Assembly (NCBI GenBank): GCA_029706075.1
Contig: JAINUG010000114.1
Span: 2,976,001-3,040,000 of the forward strand
DNA length: 64,000 bases
Origin: Aldrovandia affinis
Lineage: Eukaryota; Chordata; Actinopteri; Notacanthiformes; Halosauridae
Direction of reading: 5' to 3'
The notes below the pieces were generated by a model. The model was given only the letters and a program-made list of their open reading frames with translations. It made no database searches and was not told where the DNA came from. The position numbers were made by a program, and so were the translations under genes. Positions 1 through 64,000 of this stretch are shown in pieces (position 1 is the first letter of the stretch; each line of letters begins with the position of its first letter).

Positions 1-3000
1 TGGACTGGCTGCAGCAGGCCGAGGTGCTGTACTACAGCCTGGAGAAGAGCAATGCCGTTCCCCAGGTCAAGCACAACCCCTGGAGCCTCAAGTGTCACCA
101 GCAACACCTCCAGAGGATGAAGGAGAACGCCAAACACCGAAACCAATACAGTATCCTTTGCTTGCTTGATTAGCAGAGCCCTTCACAATAAAAACCAAGG
201 TGTGCTTCACTAGGTGCACTAGGTGGTTCTGTGCGGCTCAGTAGGTAGAGCATGGCGTTGGCAACGCTTAGGTTGTGGGTTCAATCCCCACTGGGACCAC
301 ATATACTGAAAAATGTATGCTTTCACTACTGTAAGTCGCTTTGGATAAAAGCGTCTGCTAAATGGCATATACACCCATGGCCAAAAGTTTTGAGAATGAC
401 ACAAATATTAATTTTCACAAAGTCTGCTGCTTCAGTTTTTATGATGGCAATTTGCATATACTCCAGAATGTTATGAAGAGTGATCAGATGAATTGCAATT
501 AATTGCAAAGTCCCTCTTTGCCATGAAAATGAACTTAATCCCCCCAAAAATATTTACACTGCATTTCAGCCCTGCCACAAAAGGAATAGCTGACATGATG
601 TCAGTGATTCTCTCGTTAACACAGGTGAGAGTGTTGATGAGGACAAGGCTGGAGATCACTCTGTCATGCTGATTGAGTTAGAATAACAGACTGGAAGCTT
701 TAAAAGGAGGGTGGTGCTTGAAATCATTGTTCTTCCTCTGTTAACCATGGTTACCTGCAAGGAAACACGTGCAGTCATCATTGCTTTGCACAAAAAGGGC
801 TTCACAGGCAAGGATATTGCTGCTAGTAAGATTGCACCTAAATCAACCATTTATCGGATCATCAAGAACTTCAAGGAGAGAGGTTCAATTGTTGTGAAGA
901 AGGCTTCAGGGCGCCCAAGGAAGTCCAGCAAGCGCCAGGACCGTCTCCTAAAGTTGATTCAGCTGCGGGATCGGGGTACCACCAGTGCAGAGCTTGCTCA
1001 GGAATGGCAGCAGGCAGGTGTGAGTGCATCTGCACGCACAGTGAGGCGAAGACTTTTGGAGGATGGCCTGGTGTCAAGAAGGGCAGCAAATAAGCCACTT
1101 CTCTCCAGGAAAAACATCAGGGACAGACTGATATTCTGCAAAAGGTACAGGGATTGGACTGCTGAGGACTGGGGTAAAGTCATTTTCTCTGCTGAATCCC
1201 CTTTCCGATTATTTGGGGCATCCGGAAAAAAGCTTGTCCGGAGAAGAAAAGGTGAGCGCTGCCATCAGTCCTGTGTCATGCCAACAGTAAAGCATCCTGA
1301 GACCATTCATGTGTGGGGTTGCTTCTCAGCCAAGGGAGTGGGCTCACTCACAATTTTGCCTAAGAACACAGCCATGACTAAAGAATGGTACCAAAACATC
1401 CTCCGAGAGCAACTTCTCCCAACCATCCAAGAGCAGTTTGGTGACGAACAATGCCTTTTCCAGCATGATGGAGCACCTTGCCATAAGGCAAAAGTGATAA
1501 CTAAGTGGCTCGGGGAACAAAACATCAAAATTTTGGGTCCATGGCCAGGAAACTCCCCAGACCTTAATCCCATTGAGAACTTGTGGTCAATCCTCAAGTG
1601 GCGGGTGGACAAACAAAAACCCACAAATTCTGACAAACTCAAGCATTGATTATGCAAGAATGGGCTGCCATCAGTCCGGATGTGGCCCAGAAGTTAATTG
1701 ACAGCATGCCAGGGCGAATTGCAGAGGTCTTGAAAAAGAAGGGTCAACACTGCAAATATTGACTCTTTGCATAAACTTAATGTAATTGTCAATAAAAGCC
1801 TTTGACACTTGTGAAATGCTTGTAATTATACTTCAGTATACCATAGTAACATCTGACAAAAAGATCTAAAAACACTGAAGCAGCAAACTTTGTGAAAACC
1901 AATACTTGTGTCATTCTCAAAACTTTTGGCCACGGCTGTACATAAATGGCATATATATATATATATATATATCATGTACTAGGTGTTCCTTCATTTGCTA
2001 GCAAAAAACAGTAGTAATTCGCTAGCAGCACTAACATTGTCTTTCACTTGCCGTACCAGTAGTGTTGTTCGCCATTCAAAAACTGTACTTTCATTTTCTT
2101 TGCAAACCAGCAAAGCCTCCTTCCACCCACACACCAGAAATGCAAATTAGTGGCACCCTTGCACACTAGCAACTCTTCAGGCAAACTGAATATTGTGTCC
2201 TTCTACTCACAACAGGATAAAGGAGGAACATGCTTTTACCCTTTTAAATTCGGAGCTTTGTTCTACTTAGGTTCTTTAAAATGACACAAAATGGACATAT
2301 TCTTCATATCTGTTCCCCTTCACCAGTGACTGAGTGTTCATCTACCCAAGAATGTAGCTACAGTACAAAGGGAAAGTGAGAGTGGGAGGGGCAGAGGCCC
2401 CTCTGTCTGCTGTCGTTGCGCCCTTGACTCACTTTCCCAGAATTCATCTTGCTGGAGAACCTGACATGGCGGCACACAGTGCCGTGCGTGCTGGACTTGA
2501 AGATGGGCACACGCCAGCACGGGGACGACGCCACCGAGGAGAAGAAGGCCACTCAGATCCGCAAGTGCCAGCAGAGCACGTCTGCCAGCATCGGCGTGCG
2601 GCTGTGCGGCATGCAGGTGAGCAAGGGGGCAGTGGGGGGCGGGCAAGGGGAATGGGCATCAAAGAAAGATGGGGAGTCAAAGAAAAATGTGCACAGAAAC
2701 AGTTGTTTAAAACAAATAATGCACGTAGAGTTAAAGGGGGTGGTGAATTGTCCCTGCAGGTGTACCAGTCTGACTCTGGGAAGCTGATGTTCATGAACAA
2801 GTACCACGGACGCAAGCTGACACTGCCCGGCTTCAAAGAGGCGCTCTTCCAGTTCTTCCACGATGGGCGGCGCCTGCGTCGCGAGCTGCTCTCCCCGGTC
2901 CTGCGGAGGCTGCGCGAGATGCAGGCGGCGCTGGAGGGCTGCGAGTCGTACCGCTTCTACTCCAGCTCCCTGCTCATCATCTACGACGGCGAGGCGGCGC

Positions 3001-3338
3001 GCGCCCAGCACCTGTGCCACCGCGGCGGGGAGGAGGGCGAGGAGGACGACCTGTCGGAGGAGGACGAGGAGGAGTACGACGACGACGAGGAAGAGGGGGG
3101 CGCGTTCACGTTCCCCTGCGGTGGTGCGGCGGCCGGTGGGGGGAGTGGTGGCGGCGGCGGGGTGGTCAGCCGGGCATCCAGGGGCGAGGGGGGCCCCCTG
3201 GTGGATGTGCGCATGATCGACTTTGCCCACACCACCTGCCGGCACTACGGCGAGGACAGCGTGGTGCACGAGGGCCAGGACAGCGGCTACATCTTCGGCC
3301 TGCAGAACCTGATCACCATCATCTCCCAGCTGGAGTAG
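1..3338 (+). CDS. ip6k2: Inositol hexakisphosphate kinase 2, last three exons (5' part outside window)
   Basis: IP6K enzymes phosphorylate InsP6 to the pyrophosphate InsP7 in nucleus and cytoplasm. Three coding exons are readable: 3-150 (frame enters from the left edge; donor GT at 151), 2441-2616 and 2760-3338 (TAG at 3336-3338), all with GT-AG borders and matching phases. The second exon carries the inositol-kinase signature [14 protein letters not shown] (PxxxDxKxG). The last exon has [10 protein letters not shown], the metal-binding MIDFAHTT and the C-terminus [27 protein letters not shown] and VVHEGQD fit IP6K2 better than IP6K1, from family knowledge. The linker before MIDFAHTT is unusual: about 25 mostly acidic residues followed by a glycine-rich stretch, encoded by very GC-rich DNA. 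Intron 1 holds a SINE and a Tc1 element. I am sure of the family and fairly sure of the paralogue; a/b ohnologue status is unknown. Confidence 0.95.
221..370 (+). repeat. tRNA-derived SINE in ip6k2 intron
   Basis: The head contains an A-box-like ggctcagtaggtagagc and a B-box-like gggttcaatccc. It is followed by the common fish SINE/L2 tail gtaagtcgctttggataaaa...gcgtctgctaaatgg. The Tc1 element at 372-1938 interrupts the tail, because further tail units (aaatggcatat) continue after it. It is not a functional tRNA: the acceptor ends do not pair and a non-tRNA body follows. Confidence 0.8.
372..1938 (+). mobile_element. Tc1/mariner element, near full length, in ip6k2 intron 1
   Basis: Terminal inverted repeats are visible at both ends: ggccaaaagttttgagaatg near 380, and its complement ending in cattctcaaaacttttggcc near 1932. 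TA dinucleotides flank it (370-371 and 1939-1940), the usual Tc1 target duplication. The repeats extend inward through a second conserved block (ctgcttcag / ctgaagcag). The internal transposase is broken, so the copy is not autonomous. Confidence 0.92.
747..1762 (+). pseudogene. Tc1 transposase, frameshifted, first catalytic Asp lost
   Basis: This is a DDE transposase of the Tc1 family. The likely start is the ATG at 747 ([10 protein letters not shown]), because the helix-turn-helix region follows directly; an upstream in-frame ATG at 711 adds only non-family sequence. Paired-like HTH domains cover roughly residues 1-110. The second catalytic Asp (FQHDGAPCH) and the Glu ([10 protein letters not shown]) are present. 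The first Asp is replaced by Ala: VIFSAESPF where the family has SDES. The frame breaks near 1641-1645 by a net one-base loss, and the remaining C-terminus ([13 protein letters not shown] to the TGA at 1760) reads in another frame. Inactive. Confidence 0.88.
1951..1972. repeat. AT dinucleotide microsatellite
   Basis: About eleven AT units lie just after the Tc1 insertion, probably grown from the SINE tail unit ggcatat. The rest of the intron up to 2440 shows no recognisable element. Confidence 0.85.
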
Positions 3339-4460
3339 CACAGCGCCGACTAGGCCACACCCCTCTGACTGACCGACTGATGAAGAGCGAGCTTGACCTG
3401 CACCTCCCACATATGCATCTGAGGCCACGCCTCCACTGATGGGGGCGGGGCTAGGGTGGGGCAGTGGGGGTAGCCAGGTAGAGGCGGAAGGGAATGTAAC
3501 TTCACCCACAGACTGAAAGGGACAAAACTGCCTCGTGTTTTGCTGGTTATCAGTTTGTTTTTTGGGTTTTCTTGTTGTTGGTGTTGTTGGTGTTTATTTT
3601 TTTGTATGTTTGCGCGTGTAGAAGAAAAGTTGAACAGATGTCTGATCTTCTTTCCACTTTTGTTTACTTGTCTAAGTGGTTCGTAGCCTCCTTTACTTTC
3701 TTGCACTGTTACATTTTTTTCCTTTTTATAAAACAAAGAAATTTACCGAACAAAGAACCTAAAAAGGTGTAAATAAAAACACAAGAAACCAATCATGGAT
3801 TCCTAATCTTCCCGGACCCTTCTGAACAAGAATGTTCTGTCAGACATCTCACATCTCTTAACCACCAGTTCTCAGCAACACACACACACACACACACACA
3901 CAAAGTATGTGTGCTGCTTTGGGGACTGAAACTAATTACATGAGTTGGAGAAACCTGAGTGTGAGAGAGTGATGGACTGGAAAGGAGGAGAAAGAAGGAG
4001 AGTGGGAGATGTGATTGAAAGAGAAGTGCCAGCCCTCTGACTCCCTGAGTGCTCCACCCCCAATGGGACCCTGGAGAAGAGGATGGAAGGATGAAGAGGA
4101 TATTAGGCAGAGAGAAAATTATTTCGGGGGAAGGGACAATATCAGACCCTTTTTTGTTTTCCCTCTTTATTTGTTGTTCTCCTGTGACCCCACCCCCCTC
4201 TTCATTCCTACAATAGTGACTAAGAGAGACAATATATTCAGATAAATTAGAGAGAGAATATAGATCTTTATTTATTATTTCATAAATAAAGAGAAATTTG
4301 AAGAAAAAAAACAACAACTGAGAATGGATAAAGACTACATTCCATGTTATTAATGGTATAATAATATTAATGACTATTGTTATTTGACGAGTTCAGATAC
4401 CTCTACCTTATATATCTGTATGTCAACAGTATGTTAGAGAATTAATAAAGACCTTTTTTG
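3339..4460 (+). other. ip6k2: ip6k2 3' UTR with two candidate poly(A) signals
   Basis: AATAAA occurs at 3772-3777 and 4444-4449, the second followed by a T/GT-rich stretch typical of a downstream element. A CA microsatellite lies at 3878-3902. No other gene is visible here, so this stretch is most simply the ip6k2 untranslated tail; the end is inferred. Confidence 0.6.
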
Positions 4461-4768
4461 TTTGTGTTCAATGCCCTTTTCTGTTTCTTTGGCTTTGGAG
4501 GTGTGCTTCTTGCAAAGAGAGGGGGGGTTAGGGGCTGTAGCTTCAGAGGGGTAGTAACTAGCTGGGGTAGGGGACATGGCACTGAGGGGCAGTGGTAGTT
4601 CGAACTTGATATTTTTGTGGGGGGTCTGGGGGGTACACTGATGCAGAATTGTGTTCATAATAGAAACAGAAAGATTCGTTTTTTGGTCACCAGCCTGACC
4701 TGTGGAGCCTCACCCTCACCCGCATGAAAATGTCTTTAAATGTTCATTAGTGAATTATTTTAATTTAT

Positions 4769-4948
4769 TTTACATTTTACATTTTAAGCATTTAGCAGAC
4801 GCTCTTATCCAGAGTGACTTACAAGATGTGCATTAATACAAGGTAAGAACAATCATAGTTAGCGCACAAGATCAGTGCAGTAAAACAGCAATAGACATAA
4901 TTGCAGGCGTCTGCGTATCATACCTGTAACACTGGGAAAGAAAAGGAA
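4769..4948 (-). repeat. L2-type LINE/SINE 3' tail
   Basis: The block acattttaagcatttagcag ... cttatccagagtgacttaca is the conserved 3' tail of fish L2-mobilised repeats, here inverted. The same block with its extension (gtgcattaatacaaggtaag ... cctgtaacactgggaa) recurs at 61908-62090, and in the opposite orientation at 31140-31305. Confidence 0.75.
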
Positions 4949-4949
4949 T

Positions 4950-7338
4950 TTTGAGCCAACAAGCCTTCTGAAACTGTTGTAAGAATCTTTGTATGCATGA
5001 GGCTATGTCTAAGTATTTAAAAACGATCAGCCATGGGGCCGGATGGACCAACCAGGATTAAACCAATTTTAGTTGACAGCTGATCTAGAATTAGTTCATC
5101 AAACGTTATGCTCAATCTCCAGTGACAACAATGGAGGTAAAACTACAGGCATTTTCAAAATTATTTTTTATCAGTCAGTTAAATCCCCTCGAGACAAATA
5201 GAGGTATAACAAAATTAAAGTAAATATTGGTTTAAACCAAAATACAATATTTAAAACCTGGTTTTTACCTGGTTCGGTGATATCTGTTGGATTCTGTTCT
5301 TTCACAATTTTTCATTTTAGATTTTCAGCTCCTACTTCACAGTTTTCAGCCATCAAACACACTTGCACGTCTACGCACATGCACCTGCTCAGCAACTGGA
5401 CATTCCAGCATCTTCCATTAAAGACCAGGTAAACAACTGTCACAGAAATAAGATCATTGGAGGCACAGGACCAAGCGGAGACTGTACTTGTGCTGGTAGC
5501 ATGTCTAGTGATATCACGAAACACTGGGAGACAGTGGCTCTTAGTCAGTTACAGTCAAGTACCAACCAGTTTTCGGCAGAGAAAGAGACAAAGTCTTTCA
5601 GAAACAAGTGAGTCACAACCTCCAGACATCGTCATCCACTACATAACTGTATCTGTACAATTTTATATACATCCACTTGATGTACTGTTTAACTACATCT
5701 ATACCATTATACACATCAACTGTGTGCACTGCATAACTGCATCCTACACATCTAACAGTCTTCTGACATACTGTCACTATATAACCAGGTTTATAGCATT
5801 ATGTACACATCCATTCACAGGAAAACCTGGGTCTGTACAGTCTATTACACAGAGTTATTGCTTATTGAATGACTGCAGTGTTGTATACACCTACTAAAAG
5901 TTTAACTGCATCTGTAGCATCAACATCCATTCCACCTACACACATCCGAAAACAGTGAAACTGGCTGTGGCCTTTCTTATAACCATGGAATTACCATGGT
6001 TTTGATGATTATTCAAATTCTCCCTCACTTACATAACAGCACACATCAAAGCTATAGTGTAAATGTGAGAGTCTATACAGCCTAGTCTAGTCTAGTCTAG
6101 TCTAGTCTTATCACCCTCTTGCACTATACTTTTGCTAACACTTTTTTTACTTAACATTTTTTTCTCCATATGTTTTTTCTCTCAGCTCCTTGGGTCTGTC
6201 TTTCAGTACATGAGTGTTTACTGTATGTGTGAGCAAGAGTGTACAATTCGTCTCAGTGTATTAGTATTCACTCTAAGCGTTTTTTGGGGAAAAGTATGCA
6301 CCAAACCATCATCGCACACAATAAATCCATATTGTAAAGTCTATATTTAACTGGTGTACCTGCATTTACAAACATGTCATGTGACAAAAGCAGGGGCTGC
6401 TGAATTTTGCCAGTTAGGCTCAATGCTGCAATTGATTACAAATATGAATGGAGAGAGTATTTCATACTCAAACATCCCTCTGTTATCATGAAGGGACGTT
6501 TGAGTATATAATCAATATTACCAAAACTTTTACCAATACAATTGCCCATATTACCAATACTTTAGATGTTGGATGACATAAAATATTTATTGGAACAGCA
6601 CAAAAAAGCTATTGAGTGCCTTCATGACATTTCCTTTCTTCTGGCTTATGGCGCATTCAAGTTTACAGTGGAGCTGTCCTCTCAAGGTTCAAATTTTCCA
6701 TTCTACTGTCCTATGTTCTGATGCTTATTTTGCTGTTGTGGTTATCTAGATAACTTTTAGTAAATAGCCCGCTAAATCAACAACTTGCAGAGATGCAATT
6801 TTTCTACACTCGCAGTAGATTGCAGCAGTCAATTTCCCCCATGTGTGTTTGTCTGTGAATGGGAGTGTGGACTGTGTATTGTGGACTGTATATGTGTGCA
6901 TTAGTAAGCTGGAGAGTGATTTTCTGTTGGTATAACAGTGGGAGTACATGTATCTGCCAGTTTGTCTTTCCCTTTGCCAGCAGGAGGGTCCTAGACTGTC
7001 AGTGTGCTAGTGGGAGTCTATGCACATACAGTTTGCAGTCTCCCCACTGCCTCCCAGGATTTATAGGTTGCCATGGCAAGTAGGCCAGTTTCATAACAGT
7101 AATAAATCCCTATGGCAACATCCCTATGCTGGTATTTTTAGTCCTTCTTAAGAACGGGGAAGACTTTGTGTTCCAGATACTCAAATGTTGACACAACATT
7201 TTAGGGCTGAGACCTTTGTAACTTTATTGGGGGAAGACCGTTGTGAGGGCAAAGAGACACACTTGGTTGGCGCTTACTGTATTTAAATTGCTTTTGTCCT
7301 TCTTTATACTTTCCATTCCACTAAACAATATAAAATAC
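4950..7338. other. Intergenic stretch without recognised gene
   Basis: I see no conserved coding exon. It holds a pentanucleotide repeat (tctag, 6083-6107) and a short hairpin at 6464-6507 (16-bp arms, one mismatch). Long open frames here have no recognisable family and no codon signature. Confidence 0.6.
6083..6107. repeat. (TCTAG)n microsatellite
   Basis: Five consecutive 5-bp units of tagtc/tctag. Confidence 0.85.
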
Positions 7339-7460
7339 AGGTAACTGCCTTAATAAAGGAAGCACCAACATAATGTGTCTTAATTAGGTGTTAATTGGGC
7401 TACCAGAACAGCTTCAATGTCCCTTGGTAATCATTCAGAATGGCTTTGTATTTATAGTAA
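7339..7460. mobile_element. Terminal fragment of a Tc1-like element
   Basis: The sequence ggtaactgccttaataaagg with gtgtcttaattaggtgtta closely parallels the left end of the longer copy at 58016 (ggtaactgccaaaataaagg, gtgtcttaatagggcgtta). About 120 bp remain. Confidence 0.7.
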
Positions 7461-10111
7461 AATTAATGAATTTACCATGCAAAGTGAGGTGCTTTAGATC
7501 GCTACACTATCCGAGGCTCCCATATGAGAGGAATTTTGATCTGAATATTGGTGTTAATGTTCATTTTAAAAAGAATACAGTGATCATAGTAAATTATGCA
7601 GCTGTCAGAGCTGATTTAATGGGGAAGTGTGGCTTTGTCTAAATCTGTTGCATTACATTTGATTAAAACCCCATAATAATCCCATTTCTTCCCATTTCAT
7701 GTGCATTTTTACAATAAATTCAATTTCAACAAAACATCTTCTCCCACAAAAATCTCACCATTCACCTGAGAGAGAAAGACCCAGAGCTCTAGTTTTATTT
7801 GTTGTGTTTTTTAAATAGATATGAATGTTAAGTGGGGGGATATTGACTTAGTTAATTTCAGTTACTTGCCTCTAACCATGCTGCTTTAGAATTGAAAACA
7901 GCAAATGTGCATTCCCTCTGCTGTGCATCTGAGCCCATGTTGATGGGCGACAGTATTGCAATTCCTTATGTAACCGGCTCACAAGGCACAGTGACTAGCG
8001 CTAAATTTAATAAAATCCTCCTCTCTTCTGTTTTCCCAGCAGTCAGAGATTATCGCCAGTGATGACAGGCTTTAGATGAATTAACTCCGAACCTTTTGGG
8101 ACTGTAGATCAAAAGTTATCTGTGGGTTTAAGCTACCAAAAAAGGCCTTTCATTGATACAAATGGAAGGGTTTTTTGAATCCTTGGAGATTTCTGGATTA
8201 AACAGAACCCGAAATGGGCTGCCGCAATTAACCACTGAGCCCATGAGCAAACACAAACTCAAAGATTTGTCAAGTATATCTCCTCTCATTTCATTCTCTC
8301 GAAGTGTGGCTGAGTCCGATCAGCTTTGCACTAAACATCTATAGTGATACTGTCTAATCTGTTCTGGTGCTTGTGGTTAACCATGAAAAAAAAAAAAAAC
8401 ATGAGAGCACTGGAGAGGAAACTGTGTTCATGCACACAGAATGTGGGCCAGTGCCATTGCCTTGTTGGACAGTACCAGATAGAACAGGATCTTGTCCAAC
8501 TGGTCTTTACATAAATCAATGATATTATATTAACGTAGTGTCATTATTTTTACAGGACTGGATTCTGATTCAAAATAGACTCACTCTACTTATGGGGGGA
8601 CAGAGGGGTTGGAACAAGACAGTGACCAGCATTACCTGGGCAGAGATGAGATGAGAAGTGGCCATGACAGCACCATGCCACAGGTCATGGATGCCCTACA
8701 GACGATGGAGGTCACATCCATTCTGGCTGCCTGGGAAGGGAGAGAGAGAAGTGGAGTGAAAGAGTGACCAGGGGTATCAATAACGAGAATCTTACATAAC
8801 TGCACCGTGATGTCATCATCTCTAATTCAGAGCAGCAATTAGCTAGAGGCTGCTGTCAGAGCTTGTGCACTGGACATCAACGAGGGTTCAAAATAGCCCA
8901 AATAATGTTATTAGTGCAGTAGGATACAGCGCTGGACCTTGTAAAGGCACTCTACCTGTAAACATTTTAAATCTCATACTCAAAAGTAGAATCACCACAA
9001 GATTCTTGTTTTTCACATGTCTGTATATAATTTTTTTCCTCAAAATTCTGTAAATCCTTTGTAAATTCTCTCTCTCTATCTCTCTCTCTCCAGACACACA
9101 CACAGACACACAAAAAATAAGAAGGAGTAGGTCTGCTCAAAGCACATGTGTACGTGTGTGCGTGTGTGTGCTGCCAGTACATGTACACGGGACGTACTGT
9201 AGTGTGTAAGCACTTCAATCCCATATTGGTATGTTGACCCAAAACAATGCCAAAGAACTGGAAGACCAAGCGATACATTTTCTAGAAAAAATCTAGACAG
9301 GCTTCCTGCCTAGTAATGCCCCACTCCCCCACACTGTGAGAACAACATTACTTACATAACCTGTACTCCGGCTTCTTGCTTTTCCAATGGGGATGCAAGA
9401 GGCAAAGGAGACAGCTGGCGATCTACTTAGATTCGGTGTATTCCTGAAATAAAATGCTGGGATGAAGGGTTCACTGGGAGAGGGTGAAGGGGAGGGGGAT
9501 AAGGCAGGAAAAGGATGAATGGGATTTGTGTCTCTCTTGGCTAATAAAATAGTTTGTTTCTAAGTTATTGTTCTTGGTCACTTCAAAAAAAGATGTATAA
9601 GTACTATTAAGCAATCAATATGTAAGGGAGAAAGACAGAGAGAGAGAGAGGGTGAGAGAAAGAGAGATACAGAGAGAAAGAGAAATACAGGGGCATTTTT
9701 GGAGGGCAGAACTAAACAGAATATAATGAAGTCGGTAAAAATAAGGGTGAATTGAAAGGAAACTTGGCAGAGGACCAGGTCTGTCTCCCCCAGAGCCAGG
9801 TGCTCACTGATGGGTGCTTATCTCTGCAGAGCTCAAGAGTGTGTGTGTGTGTGAGAGAGAGAGAGCAATGAAAGCACACTGTGAGTCACCGCAGGCCTCC
9901 CCACCTTGGTTGACGCTGTATTTTAGCTGCTTCTAAAAATAAGAAAATAAATCCTTCTTATCTGGAGCGGACGCAAATTGGAGGGCCGCTTCCCTCATGG
10001 TGTGCTCTGGCTCTCGGATCAGCTTCCCATACTCCATCTTCATTGAGTTGAGCATGTTTGCATATCTCTCTGTGTGTTTGTACATGTGTGTCCAGTACTG
10101 TATGTGTTTGA
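7461..10111. other. Intergenic stretch, simple repeats only
   Basis: No recognised gene. It contains purine- and pyrimidine-rich low-complexity runs (9067-9090, 9640-9690) and GT/GA runs near 9840-9865. A short open stretch at 8592-8765 after one TAG (including QVMDALQTMEVTSILAAW) reads well but matches no family I know and lacks a convincing splice context. Confidence 0.5.
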
Positions 10112-10890
10112 TTATGTGAGCATCCTCCTTACATGTAAGCAATGTCTGAGCCAGGACTCAGTGGTCCTGACTTCTCTGGGGAGCTCATTCCACCACTGAT
10201 GGGCAAAGAGTAGAGAAGAGATATGACTGGGACAAGAGACCATTCTGGAAAGTGGTGACGAGGCAACCAGAGTTTGCAGAGCAAAGTGGTCTATGGTCAG
10301 CAGTGTATGGTTTGATAATAGATTATAGGTAAGAGCATGCAGTTCCTCTTGCTGCACTGTAAGCTAGAACCACAGTTTTGTATTTTATCTGAAAAATAAC
10401 TGGTAACCAGTGAAAAGAGACAAGGCATTGAGGTGTGACGTCCAAGTATTTTGGATGGTTATGAATTAGAAGAGCAGCTGGACTAATTATCCAATTTGAT
10501 ATATAAGTGAGGCAATCTTTGATGCATGAGACAACATGCACATCAGGGGTGGGAAGGAGAGTAAAAGCTGGGTATTGTCAGCATAGCAGTGATAGGAGAA
10601 GCCATGGGAGGATATTATTTAGCTAAGAGATTTTGTGTACAACGAAAACAGGAGGGGAACAAGGACGGATCCCTGTGGGACTCCTGTGGTAATATTGAAA
10701 CAGATCCACACCAGTTTATCTGGTAAGAGTGGTCAGAAATGTAAGATGAGAACCATTTGTGGCCATTGCCTAGGGTTGACAAGGACCTGATGGTCAACTG
10801 TATCAAAGGCAGCAGAGGGAATAGAATAAGTACAGAGGACAAAGAGGCCACTTTATCAGATTTCAGCACCCCAGTCACAGAGAGAGGAGC
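10112..10890 (-). mobile_element. Degenerate L2-like LINE reverse transcriptase fragment
   Basis: The complement encodes scattered L2-type pieces in shifting frames: LVSFHWLPVIFQIKYKTVVL with AYSAARGTACSYL (10323-10430), and WWNELPREVRT near 10180. Upstream remnants (GNGHKWFSSYISDHSYQ, PQESHRDPSLF) correspond to the palm region. Many frameshifts; dead. Confidence 0.75.
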
Positions 10891-11189
10891 CGTCTCGGTT
10901 GAGTGGCTAGGCTTGCAGCCAGATTGATTAGTTCAACAGGGGTTAAAGCCAGAAAAACTTCCATGACTGTCTGCGGGCTTGGGCCAGGCATCAGTGTGGC
11001 ATCAGTGTGTGCGTCTCCCACGATGATCACCAAGGCAGCAGCATTCCTGATCTACAGGGCAATGCTTCTACGTACATGCCCAAGGAACACCTTGGAACTC
11101 TTATGATGTCATAAAGTGGATATCTCATGGAACTGTTGAGGGAGACAGGAGACTTTTGTTATTAGTGCAGTAATTGTAGGCTACCAGCT

Positions 11190-11345
11190 CTGATTGGCAC
11201 TCGATCTCCTGTAGTTCTGTGGACTGTAGGCTGTAAAATCACTGGGTCATAGGCGCTTCAGCTGCAGTGCTCCTGGTGTGTGGATGTGGGTGGCATAGCA
11301 GTAACTGGAGTGGCACAATTGCCAATCCCATATTGGGGTAAAAAG
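11190..11345. repeat. Dispersed SINE-like repeat, copy 1
   Basis: It shares gcttcagctgcagtgctcct and ggtggcatagcagtaac with 39100-39395, and the more diverged cggctgcaggtgacac and attccacattgg blocks with 54040-54360. Its tail (cccatattggggtaaaaag) ends at the truncated Tc1. The family is unnamed here. Confidence 0.65.
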
Positions 11346-11502
11346 AAAAAAAGGAAAAAGAAAATGCTTTCAATGCTTTAGCAATGTTTTTATACCCTTC
11401 CCCAGATCTATGCCTCGATACAATTCTATCTCTGAGGTCTATGGAGAGTTCCTTGGACTTCATGGCTTGGTTTTTGCTTTGACGTGCACTGTGAACTGTG
11501 GG
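11346..11502 (-). mobile_element. Left half of a Tc1 element split by a LINE
   Basis: The complement encodes a Tc1 transposase N-terminus (MKSKELSIDLRDRIVSRHRS, start at 11463) and its 5' leader up to gaactgtggg at 11502. The matching leader sequence resumes at about 14655 (ccttatatagataggtgtgt), as expected for one Tc1 cut by a later insertion. The inner side is truncated by the repeat ending at 11345. Confidence 0.75.
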
Positions 11503-12799
11503 TCAAGTCAAGTCAATCAAGTTTATTTGTATAGAACATTTTATACAGGAAGGCAATTCAAAGTGCTTTACAGAGAAGATAAAATAGATAAAAAAGAAAT
11601 ATAAAAAGACAATGGAGTAATAAAAACTTTAAAAAATATCATGCAGGGTTATAATAAACAACTTAGAACAGAGATAAAAAGATTTAAAAGACTAACGTGC
11701 TCATACTTATAAAACACATAAAAGACATAAAAGAGATAAAAATAAATAAAATCAATCAAAGTGCATGAATTTACTTAGGAAAGGCATGAACAACTAAGGT
11801 GCGAAAGTTTACTGACAGTAGGAGTTTAATTATATGCGGTGAGGGATTAAAATCAAAAGAGCAAGAGTTTAGTCATATACGCGATGAATAACAGGAAGGT
11901 TTTCAGCCTAGATTTGAATACGGTCAGAGATGGGGCATGTCTGAGATTTTCAGGGATTTTGTTCCAGCTGTGAGCAGCACAATAACTTAATGCTGCCTCT
12001 CCGTGTTTTGTTTTAACTCTGGGAATGTTCAGCAAACCAGTCCTGGCTGACCTTAAGGATTTAGCGGGTTCATATTGTAAAAGCATGTTGGATATGTATT
12101 TCAGGCCTAATCCATTAAGTGATTTGTCTACATGCAACAGTATTTTATATTCAATTCTCTGACAGATTGGCAGCCAGTGGAGAGACCTGAGGATTGGTGG
12201 GATGTGATCACATTTCATAGTTTTGGTTAGAATTCTGGCGGCTGCATTTTGGATGAGCTGAAGCTGATGAAGGGCACCTGTGGTTATGCCTGAGAGAAGG
12301 CCATTACAATAGTCTACTACAGACAAAGGCATGGATAAGCTTTTCAAGGTTCGGTTTAGACATGAATCCTCTGATTCTAGCTATGTTTTTCAGATGATAA
12401 TAGGCTGACTTAGTAAATTGAGTTGATATGGTGAGTAAAAAATAGTCCAGAATAACACCAAGATTTCTGACCTGGCTACTAGTCTGCAGAGATAGGGAAT
12501 CAAGGTGAGCACTGACTTTCAACCTATCTTTATGGGCTCCAAAGACAATTACTTCAGTTTTGTCCTTATTTAGTTGCAGAAAATGTTGGTGCATCCAAGT
12601 AGTGATCTTATCAATGCATTGAGATAGCCAGTCAATGGGACCGTAATCGTTCGGCGAGACAGTTATATAAATCTGGGTGTCATCTGCATAATTGTGGTAG
12701 GACATTTTGTTATTTTGCAGTATTTTGCCTAATGGGAGCATGTAGAGATTGAATAAAAGATGGCCAAGGATCGATCCTTGGGGGACTCCACATGTCAGG

Positions 12800-13234
12800 T
12801 GTAGCGGATGAACTCTGGTACGTGAGCGTCCGCTACAGAAAGTGACGTGGATAAGAGTGTGATTAGTTCCCGGAGTTAGGGACTTGAGTCTTTAGCTCAG
12901 TGAGCTAAATTGCTCACTTGTCGTGTTGAAGATCCTCGGTTCAAAACTCGCTGCGGGCAGAAACAACTCCCTTACATTGGTGCCGTGACCCGGATCATAC
13001 GACTAATGGTAATTGGTCAGGCTGTGGTTGCTGCCGCAGGAGTTTCGAGGGGGAGACTGTAGCGGATGAGCTCTGGTATGTGAGTGTCTGCTACAGAAAG
13101 TGACGTGGATAAGAGTGTGATTAGTTCCCGGAGTTAAGGACTTGAGTCTTGAGCTCAGCGAGCTAAATCGCTCTCTTGTCGCGTTGAAAATCCTCGGTTC
13201 GAAACTCACTGTGGGCAGAACCAACTCCGTTACA
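12800..13234. mobile_element. Miniature LTR retroelement (TRIM-like), 177-bp LTRs
   Basis: Two direct repeats of exactly 177 bp (12800-12976 and 13058-13234) both begin TGTAG and end TTACA, and differ at about 16 positions by eye. Only 81 bp lie between them. That segment starts with a primer-binding-site-like tggtgccgtgacccggat (12978-12995) and ends with a purine tract (cgagggggaga, before 13057). No coding capacity. This is the layout of a terminal-repeat retrotransposon in miniature. Each LTR also contains tRNA-like A-box and B-box motifs. The flanks share catgt, but four extra bases on the left prevent a clean target duplication. It sits in the LINE's RT region. Confidence 0.8.
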
Positions 13235-14067
13235 CATGTTTATTCGCTCGGATTCAAAGTTGCCAGATAAGACCTAAACCAATTTAAGACAGTGCCCGAG
13301 AGCACGACCAAGTTTTCTAACTGTCTACAGTGTCGAAGGCAGCACTGAGATCAAGTAATACTAAAATTGAGATATTTTGAGAGTCAGTGTTTATGCGAAT
13401 GTAATTTAGGACCTTGATAAGAGCAGTTTCGGTGCTATGATGGGGACGATATCCTGATTGAAAGTTGTCAAGGCAGCTATTCAAGGTCAGAAAGTTGCTA
13501 AGTTGCTGATAGACAATTTTTTCTATGATCTTGCCTACGAAGAGAAGATTTGATATAGGTCTATAGTTATTAAGTGCAGACACATCTAGGCTGCATTTCT
13601 TTAAGAGAGGCTTAATAACCACATTTTTTAAGGCCTTTGGGAAAGTGCCTGAAAGAAGACAGCTGTTAACTATCTGTAGTAGTTCCTCTGCTAGACAGTT
13701 AAAAACCATTTTTAAAAAGCCTGTGGGCAGAACATCAAGGCTATAGGTGGATGGTGTGAGCTTGGATACTGTTTCATCAAGAGTTTTATAGTCAAAGGCA
13801 TTACATTGTGTCATGATAACTGAGGTAGCTAGGTTTGAGTGCAGTGGGGACACAGTTGCTTTACTTGATAAGGCATAATTTATAGATTGTTTAATATCTA
13901 AAATCTTCTCATTAAAAAAGGTTGCAAACTCATTGCATTTATTCTTGGAAAGTAGTTCAGGGGCTATTGGTGGCAGTGGGTTAGCTATCCTATCAACGGT
14001 GGCAAATAGTGTGTGTATGTTCAGAATGTAATTATAGATGATCACAGAGAAAAAAGATTGCCTCGCA

Positions 14068-14245
14068 TTGATCATCCTTGAGATGTTTTTACAACTTGAT
14101 TGGAGCGACCTACCTGGATCGCTACAATACCTTCAACTTAGGTATTGTAGCAATCCAGGTAGGTCGCTGCATGAAAATGTGTGCGCGGGGCATTGTGAGG
14201 GAACACTGTTGCATGTTTGTTGTTTGTTGTTCCCCCCTGTGAACA
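14068..14245. repeat. Rearranged LTR/Tc1 segment with a 28-bp hairpin
   Basis: Arms 14105-14132 and 14140-14167 are inverted copies (one mismatch) around a 7-base loop. The right part (14146-14245) matches the start of the LTR at 20654 (TGTAGC..., then gtgtgcgcggggcat, ttcccccctgtg). The left arm is the same LTR end inverted. Bases 14068-14104 repeat, inverted, part of the Tc1 leader at about 14729-14770. It interrupts the LINE endonuclease. Confidence 0.75.
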
Positions 14246-14654
14246 CCGCCTCTTTTCCTGCCAGTTCTGGGAACATCTATGAAATTAAAATTTGGAGGGG
14301 CCGTCTCAATGAGAATTGTTGTGCCGCTAGTTTTGTCCAGCCAAGTCTCAGTTATGAATAAAAAATCAAGATTGTAAGAAGTTATAAGATTATTGATTAA
14401 AAATGATTTGTTCGTCAGGGATCTCACATTGAGAAGAGCTAACTTTAATAACTTTGGAGTTGGGATTGGATCTAGAGTTTCTTTAGGCTGACGAGGGATT
14501 GTTGTCAGATTTGATAAATTAGCTGTGCCAGTTAGTGTTTTAGTTATCCTATTCCTAGGGTTGATTAAGACAGGGATAGAGTCTACCAAAGGTCAATACC
14601 TGGTAGGGGGGCAGGAAAACGCTGGCAGCTCTATAGCAGGTACCCAGAGACCAT

Positions 14655-15031
14655 TATTGGTGCTTGGTCCTTATATAGATAGGTGTGTGCCTTTCTAAAT
14701 CATGTCCATTGAATTGAATTTGCCACAGGTGGACTCCAATCAAGTTGTAAAAACATCTCAAGGATGATCAATGGAAACAGGATGCACCTGAGCTCGATTT
14801 CGAGTGTCATAGCAAAGGGTCTGATTATTTATGTAAATGTGATATTTCAGTTTTTTATTTTTAATACATTTGCAAAACTTTCTAAAAACCTGTTTTTGCT
14901 TTGTCATTATGGGGTGTTGTGTGTAGATTGATGAGGAAAAATGAATTTAATACATTTTAGAATAAGGCTGTAACATAACAAAATGTGGAAAAGGTGAAGG
15001 GATCTGAATATGTTCCGAATGCACTGTACAT
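14655..15031 (-). mobile_element. Right half of the split Tc1 with terminal repeat
   Basis: It continues the leader (tatatagataggtgtgtgcc), then carries the 3'-type end gagctcgatttcgagtgtca ... cattatggggtgttgtgtgt ... ttccgaatgcactgta, a terminal sequence familiar from salmonid Tc1 elements. It pairs with 11346-11502. Confidence 0.75.
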
Positions 15032-15061
15032 GTAATATGGATCTATATCAGACATGTATTA

Positions 15062-15541
15062 AGTACACTACCAGTCAAATGTTTTAGAACACCCCCATTT
15101 TCCAGTTTTTACTGAAATTTAAGCAGTTCAAGTTCAGTGAATAACCTGAAATGGTACAAAGGTAAGCAGTAAACTGCCAGAGGTTAAAAAAAAAGTTTAG
15201 GTTACCAAAAACTGAAAAATAATGTACATTTTTGGCAGTGAGTAGTTTCCTATGCCATCAAAAGGCACTTGGAAACTGGAGGAAAGTCTGACAGGAAGAG
15301 GTCTGGCAGACCCAAAGCCACAACAAAATCAGAAGACAAGTTTCTGAGAGTCAACAGCTTGCGTGATAGGTGGCTCACAGGACAACAGCTTCAAGCACAG
15401 CTTAACACTGCTCGAAGTAAGAAAGTCTCAGTTTCAATTTTTAAAGTTTAGTTTACCAAAAAAAGAAAAATAATGTAAATTTCGGAGTTATAAAAAAAGG
15501 CCATTTTCAGGGAACAAGTAATGGGTTAATGTGGGTTAAGG
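15062..15541 (+). mobile_element. Tc1 fragment of the family also found in ntn4 introns
   Basis: It starts with the terminal repeat cactaccagtcaaatgtttt agaacaccccc at about 15068 and runs into a transposase N-terminal remnant ([17 protein letters not shown], 15299-15350). It then jumps to the internal block aagtaatgggttaatgtggg and ends without a right terminus. A rearranged relative of 37514-38373. Confidence 0.8.
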
Positions 15542-15649
15542 TTTGGGCATATACATATCTAAAGGCATTTTTACCTTAGCGGGTGTAATCCTATGTAATA
15601 AATAGAAATTAAAACACTATTTCTTCACTAATCGTCTAATTGTATGACT

Positions 15650-16487
15650 TTCAGATACACTTTAGCAGAGGTTTTGGACATTCTTGACAACGATTATCCC
15701 CAGCAGACTATCACAACTATCACAGTTGTGCCAGAGTCTGAGAAAAATGCTCTTGACACAGACTGTGACAGTGATGGCTCTGACAATGACACAAGTGGTG
15801 ATTTCAAACACCTGCCATCAAGGTTGCTCAAGGGACAAGGATCAACCCATGCCATTGAGGTTTTATTACCTTTAGTTCCAGGTACTGAGCCAAATATTGA
15901 TGAAGTACTTACAGAGCCAGATATTGATGAGGTACATACAGAGCCAGGTACTGATGCAGAATCTCATGTAACTGAAGAGAATGTGTCTACACAGTCAGAA
16001 GAGATAGTCCATGCTGCAGACAATGATGAATACTGTCCACCAACCAAAAATAAGTGCAAATTGCAAGCAACCAAAAACAAAGACCAGAAATTCACAGTAC
16101 CAAAAGAGAGGTTTAGTGGTTGTCATATTCCTCCCTTTAAACCTAAAACAAAGAACCCCATTGTAACCTCAAATGATCCTGCTGAGATTCTTCTCACATT
16201 TGACCCCAAATCTCTGTGCGATATTACCCTTGAAATGTCGAATATGTATGCCGCACAGAAAGGTAAAACCTCACTCAATCTGGGGGAAGATGAGCTGCTC
16301 ACATTCTATGGCATACTTTTGACCTCTGGTTATAACTCTGTTCCGTGTCGACGTCTTCTCTGGTCAGAAGATGAAGATCTCTCCAATGCCAGAATAAAAG
16401 CAGCCATGCGCAGAAACAGGTTCGATGACATCATGGCTTCTGTACATGTGGTGAACAACACCAAAAGTACAGATGACCCTTTATCTG
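15650..16487 (+). pseudogene. piggyBac transposase, N-terminal part
   Basis: It has an acidic N-terminal region (TDCDSDGSDNDTSGDF), then the piggyBac DDE-domain entry: FDPKSLCDITLEMSNMYAAQ, LGEDELLTFYGILLTSGYN, RLLWSEDEDLSNARIKAAM and RNRFDDIMASVHVVNN. Similarity stops at about 16487, before any of the three catalytic Asp residues, and the frame runs on into unrelated DNA. It is a truncated relic. A C-terminal half of a similar protein lies on the other strand at 17594-19041. Confidence 0.8.
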
Positions 16488-16489
16488 GG

Positions 16490-17590
16490 GGGGGTAGGGC
16501 TCCCCTAGCCCTGTTTGTATATCTCAAAATCTCAAAAGAAATGCCCCCTTACCCCACAGGGTTTGCAGGGTCCAGGGTCCTGGCATACCCTGGTCTCAAG
16601 CTCACCTCCATAGCTCTTGCACTTGACCAGTGTGCTAGTGGCCTAGCTCACCACATCGCCTGCACAGCTTGGGCATGCCGGTCAAGCCACTGCTACCTCG
16701 ATCTCACCACCAGGCCCTCAAGCTTCGGCCTTGTCCGCCGGCCCGGGGTTTGATCAAGGCTGCGGTCAAGCCACTGCTACCTTGATCTCACCACCAGGCC
16801 CTCAAGTACAGATGGAAAGGAGACTTAGAGGAGAGAGAGAAAAGTGAGGAAAATGAAGGGGAGGAGGAAATGTGCTCTGATTAGCCAACAACGCACAGCT
16901 CTTCTTCTTACACTGAAACCCAGTGTAAGGCGAAAGGCTTGTACAAAATGAAGAGCAATCCGAGCACATTGGATACTTCTTGATCAGGGTATCTCCCCTG
17001 TCAGGTAAGTAGAGGGGTCTTTATTTGTTTTTGTTGGCATACTAACTTAACGAAAATAAATAATAAATTGCATACAGGTACACAACAGGGTTCAAACATT
17101 AAAACCCTTGTGTTATATTCGTCAATGTGACCCAGGAATATCACTGGCATGTTTAATTATCCAAAAATTGTCAGAAACCCCAAAATCCTGATAAACATTG
17201 TTTGTACCTCTTATTACTATCAATTCAATCAATATTTAGTGCAATTGTGTTATTCACCTCTCACAGATCATGGTTCCATTAGGATAATTCACTTGTTTTT
17301 CACAAAAAATACACATTCAAACAAATTTTTCTGTACATTGGAAAAACCTAGATATAAAATACATTAGTTTTGCATAACATACATTTTTTTAAATTATGTT
17401 TTACATTTTCAAACTTTGTTTTCTTCCATCAGGTGATGTTGATAAATAGAGATGAGACACCTCTTCTGTTCAGGGTCAAATTGACCCGTTCACTTAAAAT
17501 CAAGCCAAATGAGTCATAAGGATTTTTATTGAAAGTAAACTTTTTTTCATGCTGTTTAGTAAGAATGAGGTGTGTGTGTGTGTGTGTGTG
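16490..17590. other. No gene; short duplicated segment and low-complexity DNA
   Basis: A segment starting ggtcaagccactgctacc is present at 16680-16722 and again at 16765-16806, i.e. a near-perfect direct duplication of about 42 bp. The rest to 17560 is AT-rich with no recognised element. A GT microsatellite occupies 17570-17593. Confidence 0.6.
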
Positions 17591-17909
17591 TGTCTACACA
17601 GCACAGGAGGGACATGTTGTTACTGTGTGTTTTGTGCAAATGTATTTTGAACATGATGCACATGTCGTGCTGGTCTTTGTGTCATCAGATGGCTTGCACA
17701 CCTGGCACCTTTTCCTTTTCCCCCCAGCAGCAACCTAGAAAGATGAGGATAATGATTACTTTACTGTCTTTTTGCTGATGTTAGTGCATAGTAAGAACCA
17801 CTAACATGGAGATGTAGGAACGATCTTTATTCATTGCTACCAAGGCAGGGACTGCTCTCAAACATTACTTACACAGGCTATATACATTTATTGTGCTTTG
17901 ATCTGTGAT

Positions 17910-18281
17910 GTAGGCGGCACGGTGGTGCAGTGGATAGCACTGTCGCCTCACAGCAAGAAGGTCTCGGGTTCGAATCCAGGCCGGGGGCCTTTCTGTGTGG
18001 AGTTTGCATGTTCTCCCCGTGTCCGCGTGGGTTTCCTCCGGGTACTCCGGTTTCTTCCCACAGTCCAAAGACATGCACGTTAGGCTAATTGGAGAGTCTA
18101 AATTGCCCGTAGGTATGAGTGTGTGAGTGAATGGTGTATGTAGTGCCCTGCGATGGATTGGCGACCTGTCCAGGGTGTATTCCTGCCTCTCTCCCCAATG
18201 CATGCTGGGATAGGCTCCAGCCCCCCCCGCAACCCTAACTAGGAATAAGCGGCTGAAGATGAGATGAGATGAGATGAGATG
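17910..18281 (+). repeat. Widespread teleost dispersed repeat, inserted in a piggyBac relic
   Basis: The sequence ggcggcacggtggtgcagtg, tcgggttcgaatccaggccg, ggagtttgcatgttctcccc, gtttcctccgggtactccgg and gcgacctgtccagggtgtat is a family found throughout teleost genomes. It ends in a gatga pentanucleotide tail (18259-18281). Confidence 0.85.
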
Positions 18282-18346
18282 ATCTGTGATGTCATGTTCC
18301 TTTGATGTGGATCAAAGTAGCCGATCCCCTGACATGCACGTGCAAG

Positions 18347-18352
18347 CACACA

Positions 18353-18386
<34 letters not shown>
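18347..18386. repeat. CA dinucleotide microsatellite
   Basis: About nineteen CA units, interrupting the C-terminal part of the piggyBac relic. Confidence 0.85.
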
Positions 18387-18387
<1 letters not shown>

Positions 18388-19716
18388 ACTTACCTCAGGA
18401 ACAGGAGTACTTGTTGTAGCCCTCTCCTGGATCTCCCTCACTGTGGCTGCAGAGGCTGGGGTCCTTGGCATGTGCTGCCTCCTTTCTATGTGAGGGACGA
18501 CGAGTGCCTTCCCCACCCCCCCTTTGGTGGCATTGTAGTCCAGCATCATGTTTGCTTTATGATCCTTTCTGGTGCTGATTTCAGCATTCTTATGGAGTGC
18601 TCATGAGCAACACATTTTTTCCCTTTTTGGGGCAGTATGACACTAGGGCTGTGGTGTCTGTGAAGACGAACTTGGAGGATTGAGGGGCCCTGTTCTTGAT
18701 CGCCAGCAATTCAGCAGGGAGTTCAGTTCTGTTCTTTCGGACAGTTCCAACCATTGTGAGCTTTTTCTTCAGAAGCTCCTGACCCAGGTTGTACAATGTG
18801 AAGAAATTGTCACAGGTTATGTTGTGACCCCTGAGACCCTGTGCCATGTCGAGGACGACCCTCATGTCCTGATTCCTCTCTGCGGCTCCTCCAACCGGCT
18901 TTCCAGTGTAAACCTGCAGGTTCAGTGCATAGCTGGAGTTTGCATCACATGCTGCCCATATTTTTATGCCATATTTTGCCGGTTTGGAAGGCATGTATTG
19001 CTTAAATTGTACGAGGACAAGGGCACGAAATAACACAGTTACGCCAAACAATTAAATAACATCACGAGACAGGATACAAATCGGCTCTAAAACTAACAAA
19101 TGGAAAATTAACCAAGAAAGGGAAAACCTCCAAAATAAATATTTTCAAAGCAATTTAGTCAGGGAGGCCTGCACAAAAGGAAACCTAAGAAAAATCTTTT
19201 TAAAGCTAACCTCGAAGGTGTCGGTTGCATTAGGGACCTTCACCAGGCAGTTCAACTATATTACAGTAAGTTATGTTAATGCACTAGCTAGTTAAATGAT
19301 CAAACCAAACATTTAAACTATTGTTTTAACAATTTAAATCGCGAGTTAGCGAACTAGCATTTCACATCCAGCTAGCTACTGATGCTAGTTTTCGGAGGCT
19401 ATTTTCCTAAAATTTCAGATCCATCTACCTGATAGCAATTAACTGCGATATAAAAATCTGATTACATTATACAACTGGATAGCTGTGTGGCATAGGAGCA
19501 TTGCATTAACTAATCACATAGCCAAATAATGAACATTAGCTAGCTAGTTGCTAGTAGTTTTGTTTTCTATGTGCATAGTTAAGAAATGTGTAACCTTTGT
19601 CAGTTGACTCTTGAAAGATCGTAAAATGTGTTCCAGGGGGGTTCAGTGTCCTTAGCATCAAAATCCATTGTAACTCATAATGGTAGTCAGCAGCGTCTTT
19701 GTTTTAGCTACTGAAC

Positions 19717-19896
19717 ATGTCTGGAAATGAGACCGACTCCGAGACGAGGGAACTTTGGTCTATCCGCGCAGAGCACGAAATTAACGGACAGCTCTGTGGC
19801 ACCGTCAGAGATGCTGTGGTCTACGACAAACTAACAGACATCCTACGCGAACGAGCTATAATGAGACAGAAGGCCCAGATGACACTAGCAAACTAA
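19717..19896 (+). pseudogene. Short Myb/SANT-like DNA-binding ORF, probably truncated
   Basis: A 59-codon frame from ATG 19717 to TAA 19894 contains TRELWSIRAEHEINGQLCGT, VRDAVVYDKL and TDILRERAIMRQKAQ. This resembles the Myb/SANT-like domain common in fish Harbinger-derived or domesticated genes (tryptophan start, GTVRD core), but lacks the usual continuation NKLKxLKKxY. A +1 reading just before the stop gives KLK followed by gtatgc, a possible donor, so one lost base may have created the stop. Whether it is a live first exon is unknown. Confidence 0.45.
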
Positions 19897-20267
19897 AAGT
19901 ATGCGTAAAAAAATCTTCAAATAAATACATAAATCTATCCGGAACAATCATGTCATGTGGGAACAGGCTCTACACGGGGTTTTTTTCTCCACATAGGAGA
20001 CCTATATGGGAACAATGAAAAATACTACCATGCCATAATTGAACCCGGTAATGTTGCGGAATCCATGTGGTTAAAGGGCTTAAGTCAGCTTGCTACGACC
20101 ATGTACTGTACATAGTCTACTTGCTGACGTTAGCACTGTTTGAATGATCTTACTCTTCATTGCTAATGTTACTTTGAGCTAATCTTGACTCAAGCTAATA
20201 GTCTATTTGCTATAATTCTGTATATGTTCTTAGTTGACAACAATGATGTGACTGGAATAAATGTCCG

Positions 20268-20545
20268 TTTCCAACACAGTTGGCAATATCTGTGTTGGAA
20301 ATATCAAATATCTCTCTATCTACATATCAAATATCGCCATCTACCGTGCAAGTAATGAATGCTTTCATATGTTCTGAAAGCATTCATTACTTCTGGTAGA
20401 TGGCGATATTTGATATGTAGATAGAGAGATATTTGATATTTCCAACACAGTTGGCAATATCTGTGTTGGAAATATCAAATATCTCTCTATCTACATATCA
20501 AATATCGCCATCTACCGTGCAAGTAATGAATGCTTTCATATGTTC
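20268..20545. repeat. Three-armed inverted/direct repeat (arm, inverted arm, arm)
   Basis: Arm 1 (20270-20374) and arm 3 (20441-20545) are about 105-bp direct repeats that I read as identical. The DNA between and overlapping them (20375-20450) is the reverse complement of most of the arm, with one small difference near 20391. Each arm also starts with its own hairpin (ccaacacag ... ctgtgttgg). Nothing coding. Confidence 0.9.
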
Positions 20546-20653
20546 CTGAACCTGGGGAAATGAGGAACTATATTTCTTGGCCGATTTACACATGCCAAAA
20601 TATGATAATTTATTATAACTGTTACATTTTTATATACTTTTGCATTTTTATAT

Positions 20654-21209
20654 TGTAGCGATCCTGGGAGGGTCGCTCATTTAAATGTACGCGCGGAGCA
20701 TCATGTGAGCACAGTTTTGTGTTTGTGTGTTCCCCCTGTGTTAATTGTTCAAATGTTTAAATAACCCGTTATGTGTGAGTGATAGTTAAATTGTGTTCGT
20801 GTTAGCTAGCTGGTCGCGGGCTGTTATACCTGACCTACCGCGACCAGATCGCCCATTATGTTTGGTGCAGTCTCCCGGGATGCAGGGCAAAAGTGTTCAT
20901 CAAGCCATGTGTGAAGTGGACTGTTACTTCCTGATTAATTACGACATCTTTGGAAGGCGTTTTAATGGTGTCTTCTGTCCTTCGAAGGACGCGGTAGGCC
21001 AGCAAAGGGTTATTTTTGGCCATCATCCGTAGTTGTGCGGTGTATGGAACACGGATGCTTGCTACCGATATTATACATAGCTATGCGGTGTATAGAGCAT
21101 GGATAATTATCCCTTCCTTTAATAAAGTGGCTACCCGCGTAGTCAGTTTTGCATTACTACTGGACTCAGACTCTTTTCTTGATACATCACCCAACGCACG
21201 CTTGCTACA
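20654..21209 (+). mobile_element. Solo LTR with 4-bp target-site duplication
   Basis: A 556-bp unit begins TGTAGCG and ends GCTACA, flanked on both sides by atat (20650-20653 and 21210-21213), as expected for a solo LTR of a Gypsy-like element. The body is repeated, diverged and inverted, at 46588-47172 (for example ccatgtgtgaagtggactgt, agttgtgcggtgtatggaac, aataaagtggctacccgcgt). AATAAA near the end could be the LTR poly(A) signal. Confidence 0.82.
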
Positions 21210-21213
21210 ATAT

Positions 21214-23100
21214 TTTTTTGTGGCAAGTAGCTATGGTATAAGCGGAATACACCACCGCAGCACCACCCCAGACGTGCGTAAAAATCCTGAGAACGCACCG
21301 CCTGTCGTGGTTTATTCCTTGCTTATATTATGAATATTCGTGTTTATGCAATCACTACTACTGTGCTTTCAGGACTGGTCATTCTTCATACTCTACAATG
21401 CTGACCTCTGCTGGTCTTAGGATAAATTACACTGATAACAATCTCACAATATTCCTCACGCTAAATTTTTATCTCCGATTCTCCCCCAATTTTCCTACCA
21501 GCACCGGAAGTCAATGACGCACCTAATTCCATCAAAATCGACCCATTAACAGTTTCAGACAGACAAACCAACAACGGGAAAACACGCAAGGATGATCACA
21601 AGATGTATCCAGCCAGCGGTGGAAGACATAATATTTTGGACAGTGTTAGTTCATAAACTTTTATAGCGTTTTATGTTTGTTAAAGTAGTAAACTAGGCTA
21701 TCGGTTAAATTAGTAAACTTGTTACACCGCTTATGACAACCCTATCATAGAATATGTTGCTTTTACCTCATGAACTATATTCATTTGTAAAAAGACGTAT
21801 TACTGAATTACTTCGGGTAGGGTGCAGATTAACCTAATAAACGGCGGTTATTGTTATTTTATTACTGAATCATTTTATTTTTCAAGTAACCTGATTGATT
21901 GACATTTCTTCCTTAATGGTGATGCTGATAGTTTGTGGCTACACTGCCTCTGTATTTTATGTCATTTTACTTTTTAGAAAATGGTAATCACGCCAGTCCA
22001 CCTTGACCCTGGATCCGGGAGAAACAATCCCCAAAGATTGATTTTTTTTTAAGTGTAAACTTCGACACAACTTCTTTCCAAATTCGGTCAACTCGACCAC
22101 AGTCGACTTATTGTGTAAATTAATGCATTTTTAGATAAGTCGTATAGCCTATACATTTTATTTAAAGTAATTTTACTTTGAAATCGTTTTCTTTACTTCT
22201 AAAATTCCCAATAATTGGCAGTTTGCTAAAGTTCTCACTATACAGCTGCACTATGACATCTGTTTGGTAGCTTTCGAACCCAGACGTTTTCCCGTTGAGG
22301 TATTAAAAGAATATTGGCTTAAACAGGTAGGCTAGCTAAAATAAAATGTAGGCTACTAATTTCAAAGTATAGTTAGCAACCAATGTCAGCGTTGGAACAC
22401 ATTTATTTTCATAATTTGCTGGCTTGTTCGTCAACAATATAAGTAGCAATTTTATAGTCGACCAATGTGCAATACAATACTACCTCAACGACAGTTTAGC
22501 TTAATTTGGTCGCCCGGAATCACTTGCTCTTAGCCACACCTTTCTTCCTCTATCATCACACTGAGACGCTCAGAAATAAATATTTTTGGTTATCATATCC
22601 AAGCGTTCTGTTTATTGGAATCGCAGCCAAATAAACATTTTAATAATGCCATAGTACGTATGATGATTATTATAAATATTATTAGTAATTATTAGTCTTA
22701 TTGTTGTTGTTTAAAATGTAATTTTTGCAAGTTTAATGACAGTGATTGTAGGGACTAAAAATATTCAAACCTTAAAGAAAACTTGCTCAAAGAAAATTGC
22801 CATAAATGTTGCTTGGCATCGTGTAAGGGTCATTTATTAGATAACATAGCAAAGAATGCCAGTAGAAATACATGTGTATGTGGTGAAAACCATTGGAACT
22901 AATTTACACAGACAATGATACAAGTTTTACAATGTTATACAATGGTAATAGTGTGTACGACTGTGTAGCTACATTACAGCTAATACAAATCAAATTTATA
23001 ACCATTATCCAGTACTAACTAGCTACGCAATATGAAAACAAATCCGCCCGCCCGCTTGAGTTTGGTAAACCTGCTGGCTAGCGAAACTGTACCAAAGCCC
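21214..23100. other. Upstream flank of sec61a1, no gene recognised
   Basis: AT-rich, with scattered gctagc and tagcta motifs. I find no conserved coding frame and no repeat I can name. Confidence 0.6.
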
Positions 23101-23109
23101 CATTTCATC

Positions 23110-23142
23110 TGACGTGTATTAGCGGCTGTAGTGGTGACGTGT
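23110..23142 (+). promoter_or_regulatory. Two TGACGTGT motifs upstream of sec61a1 start (UPRE-like)
   Basis: TGACGTGT occurs at 23110-23117 and 23135-23142, about 140 and 110 bp before the sec61a1 ATG. TGACGTG is the core of the ATF6/XBP1 unfolded-protein-response element, and SEC61 genes are known targets of that response. CRE-binding factors can use a similar core. Function is inferred. Confidence 0.45.
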
Positions 23143-23250
23143 CTCTAAGTGATTTCTTTTCTGAGCGGAACGGCAAGCCAGTGCCATTCTGACCTGACTG
23201 ATCCAACAAACCGGGACCATTAACACGCTGGGAACCACACAAAGGGCACT

Positions 23251-29388
<6,138 letters not shown>

Positions 29389-30650
29389 AGCCCTCCCCCT
29401 CTACACACACCAGACAGACACCACCACCTGTCTCTTGTATTGTTTTTTATTTTTATTTTATCATTCACGCACAGCCAATGCTCTTCGGTCTCCTGGAGGA
29501 GTCTTTTTGAGAACGTTTTCCTAGAAGCCCCGTGGGTGGATTTATAAATGTTCAAGTTGGATCTCTCTGGGGACGAGGGGTGTCCTTGTGTCCTCCCTCC
29601 TCCCTCCACCCCCAAACATGTTCACCCACATTCCTGCCTTCAACATTGGTTGTCCTGTCTACTTTTTACTTGGCACCACGTTTAGATTTGTTTACCTAAA
29701 AAAGGGGTTCCTTTTTCTCTGGAAAACATGGCTAAAAGCACAAGAGGTCAGCTGGTTGACTGAAGCTGGTTCCAGGGTAGCATTCCGGTGGCACCACCTA
29801 CAGACTGGGTCTGACGGTGCCATCAGTCCTGTTCACAACAGAACAGGGTTCGTTTTATCAGTCATCCTATGCTACTTCATATAAAACCGAAAACAACACA
29901 TGGTTTCAATGCTTTTTATCCCACCCTTTCAAAGGCTTTTTGGGAGGGAATATGGCCCTTGGTTCTTCACTACCAGGGAATACCTAGACACCTGGGCATT
30001 CAGGTGAGGTCTTTACCTGCACAACAACAGTGGGCCAACCCAACCATGGTTCTTTCGGGTCATTTCAATTTGTGAGGGAGGGGAAGGGGAGCCAGATGCA
30101 TTTTGTGTTGAAAGTGAAACTGCCTATCTAAATCACATCACTTTTTTAAAATAGCAGTGATTCTAAAGGAAACACAAAGTATACAGATACCCTGAAGTGC
30201 TGCTTTCAGTTCATTTGCTAATGTATTCACACAGGTCTTATGAAGAGTACACAGGGTGTCTTTATTTTGGTTCAGGTAACGGGAAGTGTTTTGTCTGTCA
30301 CACGTCCTTTGTCCCTGACGTAATCAGCAATGTGCAGCAGCAGATTCTGCCTGGCAGAGGCTTGAGGGTGCGTGTGTTGTGTTGGGTTGGGGAGGTGGGG
30401 AGGTGGGGAGGTGGGGAGGGAGGGGGGTTGTTTGTTTTTATTTTTACTTCCTGTATTGGATATAACTGTATTAAAGAAAGGAAGAAAAAAAACAAGCAAC
30501 TTTTCTCACATGGATTTTTGGTTTTCCTGTATATATCCATTGTATGCATTATTCCCCCACAGTGTAAAATAATATTTGAATGTGTAAAGAGAAGGAAAAA
30601 CTGCTTTGAACAAAATGCAATCGTTTAAAAAAATGGCAATTGTCAATAAA
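29389..30650 (+). other. sec61a1: sec61a1 3' UTR ending at AATAAA
   Basis: Untranslated tail inferred from the stop at 29388 to the poly(A) signal AATAAA at 30645-30650, followed by a T/GT-rich stretch. It contains a G-rich run (30390-30430) with several ggtgggga units that could form a G-quadruplex. No other gene is visible. Confidence 0.65.
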
Positions 30651-30949
30651 AGCTACTTTGGAAGAATTGCTGCCATTTTCTCCTGTTTTAGTCTTTTGTA
30701 CTTTAGGCCAACCAGCTACTAGAATGTATATGGGATATATGGCATCTGGGCATGTTCGTCACATGGATGTGGGGATATGCACATGAAGGTTGACTGTGTT
30801 TTTCATGAGATGCATAACCCAGCTGGGCTAAGTATTTCAAATGCTTTCTTATATTATTGGCTCTTGAGGGGCTCAGTCGGTAAAAGTTGCCTGCAGCTTT
30901 CTGCAGTTGCAGATTGGAGTGGCACAGTAGTAAGCTAAGGGGCATGAAC

Positions 30950-31305
30950 GGTGGTAGAACGACCTTCCGCAATTGGTCAGGACCGTGGATTCACTTGCGA
31001 TCTTCCGCAAGAGACTCAAAACCCACCTTTTCAGACTCCACTACCACTGAATTCTGTACATCTAGCCTAACACTTCTTGCTCAACACTTCTTGTATATGT
31101 ATACCTGCCTTCTCATTTAGTAAAAAAATACGAACCTTTTCCTTCCCAGTGTTATAGGTATGGTATGCAGCTGCCTACAACAATGTCTATTGCTGTATTA
31201 ATGCACTGACCTTGTGCGCAAACTATGATTGTTCTTACCATGTATTAATGCACATCTTGTAAGTCGCTCTGGATAAGAGCGTCTGCTAAATGCTTAAAAT
31301 GTAAT
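30950..31305 (+). mobile_element. L2-like LINE 3' end
   Basis: Remnant of the RT C-terminus (aacgaccttccgcaattggt, caagagactcaaaacccacc), then the conserved tail ending aagtcgctctggataagagc gtctgctaaatg. Same family as 61908-62430 and the tail at 4769. Confidence 0.75.
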
Positions 31306-31949
31306 GCATGCTTGGCAGTTCTGTATTTGGGAGAAAAAGTTTCTTTTAAAAAATAATTTGAAGTACTTGGCCAGCTATTTTTGTTATCTTTTTAAATCCC
31401 ATAATATGCTAAAATGGCAGCCTCCATACTGGTAAAGGATTATCTCAGGCTGTCATACACTTTTCATTGTATTCCAGACTGCCACACCTCAGTAAAACTT
31501 TATGATCTGTATGTAACAAGTGAACCCATACTATGACTACCTAAGTATTTGGATGTTAGTGTTGTGGAGGGGCGAGGAATGCAACCTTAGAATTGTATTC
31601 GGTTTCTTGAAGTCAAGTCGTGTGTTTTTCATATGAAACGGACATTCGGATTCCTAACCAGCGTCACACAAACCTCGGGGCTGAATTCATTTTCGTTCAT
31701 ATCTGCCTTTGACACCTCCGGAAAAAATCGACTCCAATTTTTTGGTATTTATTTTTGTACTCTTCCAATAATACGGTCAGATATACTGTTTATAGTCTGT
31801 GGAACGTACAGTCGAGGTGTTGGTGTTGCCTTGCCATCATCTGCAAGCCGAGTATATCAACGTTCGTGGCAGTTCTTGCCGCATATTTACAAACGGGCAA
31901 AGCAAGTCAGACATACATTCTAATGGTCAGCTCTCGGTTGTGGCTAAAT
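31306..31949. other. Intergenic stretch before chchd4, nothing recognised
   Basis: AT-rich DNA without a conserved frame or an identifiable repeat. Confidence 0.5.
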
Positions 31950-32228
31950 AGTAACCCTATTTCCCCCCAGATCTCGCGCATGCGCATTTGTCGCTATCTA
32001 ACGGTGGCGCACAGATATCTATGGATAGTAACCCTATTTTATAATTTTAGTGGAATAAATGGCAGCAAAATAAAAAAATATTTCAAAGTGTCATAGAGAC
32101 CCTTTTGAAGATTGGGTTTTTCGTAGTGCTAGTGGGTTTAAGAGAGCTGGAACGAGGGTTGGACGCTTTCCTTCGTTACTATGGTGACTCAGTCAAACCT
32201 CGCGGGAGCTGGACAAAATAGGGTTACT
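31950..32228. repeat. Possible MITE upstream of chchd4
   Basis: The end agtaaccctattt at 31950 and its complement aaatagggttact at 32216-32228 bound a 279-bp segment, and a third, direct copy lies at 32027-32040. Similarity between the two ends extends imperfectly for about 30 bp. No clear target duplication, so the MITE call is tentative. Confidence 0.4.
31975..31986. promoter_or_regulatory. NRF1-like palindrome upstream of chchd4
   Basis: CGCGCATGCGCA matches the NRF1 consensus (YGCGCAYGCGCR) at every position. It lies about 475 bp before the chchd4 start codon. NRF1 drives many nuclear genes for mitochondrial proteins. Binding is not shown. Confidence 0.5.
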
Positions 32229-32459
32229 GCCTCTCTCAGAGGAAGGGACGTCTTTACGTCTTGACGTAAAATAACACGTGCGAGCGTGCAGAGGTCGATG
32301 GATGAGGTTGTGGGTCACAGCGTGTAAAAGCGGCTGAAGCCGGGTGAGTTGCGAAATTGTGGTTGGCCTGGCTATCTGGTAGCTACTGACCACTGACCAA
32401 AAGAACGGCGGAACGGGGCTCACATTGACACGGCGTCAGACATACCAAACCCGGCAACC

Positions 32460-34124
32460 ATGTCGTATTGCAAGCAGGAAGGTACGCCTAGTTTCTGTAA
32501 TTGTACCATTAGTCATTACTAGCCAAGACTGTGACAATGACATTGAATAGCTTAGTTAGCTGGCTACCCAGCAGTATGTGTAAACTGAAACGTTCACGTT
32601 AGGTAGTCTGCCGACAATCATGTGTTAACGTTACTACTGCGTTAAATATTTTGTAGTGATTCATGTTAGCAAGTTAACGTTAGCTATATAGAATATATTG
32701 CGAGCCGGTTTCCGAATGCTCTGTTGCATTGTACCAACCGACCCCAGTTTGAATAAACACATCTACTAGCAAGTTAGCTATGTAGCTACCGTTAGAACTC
32801 AATGAGTAAATTATCATCAAACTATCTAGAATGCTAGCCTTACTGCTAGTTTTAACGTGGACTAGATAACAGTAGCCAGATAATCAAGGTGATACTGGTG
32901 ATCAAGTTATGGCTATACATGGGTTAGACCTTCGATTTGTGGGTTTAGCAGGTAATGTTACGTTAGCTAGTTAATACAGTTATTGTTATTCGAGCAAACA
33001 CTACTATATCAAGCTACTATAACTGGCTGTTCATTTGAAATCGAAACTGCGAGAGCGGTGACTTGGCGGGTCAGTCATAACTAGCTAACGTTATAAGTGA
33101 ATATTTTCTTATAGCATACACTCGCTTTCAAGAGTTGGAATTGACTCTTGATATATTGTTTACATTTAAGATCCAATGCAAGTTCCATAAAGTATGTTTC
33201 TCGTCTCCTTAATATTGTATAGGTTGTACAGCTAGCTAGTTTGATAACCTTGTATCCACAATTGATTCTATTGTTCGATGTAGCTGCTGGCTTTATGTAG
33301 GGCTGCAGGGATTTTCACAGTATTATACATTCTAAAAGAATTGTATTAATTTGACACATGCTAGTAAAGTGTTTGTAGCACAGAGTTTCGTTGTACAATA
33401 TTTATCTGAGAAACGTGCTTTTGCTTGCCTTGGCAGGTAAAGATCGAATAATCTTTGTAACCAAGGAGGACCATGAAGCACCCAGTAATGCTGAGCTGGT
33501 GGCAGATGACCCCAATGACCCTTATGAGGACCATGGTGAGTGCAGTTACCTCAGTCCTTAAAATATTGGAGGGGTGGCTGTGTGTAGTGATTGAGCTGAT
33601 GAAAAGCGACTGGTATTAAAACTGACAGTATCCAATATACAATATCATAAATTGAATTAAAACACTTATGGTCAAACATTTGGTTTTTATGTTCTGTGTG
33701 TTTGGGCAAGAGCTTTTATCTGTTGCCTTCCTCCCCTCCCAAAGGTCTGATCCTGCCCAGTGGAGAGATTAACTGGAACTGCCCATGCTTGGGGGGCATG
33801 GCCAGTGGGCCCTGTGGAGAACAGTTCAAAGCAGCCTTTTCCTGCTTCCATTACAGCGCGGAGGAGGTGAAAGGGTCGGACTGTGTGGACCGGTTCCGGG
33901 ACATGCAGGAGTGCATGCAGAGATACCCTGAGTTGTACCCACAAGAGGATGACAATGAGAACCCTCCAGCACAAGGCGGGGGCGAGGCCAGTGTGGCTGA
34001 CACCACCCCTACCACTGGTGTCAACCTCCATACTGGTGACTCTAATACTGCTCCAACCTCTGCCTCTGGTTCGGACCCCCTTTCAGAAGGTGCAGCTTCC
34101 ACAGATGGCACAGCGGCCAGCTAA
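32460..34124 (+). CDS. chchd4: CHCHD4 / MIA40 mitochondrial intermembrane-space oxidoreductase, complete
   Basis: It introduces disulfides into small cysteine-rich proteins arriving in the mitochondrial intermembrane space. Coding exons are 32460-32481, 33437-33535 and 33745-34124 (TAA at 34122), with GT-AG borders. The product has 166 residues and starts [20 protein letters not shown]. The redox-active CPC is at residues 53-55 (NWNCPCLGG). The twin CX9C motifs are C64-C74 ([11 protein letters not shown]) and C87-C97 ([11 protein letters not shown]), at the same positions as in human. The C-terminal tail after YPQEDDNEN is about 60 residues, rich in Thr/Ser/Gly/Ala, longer than and unlike the Glu-rich human tail (142-residue protein). 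No N-terminal presequence, as usual. Poly(A) signals are at 34378-34387. Tail to tail with ntn4. Confidence 0.97.
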
Positions 34125-34387
34125 TGTCCAAACACCCCTCTCTGTTTTGTCCTTCGCCCGAGCTACCCCTCCTTAACCGGACTCAATTTTCTGAGTACAA
34201 ATGCATATCACTGTGTTTGAGCACTCTGACTACAGAATGTCCTGGGTGCTATTGTGTTCCAGATACATTTTAAGAGGGCGAGACGGAGAGAGGTGAGGAC
34301 TCAAAAACCCCAGGAGAGCCTGCCTTCCTGTCTCCCTCTCTGCCAGGGAATCTTAAACATGGCCCTGGAGCAGGGGAAATAAATAAA

Positions 34388-35485
34388 ATGCACACTCTAA
34401 ACAACAGTGCTTACTGAATAATCTACAGACTGAAAGTAGGAAGGGGAAGGTATGGCTGTTTTAGTGGAATCGGTGCCACTTCCAGTAAAATGTTCTAATT
34501 CAAAGGAGTTCTGGTCACTTTTTTGGTCTTTCTTTCCATGAAGTTGAAGAGCTGTGCCATTATTGGTCCTATGGGTTCATGAAGTTCTGTAAGCGGTGAC
34601 TGATTCACAGTTTTGTGAATCAGTTTCTTTCCATTCTGTTTGTCACACCCGATGTTCTGTAACTGTCACCCCAATCATTTGGATGTTACCCTTTTTGACT
34701 GCTTGTGCTCTTATCCATTTATCCATCACCAGAAGGAGCATCAGATGTCTGCTGTGGAGACTCACCCAAAGTTACCTGTTGTTCAGGGGGAGTGGAGGGA
34801 GTTCTGTACTCATTAGTCGCTAATGCTACAGACCAGGAGAAGAGAGCTTTTGAGCAATCTGTGATCCATAGTTTTGCTTCACACTTTATTTCCTTTACGT
34901 TTAAAAAAAATCATTTTCATCTAAAACTTTAATGAATTGGTAGTTCTGAGCCTGTCCTTGATCAATTAAAACTGATAGTGTACCCAATCTGAGGATTTTT
35001 ACATTTTTGTTCCAAATAACAGCATGGAAAAAGAAAATGAACAGTGGCTTCTGTTCTGCTCTGCTAATGAATGTCTCTCTGTGGCCTGCACCCATCAGCC
35101 CCAGCCTACAATAACATTGACCCCCTCTGATGCGACTCATTGATTGGAGAGTGGTGAATTAAGTGGGAGAGCCCACCAGTTACACCTTCGTCCCACAGGT
35201 TGATCATCTGGCCACATACGCAGGTGTGTGCCAGTCCTGTCCCCAATGCAGCAGCTATGAGAAACCCATTTACTGTGTATTTACCAGTGTTCCAGAGCTA
35301 CTCTAGTTCAAGGTTCAGTCACTTGACTTAGTCAAGGTAAACCTCTTGAATCTCATAATGAGTGGGCCGCTTGGACCAGATATCTGCTCTGGCCTCAGTG
35401 CAGGGCCTCCACCTGCACTCCTGCTGGGTCAGGTGAGTCAGAGGTACTGCCCTCTCCATATGTGCGTGTGGGAGGTGGGGTGGAG
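34388..35485. other. Convergent intergenic region chchd4-ntn4
   Basis: It contains the end of the chchd4 transcript (overlapping AATAAA at 34378-34387) and presumably the ntn4 3' UTR on the other strand. No coding sequence or named repeat was recognised. Confidence 0.5.
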
Positions 35486-38400
35486 TCAGGGGCAGCCTTG
35501 TTGCAGTCCCTTAGTCACATGATCACCCAGCCCAGGCGTCCAGGGCACCACCACGCTCTGCATGGTCACCAGCAGTCGTCCTGACTCCGCCTCCTCTGGC
35601 CCGGCCAGCAGGTAGTCCACACCTGGCCAATGGGGAGGGATGGTAAGTGTGTGTTTTACTGTTGAGCTTGTCTGTCAGTAAGAAGGTGATTTGAAGATGA
35701 ACCAGTAAAGCCATTAAGTCAGTTGATTCATATATATTGCAGTAAGATGTATGGAAGAATGAGGTGTTGTGCAGGATGTGGATGATGGGGAGACTTTGGG
35801 GAGCAGTGTTGGAGGATGGATGTGTAATTTGGCTATGTGTGTCAGGGTACCTGGATTGAGTATGGGACAGGTGCACCCCCGGCTAGTCCAGGACAAGGGG
35901 TACAGGGTGTGGGTGCCCTGGAACAGCGACACCTGTCCCGACCGCAGGATCTTGCGCACCTTCACCTCCACCTCTGCGTGACTCCCCTTGTCATGGGCTG
36001 ACATGACAGTGGCCTTGATAACTGTTACACACACGCACACACACGAATGCACAATCAATGTACGTCAGTATCTAATGCGCTGTTTACTCACCTCAATATA
36101 GACTAATTAATACAGAAAACTTTGCTCACATCAGTATACCAAAATATCTATCTATAGATGAACTGTCATAGCTCACATCAATACACCCAATAATGCATAA
36201 TCCATTCATCAGTACATTATGATGTGACATTCCTATCAATAAAGTTATGCTAGTAATGTATCACATCCATACAAACAAAATGATGTACTGCTAATTCAAA
36301 ACTCATGTTCATAGCATTGGTGCGCAACATCACACCATCATGTCATGCCATCACACAAAGACCATGCTTTCATCATACCGTAGGCATACTTCATCTTGCA
36401 GAGATCAACAAAGCTTCTGAATGTCTTCTCCTTACAGCTGCATTTCCCTGGCAGGAAGAGAGGATTCAGTCACCATTATAACACCTATCTCACCACAGCA
36501 CCCTCTCACTGGTGCATCTAGCTGCACTGTCATGTCGTATTTTGTCAAAATGTACAACATGGATTTCCTCACACTCTGCCAGCCGCCAGCCCAATCTCAC
36601 TCCATTTACCTGCGTAATGAAGAGCAGAGACTGCAAGTTCCTCTGACCACACCCTCTCGTTCTCATTGGTCAGGCTGTGTGCGATGTCAGGGATCTTTCC
36701 TCCAACAGGAATGTTGAAGATCACCTCACGGGGGTCACTATCAATCGGCAATAGTATGGGTTATGGTAGGGAACTTAAAATCTCCACTGTGAACTGGGTG
36801 GACTATTGCTGTTGGGCTTACAGTTGTCTTCTGCTCATAATCAGGTTTCTGGTCTGTCAAACTCGCATCTTAATTACTGATTGGCTGTTCATTTCTCTAC
36901 ATAAAAAAATAATATATAAACTTTTTTCCATTACTTTCACCTTGCATGCTGCTTATTTAATTATGACAAAGGTTTTGTGAGTTGAAAACAGTTTCTTATG
37001 TGAAAGTATTGAACCTCAACTTTTTACCTTTATTGTGGGCGTGCGCATGTGCGTAAGACCAACCTATCCTGACAGTGCCCTGTGATGGGGTCACAGTTCT
37101 GCGGGCACACACAGGGCTTGCACCCCTCCTCCCCAAAGCCCCAGTGTCCAGGGAGACAGTGGCTGCAGTTTGTGCCACCGACCCCTGGCCTGCACTGGCA
37201 GTGCCCGCTACGGGGATGGCACCATGCCCCTCGACCCTCACCCCTGCCCCTGGCTGGCAGTGAGCCTACGCGGTCACACCAGCATCCTGAGACAGTGAGA
37301 GAGGAGGAGGAGGGGGAGGATGGCAGCATAAAGGGCCCTAACCAGCAGGTCAGTGGAGCTTATGCTGTCATACATCTGCTTTGCATATGTATAATATTGT
37401 CAGTGTTATAAAAAAAATAAAAAAATTACAAACACAATATTATGGTTTCTTTACACAGGGTTTCGAACCAACTTACGAGTTATGAGACCTTCCAAGGTGT
37501 GCAAAAAAACAACTACACTACCGGTCAAGTTTTAGAACACCCCCGTTTTCCAGTTTTTACTGAAATGTAAGCAGTTGAATAACCTGAAATGGTACAAAGG
37601 TAAGCAGTACAGAGGTTAAAAAAAAAGTTTAGGTTACCAAAAACAGAAAAATAATGTACATTTTTTTGGCAGTGAGTAGTTTCCTACACCATCAAAAGGC
37701 ACTTGGAAACTGACAGGAAGAGGTCTGGCAGACCCAAAGCCACAACAAAATCAGAAGACAAGTTTCTGAGAGTCACAGCTTGCGTGATAGGCGGTTCACA
37801 GGACAACAGCTTCAAGCACAGCTTAACACTGGTCGAAGTAAGGAAGTCTCAGTTTCAACTGTGAAGAGAAGACTTCGAGCTGCAGGTTTGACCGGTCGAG
37901 TGGCAGTAAGAAAGCCATTGCTAAGATGGCAAAATAAGAAAAAACCTTGCCTGGGCCATGAAGCACCGCCAGTGGACTACTGAAGACTGGAAGAAGGTCT
38001 TATGGACCGATGAATCAAAATTTGAAATTTTGAAAGGTTTTTGTAGGCCGTCGAGTAGGCAAAAGGATGGTTCCTCAGTGTGTGACACCAACTGTCAAAC
38101 ATGGAGGAGGAAGCGTGATGGTCTGGGGATCTAGAGTCGGCGACTTGCACAGAGTGACTGTTAACCCATTACTTGTTCCCTGAAAAGGGCCTTTTTTTAA
38201 TGACTCTGAAATTTACATTACTTTTCAGTTTTTGGTAACCTAAACCTTTTTTTAACCTCTGGCAGTTTACTGCTTACATTTGTACCATTCCAGGTTATTC
38301 ACTGGACTTGAACTGCTTAAATGTAAGTAAAAACTGGAAAATGGGGGTGTTCTAAAACTTTTGACCGGTAGTATGCAAAAAAATGTTTTTTTTGCTTGAC

Positions 38401-41400
38401 ACCAACAATATATTTCAGTGGCTCCCAAACAGAGTTACCAAGTCACTGGTGGGGTCCTGGGTCACAAGATAATGTGAAAAACACATGGTGCATGCCTTCC
38501 ACTGACATCCACATTTATAAAATGAAACACTGCACTGGCTATTATTCTAACATTCTTTTCCCATATTTGAGCATGTTATGTGTATTCAGGGCTGGAGGGT
38601 CTCAGAAAATGTTTTTGTTCATTAAGTGGGTTCTTGGCTTGGAAAGTTGGGCACTCTTGATACACGTGCACATACACATAACTCTCCTGAAACTAATTAA
38701 AGTTTTCTACAGGAAGTTATGCTGAACTATAAATTCTATTGTTTTTCTTCAACTTTTGTTACTCTTATTCCCTTGCTCCCTCCCTCCCACTCTGACTCAC
38801 GTGTGCAGGCGTAGGGAGAGTTCTGGGGCGTAGGGGGGCGGCGATGGTAGCCCGGGCGACAGCGTTGGCACCTGCGGCCCTCTGTGTTGTGGCGACAATT
38901 GTTGCAGGTCCCCCCACTGGTCCCGCCTGAGGAGTGCCACACCCGCATGGAGAAGTAACAGGTGTCTGCATGACCGTGACACTCGCACTCTGAAGGAGAA
39001 ATAGAGGTGAGTAAATGAAAGGCAGGACAAGAGGGGAACAACCTGCCCTTTCTTGTCTGAAGGTTAATGCCTGTCCTGCACCTGTTATATAACACAAGTC
39101 GCAGCAGCGGGACGCAATTGGCCTCGTCCCGCTAGAAGTAGGGTGGGTTTAACTTGGCCAGGGTTCCTCGGGTTCTGCTACATGAGTTCCTTCCAATGAC
39201 ACCACAGGCGCCCACAAGCTACCAGCTGTCATCATTGAGAGATATGCCTCTCCTCTAGGCACTAGCTCTCTTTGAAGTAGTGTGGAATGTGGTGTAAAAT
39301 TGTCCCTGGCTCACAGGGAAGATCATTGAGAGAGTTCAGATGCTTCAGCTGCAGTGCTCCTGGTGTGGGTGCAGGTGGCATAGCAGTAACAAAATGTGTA
39401 GAAAAAGAAAAGGGGGGGCTCAAATCAAAGCACAGATGGCTGCACTCGAAGGACAAGACGGTGACCCCAAGTGACCTTTTTTTGACCCCACAGTTGACCC
39501 CTGCTGGGTGGACACTCACTCTGGCAGGGGTGGGGCTCGCCACTGCTGCCATTGGCGGGACGCCAAGGGCGGTCGTTGTAGAGCGGGGCACACTTCTCAC
39601 AGTGCTCACCTGCTGTGTGGTGAAGACACATGCACCTGCCGTGCACCTGTAAGATGACGCAATATACACTAAATACACTTGCCCCTAACCTGTAACACAG
39701 TACAATGCACACTGAACACTCCTGCCTTGAAGCTGTAATGGCACATAATACATACTGTGCACACCTGCCCCACACCTGTAATGTCACAAAACAAACTACA
39801 CACCTGCCCCTGATGTGTAACCGAGCACACTTGCGATACAACACAAGACACACTGGGCCAGATTTACTAAAGGATTTCCAATGCAAAAGCAGTCGCTACA
39901 AGGTCGCAATATCTATGTCGGGTTTACGAAACAGTTGCAAAGAGTCCAGTCGCTATTAGGATGTAATTTGCGGGGGTTAAGTCTCTTCGCGAAATATAAG
40001 CAGTTCAAGTCTAGTGAATAATCTGAAATGGTACAAAGGGAGGCGGTAACCTGCCAGAGGTATTACAAAAAAAAAGTTTCAGTTACCAAAAACGGAAAAA
40101 TAATGTACATTTCAGAGTTATAAAAAAAGGCCCTTTTCAGGGAACAAGTAATGGGTTAACGTGGGTTAACAGTCACTCCAGCAAAAGAGCCCCAGACCAT
40201 CACGTTTCCTCCTCCATGTTTGACAGTTGGTGTCACACACTGAGGAACATTCCTTTCACCTACTCAACAGCCTACAAAAACCTTTCAAAATTTCAAATTT
40301 TGATTCATCAGTCCATAAGACCTTCTTCCAGTCTTCAGTAGTCCACTGGCAGTGCTTCATGGCCCAGGCAAGCCTATTTTTCTTATTTAGCCATCTTAGC
40401 AATGGCTTTCTTACTGCCACTTGACCTGTCAAACCTGAAGCTCGAAGTCTTCTCTTCACAGTAGAAACTGAGACTTCCTTACTTCGACCAGTGTTAAGCT
40501 GTGCTTGAAGCTGTTGTCCTGTATCTTCTGATTTTGTTGTGGCTTTGGGTCTGCCAGACCTCTTCCTGTCAGTTTCTTCCAGTTCCCAAGTGCCTTTTGA
40601 TGGTGTAGGAAACTACTCACTGCCAAAAAAAATGTATATTATTTTTCAGTTTTTGGTAACCTAAACTTTATTTTATTTGATTTTTTACCTCTAGCAGTTT
40701 ATCACTTCCCTTTGTACCATTTCAGGTTATTCACTGGACTTGAACTGCTTAAATTTCAGCAACAACTGGAAAATGGTGGTGTTCTAAAACTTTTGACCAG
40801 TAGTGTGTACCTGGGGTGAACGCTCTAAAACGGGCGAGATTTTGTAAATTGTGTTGATAAGTATTCCGTCTGATTTACTAAAGCATGCCTTAACTGTGAC
40901 ACTCCTCTTTGCGTGACAATTTTAAGAACTCTTGAAACCAGGCGGTATTTTATGAGCACTGATATCACCTAGGTATTTCACAATTCCTGCTTTGTATTGT
41001 GCTTTCCAATGTGCTAGTCGCTGTCCCAGCGATGAAAAACAAATAATCACAAATGTTGTTGCAAAGTACCCCGGTTCATGTCACGGTCGCTTTATTTTCA
41101 GGAATACCTGTATCTACAGACTGCTAAATCCATTCCATCAAGGGACTGGTGTTGGAAATGTCGCCCCACGGGGGAGGGGAGAGGGTGAGCTGGCTTGAGA
41201 CCGCTGTGAAGCACATAAGGAGTCTCTAGAACGCGTGAATTCCGTTTCGAGGGAAGCGGAGTTCGCTGCCCTCTGAGAATTGGCTTGCCTTGTAGAGATG
41301 AGCGGCGGACCCATGTGGGGAGGGTTAATCAAAAATAAATCAAATCAAATCAAAACAAATATATATATTTTCAACCTGAATTTGAAATATCTATTCTATG

Positions 41401-44400
41401 TACCATACATATTATTTACTTGAACTTGAAATAAAAACTATATGAAGGGATGCAGTATTTCTATTGACCAATTTGTCATCAGCTGGCAGTCAGTATAAAA
41501 ACGCAGTTCTGAATTTGAACAATTATCTTTTTGTGCGTATGCGATCATGAGAATGAATTGTGAATACAGTGTTACTTTCAGATGCTCTGTGGCCTTCTCC
41601 CATCACAAGTATCATTTCTATTCTTTATTCTTATTCTAATATTCTTCCTCGGTTGGACCACCGCTGGTCTTTTTCCCCACATTATGTTGTAGGAAAGTGT
41701 TTCTTTTAGATGCTGCCTAACGTCATATTTTCTTTACATCATCGGTTGTTTGTTTTCTCTATGTCTATTGTTTGTTTTGTTATTCCTAATTTATTTCTTT
41801 ATGTCCTCTACATGCTTTTCTTTTTCTTGTTGTTCCCTCGCTCCTTGGGCTTGGTTGCTGCGTATCCATTTCTTGGCGTGATCTGGACGTGTGAGCGTGC
41901 CATGTTGTTATGGTCCTTTTTTATAGGTGTATCTATCCCAAATTGTTAAGGAAGGCATTTCATTTCTTTGATGGCGTAATTAGAACCAGTATTAGTAAAT
42001 TGGTCATTGTGTTGCTATTTGCGGCGACAAAATAGCTGCAACAACATAGAGATCATCTTTGCGCTGGGACTATTTTAGCAATTCTGGCCCACTGAGTTTG
42101 AACATATTTACTTGCTCTTTTCATGAAACACACTAAGCACCTCCGCTGCATATCTTCAGCACACACAGTTCTATATATATGCCATTTAGCAGATAACTTT
42201 TATCCAGTTCTCTTCAAAAGAAGCACATCATGCACATGCACACAGAATCCCCCCTCTGCCTTCCTCCACTTTGCTCTTCCTCACCCTTCTTACCCCGGCA
42301 CTCCCGCCCAGCACTGGCGGCTCACTAGTGATGGGAGAGTAAGGCTTCATGAATCCCAAAGTAGATGGGGGCCACAGTTACTGATGTGAACCAGTTGTAT
42401 TTATTTTGTGGTATGGAGTGATGTACGTACAGTACAGTACACTTTGAGGTGTTGGTAATCCAAATATGAATGGAGTGAAATAATCTCTGTATCGATGAAG
42501 AGGCGAACCTGATGTTTGTAACAGAAGACAATATTTTCACAGACAAAGTGAAGTCCTCTTTGTAGCATGTCTACATGAATTGGTATTGGTCTCCAGAACT
42601 GATCACACACAGAGGTTGACTCCACAGGTTTGGGGACATACAGTCACGATTCCTGACGACATCTGTGTGTTGCCAAGCCTAATGTTATGCGTTTATTTTA
42701 CATCATAATACTCTCACAGGGGATTCATGAAGCCTTGCTCTCCCCATCAGTACCACTATCCGTCTTACCATGTCACTTTGGTGCACTGCGTCACTGCGCA
42801 CTGTAAGGGGAAGGCACTGCTCTGCATGGCCATGACAAAGGCAAGTCCCACCTGCTAGCAAGGTATAGATGGCAAACGATGCCACCTGGGAGGTTGACGA
42901 GGGCCTGGAGAGGTTCAGAGGGATGGGGGAAGGGCTAGCGTGATTTTGGGAAGCAGGGGAGGGGCAGGACTGGGCCCCCAGAAGGCGGATGCGCAGATTG
43001 GTGAGTGTCAGCAGGGCAAGAGCCTCTGGACTGTACGGGTCATCCACTCCACTACCAGGACCCAGAGCTCGAAAGATCACCTAGAAAGAGAGGGCAATAC
43101 GACCACCATGCAGTTATGTCATCACTTATTGTAATGTATCATGTCACCTGACAAGATACTGTGAAGGGGCAACCTCACATTAAACCATAGTATGAGCACC
43201 CATCTATATAATTACCTGTCTGTTACTTAAGGTTTATTTGTATATACCCATGTCAGGTGAAATAAGGAGAGAAAACGACTCCATTATGAAACATTACATC
43301 AGGTACAGAAATGTATCAATTATGTTTTAAAAAGCCAATTTTTAAAAGTTCTGTTAATTTTGGTTCTAGTCGCCACTGTTATGAATTCTGTCTTTTTTTG
43401 TTATTGTCATGCCTGTACTGTATATTGGATGCATGACTGGTGGTGTCCATTTGTGGGGCGAAATAACGTAAGTTCTCCATATAGTGATGATTCAGATCGA
43501 AAACCCATAAAAGGAGAAAACAAACTTGTCTGTAATAAACTGTGAAGGGCCTACAGCAGGGCTCTGTGAAACTCCCTGTTGGGTTTGAGTCAGGCTGATT
43601 TCAAAATCCCAAGCTAAAGTGACAATCTGTTTACCAAAGAAGCCAAAACGATAACAATGCATGGTAAAAGTAAAACCAATGCCTGCAACCCCACTCATTT
43701 TTGAAAAAAATATTGTGATTTCTGCTCAGGGGTGAGTTTGTCAATCTTACTATTTTATTGTAAATTGTGTGGATTTATTTAGTTGATGTGAGTTTAGGAA
43801 AAAAAGCCAAAATGCCAGTTGGCTATTCAGGCTCACAAGTACAAAATCTGAAAAATCTGTCCATTTGGCTGAAAAATCCGATGGTGGCAACCCCGGCTCA
43901 ACATGGTATAAACATGCTGTGTGGGAAAATAAGAGCCCAGTTTCCACCAGATGTCCGTGGTCCCTCCCATGTTTACCTCTCCTTCAGTGCAGGGCGTGGC
44001 TCTGGAGTAGCGAGAGGTGCAGGGCGCACCTGGCTGGCTCACATCATCTGGGAAACCAAAGGTCTGACTGCAGTTTCTGGAAAAGAGCTTGAGGGGCTCC
44101 CAGGTTTGGGCAAAATCGCGGGAACGCTCCAGCATCATAGCCGCAGGCCGTGGCGAGTGGAACAGCATGACAATGTGGGTCAGGCAAAACAGGGCCTCTA
44201 GGTCCAGACGGATCTCTTCCTCTCCCACACCAGCCTCCGATGCCCACCAGGTCCGGGGATGCATGAAGGGGTCATCTGCCATGTGGCCAGGGGGGTGTGA
44301 CACTAGACATGGGTGGTGGGAAGCAGAGCAGGGAGGGAGGGGTCCTCCACAGCAACTGGTCAGGGTGTGAAGCTTCCTGCCGGTCGCCAGGTTGCCCATG

Positions 44401-45429
44401 GGGGGGCTGCAGGCATGGCCGCTACACTGCAAGGCTAACAGAAGAGGCACAATGGAGACAGAGTTGTAGTGGGAAGAAGAGGGTGGATAAAGAGAAAGTG
44501 GGGGCACAGCTGCCTTTGTCTGAGGAATAAAGTGACCACTGAAACCTCTTCAGCACATTTAATATTTCCTTTATTTGGGCCATCCAAGTAAAATATGTGT
44601 CCTAATGTACATTGTGTGGTTGTGATAAGGTAAGTAAGTTAAAAAGTTAAATGCGTTTGCATTTCGTTTACTTAACATGTTTAATAAGAAATAATTAGCC
44701 AATGTATAGTGGCAGGAGAGAAAGAGACCGACAGAGCGAAAGATAACGAGTGAACAGCGTGAGATCCCAGTGTGTGGCTAAGAGGTGCAGTGATGTCTGA
44801 GCTACAGGTACACCCACTGTCTTCTCGGGGTAATCGTCTGTACAACCGTAAAATAACGGAGTTTAATTCGGGATGCATTTATTAAGAATTAATGCAAGAC
44901 CAGCTAATAAACGAATACTGTCGGATGGGAGTAATCATGAAATAAAATATTTTACAACTAATCACTTAACACCCCGCGCTTCACAAACTACATTCAAATG
45001 ATCATTCACCTTGGTAGCTCAGGAACAGTGCCAACCCAATGACGTACAGTTAGGTACGTGGTTCGTTTATTGAGCTGAATTAATGTTTCAATTATCTAAT
45101 AACGCCATTGTTGCTGTTTTTACGCAGGACCAGGTGAAAGGTGCAAGATCCAGGGCAAACGCGCCACAAAAATGTAAATGAGGTAGGCTACAACATATTA
45201 GGATGGTGGGAATGTGCTGTTTTGTCCGGTGGTGACGTGGAAATAAAACGAATATATGTTGGTAGTTATGTTCATATGGTGTAATATTTATTCATTAACG
45301 ATAGCCTATATGCAACCATTTTATATAACTTTTGGCATAACCAGCAAACCTACCTTCGCGACGAACTGACTTGCCTTTTCCGCTGTCCAGGAGCACGAGA
45401 AAGAGCAGAATACAGTTGCTTGCGTGCAT
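35486..45429 (-). CDS. ntn4: Netrin-4-type secreted laminin-related protein, complete
   Basis: Netrin-4 is a basement-membrane protein whose N-terminal domain binds laminin gamma chains and disrupts laminin networks. Coding exons on the minus strand, 5' to 3': 45429-45354, 44434-43977, 43080-42769, 39646-39520, 38989-38801, 37286-37064, 36737-36610, 36447-36379, 36021-35851, 35622-35486 (TGA). GT-AG borders and phases fit; 1890 nt, 629 residues (human NTN4 has 628). It has a signal peptide ([14 protein letters not shown]), a laminin N-terminal domain at about 28-257 ([25 protein letters not shown]-type [15 protein letters not shown]), three laminin EGF modules at about 258-445 ([23 protein letters not shown]) and a C-terminal NTR-like domain at about 490-629 ([30 protein letters not shown]). 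Order and [10 protein letters not shown] identify netrin-4 rather than netrin-1/3 or laminin beta. The loop after RKLHTL is about 18 residues shorter than in human and lacks some cysteines, so it could be a netrin-4-like paralogue. Donor of exon 6 (GTTGGT) is weak. Confidence 0.93.
37514..38373 (+). mobile_element. Internally deleted Tc1 element in ntn4 intron 5
   Basis: Inverted ends cactaccggtcaagttttag (37516) and gttctaaaacttttgaccgg (to 38368) are present at TA sites. The transposase remnant includes [20 protein letters not shown] and the segment around the first catalytic Asp (WTDESKFEI), then a jump at about 38130 to 3' sequence. The second Asp and the Glu are missing. Related copies: 15062-15541, 39998-40806 (inverted) and 48408-48530. 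Confidence 0.88.
39100..39395. repeat. Dispersed SINE-like repeat, copy 2 (ntn4 intron 4 side)
   Basis: It shares cgggacgcaattggcctcgt, tagggtgggtttaacttggc, ttcagctgcagtgctcctgg and ggtggcatagcagtaac with the copies at 11190 and 54040. It lies in the intron between ntn4 exons 4 and 5. Confidence 0.65.
39998..40806 (-). mobile_element. Internally deleted Tc1 element in ntn4 intron 3, inverted relative to the intron 5 copy
   Basis: The complement carries the transposase segment [20 protein letters not shown] and [15 protein letters not shown]. The right end is complete (ttctaaaacttttgaccagt); the left terminal repeat is cut. It has the same internal junction near gtctgggg as the copy at 37514, so both descend from one deletion derivative. 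Confidence 0.87.
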
Positions 45430-46586
45430 GGTTATTAAATTATAAATGATCTGTTCCCTTTTCCTGAATGTCCCGTCAATGGTTGTCCACTGGCTTCCTG
45501 ATATACCAGATGCTTCATACAAATTCGCATATGTTCCTAACCCCCCGTGGACGTCAACTGATAGTTTTTGGAGCCACTGCCATGCTACTGCAACTAAACA
45601 TTTTTTGTTCAAATGTGACGTCAAATTACTTAAGTAAAGCGCACCATACACGAGTGTCCCAGTGAAGGTGAAGGTCCCAGCAGCAGCCAGGTCCCTGTAT
45701 CCATCCGTCAGTCAATTCCGATCCCTTGTTCCCTTCCCTAACTCCCGTCCCGTCTGAGCCGATATGTCGATCCGCCAATGTGAACGGATTAGATATATAC
45801 ACTACACACGTGAAGCCGTATGACCTCCTTTCATAAACGCATATATTGCACAGACGATTTAATCTCGTATTTGATCCCAGATAACAACTGTAGATGTAGT
45901 GGTTTCCTTTGTCTGCATTAATTGGATGTTTTGAAAAAATATGCTGTATTTGTAAACCAGACCCAAGTTAACGTTTTATTTTAAGATCGAACAAGGAAGA
46001 CGAGAATTGCTCAGCAATAGTCAACAGCGCTCTGTAGCGCTCCGATCGCCTCTGTGTTTGTCTGTCCTCGTCTTGAAACGTATTGTCTGGTGCGCGTTGA
46101 AATGAGTTTGTGCGATGAGTGCGTATTAGCGAGTGGTATTTGTCCGAAGAACCTCGTAGTGGAACACAGTAGTACTGCAACGACACAGTCACTGTATAAC
46201 CTGCCTTGAAAACTGTATCGGAGCCAAGGAGAGCGGGCGGAACAGTAAACTGGAACAGGACCCATCCGAGTCCTCCAGAGGGGGGAATCGCGTGCTGGGT
46301 TAAGACTCGTGAGTGTGCGTGAGTGGCGTCTGAGGCTATTCCTCAAGGTATTTGCAGGGGCTCATCAACATCGCTAATACGAAACAGGCCCACGTTGCAT
46401 ACCAGCCTTTATAGCCCTCTTACACACACATTTACTCGTGCAGCTTAATGGGCAGGGAAGGAAATAGATGTAATGCTATTTTTCTCGATTTTCTTTTTAC
46501 CACAGTAATGGGTACCATCGAAGCTGGAATTTTGAAGGAACCAAGACGATTGATGAAAGGCACTATGATCTCAGAATTATACATAC
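45430..46586. other. ntn4 upstream region
   Basis: It should contain the 5' UTR and promoter of ntn4 (minus strand). No TATA box or coding frame is convincing, and I cannot place the transcription start. Confidence 0.4.
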
Positions 46587-46587
46587 T

Positions 46588-47172
46588 TGTCAGAAGTTGA
46601 TCAAGAAGAGCTGAGCGTGCGAGCGTGCGTTGAGTGGTGTATCAAGGAAGGAGTCCGAGTCCAGTAAGAATGCAAAACTGACTACGCGGGTAGCCACTTT
46701 ATTAAAGGAAGCGATAATTATCCATGCTCCATACACCGCACAGCTATGGATGATATCAGTAGCAAGCATCCGTGTTCCATACACCGCACAACTACGGATG
46801 ATGCTCAAAATGGAAATCTTGCTGGTCTACCGAGTCCTTAAAAGGACAAGAGACCGTCAAAACGCCTTCCGCAGATGTCGCAATCAGTCAGAAAGTAACA
46901 GTCCACTTCACACATGGCTCGATGAACACTCTCTCGTTGAAACTTGAGAGACCGCACTATGTACACTGCGCGTTCTGGTCGCGTTGATTCCAACTTTATA
47001 CACCGCGACCAGCTAGCTAACACAGCACAGGGTTCATAATTAACACACACAAATATCAAACTAAACATTTCTACGGTTAACCCGGGGGAGACACTCAAAG
47101 TTACAACAGTGCCTCCCCCACAATGCACCGTGCACACATTTTAATGACCAGCGACCTCACAGGATCGCTACA
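46588..47172 (-). mobile_element. LTR related to the solo LTR at 20654, inverted
   Basis: On the complement it begins TGTAGCGATCCTGTGAGG (47172 downward). It shares tgtgtgaagtggactgttac, agttgtgcggtgtatggaac, cggatgcttgctac and ataaagtggctacccgcgta with 20654-21209. The far end differs: after cacgctcgcacgctcagct it runs to a possible TGACA terminus near 46588. No matching target duplication was seen, so the copy may be recombined or truncated. Confidence 0.75.
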
Positions 47173-48407
47173 ATATATATATCTCCCAGTACATGGTGGG
47201 GTGGTATAATCAAATAATTCATTTTTATTCATAAAAGTTTATTTGTATGAATTAATGATTTATAATGATCATAAAAAGGATCATAATAATTACTATTTAA
47301 AATGGATTATGGACCTCTATGACTCATTAGAGATGGAGAGAGTTTATTAATTTGGTCATGCCTGGTGCTGTGGAATCTGTCTCACTATCTGTCTCTCTTG
47401 GTCAGTGTGTTTAGGTTTGTTTGTTTTCTGACCACCCTACCTTCCTAGCTCTGCCATTTCCTCTGTACTCTCATAAATTTGGGCTAGTGTAAATGGTGCA
47501 TGCTTTTGACCCCTGTCTCTCCCTCTGCTTCCCTAAGCCTAGCCTCCTCCATTGCACCTCAATTTCAGCTGAGAGGGTTTGAAAGTTGCATGCCAGCCTT
47601 TTTGTAGCTTTTGGTTCCCGTCGCTCCTACCTCCGTGCACACTCCCTTACCACATCAGGGCTCCAATGCTTTTTGTTGGCTTTGTTTCCCTGGTTTGTGG
47701 GTGCCTAAGGGAGAAACTGGCCACCATATCTCAAAATAGGTTTTCGATCCCATCTGTGCTGTTTGGGGATCCAGGGTTTCCTTCCACTGTTTCTGCTGTC
47801 CTTCCCCTTGAGACATTTATATCCGGACATCACAGTGAGGCGGCTTCCTTACCAGAAACACCTCCAGAGAAACAGGCAAAACCCATCTGCCAGCCAGAAA
47901 ACACTGCTGACAGCCGGAGGAGCCAAGAGGCTGTTTGAATTTGGTTTTTTTGTAACCGTTATGTGTGACTCCAGCAGGTGGGTCGAGGGTTTGTTTTGGC
48001 CTTTATTGAAGCTGCTAAACATATTCCTCTGTCCTGTAGGACACTGCATGGTAAATGGCCAGTGATGTTTGCCAAAAGGGAACGGATCATTTTCATGTTC
48101 TGTTAGGTCAATGATTAGTGTTTCAGCCGTCTTTGTGGTTAGGATTGGTGGAGCCTTCGGGGGTCAGGGGCCAGTGGACCAATGGGAAAAGTGGAGAGGG
48201 GGGAGAGATGAGCACTGTGCTCAGACAAACTGTCTTTAGTGCCTCACAAGATTCCTGCTGGGTCCAACTGGCTGATGGTCTCTGACTCTGCATCCCCAAC
48301 CTTTTACCACAAGAGGAGAGGGTAAATACCCCACACACGCACACACATTAATGTTACTGTATGTGTGTACATACGTAACCTCAACTTTTTATTTTTTATT
48401 TTTATTT

Positions 48408-48530
48408 TTGACCTCTGGCAGTTTACTGCTTACCTTTGTACCATTTCAGGTTATTCACTGGACTTGAACTACTTAAATTTCAGTAAAACCTGGAAAATGG
48501 GGGTGTTCTAAAACTTTTGACCGGTAATGT
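48408..48530. mobile_element. Solo Tc1 terminal repeat
   Basis: The segment tttgtaccatttcaggttat ... gggggtgttctaaaactttt gaccggtaatgta is the right terminus of the Tc1 family seen in the ntn4 introns; the rest of the element is absent. Confidence 0.8.
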
Positions 48531-49013
48531 ATATATATATATCCTCTGATATTGAAACTCTCATTTGATTATTTTTGTGTGACTTCTGATTTATACTAAA
48601 CCCTGAAATGAGAACTAATGTTAATATTACCCCCCCTTGTATTGCTTGGGGAGGTAAGAATACTCAATAACGTTCATTTCCTGAAAATTTCCGGAAATTT
48701 GTATATACATATCTCTCCAAAATGATTCACACCCTTGATAAAGGTGAGCAAATGGGGAAAATTTGAACATTTTTATTTTATACCAATACAATTTCTCAGA
48801 AAAAAGCAACTAATTGTATTAGTATAAAATAATATAATTTTGCTATTTGTTTTGAGCATACAATACAGCTCATAATCTGTATTGGTTATTTTATATAGTT
48901 TTTTTTTGCTAATCTTTATCAAGGTTGTGAATAATTTTGGAGGGTACAGTGTGTATATATATATATATTCTGTGTGTGTATATATATATATATATATACC
49001 GTGTATTGAAGAT

Positions 49014-49189
49014 AGAATTGGAAGCCAAATACTCAGTCCAGTCCAAATACCCAGTCCAATAGACCACACACTCAGGACTTACCGACTTCAGTGCAAAAAT
49101 ATTTTTACATTTTTAATTTTGTGATGTGTGTAAGAACACACAAGGCTCATTTCGGGCTTGTGCGGCCTGAGTATTTGGCTTCCAATTCT
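49014..49189. repeat. Perfect 23-bp inverted repeat, 130-bp spacer
   Basis: The left arm starts agaattggaagccaaatact (49014-49036); the right arm 49167-49189 is its exact complement. It could be ends of a small unclassified MITE; no clear target duplication. Confidence 0.75.
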
Positions 49190-52100
49190 GTCTTAAATTG
49201 AACTTAATCTTGTATAGCCAGCACCACCCAAGTAAGAGAAGTACGATTGTGCACAAAAATTGTCTTCCTCTTTTTGAAATGTGTGTGTACTGTATATATA
49301 TTTATATAGCATGCAGTATATAGCCAACTTTTCAGGAAATTATTATTAAGTTGTTGAGCATTCTTGACTTCCCCAGCTTCACCAGACACCAGTTCATGAC
49401 TTTATATGCAGCAGTTCTCGTTTCAGATTTCAGCCACAACTCATATCGACTGAGTTCACCTGAGAACATTAATGTCAGAAGATGCCAACTTCTTTTAAAT
49501 TTCACTTATTCGTTTGGTCTGAAAATAATTTGTGTTGGGGTTCAATTCATGTTATGAACTTTGCAATTCTGGAGAAGTTCAGAGATGCCGCCAAGGATAC
49601 TAAAGAAAATAACTAAAAGAAAAACAAATTCTCGATCAATATAAAACAACAGCCTCTGTTTGAGTCATGTTATTTCATTGTTGTTTTTGGGCTATTAAGC
49701 AAAACGATTTTGTCACTAAATGGACAAAGATGTCTTATGTTTTTTTACCAAGACTGCTTACCGGTGTGAGATGCAGCCTGACCTTGTTTGTGATTATAGA
49801 CCAATAAGTAAGAGTGAGAGGAAGAGAGGAAGAGAGGGGGAAGAGAAGTGTTCGTGAGCGGTACGTGTGACAGTCTGTCCTACTCAGCTTTCCTTCAGGA
49901 ATGCCGTGTGATACTTCCTTCCCTCTTTCTACACCTTACTGACCCCAGAGTTGGCCCAGGAGCTGCAGCAGTATGGACATGTCTACTTGTACTGCTTCTG
50001 CCCCCCCAAAATACACATGAGTTGAACCCTGACACACCCTGATGCAATACCCTGATACTCAGACGCCCTAACAAGCACCGGGTACACGATGAACACGGCG
50101 AACCTCTCATTAATTCACAGGTATACCCTGATGTACACAAACACTGTGTTAAGAGTACCTGAATTGCACACATTGGAGCCTGGTGTTTCAGCAGGTGTCA
50201 TTTACATCTCTGCAGATCACTGAGGTCACTTCGCAGTGATCTGTGATAGGAACGTGATTAGTCACTATCTTCTATTGGAACTGTGAGTTTGCCATCAGAG
50301 TTGGTAAATATATGGAGTAGCATTTCTTGGTGTTTGCCCTGCCTTACTGTACTAGGTATACGTGTACATCATGATCAGCATTTATTCTTTTCAAAGAACT
50401 GCATTTGACTGTATACTATATGAACTCTAATAAAACACAAGTCTGGTTGTTCATAAAACATGAAATACAATCACATATTTTTGGAAATGACATGATTTCA
50501 TCATACGGTATCATAGGTCCTTATTAGCTTTAACATGGTGTAGTCCCACAGGGATTTATTTTCTCCATACACCCAGCCTTTTCTCTTCTCTCTTCCTTTA
50601 TCCTTTTCTATCCTGTCTATCCATCTTCCTTGGACCCTAATCTCTCTCTCTTTGTTCTTCTTAATTTCTCTCCTTTTATTATCTATTTCACTACATTCCA
50701 TTCTGCCCTCTATCTTTCTCTCACCCTGTCTCTCTTCTCATCCTTCTCTCCTTTTCTCCTCTCAGCTATCTCTCTCCTTACCCCCATCTTTACCCACACT
50801 CTCTCGCCCCCTCTGCACCCCAGGCAAACAACAGTAAATTGGCCTAAAGATTCCCCTTCATCTTCAAGCATCAGTATTCCTCTGTGGTCTCCTTCCACAG
50901 CTGCAGCACGCCTTATGCATATTTTTTGTAAGCCGTCATAGTAATCCATTTACGGGAATTAGCTGTGTGTGATATTTGCAGTTTCAGGTGTCAGAGTTTG
51001 ATGATTCTGCTGTTTAAGGGACTGATTTAAATTTCAATCTCAAAGATTATTTATTTTTATAAGTGCACATGGTTTGGTCTTGTGTATGTGTTAGTTGTAT
51101 AACACATGCTATTATGGTGTAGTGATCACAGTATATTAATGTTAATGTTTCAATGTACTCTGAAATTAAAGCATAGAACAAACAATTGGAGATAAAAAAA
51201 TATATCAAGGAAACGTTTTGTTTAACAAAATTTAATCTACATTTTTGACTCCTCAAAGTAGCCCCCTTTTGCAGATATAACAGCTGAACACACTTGTGGC
51301 ATTCTTTCTACAATGGAAATCAAATATTGTTCGGAAAGTTCTTCCCAACACTGTTACAGAAGTTCCCACAAATGTGTTGCACTTGTAGGTTGCTTTGCTT
51401 TCACCCTTCTGTCCAGTACATCCCTGTGTATGCGTCCAGTATATGTGTGCTTCTACACATGACCATGTGTAAAGCAGTCTTTGTGTTTTCCCCACCCCTT
51501 TAGGGCGTAACCCATTGATCAGTGACCCTGCCGCATGCACCAAGCAGCTGCTATCCTACACGTGATCATGAACAACCTGGACCCTGCTATGGTGCAGGCA
51601 ACCCCGCCCTCACACTGCCCTGCCTCTAGTACCTTACCTGCACTGCGTCAGCATTGGTGTGACTCTCCCCTCTGTCTCAGTTTCTACAGGAGCTGATGAC
51701 CGCTGGACGGAAAGGAAAGCAACTGGGCCCAGATAACACAGAGGCGGTGGCCTCGATATTTGCTGTCATACTGAGCCCAGGTAACACAGAGAAGGTGGTC
51801 TCAATATTCATAGTGATCAGTTATGTGTATGGGAGATAAAGTAACATTCACACTAATGTATGTGGGCTGTTTGAAAAGTATAAAGTGAGTTATAGGGGGT
51901 GTTTTAAAGTGAGATTATGGATGTGTTCTGTTATGTACACGTGCAGCTCTGGCTGGTGCTGTACTATCTGAGTGAGATATCACAGGAGCAGACTCTGGTG
52001 ATGTACAGCGGACACCCCCTGGGCCTCTTCCCCTCGCTTTGTAATCACCAACGGAATGGTGAGAGCTCTTTCCATCTCTCTGTCAATCCGTCTCTCTGCC

Positions 52101-53109
52101 TCTGTCAGTTTTTCTTTCTGTTGGTCTCAATGCCTCTCTGCCTCAATGCCAATCTACTTATTGCACCTCTGTTCTGTTGTCTTGATTCTGTATTTTGTGG
52201 CAGTAGCCATATGTTTACAACTGATGTTTTGTCTGATATACTCTTATTTTCTTTCTTTCTTCCCATCTTCCATACTTTTCCTCTCTTCTTGTCTTCCCTC
52301 TCTCTGTCATATCCTATCTTCTCCTCTGTTGTCGTCTCATTTTCTCTCCACGGCTCTCAAATGATCCCCAACTACTCCTGTTTGCCTTGGGCATTCCAAT
52401 GTGAGGACTTCCTCTGCTTCCTTTCTTATTTACTTTCTGTCCTTGCATTACTTTTGAAGACACAAAAAAAGGTTTGCTCAGGATATTAGAGGGATTGAAT
52501 GACATTACTATGCCCTATACATTTTTGTGAAATGTGAATTGTTTTTCCAAGTCCTGGCTCTTGTGAATTTTACGATGGATCTTGACTTTCTGAACTTCAC
52601 AGAGGTAAGAGCTCTAAGAATTTCACAGCAGGCGGGAAAACAAAGCATTTAAAAATGTAAAAAGCTGTGTACTCAACAAACTGTTTGGCTACACTATTCA
52701 GCTGAAATGTGAAACATATGGAAAAATGGGTTGAGAGCCATTGTGAAAAATGCATTATGGTGAGAGAATGGCTTGAGTAGCGCCAACCCACAGCTAATAA
52801 AGCAGTTTCACGACTCACAAAAAAATAACGAGCAAAATGGGAACACTCACTTGAGCTGACCTGAGGCATAAGCCTCTTTAAAGAAAAGAAAACAAGAAAC
52901 AAAGAATCTGTTCACAAATCTCTCTGGCATTGGTGATCTTCTCGTCATAGTTTCTCAAAAGCCACCTGGCTGTGAGAGGTCAAATGCCAAGCAGGACATG
53001 ATCACGATGATCACGATGATCACGATACCTGCCCTTATGAATTTATCTTGAATAGCAATGCAGTCATGTGGCAAACATGATGTAAACGAGAGTTTTGACA
53101 CCCCCACAC

Positions 53110-53560
53110 CCCTGTGCAGTTGAATGTTTTAATAACATAACATAACATAACATAAGGGGAAGACGAGAACAGGCCATTCAGCCCAACACTGCTCGTCCAT
53201 TCCTACCACTAATCTGCTCACATGCTTAGTTTATCCAGAGGCTAGAGTGTCTAAAACTGGATCGAGCCTAGCCTTGAATACCCCTAGTGTCTCAGCCTCT
53301 ACTACATGTCCAGGCAAGCTATTCCACGCATTGATCACTCTCTGTGTGAAAAAATATTTCCTAGTGTCCGTGTGAAATTTACCCTTTGTCAGTTTCCATT
53401 TATGCCCCCTCGTTCTGCTAACCGAACTCAACTTGAATAATTTCCTAAAATTCACTTTGTTAATTCCTTTAATAAATGTAAAAGCCTCAATCAAATCTCC
53501 CCTAAGTCTCCTTTTACTAAGCTTGAACAGTCCAAGCATCTCTAGCCTTTCCTCATAACA
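53110..53560 (-). mobile_element. CR1-like LINE 3' end in the uroc1 relic
   Basis: The complement encodes the RT C-terminal tail KRRLRGDLIEAFTFIKGINK, LSSVSRTRGHKWKL and FFTQRVINAWNSLPGHVVEA, open for about 100 codons. It is followed by a 3' tail of ataac repeats (53131-53155). The 5' portion is missing, a typical truncated insertion. Confidence 0.8.
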
Positions 53561-54039
53561 CTTGTGAATGCTTTCTTTCTGTCGGTCTGTCTCTTCTCTT
53601 CCTCAGGTATGGATAGATGACAGCAGGGAGCTACTGCTACATTGCGCCCCAGGGCATTGTGCATGAATCATAATTGCATCAACAATGAGAACATTCTAGC
53701 ATCGTGTCTTCACTTAGTGAGGGACAGTGTGTTGTGTGAGATGGCTTCGGTCTCTGCCCATGTCATAATGTGTCTCTTCTCATTTCGGATGTCAGAGCAA
53801 ACAGAAACTGGAAACTTCAGCAAAAGAGCCACTTGTTTGATCCACCATACGTCCCGTTTCAAATTTAGACAATGTTTTCTTTTTTAATCAAGAGGACTCA
53901 TATCTCGGCACATATCTGTATTTTAAAAAAATGGAGTCTGGGTTTCTTCAAAGAAATGACATAGGCTTCTTCATGTCCATAAAAGGGCTCCCCATGAGTG
54001 CAAGCTGGCCCCTGTAGTTGTAGGTTTGAACCTTGGCCT

Positions 54040-54360
54040 TATTAGCTGACTATGACTGGGAGTCTGCAGCGGTGAGATACAATTTGCCTCGTCACAGTAG
54101 GGCGGGTTTAAGTTAGCCAGGATTCCTCAGATCGTTGCTGCAGTGGTTCTGCCCAATGACGCGCCACAGACTATCAGTTGTCACCGGTGAGAGATGTGCT
54201 GGATAGGCGCTTTCTCCTGAAGTACTGTAGCGTAGTACCTGTAGTGTGGAAAGTAGTCACACTGGCTCATGGGTGAGCGCAGCAGAGGAGTGCACATGCT
54301 TCGGCTGCAGGTGACACACCAGTGATGGTTGCCAATTCCACATTGGATAGAAAAATAAGA
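54040..54360. repeat. Dispersed SINE-like repeat, copy 3
   Basis: It shares tagggcgggtttaagttagc, gagagatgtgctggatagg-type and cggctgcaggtgacac blocks with the copies at 39100 and 11190, and ends near attccacattggatag. Confidence 0.6.
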
Positions 54361-55867
54361 TCATTGTTTGAAAATAAATGTAGGTGGGATCTACCTAACC
54401 ATTGGGTAGGGCTTGCAGAATTCAATGTTTATTTTCATCACCAGCACAATACAAACTTTTCCTTCAAAGATTTGATGGCTCTCTAATCACCACAATACTG
54501 TTTAATTTTGTTGTCAAATCAAATACTGGAGCTAATTTTTGAAGAGTTATGCAGTGCTCGACCTCACAATAAATTTTAAATGAAATGCCTTCAGCAGTGC
54601 ACATCTGCGTGCGTGCGTGCGTGCGTGTGTGCATGCGTGCTGTTTAGTTCTCTCTGTGTTTCCAAAAGGGAGACCAAGCGCTCCAGTACACCCCTTAGTA
54701 TGGGTTACTATGGCAACACTGTGGGCCTATGGTAAGTAAGCTTGCGTGGGAGGGACGTCTCCTCTTTCTGTGCTTACATTGAAATATTTAGACTATGCGC
54801 TTTCTTCTACCTGACGATATGTTAACCTGGGGTCAGTGTGATCCTCAAGACCTTATGGCACCTATTCCCAGACAGCTGACTGGCTACACAAACATTTTCA
54901 CATTTTGTCTTACCAGATTGTTATCACAAAGGCCAAGTGGGATCTCAAATATATCTTAAAGTTCCTGTAGATTATATGAGTTAATTCAGCGCCTGTCTGC
55001 GCAGTTGTAAGTGCACAAGTCAAAGGTCAAGAGTGCAGATCAAAGGTCCGCTAGCTCAGGTTACACATGCAGGGCGACTTGCATCGTCTCATCCTGACAG
55101 CTGGTGGTGCGCTGGGGCACTGTGGGCCAGCTCATTCTTGGCAATAGCACGGAATTCCTTCCCCCAGACAAGGGGAATAATGAGCACTGACAGTTTGCAA
55201 CACTGAGGTCCTTTTACACAGCTACTGCCATCAGGCCGAAGGGTATCACTATTTCCAGGGTAGGAATAAAGCCCCAAAGAGCTTTATCCCAATGTGTCTG
55301 TGTCTGTATTTAACTGCCTCTGATTGAGCTGTGACACACACTTCCACTTGGACAATACATTTAAATGAGAAATGTGGTGGCATGACTTGTGAAGTGAAAT
55401 GATGATGTCATTGTTGTTTCTCTGCCTATCAGGAAGAGTTTGGTGAAGGAGTATGGCCACAGGTGAGCAGCTGGTGAATCTGGGCTCGTCTGGGTTCAGG
55501 GGCTTGGTACACCGTTGTCTTGTTGACGCCTTGTCTGTGGTGCGTTTTTTGTGTGTTTTTCCCCCCTGCAGGGATATTTTCCCCTGGCCCTCGGTTCCTT
55601 CTGCTGGGTCTGCATGTCTGGTGAACCTCATGATCTGGTGCAGATTGATGACATTGCTGCCACTGTGCTGGAGGAGATCAGCACCACAGGTGAGGGGAGA
55701 GGGGGGTCGGGGAGGACAAGAGAATGTCAGAACATAGTGTACACAAATGTATAATAGTCAATCGCCACATAGTCCACTCCAGCCATATAAATGCATACTA
55801 TTTTTTTATCTTTTGTACTAGATAAGCTAAAAGATGGGTGTGTGAATGCACCTGTGTGTATGAGTGT

Positions 55868-55915
55868 CGTGTGTGTGTGCGTGCGTGTGTGCGTGCGTGC
55901 GTGCGTGTGTGTGTA
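55868..55915. repeat. GT/GTGC microsatellite
   Basis: Mixed gtgt and gcgtgc units. Similar runs occur at 54606-54642 and 56068-56110. Confidence 0.8.
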
Positions 55916-55919
55916 ATGG

Positions 55920-58015
55920 GGATAATTGCAGTGAAGTTCTTTGATCTGAGAGGATGAATGACACAGATTAAACTGTCAGGCAAGTGGCTGATGGAGGCCA
56001 GATGAAGCAATATGACAGAGGAAAGCCGCAATGGAGCCCTTGGGCTGACTGCCAAGGCAATAATGTGCTCTGTGTGTGTGTGTCAATGCGCGCGTGTGTG
56101 TGCACATGTGTGTGCATGCAATGGTGTGTGGGTGTGTGAGTCCATTTTTAGTTTTAAACTTTTGCATATGGCTTCAAATCCTTTTAATTAAAACATTCTT
56201 AGCTCTGTAGTAAAATGGAATGGCAGGAATTTTGAAATGAAAGAAAGCATGTTTTTTGATTGAAGAAGTCTGGGGTGATTGGCAGTTGAGGAACATGTAA
56301 CTTAACCCTCAGATAAGATAATGTCCAACAGAGACCATTACCACCCCCCCACACACACATACACACGCATGCACAAACGCATCAATCAAGCAAATATAGA
56401 ATTTCATACATTCATAGATCTAATCTATAGATTGCATCTAAGAAAAGCCCGGCTTTTTTGTATTTGGCATAACAGTACGTTTTAACTTGTTATAAATTAT
56501 TTGAAATGTTTCCTCCCTTATATTACATCCCAAAGCGATGTTTTGTGTTCACTGTGGAAACCAGACACTGTAATTCAGCTCCCATAACCCACTATGACTA
56601 TCCAGATCCAGTGCTCTGTAGCCAATCATTCACTCACACTTTTAGATTGTGCGTTAAACAGAAGAAGAATGAATGTAATGTAATGTTTGCTGTGTGCACA
56701 GGCTTGACCTGTTGTTTCGCTACTGCTGTTCCTGTCCCCTGGCGTCTCCTCATTCATGTTCCCTGTATTAGTGTTCTCTAGTATGCATACTATGCTCTGC
56801 CATGTATGCTGGTGAGTACTGTCCACCAAGTATGCAATTGTGCACACTTTAGAGGTGGGACATACTTTCACCTTGCCTTGAATTATGACCTATATGTATA
56901 TTGAGTACATTTATTGAACTCCCTTGAAGTATTTCAAAACAGGCCATCAGTATCTCTTCTAATATTTGTGCAGTATCTTGATAAAGTATGTGTCAATACA
57001 TGCTACAATTTTCAGTCCTAAATATGCAAAAAGTCAGACTAATTTCTGTGCATACTCTCTCTGACATACTTGGGTTTTGGAACAGTACTTGATAGGTTAG
57101 TGACAAGCTTCTGTACTTCTAAGCGCAGCATGCTACAAGTAGTATGCAAGTTTGCATTTTTTAACACAGTCTGTGGTCCCTATATTAATGTTCCCACCTT
57201 ATTGAACTTCTCCAATGTTTGTGTTCCCTGTATTAGTGTTGCCCCAGCATTAGTACTTCCCTCATTTTGGAATTGGATTGGATTAGTCTAGGCTTGGGTT
57301 TGGACCTGGGATCATTGAGTAACAACAGACCTGATGCAGAGGAGACAGTGGTCCAAATTGCTGCTCACCTTCATCAACCAGCCCTGTTCGTTTCTCTTTT
57401 TCAAAGGTGCATCATCCATCACTTCAGAAATGCATCGCTTTAAGTATGACTTAATATTCCCCCTGTTGGTGTCTCCTAATTAGTGCCTCCTATGTGGCTG
57501 CAGCCCCCCAGTACAAAGTGGCGTGTGTGACGATGGTCAGGGAGAGCAGGGGGGGGGGGTCGTTCACTGCGGGCCAGTGCCTGCTCTCCGTCGGCAGAAC
57601 GTATTTCTTCTTTATGACCCTGCGGTTGTTAGATCTTTCAGGTTTATGTGCTGTTTGCTCCCCCGTTAAGTCACAGTGAGTAACGAGGGAAATGAGGAGG
57701 AGGGACCAAACGCAGCTGCGTCGGGGGCTGATTCTTTGTCCCGCCACGTCCATTTCCCTTGTAGTCTGCCATTCCCCCTTTAAAACCATGTTTTTTACAA
57801 GCATACCAAGGGTCCACCTGTGACTTGCCTTGACCTGAGCCGACCACTTCAATGTCTCAGGAGACGGGGGCTTCAATCAAAATGGACTCGCCTTCCTGTC
57901 CTCGTTAGAAACGAATACCCCATAGCGATGGCTTCTCACAACTCCAGCGTCTTTCCTTCTCTCATAAAATCCGCAGCCACCATGCACCTAGGGTATGATG
58001 TGCCATTAGTTTCAT
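55920..58015. other. Stretch downstream of the uroc1 relic, no clear gene
   Basis: A piece at 57490-57522 reads VAAAPQYK, which could be a remnant of the next uroc1 exon, but the resemblance is too short to call. Otherwise only microsatellites. Confidence 0.5.
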
Positions 58016-58800
58016 ACAGGTAACTGCCAAAATAAAGGAAATGCCAACATAAAGTGTCTTAATAGGGCGTTAGGCCACCATGAGCTGTCAGAACAGCCTT
58101 GGCATAGATTCTACAAGTGTCTGGAACTCTATTGGAGGGATGCAACACCATTCTTCCATGAGAAATTCCATCATTTTGTGTGTTGTTTACGGTGGTGGAA
58201 AACGCTCAGGCACCACTCCAGAATCTCCCATTAATGTTCGATTGGATAGAGATCTGGTGACGGAGATGGCCATGGAATATGGTATACATTGTTTTCATGC
58301 TCATCAAACCATTCAGTGACCACTCGTGCCCTGTGGATGGGGGCATTGTCATCCTGGAAGAGACCACTCCCATCAGGATATAAATGCTTCACCATAGGAT
58401 GAAGTTGATCACTCAGAATGGTTTTGTATTTATTGGTGCTTACCTTGCCATCTAAGTGGTTGAGTGGACCTAAACCATGTCAGGAAAATGCACTCCACAC
58501 CATAACATCTGGGAGAACCCTTCACCATGGGAAACAAGCACTTGAGCCTGTAGGTTTATTTTGAAATGTGCCACACATTCACTCGTCCGCTTGTTGAAAA
58601 CATGGATGACTCCTCTGACTGACTTTTTTCCACTGCTCAGTAGACCACTGCTTGTGTCCTTTGTACCACTTTACTCGTAAACGTGTATTTGTAGGTGTAA
58701 TAAGGGGATTAGGCACTGCAACCCGAGCATAGCTTCCCTCTCTTAAGTTAACGACGGACTGTTCTTGATGAAACTGCCTGCTCACACCCTAAGATTGATA
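58016..58800 (-). mobile_element. Tc1-like relic, transposase fragments on the complement
   Basis: It starts ggtaactgccaaaataaagg, gtgtcttaatagggcgttag. Conserved transposase-derived blocks follow (ttctacaagtgtctggaact, gaccactcgtgccctgtgga, gggggcattgtcatcctgga). The complement at 58640-58760 gives a remnant ending KWYKGHKQWSTEQWKKV. Many indels. The family resembles a repeat common in salmonids and pike. Its right end is not visible. Confidence 0.75.
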
Positions 58801-59436
58801 TTTGCAGTCAACTGATTCAAAGTTGCTTGTCTGTTTTGCCTTGCATCACGAGCCAATGCACGGTCGAGGAGTATACTTTTTTGACCACAGTTGCCCCTAG
58901 TTGATGAGGTCTTTGATGATGTCTGTGTTTGTGATAAACCCATGCATTATGTCAGTCCACTGAAAAAGTTTTTTAAATGTTTTTAAAATATATTTTTTAA
59001 ACCATTGTTTCACTGTGCGAGCATGTGAATGGTCTCTCACAGTGTTCAGCATGAGAGATTGTGAATGTGACCGTTCTATGTGAGAGCATTTGGGCTTGTC
59101 ACTGTCTTAAGCAGAGGAGCATGTTAACAGTCTCATTCTATGTGTCAATGCTGGAATGTATTAGGCCACAGTATGATCCATGTGTAAAGCCTACCAGGCT
59201 CACACCTGTCCATTTGCACTATGATTTCATTTGCAAGAATAAAGTATTTTTGAGGTGCACTATAAATGTATTAGAATATAAAAGAATATTTCATATTTTC
59301 ATCTTTCATCTTTTCCAATCAGCAAGATGCAGTCCCATACATTATACTCTAAAATACTGAAGCCTGAACAGTCCCAGTTTCTCAGAAAACACAAGTTGCC
59401 CATAGATCCAACATGAAAGAGCGCAGCTCAGACACA
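58801..59436. other. No feature recognised
   Basis: AT-rich DNA between the Tc1 relic and the hAT element; no gene or named repeat seen. Confidence 0.4.
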
Positions 59437-59444
59437 CTTTAGAT

Positions 59445-59980
59445 CATTGTTTCTCAACCGGGGGTACGCGTACCCCTAGTGGTACGTGGGGGAATTGTAG
59501 GGGGTACTTGGAAATGTTTTTTGAAACCTCAAAATAAATATAAATTAATTGTATTTTGCAAAATAAATCAATAAATAAATAAATAAAATAAAAAAGAATA
59601 ATGAATGTTGAAATAATATTCTATATAAGGCCATCAAAATTAAGACAACGTGTTTTTAAAATGAACCAACCGGTCCTCCATATTTGCCAGACCCTGGGCT
59701 CTTATTTCCTGCAGATTTGCTGGCTTTGTTTTGTAATTATTAATGATGAATCTTAAATTATAATTTTTTTATTTATCAAAATATCTTTTGTAATTATTAA
59801 TGGTGAATCTTAATAAAATGTTTTTTTTTAAATCAAAATATCTGTGTTGGCTGCTTACACGTGAGGTATATGCCTATATATGTATATATAGGCCTATATA
59901 TATATTATGGGTAGGGGGTACTTGGGGATTGTTGAAAATATTTTAGTGGTACAGAGCACAAAAAAGGTTGAGAACCACTG
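59445..59980. mobile_element. Non-autonomous hAT element with 8-bp target duplication
   Basis: The ends cattgtttctcaaccggggg and ggttgagaaccactg are inverted (the CAGTG-TTTCTCAACC type). The 8-bp duplication ctttagat is perfect (59437-59444 and 59981-59988). The 536-bp interior is AT-rich with no coding capacity. The interior repeats gggggtacttgg near both ends. Confidence 0.92.
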
Positions 59981-60189
59981 CTTTAGATCAAAGACTTCAA
60001 AACCACCCAAATCTCTCACATCACAGGTGAGAAGGGTCATTTCACGCACATGTGCTCCATATTGCGACAGGACAATTCCATAAAATCAGTTGAATTTATT
60101 TTGATTCTAACAGTAAGTAAAGAGTTGGTGTAGTGTTCCTTCAAGTGAGGAATTGTGACATTCTGTGGAAACTGGAACTGCTATAAATA

Positions 60190-61419
60190 CACTGCCCGTC
60201 CAAAAAAAAAGTCACACGCTAATATTTTGTTGGACCGCATTTAGCTTTGATTACAGCGTGCATTCGCCGTGGCATTGTTTCGATAAGCTTCTGCAATGTC
60301 ACACCATTTATTTACGTCCAGAGTTGCATTCATTTTTTGCCAAGATCTTGTATTGATGATGGGAGAGTCGGACCACTGCGCAAAGTCTTCTCCAGCACAT
60401 CCCAAAGATTCTCAATGGGGTTAAGGTCTGGACTCTGTGGTGGCCAATCCATGTGTGAAAATGATGTCTGATGCTCCCTGAACCACTCTTTCACAATTTG
60501 AGCCCGATGAATCGTGGCATTGTCATCTTGGAATATGCCCGTGCCATCAGGGAAGAAAAAATCCATTGATGGAAAAACCTGGTCATTCAGTATATTCTGG
60601 TAGTCAGCTGACCTCATTCTTTGGGCACAACGTTGCTGAACCTAGACCTGACCAACTGCAGCAACCCCAGATCATAACACTGCCCCCCAGGCTTGTACGG
60701 TAGGCACTAGGCATGATGGGTGCATCACTTCATCTGCCTCTCTTCTTACCCTGATGCGCCCATCACTCTGGAACAGGGTAAATCTGGACTCATCAGACCA
60801 CATGACCTTCTTCCATTGCTCCAGAGTCCAATCTTTATGCTCCCTAGCAAATTGAAGCCTTTTTTTCTGATTAGCCTCACTGACAAGTGGTATTCTTAAG
60901 GCTACACAGCTGTTTAGTCTCAATCCCTTGAGTTCCCTTCACATTGTGCGTGTGAAAATGCTCTTACTTTCACTATTAAACATAGCCGTGAGTTCTACTG
61001 TTGATTTTTTACGATATGATTTCACCAAACGCCGATCACGATCATTCAAGATTTTTTTCCGACCACATTTCTTCCTCGAAGATGATGGTTCACCACTATC
61101 CTTCCAGGTTTTAATAATGCGTTGGACAGTTCTTAACCCAATTTTAGCAGTTTCAGAAATCTCCTTAGTTGTTTTCTTTGCTTGATGCAGGCCAATAATT
61201 TGACCCTTCTGAAACAGATTAACATCTTTTCCATGACCACAGGATATGTCTTCCGACATGGTTGTTTAAGAAATGAGAAGCTACTCACTGCATCAGTTAG
61301 GGTTAAATAACTTGTTGCCAGCTAAAACATATTAATCACTGCAGTAATTATACAATGGAAGGCTCTTACCTATTTGCTTAGTTAAATCCAGGTGGTGACT
61401 TTTTTTTGGCCAGGCAGTG
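60190..61419 (-). mobile_element. Nearly full-length Tc1 element
   Basis: A 1230-bp element with TA on both sides (60188-60189 and 61420-61421) and inverted ends cactgcccgtccaaaaaaaa and ttttttttggccaggcagtg. It encodes a broken transposase on the complement. The family consensus seems well preserved, which suggests a fairly recent copy. Confidence 0.93.
60330..61259 (-). pseudogene. Tc1 transposase, frame-broken but with the DDE triad
   Basis: Three open segments follow the family order. The HTH part runs from ATG 61259 (QKGQIIGLHQAKKTTKEISE, TVQRIIKTWKDSG) to about 60940. The catalytic part (60923-60672) contains the first Asp in MWSDESRF. The C-terminal part (60617-60330) contains the second Asp in [11 protein letters not shown] and the Glu in [13 protein letters not shown]. 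Frame breaks lie near 60930 and 60640, and the extreme C-terminus is also out of frame. All three catalytic residues are present, but the protein cannot be made in one piece. Confidence 0.88.
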
Positions 61420-61694
61420 TATTTGGCTTAGGTTATTGTGCTCAGGTTTTTTTCTGTTGTGATTTATGGTGTCTGCAAGATTGTGATTACTAAATGTGTT
61501 CCAAATGAGTGTCTATATTTAGCTTTCTTGTTGTGTCACCTGATGGTTACATCTATGATTGGCTGTCTATGATGTACACCCACACACAGACACACTGTGT
61601 TTGTAGCGGACAATCAATCAAATTGGTTAAAAATATTGCTTTGATATGCAATTCATTTAAAACTATAAAAAATCCTGTCCTGCAAACAGGGTGT

Positions 61695-61865
61695 GAGGAT
61701 CAGTGTTCTCTCTCACAGACTGAGGGTCACAGTCCATGTCTCTCACAGACTGTGTGAGGGTCACAGTGCTCTCTCTGAGACTGTGAGGGTCACAGTGCTC
61801 TCTCACAGACTGTGTGAGGGTCACAGTGCTCTCTCACAGACTGTGTGAGGGTCACAGTGTTCTCT
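61695..61865. repeat. Minisatellite, about 37-bp unit
   Basis: Imperfect units of ctctctcacagactgtgtga gggtcacagtg, about five in a row, with shortened variants. It is not a CRISPR: units are adjacent with no unique spacers. Confidence 0.88.
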
Positions 61866-61907
61866 CTGTGGGGGATGCCTTTCGGGGAGATACATGGGTA
61901 GCACTGC

Positions 61908-62430
61908 CTACATTTACATTTTAAGCATTTAGCAGATGCTCTTATCCAGAGCGACTTACAAGATGTGCATTAATACATGGTAGGAACAATCATAGTTTGC
62001 GCACGAGATCAGTGCAGTAATACAGTGATAGACATCGTTGTAGGCAGCTGCATACCATACCTGTAACACTGGGAAGGAAAAGGTTAGTAATTTTTTTTTT
62101 TTAAATGCGGCAGCATTCTGGACTAGTTGCAATGGCTTGATGGCACAGGCTGCCAGCAAGGAATTGCAGTAGTCCAGACGCGAGATCACCAGGGCCTGGA
62201 CCAGGAGTTGTGTGGCCTCTTGGGTGAGTAACGATCGGATCCTCCGGATGTTGTGGAGGGAGAATCGGCAGGTCCGGGTGATCGCTGCAATGTGGCCCAA
62301 GAAGCACAGCTGGTTGTCCAGGGTCACTCCAAGACTCCTAGCAGCCTTCCACGGTGAGTGAAGCATCAATCATCAGGGAGCCCTTCGCTGGGAGGAAGAG
62401 CAGCTTGGTCTCAGATGGAGAGAAAGTTGA
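61908..62430 (-). mobile_element. L2-like LINE 3' fragment
   Basis: The complement encodes RT remnants (SLGVTLDNQLCFLGHIAAIT, NIRRIRSLLTQEATQLLVQA, VISRLDYCNSLLA, LQLVQNAA). It then carries the conserved tail ending in cattttaagcatttagcaga near 61915. The tail links it to 4769-4948 and 30950-31305. Confidence 0.82.
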
Positions 62431-64000
62431 GTGTCGTCAGCATAACAGTGGTAATGGAGGAGTGGGCTGGTGAGTACTTAAACACCCTGACTACACACAC
62501 ACACACACACATTCACACAACACTTTCCTTCAGATTTTTCTTTTTTGTAGTTCATGCATTCATTCCTTTGCCTGTACACACACACACACTCTCATGGGTA
62601 TGTCCTTTCCTGTGGAGAAGACACAGGGGATAGGAGAGCCCACAGCTTCCCAGGGTTTCTTTAACAATGTGACACAGCTCGGCTGCAGCAGGCAACATCT
62701 GGGCATCAGGAGTTGCTAAAGTTAGAAACACATGCTGCTCTCATTACTGTAAAATGGGAGTCACACTCAGACATGCGTGACCTCCCCAACAGTCAAAAGC
62801 TGTAAAAGCAAGGGATAGACAGAGAGAAAGAGATGGAGGTGGAAGAGATGGGGGAAGGGATAAAAACACAGAGAAAGGAGTGGAGTGACTAAAGAGGAAT
62901 GGGCATTAGGTCCACCTGAAGGTTTTGTGCTTGATTCTGCCAGCGGAATTGTTCATGAGGCTGAAGAGGTTGGTTGATCAAAGAATATCTAAGCAATGAC
63001 CTTAGATATTACATTTTATTCAGCACCGTTCAGTAGGAGCAACTAACTGTGCATCTGTCAAATAAGGCTCAGTGCTGTTGCCGTCACTTACCTCATCTCA
63101 CGCTGCAGTTAGCCACCACCATAATAAATATACTTTGGACACAAATTCCATAGACCAAGAAGCCCACCTAGGCACCTACTAATGGTTGATAACAAATAGA
63201 CCGTCCATTCTCTGATAAAGCCACTGTGGTTTACCTTGATGGCTCCCAAAATCTGAGCCGACTGACTTAATGTGGGAATACGTTTTCTGTGACCCATCCC
63301 ATTTAAAAATGTATTTAATTTCTAATATGGAATTAAAATAATGGCATGTATACTGTAACTAGCAATTCAGCGTACATATACAGAGACAAAATTAAGGTAA
63401 AGGACAATACAAAAATATGGTATACTACATAGTGCTTAAAATAGACCACATAAGGTTAATTAAAAGCAAGTATAAAATAATGTATTTAAAAGAGATTTAA
63501 AACCTTTATGTACATTATTGTATGTATGCACTGTAAATACACTGTCTTTGACCATACTCTACCATGAATATTTATAAAGAGAATAATTATAATAGGCAAC
63601 TCCGAGCACTTGTAGCTTCAGTCATGGCAAAGAAGAACCTTTCCGTGTCATGCACAGCAAGCTGACTTTCTGTTCATAGATGGGAGTGTCCATGGCATTT
63701 CTGTCTCTGCTCATTTCCCATCTTGAAATTGGCTGTCGGGAGATTTGACAGCCTTTTCTGACCTGATCACCTCTTCCAAAGTCTTCCATCCAGCAGAAGG
63801 CTACGGTCTATCAAAACCAAAACCTCGCGCCATCTGAACAGTTTTTTCCCTAAGGCAGTGGGGCTCACAAACATGCCCCCTGCCTCTCACTGACTCAGGG
63901 ACTATCACTCACCCCCCCCCCTCGGCCTTTCCCTCATCCTGCTGGACGCACTCATTCATTCATACATACATGCACACATATAGCTCTTATCCAACACATG
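62431..64000. other. Right end of window, no gene
   Basis: It contains CA microsatellites (62492-62510, 62577-62590). A possible LINE RT tail remnant lies at 63785-63890 (KTKTSRHLNSFFPKAVGL on the plus strand after one frame choice). No conserved exon recognised. Confidence 0.5.

Follow-up and report, generated by a model that had tools for sequence, protein, structure and literature searches.

Remains of a urocanase gene and its surroundings

The window, i.e., the whole stretch of 64,000 nucleotides of the Aldrovandia affinis genome that was analysed here (C158:2976001-3040000), contains three genes that we take to be ip6k, sec61a1 and chchd4 and, after them, the ruins of uroc1, the gene for urocanate hydratase. 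Pieces of the three neighbours in the window matched the Pfam families IPK, SecY and CHCH, with SecY scoring just below its cut-off (32.0 vs 32.2 bits). A gene with laminin-EGF domains (37033-39684, minus strand; found with Pfam) lies between chchd4 and the relic, and a long transposase frame of 320 codons, presumably of the Tc1-like type, stands at 687-1646.

The relic exons were located with tblastn, for which the query was the human UROC1 sequence and then the full-length copy of the same genome (the twin, see below). Both queries recovered pieces of the relic and a control with reversed targets, done for the twin query alone, was empty at E<=1, so that the ruined gene reported in the initial annotation has proved real and its homology to urocanase is above chance. 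The relic spans from about 48.2 kb of the window to C158:3041011, 1 kb beyond the window end, and 13 of the 20 uroc1 exons are recognisable in it (Table 1). In local DNA alignments with the twin exons, exons 2, 3, 4, 5, 7, 9, 10, 11, 14, 18, 19 and 20 were placed, each beating all 20 dinucleotide shuffles; exon 6, counted as a weak fourteenth, received no support from DNA alignment in either the whole region or its own interval. For exon 1, alignment over the whole region put a minus-strand match at 55419-55504, likewise above all shuffles, ahead of the accepted place, which took second rank; the accepted remains stop at 48321, exactly at the exon end, and the GT donor is kept there (gtaaat follows). 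Exons 8, 12, 13, 15, 16 and 17 were not found by DNA alignment over the whole region and the expected intervals. Among them is the NAD-contact exon (exon 8), as had been claimed; one candidate match for it (p<=0.03) was discounted because it falls in a tandem repeat.

When compared with animal UROC1 (Pfam PF17391/PF01175), the relic is alike in exon 5, where Urocanase_N matches positions 51920-52036 above the curated cut-off (E 4.7e-7, 30.1 vs 23.2 bits), four other pieces being below cut-off or without a score, and unlike in its stops, deletions and undetected exons. The boundaries given previously, 49899-55689, enclose genuine relic but are too narrow, with exon 1, exon 9, exon 18 and, beyond the window, exons 19-20 lying outside them. 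The exons run in order on one strand inside those boundaries as had been stated, but not in the whole gene, where exon 9 has been inverted and moved downstream of exon 14 (57431-57330).

Table 1. Remains of uroc1 exons. Positions are those of the window unless a contig is named; DNA identities are to the twin exons; interval p-values are lenient, since the wrong strand gave p<=0.015 at the same place for exon 4 and p=0.05 for exon 1.
Feature	Position	Strand	Evidence and remarks
Exon 1 remains	48215-48321	+	last 35 bases clear, earlier part loosely alignable; local alignment in restricted interval p<=0.005
Exon 2 remains	49895-50021	+	DNA identity 73%, z=46.8; tblastn E 2.5e-9
Exon 3 remains	51504-51597	+	DNA identity 77%, z=26.5; tblastn E 1.1e-7; donor GC
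Exon 4 remains with internal deletions	51681-51732	+	81% over 52 aligned bases, z=7.3; interval p<=0.005
Exon 5 remains	51947-52058	+	DNA identity 86%, z=37; both splice sites kept
Possible exon 6 fragment (weak)	52361-52407	+	short tblastn pieces at expected place
Exon 7 remains	53607-53665	+	DNA identity 88%, z=19.5; tblastn E 8.4e-6
Exon 10 remains	54670-54731	+	DNA identity 73%, z=15.2; tblastn E 1.3e-4
Exon 11, first third only	55433-55487	+	80% over 55 bases, z=7.7; interval p<=0.005
Exon 14 remains	55572-55689	+	DNA identity 80%, z=42.9; tblastn E 1.5e-9; both splice sites kept
Exon 9 remains	57330-57431	-	DNA identity 75%, z=15.6; tblastn E 5.6e-9
Exon 18 piece	61864-61907	+	77% over 44 bases, z=12; interval p<=0.005; three-frame view
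Exons 19-20 remains	C158:3040277-3041011		tblastn and local DNA alignment; outside window

All four in-frame stops that had been reported are present, one in exon 2 (TGA), two in exon 3 (TAA and TGA) and one in exon 7 (TAG), and the same is true of the frameshift after the GLFPS motif: exon 5 measures 112 nt, i.e., it carries a 17-base deletion from the frame-keeping length of 129. The twin exon 5 holds a 9-base direct repeat whose spacing, 17, equals the size of this deletion, and slippage between the repeats may have produced it. Donors are lost in exons 2, 4 and 7, exon 7 is also without its 3' end, and the match of exon 18 ends at 61907, from where foreign sequence follows on the 3' side. 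With four stops, a frame-breaking deletion and six of 20 exons undetected, the reading frame is disabled, and the relic is unable to encode the enzyme. The C158 sequence was taken as assembled, and assembly errors might give a living gene such a dead look; we regard this as extremely improbable, because the undetected exons, the inverted one and the one cut by other sequence are far above single-base errors and because many replacement changes have occurred at conserved codons. An interspersed repeat, presumably with a reverse-transcriptase-like tail, occupies 53130-53600 within the relic, 5' of exon 7.

A full-length copy on a second contig

A search of the whole genome (1.22 Gb, 2576 contigs) with the PF01175 profile, combined with a protein search, revealed a second uroc1 locus on the minus strand of C1823 (1454758-1467800). 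The 27 matches listed by the whole-genome protein search are all divided between the twin (20) and the relic (seven), and a third copy was not found among them. The gene model of the twin consists of 20 exons and 675 codons with no in-frame stop, and it is like animal UROC1 in that 522 of 675 aligned residues are identical to the human sequence; its exon ends were set at GT/AG adjoining the tblastn ends, and the 38 of 38 canonical sites are thus partly so by construction. An intact, expressed copy elsewhere would, in the terms of the initial annotation itself, reduce the relic to a lost duplicate, and the twin would place it there, apart from an exon 5 that is one base too long (C1823:1464005-1464134; 130 nt in the assembly instead of the frame-keeping 129).

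This single base deserves attention. The relic exon 5 (112 = 129 minus 17, 17 being the repeat spacing in the twin) supports 129 as the probable ancestral length. If the extra base is real, both copies are dead, the twin having just been lost through a fixed or segregating frame break, and the fish, or some individuals, would be without urocanase. We consider this unlikely while giving it some weight, since the twin exon departs from the old length to which the relic points and no third copy appears among the listed genome matches. The stop-free 675 codons speak against it: in simulation, a sequence that has taken 0.05 neutral substitutions per site is still free of stops with a probability of 0.03, so that any loss of the twin must be recent. 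The presence of hal, amdhd1 and ftcd exons (see below) also argues against it, as does the point that a single stray base over 2 kb of sequence is within usual assembly error. An assembly error is likelier here than a loss of the last copy that is either very recent or still segregating. No frame break was seen in sec61a1, chchd4 and ip6k on either contig, within the exon stretches that were matched (only about 950 codons per contig).

Age of the duplication and time of the loss

The conserved location noted earlier is upheld by the surroundings of the twin, beside which ip6k, sec61a1 and chchd4 recur; the order ip6k, sec61a1, chchd4, uroc1 and the relative orientation are the same on C158 and C1823. 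Three pieces of the laminin-EGF gene had no match within C1823:1430001-1490000 at E<=0.01. Synonymous divergence by NG86 was 0.57 for ip6k (331 codons), 0.72 for sec61a1 (436 codons) and 1.08 for chchd4 (182 codons), in sets that hold a small number of intron codons at the margins of the matches and from which codons with a stop on either side were dropped. For the uroc1 relic and twin, dS was 0.81 and dN 0.155 over 267 codons, in a set made without exons 1, 4, 6, 11 and 20 and in which 14 relic bases belong to both exon 5 pieces and are read there in different frames. The range of 0.57-1.08 across the four pairs points to a probable duplication of the block in a single old event. These are collinear paralogous neighbours of similar age, as for an ohnolog pair from whole-genome duplication, and the event was probably the teleost whole-genome duplication.

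A genome with two copies would also be seen if the relic were a stray or recent copy, i.e., a retrocopy or a recent segmental duplicate, that has decayed. This is very improbable, because the intron-exon structure is kept, ip6k, sec61a1 and chchd4 were duplicated alongside in the same order, and the dS values are not recent. A retrocopy in particular was rejected, since introns still lie between the relic exons, at the boundaries seen in the twin. As its exons end at the twin's exon ends and several splice sites are kept, the relic is an unprocessed pseudogene.

The low dN relative to dS (0.155 vs 0.81) suggests that selection maintained the relic copy over most of its existence and that the loss came late. 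The extent of decay was examined in a trimmed codon set, without the exon 5 overlap and with stops included, which also comprises 267 codons. At 214 of its codons the twin agrees with the human sequence, and 50 of these are changed in the relic, four of them to stops. Simulated neutral decay starting from the twin gave mean changes of 42, 48 and 59, and mean stops of 2.4, 2.6 and 3.5, at 0.10, 0.12 and 0.15 substitutions per site, respectively. The 50 changes are accordingly in line with 0.10-0.15 neutral substitutions per site. The whole relic branch measures about 0.40 (half of dS 0.81), and its neutral share would then lie between roughly one quarter and somewhat more than one third. This dating uses still-readable exons only and is thereby biased toward a recent loss, while replacements made before the loss bias it in the opposite way.

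Bearing on the histidine pathway

We think it highly probable (roughly 85%) that the relic is a duplicate pseudogene, one of a block-duplicated pair, and that the urocanate step is carried by the C1823 twin. The two uroc1 genes would go back to an old duplication of the whole ip6k-sec61a1-chchd4-uroc1 block, and purifying selection would have maintained both through most of their later history; the relic copy would then have been released and have decayed by stops, deletions, the inversion of one exon and the entry of foreign sequence, leaving the presumably working twin to perform the pathway step. The pair is like pseudogenised ohnologs from the teleost whole-genome duplication in that one of two collinear copies decays and the other is kept, and unlike them in that the loss appears late after the duplication, the relic being still largely readable. 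Long retention of a duplicated pair has been reported for omp genes (PMC13378369). Titles and abstract openings of the literature on uroc1 or urocanase in fish or teleosts pointed to no paper on a pseudogenised or duplicated uroc1 in these animals, and zebrafish uroc1 is listed in PMC6822484, in passages that do not discuss copy number.

The conditional proposal that this fish cannot degrade urocanate is not supported, in view of the full-length, stop-free uroc1 on C1823 and of matches to the other pathway genes. Exon matches of hal were found at C1771:517626-522772, with weaker ones reaching 525038, and those of amdhd1 adjoin them at C1771:531828-536003; those of ftcd lie at C1982:169812-181688. 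The name amdhd1 is likely, the matches being under the whole-protein cut-off of the family as single exons would be. As to the suggested check of these genes, exons of the putative hal, amdhd1 and ftcd genes are present in the genome. One match of each contains a stop codon; several twin uroc1 matches also contain a stop where the match overruns the exon edge. A unitary pseudogene, which would mean loss of the pathway, presupposes that no other full-length copy exists, and C1823 carries one, with the one-base frame break as a small doubt.

What looked like the loss of a pathway is thus reduced to a metabolic enzyme gene losing one of its ohnologs at a late stage, a case of an ordinary kind that is well preserved. 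The finding would be important only if the break in the twin exon 5 is real, and this exon is the one exact place that bears on a possible present-day loss of urocanase in a vertebrate. One ohnolog would then be long dead and the last copy freshly broken in this fish or in part of its population, with histidase and the enzymes after urocanase still there; urocanate would accumulate, and the case would show a vertebrate in which the loss of the pathway has just begun.

Extra histidase-like exon matches occur at C1446:2-375 and C534:11649-11750, perhaps belonging to a second hal or to an unmerged haplotype. The FTCD_N exon match (C1982:169812-170000) lies inside an open frame of 1758 codons, which is unusually long for one exon.
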